Shown here: positions 1 to 64,000 of the stretch, piece by piece
How positions within the stretch are numbered: the stretch's first letter is position 1
How the letters are laid out: each line of letters begins with the position of its first letter
Assembly (NCBI GenBank): GCA_020152595.1
Contig: JAIGNY010002845.1
Span: 1,489,001-1,553,000 of the forward strand
From: Chiridota heheva
Lineage: Eukaryota > Echinodermata > Holothuroidea > Apodida > Chiridotidae
DNA length: 64,000 nucleotides
Direction of reading: 5' to 3'
Notes under the pieces: model-generated
Database searches by the model: none
Seen by the model: only the letters and a program-made list of their open reading frames with translations
What the model was told of the DNA's origin: nothing
Translations under genes and position numbers: made by a program

Positions 1-545
1 GTCATGCTCGATTGGAAACTTTTTCAAAAATATATTTCTTTGTCAAATAGCCCACAGCAGTGATCTTGGTATTGTTTGAAAGAGCTCGAATAGTTCTTTC
101 AGAAAATATAACTTTTGATGGAATTTTTTCCAAAAAATGGATTGAAAAAAGAGAGAATTAAAAAATGCACAAAATTTAACGAAAAACCTTTTTTTTTTCT
201 TTCAAAAGCGTCCTTGCCATACTCTCAAATCTAGCTTTTGCTTGAAAAGCCGTGAACAACTGTCAAGGACATTAAAGTATCCAATTTCGGTCGAATTTTG
301 ACTGCCCTTACCATCAATATCTGTTTTTGGCAAAATTTGTGCCAAATTTGATGATTTTAAGCCTTTTTGAGACCAGAACTTTGAACAAATTGTAAGTTCT
401 GATTGTAATACACCTACCGTATGCTAAATGTATCATAAGAAAGGCCAAGCCATGTACTTTCGATTGATATAAAAAAAAAGCAAGTACCCCCTTTCTAATC
501 ACACCTAGTTTTAAGTAATAATAAAGCTTCCTCTTTCACAGTTAG
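1..545. other. no gene seen
   Basis: AT-rich sequence with short homopolymer runs. I see no convincing exon, repeat unit or RNA gene in it. It may be intron of the membrane-protein gene whose visible exons begin at 2211. Confidence 0.5.
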
Positions 546-618
546 TCACTTTGGTCTAGTGGCATGTCTATGTGCACAGCACGCAGATGACCCGCGTTCA
601 ATCCCCGCACTAGACACA
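546..618 (+). repeat. tRNA-like element (SINE head or tRNA relic)
   Basis: An A-box-like word TGGTCTAGTGG (552-562) and a B-box-like word GCGTTCAATCC (594-604) lie at tRNA-like spacing. GTCTAGTG (554-561) and CACTAGAC (608-615) can pair over 8 bp to close the structure. The enclosed length (about 62 nt) is short for a tRNA and the T stem does not pair cleanly, so I read it as a tRNA-derived SINE head or decayed tRNA rather than a functional gene. Confidence 0.35.
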
Positions 619-1267
619 CAGGTTTTATTTTTTCGCTATTGATTACAGCGGTGATAATTTTTTGTTTATTTTCATTGTTTTTGCATGTTTTGCTTTAAGA
701 AAAAAAAATTACACTGGTATCAATGGAAAGGAAATCTCACAAACAATCTAAATATGTTAAAAATCCTTATTTTTCATCATTCACCAGAAAAATACCAGCT
801 CAAAAAATTGGCCTTAAATGTGCAAATTTCTGTTGATAATTTCTTTGTTTTGACTTTTTTATTGAAAAGTTTATTGTCTTAACATTCATATAAACCAAAC
901 TTGTAGTGGTAGAAAACGAAAGAAAAGTTGTGAAGATTAATTTTGAAAAATAAATTTTGATAATTTTTTGTCACGTTTTTAACCCCTGGGGCTTTAAGGA
1001 TTAAAGATTAAAGATTGGTGTTTTTTTTTGTTTTTCTGTTGTCTTCTCTTCCTCTCTCCTGTTTGATGCACATATAGCAGGGTTGGAAAAATACAAAAAA
1101 GTCACTCATAAATCATTAATACAACTTTGAGACTAAATTCGATGAAACCAGTATTCCCACTCGCCAACCATGAAGAAATCCCTCTATAGGAGAATTGGAC
1201 AAAATTGCCTGAAGCATCCAGACTGTCAATTTAACACTACACTGCACAAGCCACCAGCTTGCCAGAC
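619..1267. other. no gene seen
   Basis: AT-rich stretch with poly-T and poly-A runs. Nothing supported beyond simple sequence. Confidence 0.5.
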
Positions 1268-1396
1268 CAGTATGCAACCCAATCCCTTGCTCATCATCCT
1301 CACTCATTTATCTTGTGCATGGGTGCACTTTCAGCATGCAATCCAATCCTCTGTTCATTATCCTTATTCATTCACTTCTGCTTGGGTGCACTTTTA
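1268..1396 (+). repeat. two-copy 64-bp tandem repeat
   Basis: Two head-to-tail copies starting at 1268 and 1332, each running from CAG-ATGCAA-CCAATCC to a shared GGGTGCACTTT end. They are diverged by several substitutions. No coding meaning is apparent. Confidence 0.6.
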
Positions 1397-1835
1397 ATTT
1401 GTGGCCACACAACACTGACTGTGTATGGTCTTCATTACTGGAAGTTACATACAGGTCTTAATGATAACAAAGAGGTTCTTATGAGTGTAAACAAGCTGTT
1501 GATAGCAAAAGTCGGTTAGGGTATTATTATACCAGACTTTTTATATGAAAAGTCAGTGTCGGGTACGGAAAGCTGTATAGAAAAACCTTTTGGCATGACA
1601 CTTTACAACTGAAGTTTAAAATTTTTACGCATAACTAGTATGCCTCTTTATTGCCCTTTTCCTGGGCCTGAATAAGTACAAAAAAAAATGGCAAGACATC
1701 TTACATGCATGATAAAACAAGGTACTAAAAATTGGTTTAAAAATGAATAAAATCAACATGTACGTACTTACTTTGGATTGGTTGGAAAAATCTGTTATGG
1801 ATACCAAAACAAGATTTTCACTCGCCATGGCTTAA

Positions 1836-2085
1836 TTAAAGGAGCACTAGACCGAAAAGTGAGGGCGTAATTTTAGGGGGTCCCCCTCAAAAATCAAATG
1901 CTTATTTAGCACACTATGGAATAGCAATTTTCTGGTTAATAATGAATATTCAAGTGACCTTTAACCTCACGTGGTTTGTGGGCTATGGAGGCATGAATTT
2001 TATCAATCTTTTGTGAATAATAATTATATGTGTGAAATTCGCGAAAACAATTGCCCTCACTTTTCGGTCTAGTGCTCTTTTTAGT
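1836..2085. mobile_element. MITE-like element with 28-bp inverted ends
   Basis: The left end at 1838-1866 (GAGCACTAGACCGAAAAGTG core, then AGGGC) is repeated in reverse complement at 2053-2081. The unit is about 245 bp, with an AT-rich interior and no coding capacity, as in non-autonomous DNA transposons. A clear target-site duplication was not resolved. It sits just upstream of the exon at 2211, so it is probably intronic. Confidence 0.7.
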
Positions 2086-2210
2086 GTGGTGAGTACCACA
2101 GTATATTATAATATTTGTACTAGGTACATTTCTTTTTTGGCAAGTGGTTTTTCCAAGCCTGACATAAAGTGTGTGATCACTAACCTAGTATATTTTTAAT
2201 GTTTTTACAG

Positions 2211-2337
2211 ATTTGTGGCACCCACGGAAGGCGTCTTCCTCATAGTGTGGTGGGCAGTGGATACCATTTCAAGTTCAACAGCCACACACCCATGGTATGG
2301 TTACTCACCGGAGAGCTTCATGGCCACAGTCACTGAG
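2211..2337 (+). CDS. internal exon, unidentified multi-pass membrane protein
   Basis: Sequence shows a polypyrimidine tract and AG acceptor ending at 2210, a 127-bp open exon, and a GT donor (GAG|GTATAC) at 2338. In the frame starting at 2212 it encodes 42 residues, from FVAPTEGVFLIVWWAVD through HPWYGYSPESFMATVTE. The first part is hydrophobic and could be a membrane helix followed by an extramembrane loop. The exon ends in phase 0, exactly what the exon at 9048 needs. Earlier exons are presumably upstream of the window. I do not recognise the family. Confidence 0.6.
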
Positions 2338-2539
2338 GTATACTATTGACAGGGAAGAGATTGAATAGAAATAGGTCGACGACGACGAGTAAACACACAA
2401 TTACAATGACGGGGTCTGATTTCAAAATATGCCTTCATTTGTAAAATCCTTTGTTTTTCAATCCTCTCTAACATATATTTTGAAGATCAATATCTGATTC
2501 CAGCCAGATATTATAAAACTTTATTATACTCCGAAGGCA

Positions 2540-2700
2540 ACAATTCAATTCAATTCAGTTTATTTACTTGATAGGCCACCAGCCTTTTCATATTTACAAC
2601 ATGGTAATGCTTACAGCAACAAAATAGAACATATAATACATCATTTTCAACAAACTTAGGTAAATTAGATTATGCAACTAATCATATAAATCAAATTCTC
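2540..2700 (-). mobile_element. possible LINE 3' end with (GAATT)n tail
   Basis: Read on the minus strand, the segment ends in an AATAAA-like word followed by three GAATT units (2540-2557). Short tandem tails like this are typical of CR1- or L2-type non-LTR retrotransposons. A degenerate minus-strand frame at 2832-3059 (cysteine-rich; includes CHNKIPRKIALAHF) may be more of the same element. No reverse-transcriptase motif is readable, so the assignment is weak. Confidence 0.3.
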
Positions 2701-5439
2701 TTCCAAATACCCAAGCTCTCTTTAAAAAAATGACATAAATTAAATAAAAGGAGTTTTTTTTTTGCGTAACATAAAATGGAATCGCTGAAGTGATGGATTA
2801 ACATAAAAATACTTTGGAATATACAATGATCTTATTTCAGGAAAGCATGGGCATGCGAGAAAGAAATGAAACTCATCTTCGAGTTTGTGCATGTTACAAA
2901 ATGTGCAAGTGCAATTTTACGTGGAATTTTGTTATGACAGCCTTTATGTATTTTGTGATTTAGACAACCACATTTGAAACTTGGATAGCAATGAGCGTAA
3001 TTTGTTGGACTGGATGTGCGAAATGTAAAATTCAAATTCATCATGGGTTTTGATTTCATTATATAAGCAAAGATATTCTATATTCATAGAGTAAATTCTG
3101 TTTTCCCAATCTGGTTATTTATATCAAATTTGTTTTTGCAGGAAACTTGCTAAAAAGAGAGAATTGTTATTAAGACCTTGATTAACTAGACATCCCCAAA
3201 ACCTGTACATAAAAGTATATGTTTAATATCGTGGCCCAGCATGGTATATCATTACTAGCCATGCATAACATGTGTTTATAACAAATAGAGGTAAATCTAT
3301 GATTCTAATGCTTCAGAATCCTTAACCAATACTTAATTTTCTTGTGCATAACAAAGGAAGATAAAAAGGAACGCCCTAATTCACGTATTGCAGATGCGTT
3401 TGCCGAACTACGAGGTAATCCCAACATACATTTACAAAATTTAAATTGAACAAGCTCAATCTGCTTTACACTAAACAACCCCTACATTTTAGAAGCGTAC
3501 ATAATATGGGAAAAATTTTAATGTCAAAGATATATATAACAGGTAAACATTAAAGAAAAAGTCAAACTTATAAACCTAAAACCGAAGAACACATTTTAAA
3601 GAATTACGTAAAGATATTGAGCTGTTTTTTTTATATAATGACATCACAAAGTTTGCCTGAATTCTAAAGTCTTGAAACTTTAATTGGCATAACTCAAAAA
3701 GGAAGCTTTTTCTTCACATATGTAAAACTCCTACTAGACCTTTAACTGATGGTAGTTCATGTAGGGTTAGTCAGTGTGGGATGAAGTTATGTAAGTGACT
3801 GATGAATATAAAATGATATTAATAGACCATGGGCCATAGGCTTAAAAGTGCTTTAGTTTTTTAGTTCTGTAGTCCCGCCAGAGAAGTACTTACAACCTTT
3901 GTAAACATTTAGTGAATATCATTATAAAACAATATTCACATGTTCCCAAGTCCGAAAGTTGCACACTTATGAGAAATTGGGGGGAAAACATTAAGTGTGC
4001 AAGCTCTTTCCTTTCAGTATGCTATCAAGGGGCATTAAAAACAAGGCATCATATTAAGCAGTTTTGCCAGGCCAAGCAAATAATGATATTATATTAGCTT
4101 GCCCTTGCTCTGGGAGCGTGTGATGTGCAATCGATTTTGGCCAAAATTTCCGGAAAGCGGAGGTACACGTCCTGAAGATTAAAACAAACAAGCAGTTTTG
4201 GTTGCTATGTAATTATTTCCCCCAGCAACCAGCATTTAAGTGGTAACTTAGTACAATGAAGGGCAAGAAATATATTGCATAGTGGTTTATAGAACACTAC
4301 AACAACATTTAAGAGCAATATTTTTCGAAATATTTAAAATATATGCTAAAATCTTGGAAAATAGCGATTTTGGTTGCTATGGTATTATACCACTTAACAA
4401 CGGCTCTCAATTTGTTTTTTACATTGATGTTTTTGGTGGAAAACCTTTCTGAACATTCCCCAAATAACCCTAGTATGATCTTGTTTCCATAGAGGACTAA
4501 AGGAAAAGTCCCTTCATTGAAAGGGCCTGGCCCTTGCCCCATAGAGGGCCCAACCCAGCCCTTATCCTGTTGAAGACCCCTAAAACAAACAGATATAATA
4601 TAATTTTTAAATTTGGCCATCCTAAATTTTAACATCAAGTGGGGGTTTGGTTTTAGAATCAACACTGCACTAAGACACTGAATTTCATTGGCAGGGCCTC
4701 ACATACCATCAACTTTGGGCCAATACCACTGCAGTGTATATAACGTGCAAGTAGTTCTATAGACATACACTCTAATAAGTAAAATACATTGCATAACTTT
4801 TTTCACTCCATAAACACAAACAAGATAATACAGCAAAAGTCTGTCGAATTCTTAACGAGAAGAAGACTTTACTTATAATCCTGCAGATGACAAGACTGGA
4901 ACTTACACAGTATGAGTGTGAGATGGATTTACAATATATGCAAGGTTGAACAAGATCCTTTACAAACAAAATATGTTTGTGGTCAATCATGGCGGACTAA
5001 AACACAAAACTAAAATCGCAATTCACGAAAGTACTGTTGATTTTTACCAGAATATAAACTGCCAACTGAATTAAAGAATTTACTCTTTCCAAGAAACTGA
5101 GGTTTCGTTAATCATAACAGAAAATATCAAATTTCAAATCATGTTCAATACACATCAAATTATCACCTGACAGGTTAATTGTGCTTGTACCAACAAATTA
5201 ACAAGATTTTTAGTTTTCATAATAGAAAACAAGGATTTCAAAATAATGACCAAGATAACTTTGTATCCAGTTATTGTTTGGCAGGCAGAATTACTTGCTT
5301 TCAGTTATACATAAATTGAAAAATACAAATTTCATGGAATAACATACAATATACAAACATAAATATCAGTTATCATTTGACCAGTGGAATGCGCTTTTCA
5401 AATTAATGATCATTTTTTCTATATTCATGTACCCACTAC

Positions 5440-6150
5440 TGGAAGGGCAAATGACTCATTCAAAAAAACTGCAAGGTTTCTCAGCTCAACGAAATAAAAA
5501 AGCTTATTCGAAGGACTAACATAATCAATATACTGTTTATGCAGAATGCATTAATCAAATGGAAGGCCGAATGCAGTCATTACAGCAAACTGCAAGATTT
5601 CTCTGTTCATCATAATAAAAATGAGAAATTTCAAGGAATAACATATTGTCAATATACATACAGCAATAAGATTGACATGCGGAATGTGCCTGTTCACAAT
5701 ATATTGAAAATAAGTATGAAATTCCAAACAAGTGTCAAATTGTTGCAGTTGAAAATTACATTTTCAAATAATGTTTACCACATTCAGTAATCAATATATC
5801 AACTGGAAGGCTAAAATGCACTCATTCCAGCAAACTGCAAGATTTCTAAGTTTATCATAACACAAAATTGAATGCACTTGTTCCAAACAAGTGCAAGGTT
5901 GTTAAAGTTTAAATAACAACAAATAATGTTTTCAAATAATCATAATAATGTTCAACATCCAGTAATCAGGTCATCAGCTGGCAGGCTGAATGCACTCCTT
6001 CCAGCAACTGTAAGATTTCTCAGTCCATTATAATCAAAATATAATGTACTTGTTCCAAAAAATGCAAGGTTGCTACAGTTTAAATAAGAGAAAAAATATT
6101 TTCAAATAATAGTATTAATAATGTTCAACATTTAATAATGAGGTTATCAA
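5440..6150. repeat. degenerate tandem repeats, about 120-250 bp spacing
   Basis: The phrase GCAAGRTTTCT recurs near 5471, 5592, 5838 and 6009. Around each lie GGAAGGC/GGCAGGC, CATTCCAGCAAACTG and later ACTTGTTCCAAA words in the same order. The last two units are about 175 bp. Strongly diverged, so an old array. Confidence 0.5.
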
Positions 6151-6844
6151 GTGGATTTTTTTTGTTCGGAACAAGTGCAAGATTGTTTTTGTTCCAAACA
6201 AGTGCAAGATTGTCTTTTTTTTTTAAACTTTATCTGCAGTGTACTTTTTTTGTATATAATACAATGCATGGGTAGCAAATTAGGTCCTCGAACTGACAGG
6301 TGTATAGGTCCAGATGCTGCACGTAAAGTTTTTACTTTTTTTACTGCATACTTCATCTCTATCTGGCAAGTCATTTTCTTTTGATGCAGCACTGGTTGAC
6401 ATCTCATCTGAATAACAATGAATTGATGAAGAGATATGAGAGAGTATGATTGAAATGTTTAAATACTAAAACTGACTCAAAATATCTTTAATTTTTTTGA
6501 GAATTTTAAAGCCGTCACCAAAACAAGCGTAGAAAAAAAGTTTTGTTTGCTTTTAATTAAATTCTGGGCAGACAATTTCTTATATGGAACTACCCTTGTT
6601 GTACAAATTACATTCTTTTTAGATATTTTTTTATGCGATGAAACATGCAAAATTCAGAGCTGTAATTTGCCCCTGTATGCCTTGGTTTATTTTATATAAT
6701 TATAAAGCAAATAATGAAAACAATAACTTTGAAGAAATTCTTTGTCAATTTTTTTATATTTTATATATGCTGTAACTACTGCATTATTGGAATATTAAAG
6801 AATGATAAAGAATACATGTTTGATAATGAATATAGTACAGTACT

Positions 6845-6905
6845 ACATATCACACAATTAAAATTGACAAACAAAAAACAAATACATTTTAATTGTGTGA
6901 TATGT
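6845..6905. repeat. perfect 20-bp hairpin
   Basis: ACATATCACACAATTAAAAT at 6845-6864 is followed by its exact reverse complement at 6886-6905, with a 21-nt AC-rich loop. It is probably a MITE remnant; there is no independent sign of function. Confidence 0.7.
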
Positions 6906-8596
6906 ACTGAGAAAATTCCCAGAAAGTTGTACTGCCTTACTTGTTTACTATTCAGGTTTAACAGTACTGCGAATAAAAATTGTATGGTCCTACAACTAGT
7001 GTGGTGTGAAGGTGGACTTGACAAACAATTTTTCATGTGATGGGCCTACACATTTTTACACTGGGAATCATTTGAAACAAGCTCATGGTAAAATAGAATA
7101 GAAAAAATTTACGGCAACCATAATAAATAAAAACAGTATTCTCTTCAAGTATAAATAAAGATCTGCTGTGAATTTCTAGCCATCAGGTACACAATTTTGC
7201 TCTGTACAAGATACAAAACCTAATTTCACAGCGGTAATGAAAATCAAAGACTGTAATTTAATTTTGATTGGTAGATGGCAATGACAAAGTCAATTAAAAT
7301 ACAGAACAATTGCAGATATAAATCAAATAAAAATTATTAATCCAGGGACAGTTTATATCCCCTTTGGAAGTCACAAGAAAATAGGCTTAAATGCAGAATC
7401 CTTCACATTGTTCAAAGAATCCGCTACACCTGCACAGTCGCAGTCACAAAATAATAATCTTCATATTACATGATTTTTGCGTACTATGACTATGACCGCG
7501 GACAAGTTCCTACTCCATCACTACAACTACGACAGCAGAGAAAGGACAAATTCCTACTCCAGACCCCCGTAGCTTTCATAAAATAAAGCACTCATAAAAA
7601 AATGGACATCTGTCTCCTCAAAATGAAGTAAGACTCCACCTTCAGAAGTGCGTTGGATTCGGCATTTAGAAAAATAAAACAAAAACCAGTTGTAATAACC
7701 ATTTAAATCCACTTGAGTTTAATTTGTAATTATTAGTACAGGTTTTGCAGTCTCGGAACACTTTCCTGCCAAATGGCTCAAAATTCTTGGTCGCAACAAT
7801 TTTTTTAATAAAAGTCATGCTGAAGGTTTTGTTTCATTGGCAATAAATTTCCAACAAAATGGTATTCTTTTTTGTTTTGATGACTACTATCACAGAAGAC
7901 AAGCCCGATACTTTCATAGAACAACACTCAACTAAAATTAAAAACAAATTTATTTAAATTACTTTCAGTTTTTTAAGAGGCTGCTAAAACATATAGGCTA
8001 GGCCTATATTGCTTATTGGTTTCACCTACATTAAAATCTTTACAATAATCTTAGTTCGGCCTAACGGTGGGTGTACAAAATTTGTAGACCTACTGTAGCA
8101 ATGCATTAGAAGCTTCGACCCTTAAAAAGAATAGAATGATTAATTTTGTATTCAGAATTTAGTTCAAATTAAAACCATTAATTGCGGACAGATCATATTC
8201 AGCAGAGAAATTACGTGGAAAAAAGAATTAGGCCTACTCCCCTTTTTGTTTAGATAATTATTGCAAGTGCCTTTTCTCTGCTCCATACATCGCACAGTAC
8301 TGCCACTGCACTGGTAACACTATAACATTACAGTCCAGAGTTACGTGACACTCTGTGTGGAAACCATGTTGGCCTTCCAACGTTGCAATTGTAGTCAAAT
8401 TCACACCATCTGAACACGGAATATTTTTCCGAATTAGGTCCAGCTTGTTTCAGTAAAGAAGACTGCTTTTCCTTCACATGAAAGAACAACGTACATGATA
8501 GAACATTTATTCTGCGTCATAATTTTCGCAATAAGCTCGCAAGTCCGTTACGGACTTGATCATAGAGATGTTTACACCTATTAATAGCGACCATGA

Positions 8597-8665
8597 TACC
8601 AGAGAGTGTGACTTCATTTGGCCTATAGTTGAAAAATAGGCCGAATGCCGTCACACTTTCTGGTG
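8597..8665. repeat. imperfect inverted repeat, about 30-bp arms
   Basis: ACCAGAGAGTGTGAC near 8598 pairs with GTCACACTTTCTGGT near 8650, and GGCCTAT pairs with ATAGGCC nearer the centre, leaving a loop of about 9 nt. It may be a fold-back element. Confidence 0.65.
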
Positions 8666-9047
8666 ATACAAACAAATCATATCATTGGCTAATTTGTTGG
8701 AAACTGAATATCATAATCTATCGAATGACCGATTGCAATCACTCATTGGTTGAATGAACATAATTTTAGGCTCTTTTGGGAATCAGAAATCATGTCATTT
8801 TGCAATTTTTGAACAAATGTGCAACTTCTGTAGATGCAAACATCCCGATTAAGATTCCCATCATTTTTAGGAACATTTTAAGGGTATTTACTAGTACTTC
8901 CCTGATGGAGATCACGAAACAAGAGAAAAACAAGGCATGGCCCATGGTCTATAAGTAGGTATAAAGTGTAAGGGATAAGAAGACCAAAATATTTAATGTA
9001 TTTGTCTCTTATTTAATTTTTGCTTATTTCCTTTCCTTCGTTCATAG

Positions 9048-9248
9048 TGGGTTGGTTTCCTTCTTCTACTATTGCTGATAAACTTCTTAGGACTGAAATA
9101 TTACAGAAAAATATGGTACCCAGACGAAGATCAGCAAGGTCTGACACAGTCAGAACGTGACAGTCTACCGATTAGCCGAGAGACAAGGGAGGAAGACACT
9201 CAGTATAACACCTTTAATCATGATGACCTGGAGACCACCACCCAGTAA
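9048..9248 (+). CDS. 3'-terminal coding exon, unidentified membrane protein
   Basis: An acceptor (TTCATAG) ends at 9047. The phase-0 frame encodes 66 residues: WVGFLLLLLLINFLGLKYY, a clear membrane helix, then a basic boundary (RK), then an acidic polar tail rich in D, E, T and Q, ending at TAA (9246-9248). This would be the last transmembrane segment and cytoplasmic tail of the protein begun in the exon at 2211. The stop overlaps a good splice donor (CCCA|GTAAGT), so a longer isoform skipping the stop is possible. Family not recognised. A chance open frame cannot be excluded, but acceptor, helix and tail together argue for a real exon. Confidence 0.6.
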   Translation, partial: WVGFLLLLLLINFLGLKYYRKIWYPDEDQQGLTQSERDSLPISRETREEDTQYNTFNHDDLETTTQ

Positions 9249-9310
9249 GTGCAGTAAGAGCCAAAGATTGCATTAAACATAAAAAAGTTAACAATTTTAA
9301 TCCTTGTAAC

Positions 9311-9653
9311 ACATTAGAAATGGCTCTGCTCAAAACCAGGAACATCTCAACCTGCCCTCAAATGGAGCAGCAGGTCCAAGAAAAAGTGATCTTTTTCTTT
9401 GTTTCCCAAACAAAACTATACAGTTTCACCTCTCCAATGCTCCTTCAAGATAACAACTACTCCCACTGGTATTACATGGTATTTTTAGTGACACACATCT
9501 AAATGTTATGGCAATCCTTTGTAATATAAGTAGTAACCATAATCAATGATGTTATGATGCAAAGTTAATCTTGTGGAATTATGTGATTAATTTGTTGCTT
9601 CAAAATTGCAGGCCAAATTTTTAAGCAGTGCCTTTACTAACATGATCAATTAT
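9311..9653 (+). repeat. dispersed direct repeat, copy 1
   Basis: Starts ACATTAGAAATGGCTCTGCT and ends near AGCAGTGCCTTTACTAA. It matches 10929-11200 over most of its length with indels. Its short open frame is shared by both copies but has no recognisable product. Confidence 0.7.
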
Positions 9654-9659
9654 GATCCA

Positions 9660-10450
9660 CTGTTCTTATATGGTCCTTTTCAATACTGAAATCATCCTTA
9701 CATTGTGTAAGAATGAATTGTTATTCTTACATTGTATAAGAATGAACTTTTATGACCATTACAACTGTTTTTATAGAAGTGATATGTTATAAGTCTAGGC
9801 ATTTGCATCACAAAATCTTTTTGTAGTGTACCTTTTTAAAAGTTAACGAATTGTTTTTTAGTCAAAGATTTCATTTCATACATATTTTATTTTCTAACAA
9901 GAATGATGTTTGTAGAATTAGTGATAATGGTTGTATCCTTATTGCTACAGTATTTTGACTTCCTTCCCTTGTTTGTTATTATTGAACCTTGCCTCTTTAT
10001 GTACATAACTTAGTGACAATTATTAGAGAAACAGCCCCTCCCTCCAGAATGACATCTTTGGGTATTTTTTAAAAGTAAGAAAATTCTCACTTACAGGGAT
10101 TGACAAATCAACTTGTCTGCCAGGCAGGAGTATCTTAATTTGTGGTTGGCCTGAAAGTAAAACAGGTTATCTGAGTGTGAATATATTTTTGTATTGATAG
10201 GAAATCAAATTTTGCTGAAAACCAGCTTTCCATCCGGTCAGGTCAAGTAAATGTCATGATTGCCCGGATTAGATTTGTGGTTCTTGGATATGTGGTTTGT
10301 CAATCTGCTTGACAGCATGTCACACCCCTAGGTTTTGTGACCCTGGATGCATGACATATCGTGAAGATTGAAAGAAAAAATATAGTTTGTGGCCATTGAT
10401 CGTGAATACCGTGTTTCTGTCAGTGATTTAATTTTCAGGAATCTTTCTCA
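9660..10450. other. no gene seen
   Basis: AT-rich stretch between two repeat segments. A 30-bp local duplication (ATTGTTATTCTTACATTGTA, near 9700-9740) is the only structure noted. Confidence 0.45.
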
Positions 10451-10456
10451 TGAAGC

Positions 10457-10925
10457 AATATCCTTCCTTAGGAGAAATGGTCCGTCAATCATTCACAGTT
10501 AATGCACATATTACTACAGCAATATGATACATAGCTATTTTTACCACCAGTTGGAAAACAAACTTCAACCACTAACACCATTTTCATTAAGCTCTGCAAT
10601 GTTGTGGTTTATTAAAGTGACCTTCACAAGAATGCTAGATCTTGCTTTCTGTGAATGCATTGTATATGCATGAGTGATATCAATCATAAAAGTGTGCTGA
10701 TTATTCAGCACTGGCTTTCTGTAATCTTATACACACACAAACAACCTTAGGCTACTTGGCTGTGGTGTGCATGGGAATTGCAGATAAACAATCATTGTTT
10801 GAGTGGAAACACAATACCCTGAATAGGAAGTTGGGTTGGTAATTATCATACCTGAGTTTTCAGGACAAACTCGTGTGTCGGGTGTGAGTAGGCTTAAACA
10901 GACTTTTCGGCATGCTTTAGTACAA
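10457..10925 (+). repeat. dispersed repeat, copy 1 of the 13.8-kb pair
   Basis: Contains TTAGGAGAAATGGTCCGTCA (near 10470), CAGCACTGGCTTTCTGTAAT (near 10707) and TACTTGGCTGTGGTGTGC. All recur in the same order at 13775-14070, where intervening material is shorter. Confidence 0.6.
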
Positions 10926-10928
10926 CTT

Positions 10929-11200
10929 ACATTAGAAATGGCTCTGCTTAAAACCAGGAACATCTCAACCTGCCCTCAAATGGAGCAGGGCTGGTCGAAG
11001 AAAAAGTTATATATTTCTTTGTTTCCCAATCACAAAACTGTATAGTTTCACCTCCAAGGCTTTTTAAGATAACAACTACTCCCACTGGTGTTACATAGTA
11101 TTTTTAGTGACACACATCAGAATATAATGGCTATCCTTTGTAATACAAGTAGTAACCCCAATCAAAGCAATTTTTAGGCAGTGCCTTTACTAATGATCAT
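10929..11200 (+). repeat. dispersed direct repeat, copy 2
   Basis: Second copy of the 9311-9653 unit, following directly on the 10457-10925 repeat. Several indels relative to copy 1. Confidence 0.65.
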
Positions 11201-11290
11201 TCCTGCTACTTTCACTCCAGTCTCAGGTATTCCTGAAAGAGAATGGTATCAAATAATAATTCAAAGTCATGTCTGACATATTTTGCTGTG

Positions 11291-11760
11291 TAAATTGTGT
11301 AATTGCAACAGTTTGTAAATTGTGTAATTGCAACAGTTTGTAAATTGTGTAATTGCAACAGTTTGTAAATTGTGTAATTGCAACAGTTTGTAAATTGTGT
11401 AATTGCAACAGTTTGTAAATTGTGTAATTGCAACAGTTTGTAAATTGTGTAATTGCAACAGTTTGTAAATTGTGTAATTGCAACAGTTTGTAAATTGTGT
11501 AATTGCAACAGTTTGTAAATTGTGTAATTGCAACAGTTTGTAAATTGTGTAATTGCAACAGTTTGTAAATTGTGTAATTGCAACAGTTTGTAAATTGTGT
11601 AATTGCAACAGTTTGTAAATTGTGTAATTGCAACAGTTTGTAAATTGTGTAATTGCAACAGTTTGTAAATTGTGTAATTGCAACAGTTTGTAAATTGTGT
11701 AATTGCAACAGTTTGTAAATTGTGTAATTGCAACAGTTTGTAAATTGTGTAATTGCAACA
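11291..11760. repeat. 25-bp minisatellite, 18.8 perfect copies
   Basis: Eighteen complete head-to-tail 25-bp units plus a 20-bp partial one. Each begins TAAATTGTGTAATTGCAACA and ends GTTTG. By eye I find no substitution or indel anywhere in the array. Because 25 is not a multiple of 3 and the unit lacks stops on the minus strand, long open frames run through all three minus frames; these are artefacts. Such uniformity implies very recent expansion or efficient homogenisation. Confidence 0.95.
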
Positions 11761-12179
11761 AATAATCATAAAGTGCAAAAACTATTTTCTACATGTTTCC
11801 TTTTATTGGGCCATTTTGATTGAAAAGCATATACAAAAAACATATGCAACACTTGGTTCAGTATCTACACAGTATATAGCAACAAGAGTTTGAAGGGTAA
11901 TACAGTGTAGTGATAGTCTTTCACATTTTAATACAAGTACTTTTTGTCTATAGTAGTGACAAAAATCTGATTAGTATTTTCCTTTTCAAAGTTAGGTAAT
12001 TTTATTAATGATCTATTCTGCAATAAGCTTTATTGGACAAATTTTATGCCTCTGATAGATTATTTGTACCAAAATTTACATTACTGATACTTTCATAGAT
12101 TTTTGGTAAATTTATTGTATATTTTGCAAACCTTTTTGTTGGACAAATTAGTATTCAGTCACTTATCAGCATGTGCAAT
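11761..12179. other. no gene seen
   Basis: AT-rich DNA separating the minisatellite from the palindromic cluster. Confidence 0.45.
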
Positions 12180-12438
12180 CATCATTGTAGTGATACTTCT
12201 TGTAGCAAGTAAAGAAATAGTTTAAACAGCTTTTATTTTCAAAATGGATTTTTATTTTAACAATGGACTGGAATAAGCCTTCACATTACCATTTTACTCC
12301 TTTTTTGGTACTTCATCATTGTAGTGATACTTCACAAGTAAAGAAATAGTTTACTTCTATTTTCAAAATGGATTTCTATTTTAACAATGGACTGGAATAA
12401 GCCTTCACATTACCATTTTACTCCTTTTTCAGTACTTC
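12180..12438 (+). repeat. tandem duplication, about 125-135 bp unit
   Basis: Two consecutive copies (about 12180-12316 and 12317-12438) share ATCATTGTAGTGATACTTC, CAATGGACTGGAATAAGCC and TTACCATTTTACTCC. The second copy also forms the left arm of the palindrome at 12354-12584. Confidence 0.75.
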
Positions 12439-12584
12439 ATAAACTCTGTACCAGAATAGCTAACATAATTTTTGCTTGCTATTCTGGTACAGAGTTTATC
12501 AAGTCCCAAAAAAGTATAATGGTAATGTGAAAAGGCTATAATCCAGTCCATTTTGACAATAGAAATCCATTTTGAAAATAGAAG
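12354..12584. repeat. large near-perfect palindrome, 107-bp arms
   Basis: The left arm (12354-12460) is inverted at 12478-12584 around a 17-nt spacer. The innermost 20 bp or more (AAACTCTGTACCAGAATAGC against its complement) match exactly, with scattered mismatches outward. It can form a long hairpin or cruciform, and a transcript would make double-stranded RNA. It is probably a fold-back element. Confidence 0.85.
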
Positions 12585-12647
12585 CTGTTTTTAGGTGTAT
12601 ATTAGTTTTCATGGTAATAGTAGTTCTTTCTCCATATTTAAAAAAAA

Positions 12648-12982
12648 AAGCATGGAAAATTGGCTCGCATGTAGAGTTTGACATGCATATCATTTTTGGA
12701 TATAGGGCCAACATAATTTTTGTAAGCCGTATTGAACAATTATAGTGACTAGTATGAAGCCAGCAGCCAGTATAAAAGTGATTAAGAGTACAGAACAAAT
12801 TATAACTAGTATAAAACAAGTTTGAAGCAATACAAGTACTGTACGTGTATACATGCACAGAATAAGGAATCAGTATAATAGGTCAGCAGATTTCAGCCAA
12901 ATTGTGCAATCTTCCTGAAAAGCATGGAAAATTGGCTCACATGTAGTTTGACATGCTTATCATTTTTGGATATTGGGCCAAC
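12648..12982 (+). repeat. direct repeat pair, about 65 bp
   Basis: AAGCATGGAAAATTGGCTC through TTTTGGATAT-GGGCCAAC occurs at about 12648-12713 and again at about 12918-12982 with few changes. Confidence 0.7.
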
Positions 12983-13136
12983 TTAAAATTTTTCCAAGTT
13001 GGTCGCCAAATTAAAAGTGGCAGCCAGCTGGCTGATAACAGCTATATGTAAATACTCATGGCTATGATATACCTTCTTATTTGATGAAAAATTCATGGTG
13101 AAACATTTTGATATAATCCTAAACATATATTTTTGC

Positions 13137-13553
13137 AATATGGCTGCCATTTTTGCAATATAGCTGCCATTTTTAAAATGGCTGCCATTTTTGCAATATA
13201 GCTGCCATTTTTAAAATGGCTGCCATTTTTGCAATATAGCTGCCATTTTTGCAATGGCTGCCATTTTTAAAATGGCTGCCATTTTTAAAATGGCTGCCAT
13301 TTTTAAAATGGCTGCCATTTTTAAAATGGCTGCCATTTAAAATGGCTGCCATTTTTAAAATGGCTGCCATTTTTAAAATGGCTGCCATTTTTAAAATGGC
13401 TGCCATTTTTAAAATGGCTGCCATATTTAAAAATGGCTGCCATATTTAAAAATGGCTGCCATATTTAAAAATGGCTGCCATATTTAAAATGGCTGCCATA
13501 TTTAAAATGGCTGCCATATTTAAAATGGCTGCCATATTTAAAAATGGCTGCCA
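13137..13553. repeat. 18/19-bp ATGGCTGCCAT minisatellite
   Basis: About 22 head-to-tail units built on AAAATGGCTGCCATTTTT, with variants in spacer length and sequence (TTTTTGCAATATAG, TTTTTAAA, ATTTAAAA) grouped in blocks. Each unit is a palindrome around its central base, so both strands read ATGGC-GCCAT. Open frames across it on both strands are artefacts. Confidence 0.92.
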
Positions 13554-13774
13554 TATAGTTATGTATATGTGATGTATGTCTATGGTACTAAATTATCATG
13601 TTTGTCCATGGTGGGATACAAACAATTACACATCTAACACAACTGTAGTATGCAAGTTGTGGTTAGACCCTAGAGAGGTGTTTATTGGAAATTCATCTTT
13701 CACGTTATAAACTTTCAAATTTATGCAAGTTATCAGGGCATTAATCAACAACATATGTGTATATACATAAAGCA

Positions 13775-14070
13775 ACGTCTTTCTTAGGAGAAATGGTTCA
13801 TCAATCATTCAGTTAATGCACACATCACCTCAGGCATATGATGCACAGATATTCTTCTAATTTCTTTACAAATTTCTCCCACTAAGACACCTAACATGAA
13901 TGAGTGATTTCAATTCACAAAAGAGCCCTGATTACTCAGCACTGGCTTTCTGTAATCTTATACTACTCACAAATAACCTTGGGCTACTTGGCTGTGGTGT
14001 GCGTGAGTTTTCAGGATTAACTCGAGTGTCTGGTGCGGATTTGCTTAAAAAGAAAATTTTCAGCATGTAG
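13775..14070 (+). repeat. dispersed repeat, copy 2 of the 10.5-kb pair
   Basis: Carries the same ordered blocks as 10457-10925 (TTAGGAGAAATGGTTCATCA, CAGCACTGGCTTTCTGTAAT, ACTTGGCTGTGGTGTGCGTG), then diverges. With the 9.3/10.9-kb pair it shows repeated local copying in this interval. Confidence 0.6.
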
Positions 14071-14190
14071 GTTTTAGACGAGGTGAAATTTTGGGTTTAA
14101 TTTGTGTTAGGTTGCACCAATGAAAATCATAATTGAATAGATGTTACATTGCAGCCATTTTAGAGGATGTATCAAATATTTTTGTTTATT

Positions 14191-14466
14191 ATTAAAGAAA
14201 GTTATCGTCCCATAAATACATTCAGAAGTGAATGCCGCCGTGGTGGTAACGTCACTTCGGGTTTTTAATTTTTCCTATAGATCACGAGAAATCTGTGGTG
14301 TTATCAATTTTATATCAGCTGGATTAAACACAAGGGCCTTCATGTGCTATCAATAACATCACATATTTCTCGCAATCAATAAGGAAAATTGAAACCAGAA
14401 GTGACTTTAGCAGCACGACATTGTTCACTTCTGAATTTATTGATGGGACAATACCTTTCCTTTAAT
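14191..14466. mobile_element. fold-back element, about 120-bp inverted arms
   Basis: The left arm (about 14191-14318) holds ATTCAGAAGTGAA, GTCACTTCGGGTT and CACGAGAAATCTGTG. All recur in reverse complement and reverse order at about 14344-14466 (CACATATTTCTCGCA, AACCAGAAGTGAC, TTCACTTCTGAAT). The central spacer is short. It is non-coding and consistent with a MITE or fold-back transposon. Confidence 0.8.
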
Positions 14467-15775
14467 ATTTGAGGGGAAAGGAAGGGTATAATACCCCATA
14501 AAGGTGTTTCCTCTGATAAGTATGAGTTGCATATGAAACAATTAATTTCAAAGCACTTAATCAAAATGTTTACAGTTTTCAAAGGCAGTTTTTAACTTCA
14601 AAATGTTTGAGGTATTTAAAAAGCTGAGGCAATTGATCAAGTGTTGTGTCACTGTAGTAGTTGATAGTGGGTGTTGCAAATATTTATAAATGATTATTAC
14701 CAATGCTTCTGATCAATTTAGTGATGGAGATTATATGTGATGGATGTAATCAGGGATGTAGCCAGAAAACTAAAAGGGAGGGGGGGGAGGGGGCGGAGCG
14801 ACTTTTGTGAAAGAAAAATTCTAAAGGGTATGAAATTAAGGGATTTTTTCCAGGAATTTTAGCGTTTTTTTCTTCAGAAAATTGACTGTTATTTTGGAAT
14901 TGAATTTATCGGATAATTAACCAAATTTTTCGGATAATTAACCAAATTTTTCAGATCATTAGCAATAAGAGAGGCTCAGCTCACACATGCCATAATTAAA
15001 CTGTTAGTTATTAATTAAGCTGCCCAAAAAATTAATATTCAGCCCTCCCCCCCAAAAAAAAAAGAGGGGACAGGGGACTGCTCCCACCCCACTAGCTATA
15101 TCCCTGGATGTATTGTGTAATAACAAGATGATGGGCTAAGAAGGGTGAGTCACCCCCTAAAAATCCCAAACTAACACCACTACCACCGCACAAAAAAATC
15201 AAAGATGCCCAGACTTAGTAAAGAACTAATCAATGTTGTCTTTGAAATTGTAAACAGAATTGGAGCTACCTACCTACCCACTCAGGTAAACCATTCCACT
15301 CATGTCATGCCTTATACCATACAGTACTCTATGAGTAAGATGAACACGCTTGACCACTATGTGCATCATTTTAATGCTTCAGTGATTCTCGTATTATCTT
15401 CATGTTTCTTGAACTATGCAATGTCTTTTAGTCTTTCCCCTTCAAATATCTTAGCTTTATATATCTATTCATATCGATAACTGAAATTTGCCAATGTGTA
15501 CACAAGTGATTCATATGAATAAAAAGTTTAAAATATTTACAGTGTTAAGGGTAAAGCAGATAATTCCATACATCATGGGTCTTGCATATTGTCTTCCAAT
15601 TTAAATTAAGTTTTTCTTTAGGTAAGAAATTACATAAATGTATTATTGTATTTGTAATCTTTTTTAGATAATGAAAAAAAAAATGTATAATGGTAAACCT
15701 GTAACTGATTTCATCAGGATTTTTGGCATTTTTTCTTGACTTTGTACATTTACTACATTAGGTTTAGATTTATAT
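14467..15775. other. no gene seen; purine and pyrimidine tracts
   Basis: Mostly AT-rich. G-runs occur at 14775-14805 and a C-run/A-run/G-run block at 15040-15085. The 91-residue frame at 15205-15480 has no family resemblance or splice context, so I do not call it. Confidence 0.45.
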
Positions 15776-16010
15776 GAGGTACAGTGGTTAGATAAATAGT
15801 CTTGCTCGTATGCGAAAGGTACCAGGTTCGATTTCTGCTGCAAGTTCTGCATTGCGTCCTTGAGCAAGACACTTTTCTGCACTTTTTCCAGTCCACTCAG
15901 CTGTAAAAAAGGAGTACCAGTATTGCTGGGGAGTTAACCTGCGATGGACTGGCTTCCCCTCCAGGGGGAGTCTTGTGCTCTCATTTGCTTACACCATACA
16001 CCAGGGATAA
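15776..16010 (+). mobile_element. tRNA-derived SINE
   Basis: The head carries an A-box-like TACAGTGGTTA (near 15780) and a B box GGTTCGATTTC (near 15825). The body holds TTGAGCAAGACACTT, CCAGTCCACTCAGCTGTAAA and TGCGATGGACTGGC, a body type I associate with SINE2 elements of aquatic animals (recalled, not searched). No coding potential. The 3' limit is approximate. Confidence 0.75.
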
Positions 16011-16084
16011 GCATGGACATAATGGCTTGGACAGATTGAATTTACCAATGTTTATAATGTCCCGACAGAAAAACCCTTTGAGTA

Positions 16085-16600
16085 TCAAGGCATCCACGGC
16101 TGTTTTATTAACCAGTTGTGGGGAATTGTATAGAGACCCACCTGTGATCGAACCAGGGATGGTAGATTAGAAAGTGGAAAGCGATCATTACATCAAGACA
16201 TCCATGGTTGTTTTATTAACCAGTTGTGGGGAATTGTGTAGAGACCCACCTGGGATTGAACCAGGGATGGTAGATTAGAAAGTGGGAAGCGATCACTACA
16301 TCAAGATGTCCACGGCTGTTTTATTAACCAGTTGTGGGGCATTGTGCAGACCCACCTGGGATTAAACCAGAGATAGAAGATTAGAAAGTGGGAAGTGATC
16401 ATTACATCAAGATGTCCACGGCTGTTATATTAAACAGTTGTGGGAAATTGTGTAGAGACCCACCTGGGATCGAACCATAGATGGTAGATTTGAAAGTGGG
16501 AGGCGATCACTACATCAAGATGTCCATGGCTGTTTTATTAACCAGTTGTGAAAAATTGTGTAGAGACCCACCTGGGATCAAACCAGGGATAAAAATGGGA
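16085..16600 (-). repeat. tandem array of five 108-bp tRNA-like units
   Basis: Units recur with a period of about 106-108 bp (anchor words at 16091, 16199, 16307, 16413, 16521). On the minus strand the better-preserved copies contain CCTGGTTCGATCCCAGG, a B box inside a perfect 5-bp T stem, preceded by AGTGATCGC, a candidate A-box region. So this is a tandemly amplified tRNA-derived (SINE-head-like) sequence directly beside a SINE. Copies differ by scattered substitutions, and the T stem decays in the outer units. Confidence 0.75.
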
Positions 16601-17190
16601 AGCAATCATGTCTCTTATTATCTAAACAAAAGATTATTTAAACCAGAGATTATTTAAATAATATACTAAACATTCACTGCCTCTCATTGCTCCCACACCC
16701 AATAACAAGGAGTTACTTTTTAGCTATATAGTAACATGAAGTTCACATATTCCTTTAACAATAGATATGCATTTACTTATGCAATTAGGAGAATTATTAA
16801 TGTTTATTATTTTTATCATCAAAACAAGTCAGCAATATATGGACTTAACTCAAAGTATGGACTATAATGTACTAATCTTGACCAGTCTTTGAAAATTTGA
16901 TCAATAAACATGTCAGCTTCATATGAACACAATGGACATGTATAACATGTCAGGTTTGTATTACCAGATCACTTTTAAATAAACATTCCAGAATGTATAA
17001 ACATATTAGGTAAATAACATGCTTGTATAACATAATAAAAACCCAAGTTATAAACCAAGCAGATGTTTATGAACTACTGTATAAACATCTGCATATCAAT
17101 TATGTATAAAAGTACTAGATGAAAATATTGTTTATAAGCATGCCACATATGTGTAACATACTACAGTATATATCTATAGACATATCAGAT
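16600..17190. other. no gene seen; ACATGT-rich
   Basis: AT-rich sequence with scattered ACATGTC, ACATATTA and GCATGCC words that look like diverged members of the array that follows. Confidence 0.4.
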
Positions 17191-17197
17191 ATGTTTT

Positions 17198-17372
17198 AAA
17201 CATGTCAAATAAACATGTCATATTGTATAAACATGTTATATATATATATACATATATATATAAACATGTCATATATATACATATATATATATAAACATGT
17301 CATATATATATATACATATATATATAAACATGTCATATATATACATATACATATATATATAAACATGTCAGA
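17198..17372. repeat. AAACATGTCA/(AT)n composite minisatellite
   Basis: AAACATGTCA or AAACATGTTA occurs at 17198, 17211, 17229, 17262, 17293, 17324 and 17361, separated by (AT)n-(AC) blocks of roughly 10-27 bp. Open frames through it are simple-sequence artefacts. Confidence 0.85.
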
Positions 17373-17805
17373 TATGTACACACATTTCAGATATACTAAC
17401 ATTTCAGATGTGTGCATATAGTCACATTTATATAAAGATAACAGAAAATATAAATGTACAATCAAACACTTTCAAGCATTCTTATCTTATATTAGGTAGT
17501 TATTTTGCACATTTGTGTGTCATCAAGTGCAGTTACTTCCTGATGTTTCGAAATCATTTCAGTACTTGTGTCAAGTTTTGCAGTGCAGTCTTTTTTGACA
17601 TTTTTGTTTATGTTCCATGGTTTCACAGGTGCGCCAGGAGATGCTAAAGGGAATGGGTGGAGGGACTAGACTCATTGGTTGGCAAAATAATACAAAACAC
17701 ATGATTTAGTTCAAGATTTGTTGTTATTGCTACCAATAGATTAAGAAAATAGACCAAAGGTTCCAGACCCCCAGCTTTGCTGTTTCACAGGGGTGGCCCA
17801 CCCTT

Positions 17806-17890
17806 CCCCTCCGTGGGCCTGCCCTACCCCCTGGGGTCGGTCCTGTCCCTTGGGGGTCCGCCCTGCCCCTTGGGGGTCAGCCTTACCCCT
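17806..17890. repeat. 24-bp CCCTTGGGGGTC tandem repeat
   Basis: Three to four degenerate units built on CCCTGCCCCTTGGGGGTC. A GC-rich island within AT-rich DNA. Confidence 0.7.
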
Positions 17891-18155
17891 GATGAGAAAA
17901 AAATACATATATATTTTAGATTAAATTATTATTTTTAAGTTAATAATCTTAATTAGCCTCATTAATGAAATACCATACTGTACATGGATATAGAACACAG
18001 AATGATATCATACAGTAGTAAGCAATTGTTCTGTTTGGCTAATGACTGGTCTTACAAGTCAGAATATTCATTCTGAGATGTATTATAGCTAAAAACCCAG
18101 AGATTCTTCACCAGGGGATTGAGCCTTAAAGGGGCCCCTGGAAAAGACGCAGCAC

Positions 18156-18167
18156 TGCGCGTGCGCA
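18156..18167. promoter_or_regulatory. perfect NRF-1-type palindrome
   Basis: TGCGCGTGCGCA fits the NRF-1 consensus YGCGCAYGCGCR on the reverse strand. No transcription start or exon is visible nearby, so this is only a candidate site. Confidence 0.3.
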
Positions 18168-18512
18168 GTAACTTGCCCCTCAACAAGTCTAGCACCCTGC
18201 CCCTTTTTAAATGAAGCTAGGGGTCTGGGTTCTTCACGTTCATTCATAGGGGGTCTACATGTTCACATGGGTTCTAGATCTCCAAAATTGGGAGTTTTGG
18301 ATAACCATCCCTCTCTGGCATTCCCATGCATGTATGTAATTGGATCAAGTGTGAAATTTCTCTATTATACAATATTTGTTTGAAGATATACATTATAATA
18401 GTAAATGCATTATTGAATGTATGTATGAAAGAACAGAGTAGTATATGCATTATGAGAATCTATATGTACATTGTGGTTATTGATATTATAAAAGTAAACA
18501 ATCTAATGAGAA

Positions 18513-20010
18513 TTAAAGTGGTCCTGCCATGGGGGTCGGATCTTATGTTAAATATGTTATTTGGATTATTTGATTTGCAAAAATATAACTTTTTCTGCAC
18601 AAAACCTCATCAGTTGCGAGAAAATCGCAAAAGAAAAATGCATTTTTTGTCACCTTGACACAAATACCCAGAACAAGGCTCACTATGCAATGACGTCATT
18701 TTGGGAACGACTGTATGTAAACAATACACTGATACCACGTATAACGTGTGACCGCCATTGAAATTTTACAACTAGTATTGACAGCATCTCTGTTTGTTTT
18801 TTTAAAATATTACATTTTCCATTATGCAATATTACATTTTGCTGCAGCATTGTGTAGTTGGAGGATGCAGTAATATAAATTTTCAAACTAAAAGTCTTTT
18901 TCTAATGGCAAAGGGCAACAAAATAATACAAATCTGGACATGTTTTCTGCACTTGACATGAACCAAGTTTTCAGGGCTTACTGGGTACAGTGTCATATTC
19001 AGCTTATGCCAGATTGTAACCCGTTCTGTTTGATTTAAAGAGTTGCTAGATCGCATCGTCTCTGACGTGAAAGTTTAACTGTTCCGCGAGTAATACAATT
19101 TCAAATGAAATAAAAAAGAAAACTGTGAGATTTGAACTCATAACCTCTCGCTCAAAAGACGAAGCTGTAACCGACTGGTAATAAATCAGTAATAAATTTG
19201 TATGATTGATTTCATATATAGTGTGAAATATGATCGAAGGAAGAAAAATCAATAAAATAGAATTGAATTGTAATTATTGTGTCCATATGCCAAGCTGTTC
19301 CATTTAGCTATCAAAACTTTAAAAATATAAGTAATAAAATTCGCACAATTTCTTCAAAAACATTCAATTCAAGTGCAAAAACGCAAACGGATTTGCATGA
19401 ATGAAGTATTTAGTTCACGTAGGCCTGTTGTATATTTCCACTAGACGTAAAAACAAATGATATAGATGTTGCAAATGCTTCAATTTGATTATGCTTAACA
19501 AAATATTACTTGCGAAACACTTAAGAATTTCATGCTGATTACGCAGGCTTTGTACTGTATTACCGTGTAAGGGTTGTAAACCTGATCCTTCTTTGTCTGC
19601 AAGTGGTTCAAATTCAAAAGGAACGACATCCCTTTATTATGAGAATTCATTATTTCCAAATCATTTTTATCATAGCTTGAACTTGAAAACGACAAATTAA
19701 GATCTGAACAGCCCGAAAACTTTTCACAATCAGGCGCTATTTGTACGTGGTCAGTATGTGTGTGATGGATGCATTGTTTAAGATCGGCAGTCTCTGAAAT
19801 GACGTAGCAAACTTATGACGTCACAAATCCCTTTCAACTTTTTTTCAGAGCAAGCAATAAATGATCAATTTTTAAGTCCTTTTTCATTATGAAAATGGAC
19901 TTAAAACCAGGATTTCTTGACGGATTATTGAATTTTGAATTTAGGGATATGAAAAACCTACATCAGGTTAAATCTCACTTTTTTTAGAAGGCACGGCAGG
20001 ACCACTTTAA
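18513..20010. mobile_element. 1.5-kb non-autonomous DNA transposon, TTAA-flanked
   Basis: TTAA (18513-18516) followed by AGTGGTCCTGCC, and GGCAGGACCACT (19995-20006) followed by TTAA (20007-20010), give a 12-bp perfect terminal inverted repeat with a TTAA duplication. TTAA target choice is the mark of piggyBac-type elements, although the terminal bases are not the usual ones. The roughly 1,490-bp interior has no transposase-like frame. It holds two CRE octamers (18691, 19816), one near each end, and a tRNA-like segment. Confidence 0.7.
19122..19182 (-). repeat. tRNA-Lys-like segment (pseudo-tRNA or SINE head)
   Basis: On the minus strand: A-box-like ACCAGTCGGTTA (19168-19179), an anticodon-like stem with loop CTTTTGA (19152-19158, would be UUU), and a T-arm TGAGTTCAAATCTCA (19126-19140) with a 4-bp stem. 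No 7-bp acceptor stem closes it, so a working tRNA is unlikely. Confidence 0.45.
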
Positions 20011-20392
20011 ATAAATTATTGCAAATGAGTTACAGTACTTGTTCCTCATGTTATTATTAGTAAATTTTCTATGCAAGATTTATTTAAAGACATGTTATAT
20101 GAAAAATTATATTTATTATCAATGATACCCAAGTTGCTACTTCCTGCTTAAACCCTTTAACTACTGAACTAGATATGCCGCTAATAAAACAAACAACCCA
20201 AAAAATGTAAAATGCTGAAGAATAAATATCATAATTCAGTTGGTATCCAATTTTCATACCAATAATTTGAAGCAAATTAAACAAAATTTTACAAATATTG
20301 AAAAGAACTATTAGGAGGAAAACCTCATTTGTTTAGTCATCAAGTTATGCAATGATAAACTTTCAAAAATGTATTCTTATACACCCAAGGTT

Positions 20393-20770
20393 AAAGGATT
20401 AGTTCAGTGGTCAAGCAATTCCATCTTATATGAAAGAGAATATCAAGAAACAAAATGGTAGAAAAAGCATTCAAAAATGGTATTCCGTTAAGGAGATATC
20501 TGGGTTTAAAGTTTGTTATAATTTGTGTAGAAACGACTGAAATCAGACTTCTTGTGATGTTCATTGTCTCAGACTTCTAAGTCTTTAGGTATTCTATCAT
20601 ATTTTGTCCTGAGATTTTGTGGCCTTAAAAACCATGGGATATGTCAGGCAAGTAGTCAAACAGAATCTTGTAAGGGTAATTTATAATTTACCACTTGAAG
20701 AAAGTTTGAGGAAAAACAATTCAAATACTTAAAAAGTTAAATCAATTTTCTTTCAAATACATGAACAATT
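20393..20770 (+). mobile_element. MITE-family copy (partner at 49.3 kb)
   Basis: From TTAAAGGATTAGTTCAGTGG to about AATGGGATATGTCA-like sequence it aligns with 49341-49610: TCTTATATGAAAGAG, TTAAGGAGATATCT, TTTGTGTAGAAACRACTGAA and TTTTGTGGC. The right inverted end is missing or decayed in this copy. Confidence 0.65.
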
Positions 20771-20975
20771 GTTAAGAATGTGAGGATGATGGCACCAGCC
20801 TTCCAATGTAGACTTACTACACCAGTCATTTCTACACAGATAAGGCAGAACTTCAAATTTTTGACCACGTTTTGTTTCTATTGGGTGGGGATGCTTTAAT
20901 ACAGTAGATCTAGTTTATATAATGCACATTGGGACACAAAGATTATACATTTCATTAAAATCTATCATCCTTTTT

Positions 20976-21860
20976 AGTGAGCATGGTGGGTAATGGTGGG
21001 TCCATGCCATATGGGACAGTTTTGGGAATTTCTCAGAAAATGTCAGTGTTCCTCAGGATGCCAGATATCCTAATGGAAGGGACAAAATGGTGGGATGCCA
21101 GATTGAAGACTAGTTTCCTTAAAAAGGATTTCATACTTAGAAGGGTGGGATGCCAATATTCTTCAGGGATCCGTGTGACAGGGTGGGATGCCAGGGAGGG
21201 ATGGGACACGGGTGGGATGCCATGGGACACGGGGTGGGATGCCATGTGGGACACGGGGTAGGATGCCATGTGGGACACGGGTGGGATGCCATGTGGGACA
21301 CGGGGTGGGATGCCATGTGGGACACGGGGTGGGATGCCATGTGGGACACGGGGTGGGATGCCATGTGGGACACGGGTGGGATGCCATATGGGACACGGGG
21401 TGGGATGCCATGTGGGGCACGGGTGGGATGCCATATGGGACACGGGGTGGGATGCTATATGGGACACAGGGTGGGATGCTATGTGGGACACGGGGTGGGA
21501 TGCCATGTGGTGGGATGCCATGTAGGGACGCGGGGTGGGATGCCGTGTGGGACGCGGGGTGGGATGCCGCATGGGACGCGGGGTGGGATGCCGTGTGGGA
21601 CGGGGGGCGGGATGTCGTGTGGGACGCGGGGGGATGCTGTGGGATGCGGGGTGGGATGCCATGTGGGACTCGGGGTGGGATGCCATGTGGGACACGGGAT
21701 GGGATGCCATGTGAGATAGGTGTGGGATGCCATGTGGGACAAGGGGTGGTGGGATGCCATGTGGGACATGGGGTGGAATGTCATGTGGGAGATATGGTGG
21801 AATGCCATGTGGGAGATGTGGTGGAATGCCATGTGGGATAAGGGATGGAATGCCATGTGG
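20976..21860. repeat. 24-bp G-rich minisatellite
   Basis: About 28 units of GGGTGGGATGCCATGTGGGA-CACG with variants; a G-poor leader begins near 20976 and the dense array runs from about 21180. One strand is strongly G-rich with repeated GGG runs at short spacing. The unit is close to 24 bp, so long frames run on both strands (for example HPVSHMAS repeats on the minus strand); with no codon-level signal I treat them as artefacts. The array abuts and partly enters the 3.2-kb tandem duplication. Confidence 0.92.
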
Positions 21861-22761
21861 GACATGGGATACCATGTGGAGCTTCGTGTGAGATGCCATA
21901 TTTATAATTGGCCGGGTCGATATGGTGTCAATTTGCATGGGCATGCAAACCAAGACGGTATTAACCACTTTAGTTTAATAGTAAAACCTGCTAGAAAAAT
22001 AAATTGATGAAAGCTAGGTATTTATATACATTGCCAAACATACCATACTTCAATAAATTTTGGAAAATTGCTTCTAATCATACAGAAACAACCAATTAAC
22101 GCTCAAAGAAATACATAAAAAAATTCTATGGAATTACCTGTATGACATTATCAAATACCAATTCATCATACTGTACAAAAGCTTTAAATGCATTTAGGAA
22201 ATCTTTAAAATCCATATCTCCTGAACGGAATATGATATCAACCTGATTTTTGTACCAAATTGGCTCTAAAAGTATGCTCTTTTAAATACAATTTTACAAA
22301 AAAATCATCGGAATATTCCTTTAAGTGATATGGCTTGGAAGATAATATTCCTAATGGATTAGAGATAAAACTGATACTTAAAGAAGCCCTCGGCCGAAAT
22401 TTGAGGGCATGTTATTCTGGAGACTTTTCTTGCATTATGTGATAGTGTGAAATTTTGACATAAAAGTTAAAATCGACCGCATTTATTTGAAGTGAATGCT
22501 TAATTAATTTTCAACAAAATAGACATTTGGACTCAAAATGTCCCAAAATACAAACAAATATTGCTACCCATTTTTTGTTTCATTATTATTATTTCAATCG
22601 ATTCCAGACCTGGCAACCTTTAGGATCACCAAACTGTATTCTGGAACTACAAAAGTTGTTTTTTTGATAAGAAAAACTACTCTTCAAACAAAATGTACAA
22701 AACAAATGTTTACTGTGGCTGAAAAAAAATTACTACTGTACTTTCAGTTTCTCTTATTGTA

Positions 22762-22850
22762 CGAATCTGAATCGGTTAAGTCGGCAAAATCAATCCTTTA
22801 AGAGGAAATGAACGCCAACCGAGCGTAAAAAGTATGAGTAAAAAAAAATA
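22762..22850 (-). mobile_element. CR1-like 3' tail fragment (unit A)
   Basis: On the minus strand: a TACTCATACTTTTTACGCTC-like stretch, GTTCATTTCCTCTTAAAGG, GCCGACTTAACCGATTCAG. This matches the 3' end of the element at 33.65-34.05 kb. Only about 90 bp survive. Confidence 0.65.
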
Positions 22851-23345
22851 TAAAAAAAATAAATTAAAAAAAATAGATAAAATAAATCGTTATTCTGGTG
22901 CCAAAAAACGTACAATCGTATTCTCAACATTTTCCCGTATTAAATACGGCAAAATCGTACTAGTTGGCAGGTCTGCAATTTGACTTTCTTACTTATCAGA
23001 TTTTTCATGACTTTGAATTAGGGACTTAGGAGGATGGGTCACCTCACAGTAAAAACCCAAACACTTCCTGGTTAAAAGCAGCGAAATCGAACAGGTAAAA
23101 TTACACGTGAAATTTCCTATAAATTGAGTAAATTGACTGTTTACTGAGTAATTTTTTGTTTAAGTGTGTCAATGTACAGTTTGATAAATTCCACAATTAA
23201 ACTCCCAATCAGGAAGTAAGCATACAAACAGGAAAGTAAATTCCTTTCAAAGGGAAAGGTATGCCCCCCTCCTCTTATCTCACCCCTTAAGACTCCTTTG
23301 CTGGTTTGAAAAGTGAAGCAAGATATATTGCCACAAGATATTCAA

Positions 23346-24134
23346 TCATGGTTCAAAAGGATGGAATTCTCTCATGGAATCGAACCAGTAAACATCCGCC
23401 TCTCGAAGCCGGATTTCACCAATGTCTTCGATCATCTCTCCCAACTTTTCAAGTTCCTTTTCTACAGCAGACAAATCATTTTCAGGTATGTGTTTATATT
23501 TGTATACCAGGCTTATATGGAAACTGATCTTTGACAAAGTACTATCCTCGAGTGATAACAGTTCAGAAAATAATTTTCTTTGGTGGTACGTTTTGGCCGT
23601 ATCGTCTTCTTTCAACTGTGGCATAATCTTGATTACTTTTACGTTTGATGGGGTGAGTGGCTTGCCTTCAAAAATAAACTCACCAGAAGCAATATTTCTG
23701 CAAATTTCTCTTGCTTGAAGAAACTGTTGAGCAACGGCAGCTGAATCTGGCAAACCTTTCACCGGAAGGGAATTACCCTTGTTCAACCAATTACGTATTG
23801 CAGGAATAGGCTCGCGCACCTCACACCAAATGTCAAACACGGTCATGTGATAACTAGAAGCTGGCAGGGCCGTGTAGTACTTACTCAATATAGAACTCTG
23901 TATAAACCTTTCTAACATTTCCAATTTATGATCAATTTCACACATTCGAATGATGGTGTATCCGTAAAATGGCACATACTTCCCTTTTCCGTCCATCTTT
24001 CGAATTTCAATACCTTTCAGAATAGTGCTACCTCCTCTTTGGTCAAAAATAAATTTATAGACTATAAAATCTATGAATATGGAAAGGAAAACAAAGAATG
24101 TTGTCCGAAGCAAGATGACACAGTTCTGCCTCAT
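23346..24134 (-). CDS. membrane-anchored 2H phosphodiesterase (DUF1868-like), copy A
   Basis: 262 residues. Residues 5-29 form an N-terminal hydrophobic anchor after a short basic start, followed by a short stalk and the catalytic domain from about residue 50. The two signature motifs of 2H phosphoesterases are present: SSYHMTVF (H96, T98) and SFHISLVY (H206, S208), 110 residues apart. GKYVPFYGYTII and YYTALPASSYHMTVF resemble the DUF1868 branch of the superfamily. 2H enzymes act on 2',3'-cyclic phosphates, cyclic nucleotides or 2'-5' linked oligonucleotides; the substrate here cannot be inferred. I chose the ATG at 24132-24134 because it is the one Met conserved in all three copies; an in-frame ATG 17 codons upstream is ATA in copy B. 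The 5' UTR appears split by a 78-bp intron. Confidence 0.82.
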   Translation of the reverse strand: MRQNCVILLRTTFFVFLSIFIDFIVYKFIFDQRGGSTILKGIEIRKMDGKGKYVPFYGYTIIRMCEIDHKLEMLERFIQSSILSKYYTALPASSYHMTVFDIWCEVREPIPAIRNWLNKGNSLPVKGLPDSAAVAQQFLQAREICRNIASGEFIFEGKPLTPSNVKVIKIMPQLKEDDTAKTYHQRKLFSELLSLEDSTLSKISFHISLVYKYKHIPENDLSAVEKELEKLGEMIEDIGEIRLREADVYWFDSMREFHPFEP

Positions 24135-24249
24135 TGTTCTTGTGGTTCTGCAAGCTGAGTAAAGATGATGTGAGCTCAAACCCATTTGTCAGAGCTAAAA
24201 TACCAGAATATCTCTCACCGCTCTTGATTGGCCTCACCAAACAAAGTAC

Positions 24250-24327
24250 CTGTAGAAGAAGAAATACATAGGACTGCAGAAAACATTTCTTTAAATAATT
24301 AGTAACACCTCTGGGAACATTACTTAC
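24250..24327 (-). other. probable 78-bp 5'-UTR intron of copy A
   Basis: On the minus strand a donor CAT|GTAAGT (GT at 24327-24326) and an acceptor TTCTTCTACAG (ending 24250) flank 78 bp. An ATG just upstream of the donor opens a frame that overlaps the coding start in another frame, spliced or not (24055-24354). Unit B keeps the acceptor, but its donor has changed to GTAACT. Confidence 0.5.
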
Positions 24328-24339
24328 ATGTAGTTTGTC

Positions 24340-24880
24340 TATATCGAAAATCATGAAGAAAATGTTTTTTTTATTAATAATTGGTCAACAGGGCTACACA
24401 ATTTTTTGAATTTTCAAAAGCAATTATTTAGTGAACATTTAGAAATATTCTACAATATAGGGGTAAGTATAGAAATCAGGTTCTCTTTTGGAAAATACCC
24501 CCTTGTCACAAGCTTCCAAGGTCCATTAAGTATGGAATGCTGTAATATCAATAGAGGACTCCTACGTAATTCAAAAAGCTGAATCAAACTTCGAATATGG
24601 ATATTGCGGCTTGTGTCGCAAGGTGAAAAAAGAAGTCTTCCTGTAATAAAGGACTTGTTGCAAGAACTTCTTAATATTTTAAGTCAAAACTAGGTTCATG
24701 GCTTAACCCCGGCTTGTGTTGCACAGTCGCGACGTGGACGGAGTTATGGATTGTACTGAGCTTAAATAGAGAAGGATGCATATTCATGTGTGATAAATGA
24801 GGTAAATGGAGCGTGATCATGCGACTGACACTAGTCAGGGGAACATGTTCTACTGGAGTATTACAATATATATAATTATA
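24340..24880 (-). promoter_or_regulatory. upstream region of 2H-phosphodiesterase copy A
   Basis: Blocks here recur in unit B (27580-28130) and, diverged, at 39080-39560. They include (minus strand) TCACGCTCCATT, CATGAATATGCAT, TTTTGACTTAA and CAAGCCGGGGTTA. A TATTTAA-like word (minus TCTATTTAAGCTC, near 24760) could serve as a TATA element. The transcription start is not determined. Confidence 0.45.
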
Positions 24881-25994
24881 ATACAATTATTATACATATA
24901 TAATTATATTACAATTTTTGGAAATTTGAAGATCAGGGTAAGGAGAATTCTAAAAGAAGGAAATTCAAATAAATTATGAAAAGAGCATGCCTACCCATGT
25001 CCGAAGTAAGACAGAAGACACCGATTGAATCGTAGAAAACAACACTTTATTGAGGGAAATTACAAGGGATGGAATGCCATGTGGGACATGGGATGCCATG
25101 TGGAGCTTCGTGTGAGATGCCATTTCTATAATTGGCCGGGTCGATATGGTGTCAATTTGCATGGGCATGCAAACCAAGACGGTATTAACCACTTTAGTTT
25201 AATAGTAGAACCTGCTAGAAAAATAAATTGATGAAAGCTAGGTATTTATATACATTGCCAAAGATACCCTACTTCAATAAATTTTGGAAAATTGCTTCTA
25301 ATCATACAGAAACAACCAATTAACGCTCAATGAAATACATAAACATTTTCTATGGAATTACCTGTATGACATCATCAAACACCAATTCATCATACTGTAC
25401 AAAAGCTTTAAATGCACTTAGGAAATCTTTAAAATCCATATCTCCTGAACGGAATATGATTTCAACCTGATTTTTGTACCAAATTGGCTCTAAAAGTATG
25501 CTCTTTTAAATACAATTTTACAAAAAAAAATCATCGGAATATTCCTTTGAGTGATATGGCTTGGTAGATAATATTCCTAATGGATCAGAGATAAAACTGA
25601 TACTTGAAGAAGCCCTCGGCCGAAAGTTGAGGGCATGTTATTCTGGAGACTTTTCTTGCATTATGTGATAGTGTGAAATTTTGACATAAAAGTTAAAATC
25701 GACCGCATTTATTTGAAGTGAATGCTTAATTAATTTTCAACAAAATAAACATTTGGACTCAAAATGTCCCAAAATACAAACTACAAACAAATATTGCTAC
25801 CCATTTTTTGTTTCATTATTATTATTTCAATCGATTCCAGACCTGCCAACCTTTAGGATCACCAAACTGTATTCTTGAACTACAAAAGTTGTATTTTTGA
25901 TAAGAAAAACTACTCTTCAAACAAAATGTACAAAACAAACGTTTACTGTGGCTGAAAAAAAATTACTACTGTACTTTCAGTTTCTCTAATTGTA

Positions 25995-26090
25995 CGAATC
26001 TGAATCTGAATCGGTTAAGTCGGCAAAATCAATCCTTTAAGAGAACATGAACGCCAACCGAGCGTAAAAAGTATGAGTAAAAAAAAATAT
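25995..26090 (-). mobile_element. CR1-like 3' tail fragment (unit B)
   Basis: Duplicate of the unit-A fragment. It has one extra GATTCA tail unit, and the A-rich stretch beyond it is shorter. Confidence 0.65.
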
Positions 26091-26569
26091 ATAAAAAAAA
26101 TAGATAAAATAAATCGTATTCTGGTGCCAAAAAACGTACAATCGTATTCTCAACATTTTCCCGTATTAAATACGGCAAAATCGTACTAGTTGGCAGGTCT
26201 GCAATTTGACTTTCTTACTTATCAGATTTTTCATGACTTTGAATTAGGGACTTAGGATGGGTCACCTCACAGTAAAAACCCAAACACTTCCTGGTTAAAA
26301 GCAGCGAAATTGAACAGGTAAAATTGCGCGTGAAATTTCCTATAAATTGAGTAAATTTACTGTTTACTGAGTAATTTTTTGTTTAAGTGTATCAATGTTC
26401 AGTTTGATAAATTCCACAATTAAACTCCCAATCAGGAAGTAAGCATACAAACAGGAAAGTAAATTCCTCTCAAAGGGAAAAATATGCCCCCCCCCCTTCC
26501 ATCTCACCCCTTAAGACTCCTTTGCTGGTTTGAAAAGTAAAGCAAGATATATTGCCACAAGATATTCAA

Positions 26570-27358
26570 TCATGGTTCAAAAGGATGGAATTCTCTCATG
26601 GAATCGAACCAGTAAACATCTGCCTCTCGAAGCCGGATTTCACCAATGTCTTCGATCATCTCTCCCAACTTTTCAAGTTCCTTTTCTACAGCAGACAAAT
26701 CGTCTTCAGGTATGTGTTTATATTTGTACGCCAGGCTTATATGGAAACTGATCTTCGACAAAGTACTATCCTCGAGTGATAACAGTTCAGAAAATAATTT
26801 TCTTTGGTGGTACGTTTTGGCGGTATCGTCTTCTTTCAACTGTGGCATAATCTTGATCACTTTTACGTTTGATGGGGTGAGTGGCTTGCCTTCAAAAATA
26901 AACTCACCAGAAGCAATATTTCTGCAAATTTCTCTTGCTTGAAGAAACTGTTGAGCAATGGCAGCTGAATCTGGCAAACCTTTCACCGGAAGGGAATTAC
27001 CCTTGTTCAACCAATTACGTATTGCAGGAATAGGCTCGCGCACCTCACTCCAAATGTCGAACACGGTCATGTGATAACTAGAAGCTGGCAGGGCCGTGTA
27101 GTACTTACTCAATATAGAACTCTGTATAAACCTTTCTAACATTTCCAATTTATGATCAATTTCACACATTCGAATGATGGTGTATCCGTAAAATGGCACT
27201 TACTTCCCTTTTCCGTCCATCTTTCGAATTTCAATACCTTTTAGAATAGTGGTACCTCCTCTTTGGTCAAAATTAAATTTATAGACTATAAAACCTATGA
27301 ATATGGAAAGGAAAACAAAGAATGTTGTCCGAAGCAAGATGACACAGTTCTGCCTCAT
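26570..27358 (-). pseudogene. 2H phosphodiesterase copy B, interrupted by one stop codon
   Basis: Same layout and length as copy A: anchor, stalk, HMTV and HISL motifs all readable. Codon 53 (Tyr in copies A and C) is TAA at 27200-27202, just before the catalytic domain. Downstream the frame stays open to the end, with 209 uninterrupted codons, so the loss looks recent. At three protein positions where A and B differ (A: C, V, N; B: S, A, D) B agrees with copy C, so A carries the derived residues. The nonsense base also creates a perfect donor word GTAAGT. It could instead be a sequencing error or a polymorphic null. Confidence 0.8.
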
Positions 27359-27579
27359 TGTTCTTGTGGTTCTGCAAGCTGAGTAAAGATGATGTGAGCT
27401 CAAACCTATTTGTCAGAGCTAAAATACCAGAATATCTGTCATCGCTCTTGATTGGCCTCACCAAACAAAGTACCTGTAGAAGGAGAAATACATAGGACTG
27501 CAGAAAACATTTCTTTAAATAATCAATTACACCTCTGGGAACATTAGTTACATGTAGTTTGTCTATATCGAAAATCATG

Positions 27580-28130
27580 AAATCCATTAATAATTGGTCA
27601 ACAGGGCTACACAATTTTTTAAATTTTCAAAAACAATTATTTAGTGAACATTTAGAAATATTCTACATTATAGGAGTAACTGTAGAAATCAGGTTCTCTT
27701 TTGGAAAATACCCCCTTGTCACAAGCTTCCAAGGTCCATTAAGTATGGAATGATGTAATATCAATAGAGGACTCCTACGTAGTTCAAAAAGCTGAATCAA
27801 ACTTCGAATATGGATATTGCGGCTTGTGTCGCAAGGTGAAAAAAGAAGTCTTCCTTTAATAAAGGACTTGTTGCAAGAACTTCTTAATATTTTAAGTCAA
27901 AACTAGGTTCATGGCTTAACCCCGGCTTGTGTTGCACAGTCGCGACGTGTAAGGAGTTATGGATTGTACTGAGCTTAAATAGAAAAGGATGCATATTCAT
28001 GTGTGATAGATAAATGAGGTAAATGGAGCGTGATCATGCGACTGACACTAGTCAGGGGAACATGTTCTACTGGAGTATTACAATATATATAATTATAATA
28101 CAATTATTATACATATATAATTATATTACA
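27580..28130 (-). promoter_or_regulatory. upstream region of copy B
   Basis: Near-identical to 24340-24880, with a few substitutions and a 4-bp insertion (GATAGATA near 28008). Confidence 0.4.
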
Positions 28131-28275
28131 ATTTTTGGAAATTTGAAGATCAGGGTAAGGAGAATTCTAAAAGTAGGAAAATCAAATAAATTATGAAAAG
28201 AGCATGCCTACCCATGTCCGAAGTAAGACAGAAGACACCGATTGAATCGTAGAAAACAACACTTTATTGAGGGAA

Positions 28276-29277
28276 AATCACGCATAAAATAACAAGGCAA
28301 AATGGAACCTAGCCAACAGACGAGGTGGTAATCAAAAACATATGTGTTGGCGTAGGCCTATATGGTTGAAATGCCAAATTTGTAGGTCAGCCACCATAAT
28401 ATTGATTCAAGGAACATGTACATTGATCAGTAATAAAATGAACACAAACTATCATTGGAAAAATGAAAAATATTCTTCGGTCTTCCATATCGAAATATTT
28501 CAGATTTCAACATTGAAACTATTGTGGAAAACCACACCTAGGCTATAGGCCTATACTAATCTACCTGCCTCTCAGTCTGAAGAAGTAAAGTAGGCATGAG
28601 CCTATTCACATTGCGTAGAACAGAACAGCATGGTAGGCCCTATAGGTTTTTGTAGGCCTACCCTTGGACCCCTCCAACTTGGCAAAACCGTACTGCTTCG
28701 TGTATCGCGCAAAGCTTTGTTTTTACTGCAGAAAATGACGTCATCTTCCGGATGTGCCGTGGCACCAACTAAGTGAATAGGCCAAAGGCCGTGAGACGAA
28801 ACTTATATAGACCTAGGTTAGTGTTACGAAATTAAGCATTTGAAGAATAGAAGAATAACAAAGAAATGTATCAATTAAGTACCCTACGCAAATTGTTGGA
28901 TTTAAAATTTTGTTATTACGGATTTAATTTTATCGCTGCTTTTTGTGCACTTTTTAGTTTAGGTAATTGATTTTGACGTCATCCATGGATTAACTGCGAA
29001 AAAACTGACAAACCATATGCCATGCACAATGCATGCAGGTATTTTTCGCGATACCGGTACGGTACCGTATACCATGCCAAAGTGTTTATTACTCATTATT
29101 TGTCTGAACATGACAGATTGAAACGTTAAACTTAAAGCATTTTTAAGGAATTACTGCGTTGCCTTATCGATGTTGTTATGCATTACGCCTAGGCCCTAGC
29201 CTAGTTGGTGAGGTTCGGCCAACACCTTAGGCCACTAATTAATAATAATTTAACAGTAGCGATGGGCCTAGCCACAT
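28276..29277. other. no gene seen; dispersed repeat with CRE/ETS words
   Basis: Unique sequence after the tandem duplication. Includes a repeat piece at about 28690-28790 shared with 59040-59120 (CGTCATCTTCCGGATGTG, then GTGGCACC), a second CRE octamer at 28974, and several TAGGCCTA words. Confidence 0.5.
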
Positions 29278-29575
29278 GGGCCTTATCCCCACCGTCAGAA
29301 CTAATACAAGAAATAATCATGACCTTAATTTCCAGGTTCCCTATGCTAAAAAGAATGTATATAAACACTCTTTCTTCCCTCACACAAAGGATTGGAATGC
29401 TTTACCGTCAGACATTGTACATGCACCAAGTCTCAACTGTTTCAAAGCTAAACTTACTAACACTCGTATTGCTAACTAGTTTTTTTGTAAAGTTTTTTTT
29501 TATACTCATACTTTTTACGCTCGGTGGGCGTTCATGTCCTCTTGAAGGATTTTTACCGACTTAAGCGGTTCAATT
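29278..29575 (+). mobile_element. CR1-like element, 5'-truncated copy
   Basis: About 300 bp matching the 3' end of the minus-strand element at 33.65-34.0 kb, in the opposite orientation. It encodes readable pieces of the same C-terminus (TVRTNTRNNHDLNFQVPYA, NVYKHSFFPHTKDWNALPSD), with a small deletion before DWNALPSD. 5' truncation is the usual result of target-primed reverse transcription. Confidence 0.8.
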
Positions 29576-29579
29576 TCAC

Positions 29580-30800
29580 ATTACGTCCCCGATGTGATTA
29601 TTATTGCTGTCGGCCGTTTAATAAAGGCTAGGCTAGCCAAATGCGTGCGTAGTCGGACATCTGCGATCCTTCGACTGCTCAAGATTTGCAATGTTATAAT
29701 AACTGAGGTGGAACTAGGCCTAGTTATTGAAGCCTAGTTTAGGGTTGGGATTCTCGGGTAGTATGAAAAAGTATGGTGAAAAAGGACTGAAGAATTACCA
29801 AGTTAACCTATTCAAATTCAGACCTAACCGTTAGGCCTACATTCTTGCAAGACCAAATGCAAGTTAGAACTTGACTAACAAGAATTTAGGCTACGACTTG
29901 CTTCAGATTAGCTGTCAGACCTAACTTGATTCGCATGGTGGTTTGTTGTGCATACTGCTTGAATTTTAAACAACACATTGTAAATAATAATTCATGAGGA
30001 ATACTGGAAACCCATATTTGTCAAATTAATCTTATTCATGCCACTCGTATTAAGGTAAGGCAAATAGCTATGTAGGCTACATATTAGCTCTATGGCACAT
30101 GCATGCTATTATTGTTACAGTTGGGTTCATTTTGTTTGTCAGGAAAAGCTATTGACTCTTATTATCAGTTTATCATGTTCAACTTATAAGATGGGTAGCT
30201 TTGCCATGCCTATCTCAAACCTTGAAGCTGTCTGGTGTTGAAGGGAAAAACATTAATTAATTAAATTGTGTGAAGGTAAAGGAAGTAAAAATGTTAATTA
30301 CTATAGGAAATATATATCAATTGACTCAAACAAGTGGTACAGGTTACATGGAATGGTGTGTAAACCCAGGTGTTTAAAACAGATCAACACATATTATTCT
30401 GCCATAAACTTCTAAAAAGTATTCCCTCTAAATTTTCATGTACATTTATGATAGAGGAATTGGAACTTTATTTTGGAGGTAAACCAATTTACACAAGAAT
30501 AAGTAAAAAGCTTTGATATCACAATTTTGATTTAGATTTACTGCAATAGTCACCTGTAAACATTTAACTTTAGTGACAATCAACTTTACAAACATTACTG
30601 GCAGTTTCCTTGTGAGACATCCTCTGTGGATGACCATACTGCCATAAGTCCTCCACTTATCATCACTACAGCTTTAGCTGAAATCAGCAAACTTTGTGTA
30701 AATGATGCTGATGTAGGTATAGATATACTACCAGACTACAGTATGTTATTATTTCACAATATGAGTTTGATATGTTCTATATTTCCTAACCGAATGACAC
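29580..30800. other. no gene seen
   Basis: AT-rich with four to five GGCCTA-type words. No exon-like signal. Confidence 0.45.
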
Positions 30801-30805
30801 AGTAT

Positions 30806-30850
30806 TGACGTCATGAAAAGACACACGGTTGAAGATTCTGTCAAACGCCA
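30806..30850 (+). repeat. CRE-headed 45-bp motif, copy 1
   Basis: TGACGTCATGAAAAGACAC then GGTTGAAGATTCTGTC. It recurs inverted at about 32000-32040 and directly at about 33543-33585. The arrangement suggests ends of a DNA transposon family; no target duplication was resolved. Confidence 0.55.
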
Positions 30851-31075
30851 TCCAGCCCCGGTGGTATCCTGAAACAGGTTTTTTTTCCTGTTCCTGGACT
30901 TAAGAAATAAAAGCTTCCTTTCCACAATACGACTGGGCGTCCAGCATCCAGTCCCAGTGATATCCAGTAAAACTCAGGTCTATTTATTTTTCCCCAATAC
31001 GATTGGGCATCCAGCCACAGTGGTATCCTCAAATAGTTTATTTCTTCCACTATGACTGGGCATCAGTGGTATCTC
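30841..31075 (-). repeat. degenerate 60-80 bp tandem repeat
   Basis: Four diverged units built on ATACGAYTGGGCATCCAGCC followed by AGTGGTATCC and a T-rich spacer. The minus-strand frame through them is a by-product. Confidence 0.65.
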
Positions 31076-31079
31076 ACTG

Positions 31080-31999
31080 CGCAGTCAGTTCCCAGCCTTG
31101 CGAAAAGTAGCTTATTCTCTTCTGTGCGTATTCCGGCCACTCGCATTTATGAAATATGAGCTTAAACATGCTGTTTTTCGAAGGATTACATCTTCGTTGC
31201 TGTACAAAAAAGGCATCATTATATGAAATTTAAGCAAATAAAGGGTTGAAAATATTATCCATCAACATTTTAAGAAATAAATCGTGCAAAAATAATGAAA
31301 ATCTGAGGATTTAATAAAGATTAAAACTTTGAAAAAACGCTGTCGATAAACGTGGTCACATAATACATTTCTAGTCTTGGGCAATCTTTACATATGTAAA
31401 TAGAAAAATTCCTTTTTGCTGCTTCTTCAATTACGTCATCGCAACGTTTCTTTAGTTTGCAGCAAATTGTTGAGCGGATAGACTGTCTTGACGGTAATTT
31501 GGTAGAAAATTCATCGTTTGTACATCTACTTGGAAAAAAACTAACAAATACCGTGGCTACACGAAGAAGGGAGTCTTCAGCGAATGTGAGTAGAGTAAAA
31601 AAGTGTAATTAAGATTCGCGAGTGGTCAAAAAAAAGGAATGTTCATATACGGTTCGATAGTCGCGTTAGAAAGAGTCCTACCTTTCTTTACATAGGCCTG
31701 TACTAGTAGTCAGCATATGGTTGCCATAACGATTAGGAACACCTGTGGCTAGGCTAGGCCCACTGGCACTGGCAGAAAGCTTATTGTGTCGTCTAATGAA
31801 TTATTGATCAATTTTACCTTAATTTGAAGGAAGCCGGTCATGAGCTCGACATAAATTTGAACCAAAAATTAAGGCAATATATTAGTACACAAATCCAGAC
31901 GACAATTACGCAAAATTGGAAGTCCGAAAATTCGGTATCAATGGAAAGAAAAATCAGCGAAACTCGCACCTGCATTTACCACTTTTGGTGAGCGTTGCA
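31080..31999. other. no gene seen
   Basis: AT-rich stretch between repeat motifs. No splice-bounded open frame noted. Confidence 0.4.
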
Positions 32000-32040
32000 A
32001 TCGACAGAATCTTTGACCGGGTGTCTTTTTTATGACGTCA
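32000..32040 (-). repeat. CRE-headed motif, copy 2 (inverted)
   Basis: CAATCGACAGAATCTTTGAC, then CGGGTGTCTTTTTTATGACG. Reverse-complement match to the motifs at 30806 and 33543. Confidence 0.55.
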
Positions 32041-32088
32041 TTTTGACGTCATTTTGACGTAATTTCTTCTTATGGCTTTTTGACGTCA
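32033..32088. promoter_or_regulatory. cluster of three perfect CRE octamers plus one variant
   Basis: TGACGTCA at 32033, 32044 and 32081 and TGACGTAA at 32055, with TTCTTCTTAYGG between repeats. TGACGTCA is the full CREB/ATF palindrome. The cluster begins inside the inverted-repeat motif, so it may have arisen by duplication of a transposon end rather than as an enhancer. No gene start is visible nearby. Confidence 0.5.
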
Positions 32089-32089
32089 T

Positions 32090-33186
32090 TTCTTCTTACG
32101 GCAGCTTGCACAGAGTGATGTCACACTGAAGTCGCAAATCATAACGCAAAGGCCACTATGATTTTGCGCACACCGTCATGTGATACATCACCTGATTAAA
32201 GTTTTTGAAAATTTCCCGCGGGATATCCTGACACTTTTTACTTTCTTGATATCTAAATGTTTGTTTTCTGGGTCCCACGCACGTTAACAGCAGTAACACT
32301 AGCGTTGGCCAGTTAATTGTATCCATAGGCAGCAAGCTTGCTATACAACTATGACTGATAGCTAATTCTAAATAGCGTTTGTTATGGAGTCTGAGGTACT
32401 ATTAAATGGATAGTGTGTCATTTATTTTGCATGACAGCACTGAATAGGTGGAGTGATTTCATCAGGTGTCATACAAGTGCTTGGAACTTCCAAGTTGTTG
32501 AATGGAAGTAAAATAGCCTAGATTATCTGGGGTCTAAGATTAGGCTATACTTATTAATTAGCCCCTATACTTAATAATTAGTCCCCACCCCACGGGGTGG
32601 GGGTGAATGGGGGTCAGTGACATATGGTTTTGGTATTTAGGGTAGTTCGTGATTTGTTGTGATTTGTGTGAAGGGGGGGCCTGATTTGGGATTCAGGGGG
32701 GGGTGATAGGATTTGGGATTCAGAAGGGGGAGGTGATAGGATTTGGGTGGGGTCCGTATAATGCCAAAACTTCCTTACCTACCATTAACAGGGTTAATTT
32801 AGTATTTGTGACTGCAGTTTAAATTCTTGCAGATCATCATAAGTTGAAGGAAATATTATGGGATATATTTTTCATTTAGAGTAGGCCTAGGCCTACAATT
32901 TTAGACAAAACGGCTGAAACACTTTAGCTTTTTGAGAACTTCATATGTTATAGTGCCATGTTTCTGTAATATTTTTCCGAGAATTGTGACCCCCTATCCC
33001 CCCTTTCATTTCAATGTGAAATGTATTTCTTTCTTAACGTAAATTCCAGGAAAAGAGAAACAATAGCCAATATTGAATGGGAAGGGGGGAGAACAATTAT
33101 TATAGTGAGTCATTGAAGGGGGACACTGACGGCGTCAATGGAATTATTAAAATGTCCTTATGTACAACACCTCTTCACATCGGCCT
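32090..33186. other. no gene seen; G-rich tracts
   Basis: Contains a G-rich segment (32580-32760) with repeated GATAGGATTTGGGATTCAG words and little else. Confidence 0.45.
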
Positions 33187-33210
33187 AAAAAAAAAAAAAA
33201 AAAAAAAAAA
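33187..33210 (+). repeat. poly-A run of 24
   Basis: Uninterrupted A24. It could be the tail of an old retroposition on the plus strand, but no body is recognisable upstream. Confidence 0.8.
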
Positions 33211-33542
33211 GACCAAAACCCGCTGGTGACCCCCTATCGAAAGTACCATCATCCGAGAGATATTAGATGGTACTTTTTGAAAAACATCACAAAATATCCT
33301 AAATGTATAACATTCTGGTACAAAAAGGACCCCGAGCTTGACTCTTTCATCATCGCTTTCAATATTGAGAATGATTAGTTCCGTTTTACACTAAGTTCAG
33401 CCTTCACCTCCCGTAGTCTTGCAATTGACCACAGACCCACGTGTGTTTACAAGCCGCGCGAGTGTTCATTCTGTCATTGTTCAATATTACGAGAATAATA
33501 CAAAAAATTACGTCATTGATCTAAAAGCGTCTACTCACTTTA

Positions 33543-33585
33543 ACGTCATAAAAAGACACTCGGTTGAAGATTCTGTCGATTGCGG
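33543..33585 (+). repeat. CRE-headed motif, copy 3
   Basis: ACGTCATAAAAAGACACTCG then GTTGAAGATTCTGTCGATTG, parallel to copy 1 and inverted to copy 2. Confidence 0.55.
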
Positions 33586-33654
33586 TTAGCGTCAGATCTT
33601 GTTTATTTTGGGGCATTACGTAGTTGGTGGGTTCGGAACAGCTGGTTCTTTTGT

Positions 33655-34055
33655 ATGTAAATCTGAATCTGAATCGTTAAGTCGGCAAAAATCTTTCAAG
33701 AGGACATGAACGCCGAGCGTAAAAAGTATGAGTAAAAAAATAAAAATAAATAAAAAGTAGTTAGCAATACAAGTGTTAGTGAGTTTAGCTTTAAAACAGT
33801 TCAGACTTCGTGCATGTACAATGTCTGACGGTAAAGCATTCCAATCCTTTAGTGTGTGTGGGAAGAAAGAGTGTTTATATACATTCTTTTTAGCATAGGG
33901 AACCTGGAAATTAAGGTCATGATTATTTATTGTATTAGTTCTGACGGTGGGGATAAGTTCATCTTTATTGATGGCGACAAGATTGTTATTGATTTTATAT
34001 AGCATATGTAGCCGGGTGTTGTATCTTCTTGTTTTAAGCAGGGGCCAATCTAATT
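33655..34055 (-). mobile_element. CR1-like element, 3' part (C-terminus and tail)
   Basis: The minus strand encodes LDWPLLKTRRYNTRLHMLYK, then a segment ending NALPSDIVHARSLNCFKAKL, the usual extreme C-terminus of CR1/Jockey-type reverse-transcriptase proteins. The 3' end carries two to three GATTCA units. It is the 3' portion of the element continued at 35791, separated from it by a later insertion. Confidence 0.85.
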
Positions 34056-34065
34056 TATGAAGCAT
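34056..34065. repeat. left target-site duplication TATGAAGCAT
   Basis: Ten bases repeated exactly at 35781-35790 on the other side of the nested retrotransposon. Removing the insert and one copy restores continuity of the host CR1-like element. Confidence 0.9.
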
Positions 34066-35780
34066 TGTGCTCAATGGTAATCGCATCCCAAAAGTTGAAC
34101 ACACAAAGTTTCTGGGTCTAACTCTAGACCCTAAGCTTACCTACAAGCAACACATCACCAACCTGAAACTGAAATGCAACAGCTCCCTCAACATTCTCAG
34201 ACTCCTCTCAAACACCACTTGGGGTGCGAACCGCTTTGCTCTCCTCAGCATTTTCAGGCTCACCATTCGCGCCAAGCTTGACTACGGCAATATTGTCTAC
34301 TGTGTCGCTCACAACTCATACCTCAACACATCAACACCATCCAAAATGAAGCCCTCGGGATTTGTCTAGGTGCTTACAGGACCTCCCCAATTACCAGCCT
34401 TCATGTTGAAGCCAACGAACCCCCTTTCTACTTAGATGTAGAAAGTTTAGCCTATCCTATGCTTTTAGGGTCTTCACAAACACCCAGAACCCTGTTTACA
34501 ACCTCATTAGGTACCCCAATTTCTCCACCCTCTTTGATTGGACTAAAACCCTATCCCCTCCCTTCAGCTTACGCATTAAATCAGACCTCTTTCATCTCGG
34601 CATCAACCCCACCACTCTCGGCACCTTCTCCTGTTCCACTTTTCCTCCTTGGGCCACCCCCTCCCTTCTGTCCACCTGGGCCTCTCCACACATCACAAAG
34701 CTCAAACCCATCCTAACCTCTTCATCAATCTCCACAACCAAGTCAGAGACCAACTCTCAAATTACACCTCCATCTATACTGATGGGTTCAAGGAGGGCAA
34801 CAAGACAGCTGCTGCTGCGGTCATCCAAGACATCACCCTCAGTAGCAGACTTCCCGACCACTCATCCATCTTTTCAGCCGAGGCTAAGGCCATTCTCCTT
34901 GCCTTCAACTGTATTGACTGATTGAGTACTCCCCGCTCAGCCACTTTGTTATTTTCTCCGACTCAAAGGCTGTTCTTACTTCTTTACTCAACCTTAAATG
35001 GGATAACCTCACATGCAACCTCCTCCTCTGCAAACTCCTTTCTCCCACCCTCTGCAGGAAAAGTATTCTTTTCTTCTTGATACCCAGCTATGTTGGCATC
35101 CCGGGTAATGACAGGGCTGATGCAGCCGCTAAGCTTGCCCTCACTCTCCTCCCTGCCCCTTTTCCCAAAACCCTCTCTGACATCAAACTGCTTATCGCTT
35201 CTCTTGTTCGGGACCGCTGGCAAACCTCATGGAAGTCCCAAATTTAAAACAAACTCCATGTCATCCAGCCCACAATTCCGATCAAAGCCACCATCAACAA
35301 CCTCTCTCGTATTGACAACGTTCATATTACCCGTCTTAGAATTGGTCACACTCATCTCACCCACTCCCACCTCCTTATTGGCTCCCCAACCCCTCTGCAA
35401 CAATTGCCATTGCACCCTCACAATCCATCACGTTCTCCTTGCTTGCCCCCTGTACAACCTTCCCAGAGCTTCCCTCGCTCCCTACAACTCAATTGCTGAG
35501 TTCTTCCAGAAAAATCCTCCGGATAAAATTATCTCCTTCCTTCATCATGCCTCCCTCTACGACCATATTTAATTCTCCTCTTCCATCCCCTCTCTACTTT
35601 GTTTTTGTTTTAACCATGCACCTCCCCTCACGATCACAGCTTTCTGACCATTTGTCCCTAAATTTATCTCATTCTTCCCCTGTTCCTTTACTTCCTACCT
35701 CTAGAATGATCTAATCTCTCAGGCACAATTTGACCTTAGTTGTTGTGGTGCCGTTAAGCCATCATCAAACAAACAAACAA
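34066..35780 (+). mobile_element. nested RNase H-bearing non-LTR retrotransposon, 5'-truncated
   Basis: Begins inside the post-RT region (KFLGLTLDPKLTYKQHI, SNTTWGANR, RAKLDYGNIVY). It continues through an RNase H domain with TDG, SAEAKAILLAF and IFSDSKAVL carrying the D-E-D acidic set, then GIPGNDRADAAAK. The C-terminal CCHC-like motif CNNCHCTLTIHHVLLACP (near 35400-35455) and a (CAAA)n tail (35764-35780) close it. Several frame changes and an internal stop make it inactive. In the histidine position before VGIPGN the codon at 35099-35101 reads Tyr. The combination fits I/Jockey-superfamily elements with RNase H; the clade is not resolved. Confidence 0.85.
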
Positions 35781-35790
35781 TATGAAGCAT
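35781..35790. repeat. right target-site duplication TATGAAGCAT
   Basis: Exact second copy, immediately after the (CAAA)n tail. Confidence 0.9.
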
Positions 35791-37980
35791 GCTTTTTACA
35801 CTAGATTTATAAGAGTAGTCTGCCATACAGAACCTGGCTGCTCTCCTTTGAATAGATTCAAATTTATCCACATCGCACTGGTGATGGGGGTCCCAGATTG
35901 CAGATGCGTACTCAAGTACTGGCCTGACTAGAGCTTTATAAGCAGTAGATTTAACGTCGGTGGGACAGTTTGAGAGGTTATGTTTTAATAGGCTAAGTAC
36001 AGACTTAGCTTTCTTGTTTATGTTTTGTATATGTTTACCCCATCTAAGTTTATTATCAATTTCAACGCCTAGGTATGGGTGGGAGTTGACATGTTGTAGT
36101 GGCTGGTTGCAAAAGGTATAAACAGGTGATTTAAAGCATTTCTTAGAGGAAAAATGACAAGATGTAGCATTTAGAGGGGTTGAAATTCATTTGCCATTTG
36201 TTTTGCCATTGTTCAAGTTTGTTAAGATCATCTTGGAGGATTTGTTGGTCAGAGGGGTTATCAATTGTTCTGTACACAAGGCAGTCATCAGCAAACAGTC
36301 TAAGTGTGCTGTTTATATCATCAGGGATGTCATTTACATATAAAAGGAAAAGTAATGGACCCAAAACAGTACCTTGTGGTACACCGGATAAAACCTGTTT
36401 AGAATCAGAGATTTCACCATCACAGACAACACGCTGGATGCAGTTGTTGAGGAATGATGCAAACCAGGCCAGGAGATTTTCATTAATGCCATAGGCGGAA
36501 AGTTTGGATAACTGGCGCTGGTGTGGGACTTTATCAAACGCTTTTGAGAAGTCAAGAATAGCCATAGAGACGTTACTGTTTTGGTCAATTTGTTTAGAGA
36601 TATCATTTATTGTTATGAGGAGTTGTGTTTCAGTCGATCTTTTTGCACGAAAGCCATGTTGTAATTCAGTTATGCTCATCAAGGAATTTCATCACATGTG
36701 AGTAGATTATATGCTCAAGGATTTTACTACAAACGCAGGTGAGAGCAATAGGTCTGTAATTAGCTGGGTTTTGTTTATCACCTTTTTAAAAACGCTACAT
36801 ATGTTTGCTTCTTTCCACTTGTTAGGGATAGTACCATTATTGACAGAGGTTTGAAAGGGATCAGTTAGAATTTCATATAGGTCATCAGCGTGTGTTTTTT
36901 GAAACCATGGTGGTATTTGATCAGTACCTGAGGCTTTGTTGGGGTCTAGGTCATGCAGCTGCTTTTTGACACCTTCTGGGGTAATTATAAGTTGGTTTAT
37001 TTTGCTGTTGGTGAGTGGTTAAGTTACAGGCATTTGGGAGGTGTTTTCTTCTGTGAAAACACTGAAAAACTGGTCATTTAGAATGTTAGCTTTAGTTTTA
37101 CTGTCACTGCAGAGTTTACCATTATTTAGTAGATCAGACACACCTACAGAGTTACTTCTTAATCTTTTGATATAGGACCAGAAAGCCTTAGGGTTTTTGT
37201 AAAGTGAGTTTTTAAGTTTATCACATATGAAGGTGTTTCTAGCTTCTTTGAGGTTTTTACGGACAGCCTTCCTAAAGCTTTCATAGGTAGTCCAGTTATT
37301 GGATTGTTAATTAGTCTTAGCTTTTTTAAACAGTTTATGTTTTTTCCTGCAGAGACGGCGTTGGATACGGGTGAACCAGGGCAGATTTAGTTTAGTTGAG
37401 GTAAATTTGTGAGGCGTGTTTTTAACAATAATCAATTTAATTTCCTGTTCAAAGAAATTCCATTTTCATCAACATCAATGGAGTTATAGAATTGAGTATG
37501 ATATTGCAGTTTAAATTTGGTCAGGTCTTCTTTTATTCGTTTTATGTTAGCTTTTTTCTTTAAATAGATTTTACGTTTAGGCAACGTTTTACGAGGAGGG
37601 AAGATATTTAGGGTCAGTTCAACAATATCATGGTCACTTATACCAAAGAGCTTCTGCTTATACCGGGAATGACATTAGCTGAGGTAACAGCTGGTGAATT
37701 GTTAGTAAAAACAAGATCAAGGATGTTGTTATCTCTGGTGGGTGACTGCACCATTTGAGTGAGGTATAATAAATTGGTCACTTCAAGAAGAATTTTGATT
37801 GCTTCGGAGAAACAAGGAGTCGGACTGAAGCCTGAAGGATTGTTTTTCGTACAGGGCATGCAGACCTATGATTGTCTGACTGTGAGACCACGTTTGCGGT
37901 TGAAAGAGGTTTGAATAGTCTACAGTGAAGAATTTTATAACAAAAAAGCCTGGAGGACCAAGGTGGTATCAACTATTATG
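35791..37980 (-). mobile_element. CR1-like element, endonuclease end to RT thumb
   Basis: In minus-strand order: the C-terminal part of an APE-type endonuclease (SPTRDNNILDLVF near 37740, SDHDIV near 37625-37640), a linker, RT motifs, then LEYASAIWDPHHQCDVDKF and RRAARFC near 35820-35910. The element is cut off within the endonuclease near 37980, so it is 5'-truncated, and it carries several frameshifts (one near 36675). It continues at 33655-34055 beyond the nested insertion. Confidence 0.85.
36143..36682 (-). pseudogene. reverse transcriptase core of the CR1-like element
   Basis: 179 codons open. Motif A is ILDFSKAFDKVPH, motif B is LSGVPQGTVLGPLLF, and motif C is LFADDCLVYR with both catalytic aspartates. 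Upstream sequence (GFRAKRSTETQL) is the finger motif. A frameshift separates it from the N-terminal RT portion, so the protein cannot be made as is. Confidence 0.85.
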
Positions 37981-38500
37981 CTCCATGTACATAGAGCTTC
38001 GGGTTGGTGCCAAGATCAGTGAGTGTTTTTAATTTTAGCTGTTGCATTAAATTGAATGATTGCTGGTGTCCTATTGCATGTAGTTCTGCTGTTAAAGTGT
38101 TGGTGTGACTGAGCTGAAGTTGAACATAAGCTGTGTGCAACTTGCATTGTAAGTTGGGATGAAAAAATGTTTAAACTAAAAACTGCTACATGTCATGGCA
38201 GTTTATATCTTTTTACTAGGCCTACTTTCTAAATTAAACTTAAGCCTTTTAGGTCTTCTTCTTCCAGTTAGGTACCAACTAACTCCAGTCTGGATGTATG
38301 TTATGCCAAAATCTTTTGCAATGAGCTTGGCTAGTCTGCCGAGATTTGGCATATTTCTTTCTCTAAATGATAAACAAATACATTACAATTAAAGTGGTAT
38401 GGACGAAAACTGGCGTGCTTGGATACTTATAACTTCTGGCGTAAATCTTCAGCGTGGGGAGAGAAAAAAAAACTTTTCACTGTGGGGCTAAGTTGAGGTG
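37981..38500. other. no gene seen
   Basis: Short stretch between the CR1-like element and the AT tract. The open frame at 38195-38392 has no recognisable features. Confidence 0.4.
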
Positions 38501-38504
38501 AGGT

Positions 38505-38996
<492 letters not shown>

Positions 38997-39079
38997 ACAT
39001 GTATATAATAATATTAGTTATTATACACATCCCTCAGTACTGTTGACATTAGGAGTGCCATACGAGGGTTGTTATATTG

Positions 39080-39560
39080 TAACTGGTATACAATTCCTAT
39101 ATTTTGAAAATTCACACTTTGTAGAAAATTTATGATTGAAAATGAGTAACTATAGAATGCAGGTTCACTCTCAAAAAATACCCTCCGACTCATGAACTAC
39201 CTACATAAATGATTTAGTCTTATAAATTATAATGAAGTCCAAATAACAATTCCCTGGTTTAATCATATAACTCCATATCAGTATCCCTGGCTATCCCCGG
39301 CTGGGCAGCAAAGTTGCGGGGATTGTAAATCTTCTATCTTAATTAAAGAACAATATACACTCATATTGGAAGAATCTTTACATATATTAAGTCAAAACTG
39401 TAGCATATCCCCGGCTGGGCAGCGCGGTCTCGTGGATTGTATGTAGGCCTACTTATCTTAATTAAAGAACAATGCATATTCATGTATGATGATAATTGTG
39501 TCAATGGAGCGTGACTTCGCTGCCGGCAGCCAGGTGTATACTTCGAAGTGAACCTGTATT
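39080..39560 (-). promoter_or_regulatory. orphan copy of the 2H-phosphodiesterase upstream region
   Basis: On the minus strand TCACGCTCCATT, TACATGAATATGCATTGTTC, CCAGCCGGGGATA and TTTTGACTTAATAT occur in the same order and at similar spacing as upstream of copies A and B. A CAGCCGGGGATA block is itself duplicated (near 39295 and 39405). Where the gene should follow (below 39050) there is only the (AT)n tract. I read it as the remains of a fourth locus that lost its coding part, or as an element that predates the gene duplications. Confidence 0.5.
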
Positions 39561-39569
39561 CTATGAGTG

Positions 39570-42080
39570 TACCAAAAAGAACCTACTTTTTGGATATTCT
39601 TATACCATTTCGTCTAAGTAATATACTTTTCCAAACAAGTTTTTCTAAATCTTTACGATGGGATAAGCTCTCCAATTCATGTTTTGATTGCCATCTGTCT
39701 TAGTCACAGCACGCTTTTTTTCCAACTAATCAAACCTCCGCAAATAATTTTTAGGATGTTCATTAAACTGCAGGATGATTTTTTACTGACAACATTTTTT
39801 CTTTCATATTATTTTATTAAATAGTTTTAATCAAACAAACACTGTGTGAAGAAAAAAATAATAATAAAAGATCAAGCAATGTTTAGATGATGTAATAGTA
39901 CAATTTAAGCATTATCTATATCATACTGGAAGAAAAAACATGGAGCAGCATCATGTGATTTTAGATACAATTATCAAACTGTACATTTGTATAGGCCATA
40001 CTCACTGAAAATGGCAACTAGGAATCATTAACGTTAGGCTCTGTATGCAATAAATCATTCCTAATAAAATACCCCGGCCTACCCGACGTACCCGTACTTA
40101 TGGCTCCCACAAATTACAAAAAAAATTCATTCCCCATCCGATTTTCGAAAAAAAGAAATCATTACCCACTTCCTGAATGTAGTTATTTCCTAAGTATTTG
40201 GAGCACTTTTTCACCTGATTGTTCGAATGTTACGCAGAATTCCTTTGGCCGGTCGTTTTAACTGTCGAATTGACCCAAATATGGTTTTGACAATCAATTC
40301 TTTGTTAATACTGATTTGTGTTTGCTTTCCTTGGCTCTTAGGTTTCATCAGATAAATGAGCTCTCCATGCGGACTCTCCATGCCTAATCAGCTTTCAGAA
40401 ATTAATAAGAAAAAAAAAATGCGATATGGTATGTCATTTTTTTTGTACCAGCCATACCTCAAACTGTGGCACCGGAATGTTTATAAAATTGGGGGACAAA
40501 TTTTGGATTATTTATTGCAAGTGCAAAGTGGGATTTCTCAAAGTTAATACTTTGAATTCGGAGCCACCATGTGGCGGAAAGGGGAAAAAACCTCCTAGAT
40601 GTCCAGGGCTTGTAAATTAGGTCTCAGAATTATTACTGGATTTTGCAACAAAAAATTGAAAAACAAGCAAAAGAAAATCCCCAACAATGGCATAACCATG
40701 TATTTTTTCATCGGAGAGGGAAATACACCCAGATTTGACCATTTTTGCAATGATATTCTATTAAAATCTAAGGATTGATGTGTGGTTGTATCTACTTTTG
40801 TATGTACATGTTTTGAAAAATGAAAAATAAAATATTTTATTTATAAAAAAAAGGTTTGTATATAATCCTGTATATTGGTATTTTGACCCTTAACTTTGAG
40901 TTTTTACCACTATATATCAAATTAAAGTGCTTGAGGGTATTAAATCAAACAAACAGTGTGATTCAAACTACCAACAACAACAAAAAACTGGAGCAAAGGC
41001 AGTTCAAACAAGCACTTGAAAAAAACTTTTGCTTCCATTTTCATCTTTAATTACATTTTTCGAAAGATATTAGGCTCTCCCCACCCCCCCCCCCTCCCCG
41101 ATTAAAGAACAACTGCGGCAATTGGCCCACTGCCTTGTGGTTCCGATGCCACTGTACATGTAGGCAGAGAGGACAGCTCGAATTATTCTAAATAGATTTT
41201 ATAATGTAAAAAAAGGAGGGGGGGGGGAGCAACCTTTTTTCAAATGAGAAGTTGTTGACAGTGGTGATCGAATGTAATATTTGGCATTTTTAGGCACCCT
41301 GTAGTCCAACTGAACCCCACCTTGGTCGGGTCCCTAGACCCCACAACAAATGCACAAAAACGTACAGCTGGCAGATCCGCCCTCCTCCTAAAATAAAAAT
41401 GCGACTATGCCCTTGACAATTATATACATGTATTCTCATGCCTAAAATTTTACAATTAGTGGTTGTATTTGATGCTATTCATTAATTTGTTTTCTGGGCG
41501 GTTTTCATCATCATTTTCAAAGTTCTGTACATATTTGCCTTTAAAGGAAATGAAGAATTACTTAGCATAATATCATTCATTGTTCCATAGTTTTGATAAT
41601 GTAGACGACAGGCAGGTGATGGAGAGGTTAGACTGTTAGAAGACATCACTTGAGCACTGCAGTCATCTGTACAGCAAGAAGGCTGGTATGGTACTCAAGT
41701 GTATTGCCCTTGTAAGTCAATGCAGAATCATATGAATATTAAACTTTTCCCAATTAATAGAATGGCAATCATTTTACAATAGCAACAAAATAGCAAATTG
41801 TTAGTTCAGACAAAAGTAGTGCAATTAAGTGTGGTAACGCATATACTAGCATATACTAATACAGTACAACTGTTTACTCTCCGTTTAATGCATTAAAATG
41901 GTTTATGGAAAAGTATTGTTTGTTTTGTTGATGACCATTATGTTTTTAAGAAACTGCAAATGAATTAGAAAGTTAATTAAAAATTTGAATGAAGCAGTGT
42001 AATGTGAATCAAGAAATGGTGAATGATATTTAGCTCGGTGCTATTCTACTACCCTCGGCGTCTGTGTCGGTTGTCGGCGT
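39570..42080. other. no gene seen
   Basis: AT-rich DNA with C-run and G-run tracts at 41080-41100 and 41215-41230. None of the short frames (for example 40356-40620) has motif or splice support. Confidence 0.45.
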
Positions 42081-42082
42081 TG

Positions 42083-42560
42083 ATTAAAGTTTTGGTTAAA
42101 GTTTTCATAACTTAAGTTATAAATGGTGTACAGTACATTCATGTGACTTGGCATAGTGGTAGAGGACATGGGTACTTATCAAATGAGCATGATTGGAAGG
42201 TTGTGTGCGCAAACTAATTAGCATATTTGCATAACAATGAAAAAATTGTCAGGTATTGGTTAAAGTTTTCGGTTAAAGTTTTCATAACTTATGAATGGTA
42301 CACATTCATATGACTTGGCATATAGGTAGAGGACATGGGTACTGATCCAATGAGCATGATTGGAGGGTTGTGTGTGCAAACTAATTAGCATATTTGCATA
42401 ACTATGACAAAATTGTCAACTTAAAGTTTTGGTTAAAGGTTTTGTTGAAGTTTTCATAATTTATGTTATGAATGGTATACATTCATGTAACTTGGCATAG
42501 GGGTACTCTTTAAGTGAGCATGCTTAGGGGTTGTGTGTGCATACTAAATAGCATAAACAT
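42083..42560 (+). repeat. three tandem 175-bp units with octamer motifs
   Basis: The anchor TTAAAGTTTTCATAACTTA lies near 42096 and 42273, with a diverged version near 42446. Each unit holds CATTCATRTGACTTGGCATA, GAGCATGATTGG and GTGTGTGCAAACTAATTAGC. Units 1 and 2 contain ATTTGCAT (42225-42232, 42392-42399), the reverse complement of the POU octamer. Unit 3 is more diverged and lacks it. Confidence 0.85.
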
Positions 42561-43089
42561 GCATAGTGTGGTGAAAATGAAGTTTTGACAACTGATATTT
42601 GTTAAATTTATCAATTGTACATTGAGTAAACCTTGGTAAATCGTGGTTAATGCTACAACATCATTGATGTCCAGTCAGCCTTCCAATTATTCATCGTTAT
42701 TCTTTGAGGGTATTTAACAGCTCCAAACAACAGATTTTGAGTCTTTACCATACCCCAATCAGTCAGGGTATTTTTCCACGGTAATATTATTTGTGTTTAA
42801 TTATGCATTTTTTCTGCCAAAAGTAGAATGTTTTCAAGAAAACAAACTAGCAAATATTACACTTTAAAAAAAGATGAAGGACATCAAAAAGTTTCATTTG
42901 TAGTTACTCATTATTTTATTAGGCAAATGAAATTATGACGATAACAATGATTATTAATAATTATCAAACTAGAATGTTAGCACTCTCTAGAGCCCATACC
43001 TCCACCCCTGTTGTAATTCCAACATATCTAGACTAATTTCATAGAGTTCATTTGATCCCATACTCAATATAATCTACTTCAAAAATCCT

Positions 43090-44085
43090 AGGCCCACCAG
43101 TATTTATCCTCAAGTTTTGATCTGTGATGATCATTTGCATTCTGAACATGAGTCAAGATTATCTTCTGACTGGATTTCTTCCAAGGCCAAAGCATTGTTT
43201 TCAATTTTATTCAGGTGATGCATTCATTGTTTGAGGTCCCTTTATTAAAGACTCACATTCCATCATTCTCCATTAGTGACAGAAACCAATTTTTTAATTT
43301 TCTTTGAATCTAGAAACCACTTGATTTAAATCTCGTTTAAGTCATTATGGCACAAAATGTCTTATCGTGTGTGCAGATTAGAAACAACCAAAACAACATT
43401 TTCAATGTATCTCTGTTGTCAAAACTTTTATTATCACAACCGTAGCTAGAATTTCTGCATTCATTTGAGTGCATTCCTTCACAGCTTGACAATTCCTACA
43501 AGCCTAATATATTTTCCCGAAACTCAACACAACCTAAGTCACCAAGTTTCATGTAGAAAGAATCTCTTCCTCACGTTTGATCTGTATTGACGACTTGCAT
43601 TCTGAATACTTTAAGATCATTTATTATCTGTTTGATTTCTTTCAAAGTCAAATAATTTGTTTTCAGTTTTATCAGGCTAAGCATTCATTGTTTGAGTTCT
43701 TTTCAAGCAAGAATCATTTTCCATGCATGGCAGACACCAATTGTTTTGATTTTTTTGATACCAGAAACCACTTGATTTACTTTTCTTTACTGAGTTTCCA
43801 GAAAATGGCTTGTTTGGATTTCATATCATCTTATGATTTTCAATGTTCAACACATTTCATTGGAAAGTTTTATATAAGTCTTGACAGATATTATGGATCC
43901 CAAAAAATCCTGTGATGGAAACCAAAGATAGTGCAGTACTTTTTGCATGCGAGTAAGGCCCCTTGACCACTGCACCTCATAATGGATCCCAATACCCATC
44001 CAATCTGCCTCAGAAATCCTAGGCCCATCAAGAGTCCTCAAAACATATCTTTCTCACTGTTGGTCTGTATTGATCATTTGCATGC
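43090..44085 (+). repeat. degenerate tandem repeats, 460-485 bp period
   Basis: GATCTGT-TTGAYSAYTTGCAT lies near 43118, 43578 and 44063. After the first two come TTTTCARTTTTAT, GCATTCATTGTTTGAG and CAGAAACCACTTGATTT in the same order. An old satellite-like array; the + strand frame at 43577-43915 is incidental. Confidence 0.65.
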
Positions 44086-44401
44086 ATGAATGATAAGTGA
44101 AAAACAAAATAATTAGGACACACTTTGTCCAGGTAAATCAAAGATCTCATTATAGCATTGCAGAATGTGAATGTTTCCCTTCTGATGCAGTGTGTGACTC
44201 TGAAAATTTAAAATTACTTGTAGAACTAATCGAGGGTATGTTTCCTATTGTCTAATCTGCACGTGTAAATGCACATCTTTCCATGCAATGGGGATGGCTG
44301 CAATTAACCTTTAGTATAAGGTAGATGGTTTATCACTTACATAATACGCACCCTTTGGGAATAATTGCCTATGGAATACAATAGATACTACATTGCTGCT
44401 G

Positions 44402-44482
44402 TAGCAATCTTATTAAAGGAGTTGTTTTAAAGTATGTGACTGTAGCAATCTTATTAAAAGAGTTGTTTTAAGGTATGTGATC
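44402..44482 (+). repeat. 43-bp tandem duplication
   Basis: TGTAGCAATCTTATTAAAGG, then AGTTGTTTTAA-GTATGTGA, appears twice in a row with two differences. Confidence 0.8.
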
Positions 44483-44489
44483 ACCAAAT

Positions 44490-46330
44490 AGATATTTCAT
44501 TAAGTGTAGGATAACTCCAGGCAGAGCAACAATTGTTTTATGAAGAAATTAGTACAAATACACAATGCTAATTTTTCAGGTTTGTAATTACATCTAAACA
44601 GACCTTCATCACCTAAACTCATATAAAGTAGTAATCAAAGAAAACGTTCCATTTACCACCCTTCATAGTTGTTGACATAATCGTCAACTTTAAATGCCTA
44701 TTCCTGTGAATTTACATTTTCAATTATTTGATAGAGAACTATTAAAAAAAATTATGTGTGAAAAATCTATGTTGGTATCTTAGGAACTATTGCATTTTTT
44801 GAGGCATATAAATGAGAGAGTAAAAATTAGCTAAATACGGACAATTGATGTCTATCAGTAAAGCCGATGCCGACACAAACATACACCTAACAGCAATCCC
44901 ACAAGCAGAAATAAAATTTGATATACTCTTGACAAAATTTTCATGAATTTGCTGGGTGGTACCGAGTGACAGTGGGTCATCATCCGAACAATTACAGTAG
45001 TTGTATCATCAGCATAATAGGAAATAATTAGGTTGTCATTTTGGATTTTTATACCAGGAACCAGTAACTTTATAACAAAGATTTCAGAGCATACAATTTA
45101 AGAGCTTGTTTATAAGATGGCTGTGAACTTCTGTATGTAAACCTATATTTGAAAAAGGAATGTAAAGTACCCAGTCCACCAAAATAACATTAAACAATTA
45201 AAATAAACAGGACATTAAGGTTTTAATCACTCTGGACATATGTAGAAGTCATTTCTAAAAAAAAAAAAATTCTTTTAGAATAAGATAAGATGGGCATTTT
45301 CTTGTTTGTATTACAAATTTAGCAATGTTACTTGAACCTGGAAAACGTTTGTGCTCCACCAATGATTCAAGCTTTTGGTTCTTCATACTAGATATAGTTT
45401 AACGGTCTTTATATAATTCTGAACATTGTTTTCCTGTAATATTATTTTCATCTGTTTGTATCTACTGCTGTCAATTGATTTTGGAAGGTCTTTGTTGTGC
45501 TTTTCATGTCTCACTGAAGTATCTTTGGTCTGCTCTTATCTGCTGCTGTTATTTGATTTTTGATGATTTTTGTTGCACTTTAACAACCTTTTTTGCAAAG
45601 AGACCGAAAATATTGTTCACTTTATGCATATATCTACTAACTTATTTATGGGCAGTTTCATTTCACTATACTTCATGAAACTTACCTCTCTGGTTTAAAT
45701 GGTTCAGCTGTTTGCCATTCACCCTTATATAGTCTTGTTTTGATTTCTGGAGACAACGTTTAAGAATTTGTGTTACTTTGTAGGTATACATAAAGCCTAG
45801 TGACAATTGTCCTTGATTATATATCATGTGCATCAAGTCATCCACATCTGAAGTTTTGACTGAGGTGCTGTCATTCTAATTTATGGAAATACTGTAAACG
45901 ATGACATTAGTTACCCCATAGTTGCCACACAAAGCATATTTTTTTATGTAATTTTTCTTGAAATAATCTTTCTAGAATACTTTGACATAAGTTGAATTTT
46001 TATCAGAATTTGTGTTTACAAATGAAAATCTCTGGACTCATGAAAAAGAAAGAATAACTTCTTACAAACTACAATTCTGGACAAAAGTATTTGACCATTT
46101 ATCTTCACCCTGCTACCCCATTTTAATGTTGAAACAGAATGTAAAAAGTTGCAGATCCAAATCATGTACAAACATTGAAACAGGGTAGAAGGGGGGAAAA
46201 GGCTCAAGGATTGTTGAAAACTTGAAGTATGTAATAATACAAAAATCAATAATTACAGTCAACAGTTTGATATGTCATAAGTTATATTGCTTTGGGAGGT
46301 ATAAAATTGATTGAAGGACTTAACCTAACT
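44490..46330. other. no gene seen
   Basis: AT-rich. It lies downstream (3') of the SGNH-like gene and may include its 3' UTR. Confidence 0.4.
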
Positions 46331-46337
46331 GCTGTTA

Positions 46338-46596
46338 TCATAGCAAATGACTAAAGGTAAAACGGAATGCTTTTCTTCTTTCTATTGCGTGGTAAGATCC
46401 AGTTAGAAAACTGACGCTAATTACTGTAGCAGTTGTTACCATTGGTTTTGCAAGGGACTCCTTTATGAAAGCTCTGATCTTCATTTGCTTCCCAATGTAA
46501 ATTTGTCTGTCTTCTGACAGGTGCCAGTGCAGAAGGTTATGGATGAGTTGTTCCAGCAGAATGTTACCCTCTCTACTTAGGTGCAGCCCATCAATG
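46338..46596 (-). pseudogene. SGNH-like gene, last exon
   Basis: Acceptor TTTACCATATAG ends at 46597. Encodes IDGLHLSREGNILLEQLIHN and a diverged tail to TGA at 46338-46340. D and H of DGLH are the catalytic acid and histidine of block V. The codon for S before IDG is completed by AG from the previous exon. Confidence 0.72.
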
Positions 46597-46875
46597 CTAT
46601 ATGGTAAACAATAACACAAATTTGTAAGTTGTAGGTTTTTTAACTTCCAACCCCTCTACTATAAGTTACATTCAGTCAAAATCTAATCACCAAGTTAATA
46701 TGAGTTCATGAATTTTGTTTTTCAAACCAAGTTTTTACTATTTGACCACTGAAATAACTGTCATATTAAACCAAACTGAAGAATTTGTAAAAACCATGAA
46801 ATTATTACTTTTTGATATAAACTATCTCTGATCATTTGAAAATGATTTACATAATTACAGTTTTGTAATACACAC

Positions 46876-46999
46876 CTGAACAGCTTTTTATTGCCTTGCA
46901 TCAAAGTTGGACCCAAGATCCGTAAAGCATGCCCCTTCTTCTTCACATACTTTTGCCAAGAGCGCATTATACATCACAATAAATTTGTTCGGTACTACG
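46876..46999 (-). pseudogene. SGNH-like gene, penultimate exon with frameshift
   Basis: Acceptor TTATTTTCAG (ends 47000), donor TTCAG|GTGTGT. The first frame reads VVPNKFIVMYNALLAKVCEE and then DLGSNFDA before a TAA. Joining to the next exon requires the other frame (GNKKLF). At 124 bp the exon is one base off the length that would keep phase. Confidence 0.7.
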
Positions 47000-47668
47000 C
47001 TGAAAATAAACGAAACATATGTACTATCACTCAGATTTATTGTTCATGTTTTCCCAGTATTCAGTTGTGTGTGCGTGTGACACCAAAAGGGGCAGGTATT
47101 GACAGCATTGGACGTTATGAATGAGTATATTGTGAGTTAGTTCTCATGTTCATTTTAATGAACATTTTTGCATAACAATTAAAATACTTTTATTTTTGTG
47201 AAACGGGTGTAGCGGTCAGATATGAGGCTAGCTTGTGTATAGTTGTTGGTTGTGTTTGTATTATTATTTACCGCTTTTGTTACTTACGATCATGACTATA
47301 AGATTTGTGTCACTATTTTGTATTTCTGTTACTTGTAAAAACATACATTGTTGCTAACTGTAAACTGAAACAATTAAAGATATATGCAACTTGAAACTTA
47401 CTAACTTCAAATTCCTAGTTTGCTGCACTCATAGTACAATGTAAAGTTTGAAGCAATAAAGCTCAAGTTGCCTCTAGATGTCATTAGTTCTGAAAAGTGC
47501 ATGTCTTATGCAACAAACATTGTAGCAAACCCCCAGAAGTGCCAAAACTCAGCCTATCACATCAGTAAAGTTCAAACTTCCACAAACCTTTTCAAAACCA
47601 TTAAGACCTCCTTCTCAACTTTTTGCATTCAAATATAAAACTACTTGAATTTTTTTAACAAATCTTAC

Positions 47669-47858
47669 CCATCACTTCTAGGTAAAACACCAGAGACCAC
47701 CACTGGCACAGTAACACGGCCCCTTGCAGCTTTGATGAGGGACCAGTGGTGCTCAAGGGCTACATACTGGAAGCAGCCAGGATGACCAGACGTAAAGTTA
47801 TTTGTCCCCACATAAATAAAAACTATTTTGGCGTTTGAGAGGTCCGCCCTGTGAATTA
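47669..47858 (-). pseudogene. SGNH-like gene, block III exon
   Basis: Fully open 190-bp exon, from VIHRADLSNAKIVFIYVGTN to PVVVSGVLPRSDG, bounded by TTCTCAG and GG|GTAAGAT. This is the best-preserved exon and by itself identifies the family. Confidence 0.8.
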
Positions 47859-50036
47859 CTGAGAAAAGTAAAAAGGTTTGAATATTATATACTTCTATAT
47901 TTTGTTTATGGTTTTATTCAGAGTTACCTCATTTTCAAGACTTTCCTGCTTTGATCTTTCTAATTTTTTAACATCTCGTCTTTTAAACAAAGCATTAATA
48001 AAATATCTACTTATTCTATGTACCTCTAATTTTATTTTCATCTAACATTCTCATGATAGTCAAGTTTGTCCCTCTTGCTAAATTTAACAGTAATCTTGTT
48101 TGAAAAGTGCTGCCACACACAGTCTGAATAGACTATGAAAAGATGCTAGTAAAATTTACCTTGAAACCTCACCTTCCATAGGGTTTTCTAGGTTTTTGCT
48201 GAATTTAAGTACTTTTATTGCTTTAATTTTAATTTGTGGTAATAAAATTTGGAATGTGAAATGGCTAGTGTTTGAGGTTACTTATGTTTGTACACTCTTT
48301 GTTCATCAGTTCCAAACTTTGTTAGGAAAGTGGTTTATTTTTGTGCAGTCTGATGTAGGAGCATTTCCTAAATGCATTTATATGAATAGTGTTTCGGTCA
48401 TCATACTTGTTTATTGATAATTTGTTATTCTTGTAATCTTTACATAATTTTTGGAGGTGTCATTAAAGCCGTTTTGCTTGATGAGAGCTCCAACCATCTA
48501 TTATATTTTAAGAAGAAGAACCCATCATAACAGATGCTCCATTGATTTAAGAAAGCAATTTTTATTTGACAGATGAATCATCGTGCAAAGAAAACCATGC
48601 TTGCTAAAAAGATGTCTGCCTTAACTGCTTTGATGATCTCACAATTTATAACATTCAACAAACTTCCCTACAGCTGAAATAAAACGAAAAGTTTCTTTTC
48701 ACTGAGGACACCATCTCTGATTTGTTGACACTCTTCAACCAATATAGAAATTGCGACTTGTCAATACACCCTAAAATACAGTTACGAGTCAAATATATTA
48801 GTGGCTGACAAATGAGCTTTAATTTTATATCTTACATAGTGTGTATTATTTTCAAGGGCGCTTGTATAGTTAAACCAAGGAGTTACTTCCAGATAGTTTC
48901 TCGGTGGTTCAATCAGTATAATATATTAGCATGAAATATTTGAAGGGTTCAAGGGTTCAAGATTTACCGACACTTATGTATTCTGTTGTAATTGTTTAAT
49001 GCATTTGAAATTTCTGATGGAACGGAAATTGGGGGCGAAATGGTAGTTTAGACTTCATGGGTTAAGCTTCGGTATCAGTAATGCCTAGTTTAAAAATGAA
49101 CATTGAGCACCAGAACTAGGACTGTCTGTTTCAATCTAAACAATTTTTACAGGTTCAGGAGATGTTTATCAGACAACATGTTTTCAATGCATTCTTATTA
49201 ATTTAATTTTATATATTGATGCAGTCACTTATATGGAAGTTATGGAAGAACAGTAACAGTGGAAACAATTATGTTAGGAAATTTTAACAATGTGAAAGTT
49301 CAACTCGGCCGACTAAGCGACACTTAAGTACTGTAAAAACTTAAAGGTTTAGTTCAGGGGTCAAGCAAGTCTATCTTATATGAAAGAGGACTTCAAAAAA
49401 ACAAAAATAGTGAAGAAAGCATTTCATTTAAAAATGTCATTCCATTAAGGAGATATCTTAGGTTTAAGTCTGTTATCATTTGTGTAGAAACAACTGAAAT
49501 AGACTAGTTGTAATGTCATAGCCTTAGATTCCTCAGTCTTTGTGTATTCTATTATATTTTGTTGTGTGATTTTGTGGCTGAAAAACAATGGGATATGTCA
49601 AAAACAGAAAGTTCGAAGAAAAATAATTTTAGATTTAATGTTTAAATTGTTTCTATTGAAGTCCTCTTTCATATAAGATGGGCATGTTTAACCACTGAAC
49701 TAATCCATTACCTCATGGTTAAATTAAGTTGTTAACATCAATGTACATGCATATTTTGTTTTCTTTAATAGATATAGTATATTGAGTCAAAAGTGATTTT
49801 TGCCACAAAATATTGTGAATACAAGAACTTTCATATAGGCTGTAGTATAATTGATGAATATTAGATAATATTTTATTGGAATTTTATATCATTGTTATGA
49901 GAACCATTTTCAACTTTGTGTTGTTTAAAATAGGAACAAGCTTAGTGCTTTATCAGCAATCTTTTAGTTAATTACTTTACTTCAAAATGAATATGTACTT
50001 ATGTTTTGCAAAATCAATAATATACCACAGACTAAC
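47859..50036 (-). other. intron of the SGNH-like gene
   Basis: 2.2-kb intron that contains the full-length MITE copy at 49341-49710. Nothing else recognised. Confidence 0.6.
49341..49710 (+). mobile_element. MITE, 55-bp terminal inverted repeats (partner at 20.4 kb)
   Basis: The left end (TTAAAGGTTTAGTTCAGGGG to ATGAAAGAGGACTTCAA) is inverted at about 49655-49710 (TTGAAGTCCTCTTTCATATA to GAACTAATCCATTA). About 370 bp, non-coding. A diverged relative starts at 20393. Confidence 0.8.
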
Positions 50037-50149
50037 CATCAGCTATGTCATTTATTTTAGCACCTCGGTAAGCTTTCACAGTCACATCAGCTGTCTCAGT
50101 TACATAATTGCATGCTGTCCGTAATGACATAGCTTGTCTTTTTGTTGAG
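50037..50149 (-). pseudogene. SGNH-like gene, block I exon with frameshift
   Basis: Acceptor ATCTCTTTCAG (ends 50150), donor GATG|GTTAGT. The first frame reads KKTSYVITDSM, then a shift of frame is needed to read NYVTETADVTVKAYRGAK. VITDSM sits where SGNH proteins have their nucleophile serine (GDS). Confidence 0.65.
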
Positions 50150-50159
50150 CTGAAAGAGA

Positions 50160-51270
50160 TAAAATGAAAAAAATAACCAAGTCTCCCCAAACTAGATATT
50201 GATGATGATCAAAAGCAATCTGTAGGCCAAATATAAGACACATGAAATGTATGAATAGATTTAATTTGTTAGCACTATATTATGCCATTTTATTTAACAT
50301 ATTACAAACCATTGCTAAATTATACTTTGAAAATGCAAAGAATTATTTTTTCCTGACATTTTGTCTGTAATATTGTACATATACAAGTTCTGAAAGACAC
50401 AACATTAGACCTATTTTGTTTTCAATGCAATGTTTAGGCAGTTCAAAAATTTCCTAACCTTGCACAGTAAGCATAAAACCATATGTATGTTACACTAACG
50501 CACATCAAAATTTATTTTCTGCAAAGGTGATCGGACAAGAGGCGACATAGGCCTACCCCTAATTGACATGGAAGATCACCCCATGACAAGCGGACATTGT
50601 CAAGTTAAATTAAATGAGGAGATTGTTATGAAAATATAAAGGATAATCAAACTGCTCTGAGCATCACCAAGCTCAATAGCTATTTTTCATTGCATAGACT
50701 AAACATCAATCAGCTGCTCTGGTATATGCAAGTGAAAAATGTAAACACTTGTTTTTCCGTACAATTCAATTTTGTTAATTTCACTGGGGCTATGGGAAGT
50801 CTACAACGATACACGCCGAAATAATGTATTGTTTCTATGTTATCTCATTCAAATGACAAATGCAAGACGAGTGGATATTATACATGGTAGACCTATATCA
50901 ATCCAAAGTGCTGTATGAATAGGCCAAGACCTAAGCCATTTTAATTTTCGGTTAGTCAACTTTTCTCTAGGGCAGAGACTCTCTTACTAAGCTTAATGCA
51001 CTTGTCAGTGATATGACTCGCCCCTACTCCCCCCCAGGAATGTCAGTCAAATGTGATTTATCGACATATAAAACTGACTCACAACCACATGTGTGTTATT
51101 GTACCAAATTGTCAGTCACCAGAGTGACTCTGTTATTAGTCAAATTTCTTCAGACCCATTTACTTTGTAAAGACGCGAGTGATTGGGGTAAGTCATTTTA
51201 AAAGAAATGTCAGTCACCTAAGTGACTTGAGTGTTGGTCACCCACCTTGGTGCAACGGCTCACCCTGTCC
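50160..51270. other. no gene seen; scattered TGACTC words
   Basis: 51000-51240 contains diverged GTGACTC/TGACTCA words that look like ancestors of the 51.3-kb array. No upstream exon of the SGNH-like gene was recognised. Confidence 0.4.
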
Positions 51271-51369
51271 GGGTGAGACACACCGGGTGAGTCACACCGG
51301 GTGAGTCACACCGGGTGAGTCACACCGGGTGAGTCACACCGGGTGAGTCACACCGGGTGAGTCACACAT
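51271..51369. repeat. 14-bp tandem repeat with six perfect AP-1 sites
   Basis: Seven units of GGGTGAGTCACACC. TGAGTCA (the TRE/AP-1 heptamer) is exact at 51288, 51302, 51316, 51330, 51344 and 51358; the first unit has TGAGACA (51274). It lies 1.1 kb upstream of the SGNH-like gene's first visible exon and 1 kb before the candidate exon at 52358, so it could act on either. Function is inference. Confidence 0.92.
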
Positions 51370-52149
51370 TTTCAAGTGCATAAATATGGAGCCCAACTTC
51401 ATTGAGGTGTTTTCCATGAAGCATTTAATTACTGCATAAGCCCAACCTTGTAATAGAAAACATAAATGGAGAAGTTCTTCTCATTTTCCCCCATAAAACG
51501 AAATCTGAACTCACAACAATTGACACTTAGGCCTAGGCTTAACGTTCTAGGCTATGTTTTTAAATACGTAGTCTTACTCCAGTTCCTTACCCCCTCGGAC
51601 CAGGACCTGTAGTTTGACAGCCAGCCCAACAAATTTACAAAAATGTAAAATTGGGAAGAAATTTCACCCTCACCCCCTTCTTGCCCCCTCACCCTCTCCT
51701 TCACTCTCACAGCCTTGTGTAACCCCTGAATTAATTAGGAAAGGTAGTATAAGGCCTATCACCTCTTCCCCATAGTAATATCATTAAAATAATCCACTTT
51801 TTACATTTTATCAACTTTCACTCTGCTTAACCTTATACCTTTGAATCCATTTGCAGTCTCGTCCTGAAAACTCTCCCTCGAATATATTGCCAAAATTTCA
51901 AGAAGTAATTAAAAAAATTTCCGCGGAAACCTTCAAATTTCTAAGCATAACAATCAATCGTGTCATGACACTTGAATAGGCCGAACTTAGCAGTGGGCGT
52001 AGCCACAATCTACAGTATATGTGTGGGAAATATCAATTCTAGAAATGCGCCACCAATTTTAGGTAAACCAAACAAAAAACAAGATCTGTCGCTCACCAAA
52101 AGCGCGCCTGCGCACTAGTCTCATGCAACCTTTTCAAGAAGCACGCGGG
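51370..52149. other. no gene seen; CpG-bearing upstream region
   Basis: AT-rich until about 52080, then CpG-rich words (GCGCGCCTGCGCAC near 52104) resembling an NRF-1 site. Possible start region for genes on either strand. Confidence 0.35.
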
Positions 52150-52260
52150 TAGCGCTTGTTTTTCTTCTGCAGACGAGAATTGCTATTACAGATTTTTCAG
52201 TCAATCATATACAAGAATGACGATGACGTAATTAAATATGAATATTCATATACAACTTAT
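52150..52260. repeat. left arm of a 2.1-kb-spaced inverted repeat
   Basis: CAATCATATACAAGAATGAC and ATATGAATATTCATATACAA here match the reverse complement of 54392-54505, with GAGAATTGC-AT flanks also conserved. They may be two inverted copies of one short element. Confidence 0.75.
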
Positions 52261-52357
52261 GACACATCGTCTGACAAAATAATTTGGGACTTCCATGACC
52301 GCGAGTGAATAACATTACTTTGCCAGAAAATAATGGCAAAAACCCGACACTATAGAT

Positions 52358-52429
52358 ATGGCACAATTTAAAATGTGCTACGAAGCGAATCCTCCTTTGA
52401 AGATCGAGGACGTAGTTAACAATATCTTG
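52358..52429 (+). CDS. candidate first coding exon
   Basis: An ATG opens MAQFKMCYEANPPLKIEDVV-NNIL (24 codons) directly followed by a strong donor (TTG|GTAAGTGG). A CpG-bearing segment lies within 300 bp upstream. No downstream exon was identified, and the next 2 kb are repeats. The peptide is not recognised. This is a guess from start, composition and donor. Confidence 0.35.
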
Positions 52430-52596
52430 GTAAGTGGTGTTCTGAGTGAAGTTCTAACACTCGCTCCTTCTATGAAAATTAAGACATTATTTCATAGAGT
52501 AGTACTTAAGCGACTTTCCCTTGCATTAACGCTTTTCCTTGACACGTGTTGTAGGTACGGAGTTTTTGGTTAGTGTGTAAAAAATCAAGGTGGGGC

Positions 52597-52715
52597 TTAT
52601 TCGCAGGGTAGTGATAACATATACCCTAACCTAAAACCTAACCCCAACCCTAACCTTATTCGCAGTGATGGCTTGAGATACTGTGTGGATATTCGCAGGG
52701 CTGCCCTGCGAATAA
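52597..52715. mobile_element. 119-bp inverted-repeat element holding telomere-like sequence
   Basis: TTATTCGCAGGG at 52597-52608 and CCCTGCGAATAA at 52704-52715 form 12-bp terminal inverted repeats. The right end also forms an 11-bp perfect hairpin (ATTCGCAGGGC-T-GCCCTGCGAAT, 52691-52713). Inside, 52623-52655 reads ACCCTAACC, AAACCTAACC, CCAACCCTAACC, a degenerate (CCCTAA)n run. Confidence 0.75.
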
Positions 52716-52859
52716 TCGCTTCAAAAAAATCAAAGTTGTATGGCGATAGTTCTCACGTTGTATACGTAGATCTTCAAGCTGCTGTATATGCGTGAGATGA
52801 TTTGCACTAGTTGTAGGTTTGCCTAGTCCGAGCTCATGCCCAAATAGACTTTTGTTTAG

Positions 52860-54240
52860 GTTACTCTACAAGGTAACATACCAACTGCATGGACCAAGAG
52901 TGAAATTATACCTATACCAAAGAAAGGTGACCTTGGTGTGACCAGTAACTACAGGGGTATTAGCCGTACATGCATCTCAGCAAAGATCTTTAACAAACTA
53001 TTGTTACATCGTATCCGAGCACACATTGAACCGTTTCTTCGTAACAATCAGAATGGTTTTAGACCAAAACGGGGCACAATATCGCAAATTTTGACACTTC
53101 GCAGACTCATTGAAGGCATAAAGGCAGAAACCTACCTGCGGTGCTCACTTTTGTTGATTTTCGCAAGGCTTTTAATAGTATTCATCGTGAAAAAATGCTG
53201 CAAATCCTCCTTGCTTATGGTATACCGCCTTTCATTGTCAATGCCATTGGTATTATGTATAGAAACACAACAGCAAGGGTCAGAAGTCCTGATGGTGATA
53301 CGGACTTTTTCCAAATTCTGGCCGGAGTTCTACAGGGAGACACTCTTGCTCCCTTCCTGTTTATCATAACACTCGACTATGCTTTGAGGAAAGCTATGGA
53401 GAACCATGAACACCTGGGTTTCACCTTGAAGCAACGGCAGAGCAGACGCCACCCATCTACAACATTAACTGACACTGATTTTGCAGATGACATTGCGCTG
53501 CTGTCAGACAACATTGCTGATGCTGAACATCTATTACACAGAGTTGAACAGGCTGCCAAAAAGGTTGGTCTGACCATAAATAGTCAAAAGACTGAGTACA
53601 TGATGTACAACCATCAACAAGCTAGCCTCAAGGACATTAACGGTACCACTTTAAAGCAAGTCATCAACTTTCAGTATCTTGGTTCGTGGGTAGACTCCAC
53701 CAAGAAAGACATAGATGTCCGAATTGGAAAAGCATGGACTGCCTGTTCCAAGCTGAGCAACATATGGCGTAGTGATCTCTCCAGAGATCTCAAAATCAAT
53801 TTCTTTAAGGCAGCTGTTGAAAGTGTGCTGTTGTATGGATCTGAGGGGTGGACTATGACAAATGCACTTTCAAGGAGACTGGATGGTACGTACACAAAAT
53901 TGCTGAGATTTGCCCTTAGTGTGTCATGGCAACAGCACCTCCCAAACCGCCAACTTTATGGAAACTTACAGCCTATTTCTGAAGTCATCCAGGCAAGGCG
54001 CCTTAAATTTGCTGGCCACTGTTGGAGGAGCAGAGATGAAGTCATACATCAGACACTTCTCTTGGACCCAAAACATGGAAAAAGAAGTCGTGGTAGGCCA
54101 GCAATAACCTACTTTGATGTTTTTGAGAAGGACACTGGAATTAAAAGAGATGTCCTGCCAGGTGCCATGGATGATCGCAAGCAGTGGAGAATCTTTGTCG
54201 GCAGTGCCCGAGTTCGCTCGATATGATGATGATGATTAAG
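52860..54240 (+). mobile_element. RTE-like non-LTR retrotransposon, 5'-truncated
   Basis: Begins within the RT N-terminus (IPIPKKGDLGVTSNYRGIS; NQNGFRPKRGTISQI). A one-base frame change lies near 53130. RT motifs A to C and a long C-terminus follow, with no endonuclease. The 3' end is a (TGA)n run (54224-54236). Short tandem 3' tails of this sort are typical of RTE-type elements. Confidence 0.85.
53141..54226 (+). pseudogene. reverse transcriptase and C-terminus of the RTE-like element
   Basis: 361 open codons (the first is GTG, an arbitrary limit set by the upstream frame change). FVDFRKAF at 4-11 is motif A, LAGVLQGDTLAPFLF around 60-74 is motif B, and FADDIAL at 114-120 is motif C with both aspartates. 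The C-terminal GHCWRSRDE and KRSRGRPAITYFDVF belong to the same protein type. The stop TGA (54224-54226) is the first unit of the 3' tail. The length of intact frame suggests a fairly young insertion. Confidence 0.85.
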
Positions 54241-54391
54241 TTGTAGGTGAGTTTTATCCTTTTTGAACAGTTTTATCCTTTTTGAACATTTTTCTCCAAG
54301 TCCCGATTTTCCTTTTTGGACGAAGTGCGTAGTCGTAGTGAGTACTCCATGCATACATTACACACTATACAGGCTATAGTATATAGGACTA

Positions 54392-54505
54392 ATGTTGTAT
54401 ATGAATATTCATATCTAATTGCGTCATTGTCATTCTTGTATATGATTGGCTGAAAAAATTTGTTATGGCAATTCTGGCCTGCAAAAAAAAAAGACGCAAA
54501 CGGGT
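54392..54505. repeat. right arm of the 2.1-kb-spaced inverted repeat
   Basis: Reverse-complement partner of 52150-52260. Between the arms lie the candidate exon, the telomere-like element and the RTE-like insertion. Confidence 0.75.
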
Positions 54506-54509
54506 AATT

Positions 54510-57260
54510 GCCTCGCACCTAACTTAGAAACTTTATTGCAACAACATCGTCAGGTGACACCCCACATGATAATATTTTTTGTCTCTTCTAGTGGGTAGCA
54601 CGAAACTAATAAGGTTTTTTTGTTTTTGTTGGTTTTAATGATAGACCATTATGAGCATATCATACTTGTGTATTTTTATATATATGCAAAGTCGGACAAA
54701 AAATTTACGATTACAAATTGTAAGTTAAACTCCCATTTTTACTTATTAGATGCTTCATTAGTTGATTGTGCAGTTAAGAATAACAATTAATTGAGGTTTA
54801 TATCGATTATATCGTTTTATTGGTACACATGCTGTGTACATACGTTTAACACAACATGGTTGATATTTGATCAGTCGCAGAAATTTCGAATCGACCAAAA
54901 ACAGTGATATATTTTTACCGAAAACTTAACAAAGCGACACCACATATCCAGAAACGATCATCATACGTTGTTTGAAAGGCAAATTTGTGCTTTAAGTGGC
55001 TGAAATTCGGGCCTACCATGCTACGTATGGCATATGATATGTAAACAAACACAGCTGATCGCTTTGTTTTCACTCCAAGTTCAGCTGAATGATGAGTGAT
55101 ATGAATAAAACAAAAACAGACATGGTCTATTCATCACATCATAAGATCATATTCTCAGACTATATGCATGATCATCCAAATGCGATTTATCTTAATGTTT
55201 GAATTAGGCCGTATACCTGTTATGCAACATGCATTTTAGTGTCTTAAATTAGAGTGTATTAGATGTGTATTAATACACATAAACATTGCATCTATGCATA
55301 CTTTTCTTTTGCCTACACTTAGTAATTCAATAAATAGGTGAACTTTGTGTATGCTTGAAGACCAAACTTTCATCAAAAATGTAAAACACTTTCAGGAAAA
55401 TTATTATCTATGTAAGAAGCCAAATATTGATATATTAAGATGCTTATTATGTACCTGCATGCATGTAAAACTATACATTCATGGAATTTTATCAAATGAG
55501 AAAATCAACATTTTCTTAAATAACTTTTACAAAGAGTCGTGCGAACACTTTTTCTTATGAAGTAAAATTAATGTAGGATTTTTAAAATTTCCATGGCAAT
55601 TTTGGGACTGACAGGTCTGCCTTTCTTTATATTCACTCGAAGAAATAATCAAAAGTGTTTTCATCACATACGATATATAAATTAAGCAATCACTACTTTG
55701 TTTTTAGTTTTTAGGAATGAAATGTTTCAACAATTCTCAATCCTGGCAGAAAATTTTAAAGTTGTTTCCAAAGTAGTTGGCAAAACTACTGATCTTATTC
55801 CTAATAAGACTGACCTTTGACACACCCATTGCCAGTGTTTGTATATCATGGGCCTATCTTAACTAACTAGGTATAAACTAGACTTAAGCAAAATATTAAT
55901 TACCAATGATCTTATATATGAAAGGATCATCAAGCTCAGTTCAAACATGATTTCATTGCATCCTAATTGTGGTCGGTCAATAAAAAGTTAAATATGAGCA
56001 GTTCAGTGCTGCTTGTCAGATGAAGGGCTACATGTAGTGTTACTACTTACAACGGTCAGTAGACAGTCTTAATTTTCAGAGTTAAAGATAATACAGTGGG
56101 CTAGGTACATAAACGTTAATGAGGTAGACCTAAATGTACTTTAAAAATGAGTGGGTACCATGCAAAAACAATGCTTGAGCTAAATCAAGTTAAGGTTTAT
56201 AGCTTAACTGAAGGGCCAATAATGCAGTACCATATTTGCATTGTGTTGTTTAATTTATTCACGGGGCCTAACGTTATTTTGAATTGAATTGTAATTTGTA
56301 GCACGAAAGTTCATACCGAAATCACGCAGTGACCAAAAGCTTTTAACGTATTAAGGCATACATTTTTTTTGCTTCGAGGTCTAAATACCTCTGTCCATTC
56401 TATGATCGAAGTTCTATTCTAATGTCTTGCCTAGTATTTGTTAGTATTACGTTTTGTGTTGAATCTTAAGCCATGCACAAATTGAATACTGTGTAGGCCC
56501 GGGCCTAGGCCTGTTATTAACTTAGGCCTTTGAAGAGGAATTTAATCGAAGTTTATGAACGAAATCAACACTAGTTGTTTTGATATTTTGGTTTTTTTTC
56601 AGCAAAAATTAAGTAAACTACCGTTAGAGTAAGCCTACTTAAGCTAGACATGTAACTTGTAACGATAGACTAAGAAGTTCGGGGTTATCGAATATCGGCT
56701 CTAACGTTAGCCCCTAGGCAAAAGTTTGCTAACATTTTTAAATTAGGCCTATTATTTCGTTGGAATTGATTTAAAAATTGTGGTTTTTGACTCTAAAATA
56801 GGCTTCCAGAATAAAATAACAGTTCCTTTTAAGTGAGACAGGTACAATTTTTGTTAAGTCAAAAAGCATTTTAGAGGCAAAATCTGCCTTTCATTAAGCA
56901 CCAAAAATCTAGCGTTAGTTTATTTGTTTACGTTTTCTGTTGACTCGCTGCGTTGCACGATCTGGTAGTTTGCGCTGCGCTTTGCCTACCAAAATTTGGT
57001 TTGTTTACAAAATTGCCGCCGGATGACGTCATTTTGCATTTGGTGGATTAGGTCTATATACCCTATAATGTTGAAACTGCTGCATTGGTTTATCATAGAA
57101 GCGTAGACAAATTTCGACTACGCGCTAGAAAAACTAGGCCTTTCCGCGAAGATCGCAGGTCAACTTTTGACAATGCCTTTATCGTCATGGATAACTTTTA
57201 CGTAATACAAAATAGATATACATATATATATGTGCAATGATACTATATTGAGACGTTCAC
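54510..57260. other. no gene seen
   Basis: AT-rich. 55041-55076 is an inverted near-copy of 58972-59007 (CAGCTGTGTTTGTTTAC core). A CRE octamer lies at 57024 beside GCCGCC, in a CpG-bearing stretch (56940-57035) that could be a promoter. Confidence 0.45.
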
Positions 57261-57270
57261 TTACGTTTAA

Positions 57271-57489
57271 ACAAGCTTTAATTTCTGGAGCTTCTATACC
57301 TCGCCAGGGTCCCTTAAGCAGGCACTTGATCTTACGTAGTGCCGTTTTTGGCTCTTGAGTAATGCCCAAGCGACGACATTGGTGGTGTTGGGGAGGGGGT
57401 TGGGGTTCTTTTCCAAATCGTTCTACATTGTGTGAATGCAGAAACATGCATGCAATAACGTTTAAAAGATGCACATTTTTGTCGGACAA
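57271..57489 (-). CDS. candidate first exon, unidentified
   Basis: The minus-strand open frame ends at a good donor (AAAC|GTAAGTG, exon edge about 57271). The part next to the donor, LGITQEPKTALRKIKCLLKG then GIEAPEIKACLN, has a natural protein composition; the His/Pro-rich part before it is less convincing. No partner exon found and the family is not recognised. Confidence 0.28.
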
Positions 57490-57499
57490 ACTTGTCTTA

Positions 57500-58185
57500 C
57501 ACCCACTGGCTGCCTATGGGCCTGAATTAAAGTTACGCATCGCGGTAAATCATCACTTTTTGAGTGGCATATAATACGTTTTGCTCTACAACACCATAGC
57601 AATATTTTCAAAGTTTGTGCGTTTAATTTGTATTCCACATTAAGGGGTTTCACATATCGTAATTCAATTGCACCAAAAATTCAAGACAATAGAGAGCGAG
57701 GGGAGGTCCGAAAATTTTCCTATCTGCCTATTACAAGAGGAAAATTGCACTGCTCGATTATACTTATTAGCAAGTTTTTATCAACGTTCAAGTTGTTACG
57801 AAATCTTAATTTTTTGGAAAATATCCTTAGAATTCCGTGCAGTTTTTTTTCGATTTTTTGGAAATTTCTTGTCAGGAAATGTTGCCAATTTTCAGGAAGT
57901 TTATTCAAATATGACCAAGTTTTTTAATACCTCTCCTTAATCCTGCCGTTATATTTTCCTTCAATTTGACAATATGCTTCAATTTCCTTTAATAATTTTC
58001 AAATTTTACCTCCCACCCAGGTAGAAAGCATGCAACCAGAAACGTGAAATTTTCTCAAGAGGTCCCCCCGTTTCTCAACGCCTCTGACAGTCACAAGCCT
58101 GCATTTCTGATTTAACGCAGTTTACTGCTAATTCTTTAAAAAAAAAGGATGGGCAGTTTACTGCTAATTCTTGAAATAAAAAAAG
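57500..58185. other. no gene seen
   Basis: Overlapping short frames in AT-rich DNA. GCAGTTTACTGCTAATTCTT occurs twice (about 58118 and 58152). Confidence 0.4.
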
Positions 58186-58222
58186 GGAGAGGGTGGGAGG
58201 AGAGGGGGAGGGGGGGGGGGAA
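58185..58222 (+). repeat. purine tract with long G-runs
   Basis: GGGAGAGGGTGGGAGGAGAG, then GGGGAG and a run of 11-12 G. Candidate G-quadruplex or triplex-forming tract. Confidence 0.7.
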
Positions 58223-58750
58223 TTAACACCAAGAATGTTGAAAGAAAATATTTTGATTGAGGTGGCGAGATTCCTCAAAGCTCTCCAATTTAGACATGTT
58301 TGGAAAGTACGTTCGAAAAACCTCACTTGGGTCGTGCCATAGACATCTATTAATCTGCAGCTTTGAGCAAAATAAGGTTTTTATGGACAAGTACCCATTA
58401 ATCTCAAATTTTAAAATATCAGGAGGTCACAATGTCATTTATACTTTCACCCCTATAATAATTATGCCCCTGCATACCAGCTATGTTCAGTGGAATATAT
58501 GCTGCTACGGGGAAGTGTTAGGTCCAGATCCAGTTTCCTTCCTCGTTGTTACTTTTACATATATGTGGTAAATCCTGTAAATATCAGCAGCTTGGCAAAC
58601 TAGAGCTCCCAGGTTTGATTCCTATACCTTTTCAAACAGACTTTAGCCGAACGTGATTTCTTCAGTTCTTCGACCAATCAAATGCTGGGGAACTTTTCCT
58701 TTGTTTCCCAACCAATCAGGTGCAGGTTTGAGGAAAAAAATGTAAGCAGC

Positions 58751-58766
58751 AATACGCGCGCGTATT
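58751..58766. repeat. 16-bp perfect palindrome with (CG)n core
   Basis: AATACGCGCGCGTATT equals its own reverse complement. It is followed by ACGCACGTATGATACGTGCG, a second palindromic ACGT cluster. CCAAT words lie at 58672 and 58711. The alternating purine-pyrimidine core could favour Z-DNA. Confidence 0.7.
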
Positions 58767-58971
58767 TTCTTTATGTATAACGCACGTATGATACGTGCGC
58801 TTGAAAACAATTTTTCATACGCTTGATCCTATACCGCGCGTAAATTGTGCAGACGGCCAAGATTCCTCTAGTATTTTATTTATCACTAAGATTCATCCAG
58901 TATTTACTTGGTCGGAAATGTGACCTGAGGTCATCAGACAGCATAGCAACCGCGTGCATTCACCCCGCATT

Positions 58972-59120
58972 GGAGTGAAAACAAAGCATTCAGCTGTGTT
59001 TGTTTACATGCCATACAGTAAACGCACACGGACTTGCCCACGTGTCGCGCGCAAAGTTTCTTTTCACTCCAGCAAATGACGTCATCTTCCGGATGTGACG
59101 TGGCACCGACCAAGTAAATA
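58972..59120 (+). repeat. dispersed repeat with E-box, CRE and ETS words
   Basis: 58972-59007 is inverted at 55041-55076. 59040-59120 matches 28690-28790, with CGTCATCTTCCGGATGTG identical. It includes CACGTG (near 59040), TGACGTCA (59077) and CTTCCGG. It looks like a mobile sequence that carries promoter-type motifs. Confidence 0.6.
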
Positions 59121-59129
59121 CAATTGGTC

Positions 59130-60790
59130 CATTATGGACACGTGAATCTCGGCCATGTGACATTCAGATTTGAAAAGGTCTATAGTGGGCAGGGCTGTGT
59201 CGAGCTAATAGTGTTTTTTGAATGTTATAATTCCATAAAAACACACCTGCACCTAGCTATCTTGGTTCAAAATGAAATGTTTTGGGCACTAAATTGTATT
59301 TAAGAAATTGGTGATTTTTGCCCTCACTGGCCCTATAGACACGCCCATGTCGGTGGGTAGCCAATCACCAGTGCCCTCACAAACGGTTTAATTATTTTGT
59401 TCAGTAATTTTAAATCTTGAAGTTGACTGCATGCTTGTGACAACTTATTGCAAAAATATTGGAGTTTTTCATTTACTCTCATGAGTAGCCTAAGCATTAG
59501 ACTTTAAATTTCCCACCTGTCCATCGATCACACTTACAACTGTACAAATGAATCATCTCAGTTCGTGCCTTGACCTTCCGTGTGAACCACTGCCTTGCAC
59601 ATGGCTGCCTTATACCTATAGACCTACATGGTACTTCATTGCTTTTCTGCCTTATGTATATCTGTTATTTTTACATGCGTGTACGAAACCACTACCTTAC
59701 GACTAACTGCCTTACAGATAGCTGGTTTTTATTGCTTATTCGGAAGGCTGCCTTAAAAATAGTCCCGACCTCTTTAAATGTCTATCGTGATTCTTTGAAG
59801 TGGTGCAGGAAATATTGTTTAAACGTTTTTGAGTCTTTGTCATGCCTCTAATAAGCTGACAGCAGGAATATACTTTCTCATCATTTTCTGTGACTAGGCC
59901 TAAGATTTACGAAAGAAATTTAAAGAATTGCAAAAAAGCTCCATCACAAATTCCACATGAATTAAAGTTTGATCAGACATAATTTGAAAACTAAAAGCGT
60001 TTACTCAGAATTAAAGCAAATTATCTGCACAGATCTTAATACTCTTGCAAACAATATAGAAATCGCTACACGATTTTTAAGGATTTTTGATGGCATTAAA
60101 AATCCTTAAAAATTCAGTAGATTAAAGATTTAAAAAACGGAATTAGGAAAAAATAAAAATTATTTTGATATCATAAATTCAATACATGCGTAGAACCCTT
60201 GGTTAAAGAAGCTCTCAAAAAGATAAGGACGTATTTTATTGGAGTCACAAAAATAATCCAGTGTGTGTTTTGTATTCCCGAATTAAATTTCGTACGCAAG
60301 TACAGTGTATGCATAATTGTACACTATGTATGGCGTGTGGGGCAGTGATTCGTAAATTTTCGTTGGCCATGAAATGTTCGATTTTCTAGCATGTGAAAAA
60401 AAACCAACATCGCTTTCATGTGAAGATATCTCGCCTTGACGATCCTTTGTTTACGAGGACAGTTCGGGAGATTTGACTGTTCCAACTACTTGAACCCATA
60501 ATCAACGCAATGTCCCTTTAATCTTTATGTAAATATACCGAGAGGCCTAGTAAGTTGTCTCCTTCATTTTAGCTTCGTGATTGCAAGTAATAGATGATTT
60601 CAGGTCACCGTCAGGATTTTTCGCGTTGAATTTCTTAAAATCTAAACGGTGAAATTTCTTAAAGCAACACATTTTTTGTTTATTTACTCTTATTTAAAGT
60701 AATCTAATAGCCTACTCATATTCCATGGAGTAATGGAAGCCTCGAACAAATTTCCCAAGCGTTTTGATAATGACCTACACACTAAGTCAA
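59130..60790. other. no gene seen
   Basis: AT-rich. The frame at 59570-59851 has no motif or splice support. Confidence 0.45.
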
Positions 60791-60794
60791 TGGG

Positions 60795-61005
60795 AGAGCA
60801 TAAGGGCATTGTGGGTAATATCGCGTAATGGCGGCCTCCATAGCTTTTTTAGCTCCTACTTCTTGGAGATATTTAATCTCCACCTTTTTGGAAATGCCCC
60901 TGACTAATTGACGTCTCTTTGATCCGTTGCAAAGTTGAATACTCTATTTTTACAATTTTTCCTATCGAATTAGTTGAGATTTCAAAATGTTCAACTGTTT
61001 TGAAG
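60795..61005 (+). promoter_or_regulatory. candidate promoter and short first exon
   Basis: GGGCATTGTGGGTAATATCG (near 60805; ACCCACAATGC on the other strand) is followed by GTAATGGCGGCC (near 60828), a YY1-type ATGGCGGC word, in a small CpG-bearing patch. At 60987 an ATG opens MFNCFE and runs into a strong donor (GAAG|GTAAGA, exon edge 61005). No later exon was identified, so this is a weak inference. Confidence 0.28.
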
Positions 61006-61009
61006 GTAA

Positions 61010-62320
61010 GACAGAGGTTAGAAACAATTAGTATCGTTTCGTTGTTAATGTTCCAACAGAGTTCAGCTGTACAGTTATTGCAATAAAACAGAAACTAGCC
61101 CTATAAAATTTACCGTGAATAATTTATTTCATTCTTGGATAAGTTAATAAAACACCTGTTCTTATTGATTATCTTTATTGATTATCTCATTAAAGGAAAC
61201 CGCTTGTTATCAATTACCCTTAAGATGAGTTGGAGATGGAAATGCGTGTGGATTTTTGGGGATAGGAATGAAACTTTCAATTTTTAATTGCAGTCCTTTA
61301 CTTCCAAGTCCCCTTCCCTCCCATCACGAGTTTATAATCTATGGTTTACTCTTCTCTTTAAACTTTAAGGCACACATATGTGCGTCCAGTGCATGTAAGG
61401 TACCACAAAACTAATTATTTGCCCCATCGATACCTCAATAAAATCGTCTAGTTTGGGGTCCCTTTAGTACCAGAATGCGAAAGATATGGGATAGTTTGTA
61501 ATGTTTTCTGAAAGTATTTCGGATGATGATAATTTCAATAGTGGTACACTTGAGGTATCTCATTTACACACCCACACCCATTCATACATGTGTAACACAA
61601 AACCAGGTCGCGTATATATGCTGCGTGAACACTCTTCCACATAGCAAGCAGGTAAAGTATAATGATGGCCGCGCACTTTTGAACACTAAATCACGAAAAA
61701 ACTGAACAATAGATGACTGTTTTCAATTTATTTGTAGCGCCATCTGTTAATCTTTGGAATAATTTGTAGGCAACTCGTACCAAAGACTAGATGGTTGGTT
61801 CCATCCTGAGACAATTGATGTGGTTTTGCGACAAATCCTCGAAAGCATAGATAAAACAAACGCACGATTTTGAAAAAACAGTTTTTCTTCTATCATATAT
61901 AAAAATGCATTTTCGTGTTTTTTAGCCAGATTGATTTAACATTAATATGACAGTAATGTTTCTGATAGCTTTTTTAATCTTTAAACATCTATATTCAAAT
62001 TTGTGCTGTATGTAAAAGTTCTTTACTGTTTATCTCATTAAAAGAAACCACTTGTTATCAATTACCCATTAAGATGAGATGAATAGGCAAGATGAAGGGA
62101 CAAAATGAACGAGAGAGATTGAGGAATATATGTCAAAAAAGGCACGACTATTATGAAATTCGGCCATGACCTTCTTTATTAGTTTATAAACGCCGAGCTT
62201 TTGTCTAATCTAACTGTCTAAAGGAGCATAATTTACATAGTAAAGCATTGGCGAAAAACAAGAGACTTTGATGGATTATAGTCTCTAGTGATAAGTAAAG
62301 CAAGAAATATTGTCACAAGA
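61010..62320. other. no gene seen
   Basis: AT-rich. GTTATCAATTACCCTTAAGA at 61207 has a near-copy at 62053 (AACCRCTTGTTATCAATTACC), a dispersed short repeat. Confidence 0.45.
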
Positions 62321-62327
62321 TGTCCAA

Positions 62328-63167
62328 TTATGGTTCAAAAGGATGGAAATCTGTCATGGAATCGAACCAGTAAACATTTGCCCCTCGAAGCCAGATTTCT
62401 TTAATGTCTTCGATCATTTCTCCCAACTTTTCGAGTTCCTTTTCTACATCAGACAAATCATCTTCACTTATGTGTTTATATTTGTACGCCAGGCTTATAT
62501 GGAAACCGATCTTCGACAAATTACTATCTTCGTGTGAAAAAAGTTCAGAAAATAGCTTTCTTTGGTGGTTCGTTTTGGCCGTATCGTCTTCTTTCAACTG
62601 TGGCATAATCTTGATCACTTTCACGTTTGATGGGGTGTGTGGCTTGCTTTCAACAATAAACTCACCAGAAGCAATATTTCTGCAAATTTGTCTTGCTTGA
62701 AGAAACTGTTGAGCAACGGCAGCTGAATCTGGCAAACCTTTCACCGGAAGGGAATTACCCTTGTTCAACCAATAAGGTATTGCAGGAATAGGCTCGCGCG
62801 CCTCACTCCAAATGTTGAACACGGTCATGTGATAACTAGAAGCTGGCAGGGCCGTGTAGTACTTACTCAATATAGAACTCTGTATAAACCTTTCTAACAT
62901 TTCCAATTTAGGATCAATTTCACACATTCGAATGATGGTGAATCCGTAAAATGGCACATACTTCCCTTTTCGGTCCATCTTTCGAGTTTCAATACCTTTC
63001 TGTACATCCCTTTGACTTCCAGTGTTAGAAAGACCACCTAGGATAGAGGAGCTCCCTCCTCTGTGTTTACAAATGAATTTATAGACCATAAAACTGATGA
63101 ATATAAAAATAATTAAAACGAATTTTGTCCGAGGGAAGGAAACACTTTTATTCCAGACCAGCCACAT
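62328..63167 (-). CDS. membrane-anchored 2H phosphodiesterase (DUF1868-like), copy C
   Basis: 279 residues: a hydrophobic anchor at about 14-33 (TKFVLIIFIFISFMVYKFIC), a stalk about 18 residues longer than in copy A, then the catalytic domain with YHMTVF (H113, T115) and FHISLAY (H223, S225). From KGIE onward about 28 of some 220 residues differ from copy A, while the N-terminal third barely aligns. The start chosen is the ATG at 63165-63167, equivalent to the conserved Met of A and B; the frame extends upstream but without ATG. An acceptor TTCTTATGCAG ends at 63252, homologous to that of copy A, so the 5' UTR is probably spliced too. No stop or frameshift, so it is likely functional. Confidence 0.85.
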   Translation of the reverse strand: MWLVWNKSVSFPRTKFVLIIFIFISFMVYKFICKHRGGSSSILGGLSNTGSQRDVQKGIETRKMDRKGKYVPFYGFTIIRMCEIDPKLEMLERFIQSSILSKYYTALPASSYHMTVFNIWSEAREPIPAIPYWLNKGNSLPVKGLPDSAAVAQQFLQARQICRNIASGEFIVESKPHTPSNVKVIKIMPQLKEDDTAKTNHQRKLFSELFSHEDSNLSKIGFHISLAYKYKHISEDDLSDVEKELEKLGEMIEDIKEIWLRGANVYWFDSMTDFHPFEP

Positions 63168-63254
63168 TGTTCTTCTAGTTTTGAAATATCTGAGAAAAGA
63201 TATTGTGAAATACAGGAGTATCCCCACCACTCTCTGACCTCAACCAAGTATCTG

Positions 63255-64000
63255 CATAAGAAGAAATATATACAGATAATACATTTATCATATATTAGAC
63301 TCTTATAGAACTAGTGACAGGTAAGTAAGTTTGTCTCTACTTGAAAATCATGAAAAATAACAAAAAAATTACAAATATTTTCAGGCCCAATTATTAAAGG
63401 GAAGTATATACACATTTGTTATGCTTACAGTTGTATAGAGGGCATAAGTGGGATTAGTAGGTAAGGGGAGATTTTCCCAATATTTCCCGAATTTGTAAGT
63501 TCCTTGTATCTTGATTTTGTGATATCCCAAATAGCGGTGCCACAGAGAAAAGGAGGGGGGGGGGGGACAAGAACCCCACTTTTGGCAAGATCGAATTTGT
63601 ACTTTGTCCAACTCCGAGGAGAAAGTATCGGGGTAAAAGAGGAGGGGGTGTACATGATCCAGTGAAAGTCTGAACTAAAATTGAAGTTCTTAAGTTTAAA
63701 GTCTCTGAAATAATTTGAAAGGCAAACTTCGAACAGTCTTTATTTGCTTGCAATTTCATATAAAAATGGATCTACCGAAAATGAGCTTTACGTCCTCGAC
63801 CCTGTTCGTGGAGCCCTACTTCAACCATTCTTTAATCTTTAAAAGTATAATAACTGGTGTCTTGAAATTTAAGCAAAAATTGCATGCAAAACATGGTACA
63901 GAATCATTTGGGCTTTCTTTAAATTAAAGTTATAGAATGCTAAACTAGGTACCATAGTAAAACTTCGTCAATGTGGCAGCTGATTATGGGTGGCAAAGAA
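63255..64000. other. upstream of copy C; no further gene seen
   Basis: 63300-63360 still shows distant similarity to the sequence before copy A (TTTGTCT-ATC-AAATCATGAA). Beyond that there is no match to the A/B upstream blocks. A G-run lies at 63555-63570. Short frames on both strands lack support. Confidence 0.4.

Follow-up and report, generated by a model that had tools for sequence, protein, structure and literature searches.

Three copies of a DUF1868-family 2H phosphoesterase gene with a probable membrane anchor in Chiridota heheva

The stretch of Chiridota heheva DNA analysed here, 64,000 nucleotides long and called the window below, carries three copies of a gene whose product joins a hydrophobic N-terminal segment to a catalytic domain. 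Two of the copies are open, and two lie in a tandem duplication. The features are listed in window coordinates:

21840..24983: duplication unit with copy 1, 96% identical to 25064-28200
23346..24134, minus strand: copy 1, an open gene of 262 aa in which a helix resembling a signal anchor precedes the DUF1868/2H catalytic domain (H96xT, H206xS, R186)
24250..24264, minus strand: pyrimidine-rich stretch with CAG at its end, lying before the start codon and with a similar counterpart in each of the other two copies (found by eye)
25064..28200: duplication unit with copy 2
26570..27358, minus strand: copy 2, almost the same as its tandem partner, copy 1, but with a single in-frame TAA separating anchor from catalytic core
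62289..63000, minus strand: copy 3 block of 712 bp that shares 93% identity with the other two copies
62328..63167, minus strand: copy 3, open gene, 279 aa, with a diverged anchor and a longer linker

The duplication units of copies 1 and 2 measure about 3.2 kb each, and the start ATG of copy 1 has a counterpart in all three copies. Copy 2 is either a pseudogene, or its TAA is an assembly error. In DNA, the core of copy 3 matches the other two copies at 93% identity, and the 712-bp block ends near the KGIE codons on one side and 39 bp past the stop codon on the other. Gene conversion explains this block most simply and is probable, as judged from few sites. Within the core, dN and dS are 0.0076 and 0.053 for copies 1 and 2 (ratio about 0.14), 0.060 and 0.097 for copies 1 and 3 (about 0.6), and 0.056 and 0.073 for copies 2 and 3 (about 0.8). 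The values are 0.034 and 0.040 for the 39 N-terminal codons of copies 1 and 2 (four changes) and 0.26 and 0.47 for the 26 anchor codons of copies 1 and 3. The pyrimidine-rich stretch is a possible acceptor site of an intron in the 5′-UTR.

A family profile search of the 1.1-Gb genome (3744 contigs) found three places, all within the window and on the same strand. A protein search gave four, of which the fourth, a 71-residue match with a stop (E 0.23), was taken as chance rather than as a further family member. None of 14 control genomes had a match to PF08975.

The DNA under study has a CpG observed/expected ratio of 0.54. A GC-rich minisatellite at 21202-21868 (24-bp unit, 28.5 copies), open in several frames, lies at the edge of the copy 1 duplication unit. 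The 25-bp tandem repeat at 11289-11760 (18.9 copies, 100% matches) points to expansion in the very recent past or to an effect of the assembly. At 16093-16590 lies a 108-bp tandem repeat of 4.6 copies whose unit holds, by eye, a stretch resembling a tRNA box B; neither Rfam nor ARAGORN reported a tRNA there, and neither the Rfam search nor the tRNA scan gave any match. Reverse transcriptase (RVT_1) fragments occur at 36143-36682 (minus) and at 52938-53369 and 53141-54226 (plus), two of them above the Pfam cut-off and one slightly below. Just outside the window, a tandem repeat of about 2.2 kb (L055, 3353-5596, minus strand) is open in three minus frames and holds SQEVRISGGSYLRRFV-like units. 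Among the stop-to-stop frames of at least 95 aa in the 20-kb flanks on each side, one was recognised by eye, a reverse-transcriptase-like frame in L056.

The protein encoded at 23346..24134 contains both of the HxT/S motifs described in the original prediction, as H96-M-T98 and H206-I-S208. A motif pair spaced 60-150 residues also appears in 6.5% of 20,000 shuffles of this protein, so the motifs by themselves are not decisive for the assignment to the 2H enzymes. Pfam places copy 1 in PF08975 (DUF1868, '2H-phosphodiest') with 31.1 bits over residues 47-107, against a cut-off of 21; copy 3 scores 28.3 bits and the 209-aa portion of copy 2 scores 25.5 bits, and all three matches span just the first half of the model. 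A profile built from copies 1 and 3 together with two relatives from Rhizobium has a single PDB entry at E <=0.1, namely 2fsq (Atu0111 of Agrobacterium tumefaciens), which aligns over profile positions 33-242 at E 7.6e-30, with both histidine motifs paired. The phmmer search of the PDB with copy 1 alone returned three weak non-2H matches, and as it missed even 2fsq, the absence of 2H matches there tells little. An NCBIfam search with the copy 1 protein gave no match.

In the predicted structure, H96 starts the strand 96-104 and H206 stands immediately before the strand 207-212. The catalytic domain superposes on solved 2H structures, including AKAP18, Usb1 and CNPase, and has the 2H fold by this comparison. 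The family assignment of copy 1 is firm, and family and fold taken together are very nearly certain; the fold expected earlier is borne out by the profile searches, which put the protein inside it, and by the superposition.

The DUF1868 family has a solved structure in 2fsq, at 17% identity. The hydrophobic N-terminal segment is a feature of the eukaryotic copies compared with Atu0111, and three positions are substituted in them: the N of GNT, the G that follows HMTVFx and the Y in YxFH. Atu0111 is entered with unknown function in a table of structural relatives (PMC3290555). A literature search confined largely to openly available papers found no function for the family, no paper naming DUF1868 or PF08975, and none joining '2H phosphodiesterase' with 'invertebrate'.

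In the collections searched, the relatives are bacterial apart from one IMG/VR contig. In a collection of 84,980 species, 40 of 134 stretches found by pattern encode a relative, belonging to Pseudomonadota, Chloroflexota and, in one case, Bacillota; as HMTVF or FH[IL]S is part of the search patterns themselves, the invariance of the motifs among the relatives is partly built in. Together with one IMG/VR contig, these 40 loci form the 41 relatives considered below (loci are numbered with L). A tblastn search at E 1 matched no record among 50,697 from phages and two among 72,556 from plasmids, both of them Rhizobium (E 3e-6 and 0.2). The scan of the IMG/VR viral contigs gave no match with the single protein and one, L052, with the alignment. 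In L052 an ABC ATPase gene adjoins the DUF1868 gene, and this lone contig looks like bacterial DNA; on these searches a phage or viral origin was rejected.

In an alignment with 40 other rows, 39 of them bacterial and one from IMG/VR, copies 1 and 3 retain H96, T98, R186, F205, H206 and Y211 among other residues. They are without F47 (present in 39 of the 40 rows), N59 (39), G102 (38), R183 (39) and Y203 (all 40), where near-invariance is judged among these rows and not from a published definition of DUF1868. The substrate may therefore have shifted in the eukaryotic copies. In a midpoint-rooted tree with 43 other rows (42 bacterial, one IMG/VR), the open copies stand on a branch of length 4.1, and their letter make-up was flagged as unlike that of the other rows. 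Such a branch does not support recent transfer from a sampled bacterium, and it does not let a close donor be named or descent be called vertical; as the tree holds no other eukaryotes, it does not separate vertical descent from old transfer.

The genomic context of the bacterial relatives divides them by export signal. A Tat-like N-terminal signal is present in 14 of the 41, called by eye and by hydrophobicity: an RR pattern picked out 13 rows among 45, of which L046 was dropped as not hydrophobic, and L047 and L048 were added. In the tree the Tat-type relatives fall at three separate positions, and not every fork between those is well supported. TonB receptors adjoin seven of the 14 Tat-type loci and none of the 27 others (Fisher p 0.00015); genes for ABC uptake are found in the vicinity of 16 of the 27 non-Tat loci and of none of the Tat-type ones (p 0.00014). 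Inositol_P genes adjoin five of the 41 loci, all inside the 16 ABC loci (p 0.006). These p-values overstate the associations, because the loci are related and not independent. Neither TonB nor ABC genes are found near 18 of the 41 loci. In Pantoea ananatis LMG 2665 (L019, L026) and P. allii LMG 24248 (L037, L035), Tat-type and signal-less DUF1868 genes occur together.

Neighbours were defined as the longest ORFs, and Pfam was applied to hand-picked plus-strand ORFs of the 41 loci, 28 upstream and 27 downstream, several of which are not immediately adjacent to the DUF1868 gene. Upstream, it recognised TonB receptors (6), solute-binding proteins (6), ABC ATPases (5), chemoreceptor domains (3) and Inositol_P (1); downstream, Inositol_P (4), a TonB receptor (1) and, among the domains found once, a Na/Pi cotransporter and a glycerol-3-phosphate antiterminator. 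These counts are not linked to loci, and the assignment to loci was made by phmmer. L040 and L047 were placed with the TonB loci on the grounds that each matches the other and that together they bring the number to Pfam's six, and L017, with an ATPase-like ORF five places upstream, was left out of the ABC count. An example of the uptake arrangement is the plasmid locus L008, not among the 41, where the gene order is binding protein, permease, permease, ATPase, DUF1868 and Inositol_P.

The hydrophobic N-terminal segment of the original prediction is present. Residues 11-25 of copy 1 average 2.27 on the Kyte-Doolittle scale, and residues 2-32 form a helix in the predicted structure. Hydrophobicity like that of the copy 3 anchor is reached in 8% of random open mutants, a point that counts against the reading. 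Anchoring of the protein in a membrane by this segment is likely. Positive residues occur on both flanks of the helix and so are compatible with the domain on either side of the membrane. Copy 1 has zero N-x-S/T sequons and four cysteines, and copy 3 has two sequons, one before the helix and one in the catalytic part, and three cysteines. With bacterial members of Tat type as precedent, a eukaryotic enzyme that faces outward or into the lumen is plausible, and a position on the lumenal or outer membrane face is somewhat more likely. The view that such an anchor is unusual among 2H enzymes stands only in part, as 14 of the 41 relatives carry the Tat-like signal. Those beside TonB receptors (L013 of Gluconacetobacter, L048 of Methylobacterium) resemble the eukaryotic copies in holding the domain behind a hydrophobic N-terminal export segment; they differ in having a Tat-like signal instead of a long hydrophobic helix, and they belong to a separate tree branch. 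The signal-less proteins of the ABC operons with Inositol_P (L008, L028) share the catalytic domain, but they lack the hydrophobic segment and are encoded with uptake genes.

In 2H enzymes generally, the two histidines serve as acid and base, and the bond attacked belongs to a cyclic phosphate or to a phosphodiester next to a hydroxyl group. In the proposed mechanism, the small cluster of three copies would encode a membrane-tethered DUF1868-family 2H phosphoesterase, whose two histidines would serve as general base and acid in a metal-free reaction. Metal independence, with 2′,3′-cyclic ends left behind, is reported for AKAP7 and tested viral relatives (PMC8406329). The phosphodiester attacked would have a vicinal hydroxyl or be already cyclic, and the substrate is pictured as a small soluble molecule, either a phosphodiester or a cyclic phosphate, built on a sugar, polyol or nucleoside, which the enzyme would open to yield a monophosphate. 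The hydrophobic segment would keep the catalytic domain at the membrane. Judging from the operons, the bacterial enzymes may open an imported small phosphodiester to the monophosphate, with a phosphatase finishing the work in some of them. The uptake operons around many bacterial relatives are the reason for favouring a small sugar or polyol phosphate, and this substrate class is tentative. The 18 loci with neither transporter and the three chemoreceptor-like upstream neighbours weigh against it. The bacterial substrate may not carry over from the bacteria to the eukaryotic copies, given the five missing residues and the branch of length 4.1. AccF belongs to another phosphodiesterase family. 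Agrocinopine catabolism (importer AccA-E, phosphodiesterase AccF, phosphatase AccG) is taken here as an analogue rather than as a relative, alike in working order only; the acc genes of Agrobacterium are described as supplying importer, phosphodiesterase and phosphatase for agrocinopine (PMC4526662).

The alternatives concern both the substrate and the survival of any activity. The tethered enzyme could hydrolyse RNA ends or nucleotide 2′,3′-cyclic phosphates in the manner of myelin CNPase, a reading that is unlikely. It could also be an immune regulator that degrades 2′-5′ oligoadenylate or a cyclic dinucleotide, as do AKAP7, viral ns2/VP3 and phage Acb1, and this is quite improbable. The domain of copy 1 has its 2H fold in common with AKAP7/AKAP18, Usb1 and CNPase (AKAP18, Usb1 and CNPase by structure comparison), and an oyster 2H enzyme is named beside AKAP7/AKAP18 as kin of the same fold; the nearest solved relative in the structure comparison is neither AKAP7 nor CNPase. 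An RNA-end or second-messenger substrate, possibly in immunity, had been inferred in the original prediction, but the recognised neighbours of the bacterial relatives are mostly uptake genes, and nothing found here supports immunity. A small-molecule phosphodiester is tentatively the better bet than an immune messenger.

The family could instead be decaying, with its copies drifting to pseudogenes and no activity kept. The in-frame stop of copy 2, the substitution rates of copy 3 against copies 1 and 2, and the loss of five near-invariant residues are consistent with this. Against it, the frames of copies 1 and 3 run uninterrupted for 262 and 279 codons and keep both motifs and R186, and the core ratio between copies 1 and 2 is about 0.14. 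The same five residues are missing in both open copies, which also speaks against decay, though gene conversion could have spread that pattern. Decay is improbable. The reading of a membrane-tethered DUF1868 2H enzyme acting on a small phosphodiester or cyclic phosphate is, as a whole, given a probability of roughly 0.4. Its more specific form, a lumen- or outward-facing eukaryotic DUF1868 enzyme opening a cyclic or vicinal-hydroxyl sugar or polyol phosphodiester, such as an inositol or glycerol cyclic phosphate, is unlikely.

If that specific form were true, the substrate would be one not known for 2H enzymes, and the protein would parallel the exported bacterial form found beside TonB receptors. 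For the family, the split between Tat-type proteins with TonB receptors and signal-less proteins with ABC genes, some of them with inositol-family phosphatases, yields a short list of DUF1868 substrates that can be assayed. The tethered eukaryotic form raises the question of why the same fold would be held at a membrane.
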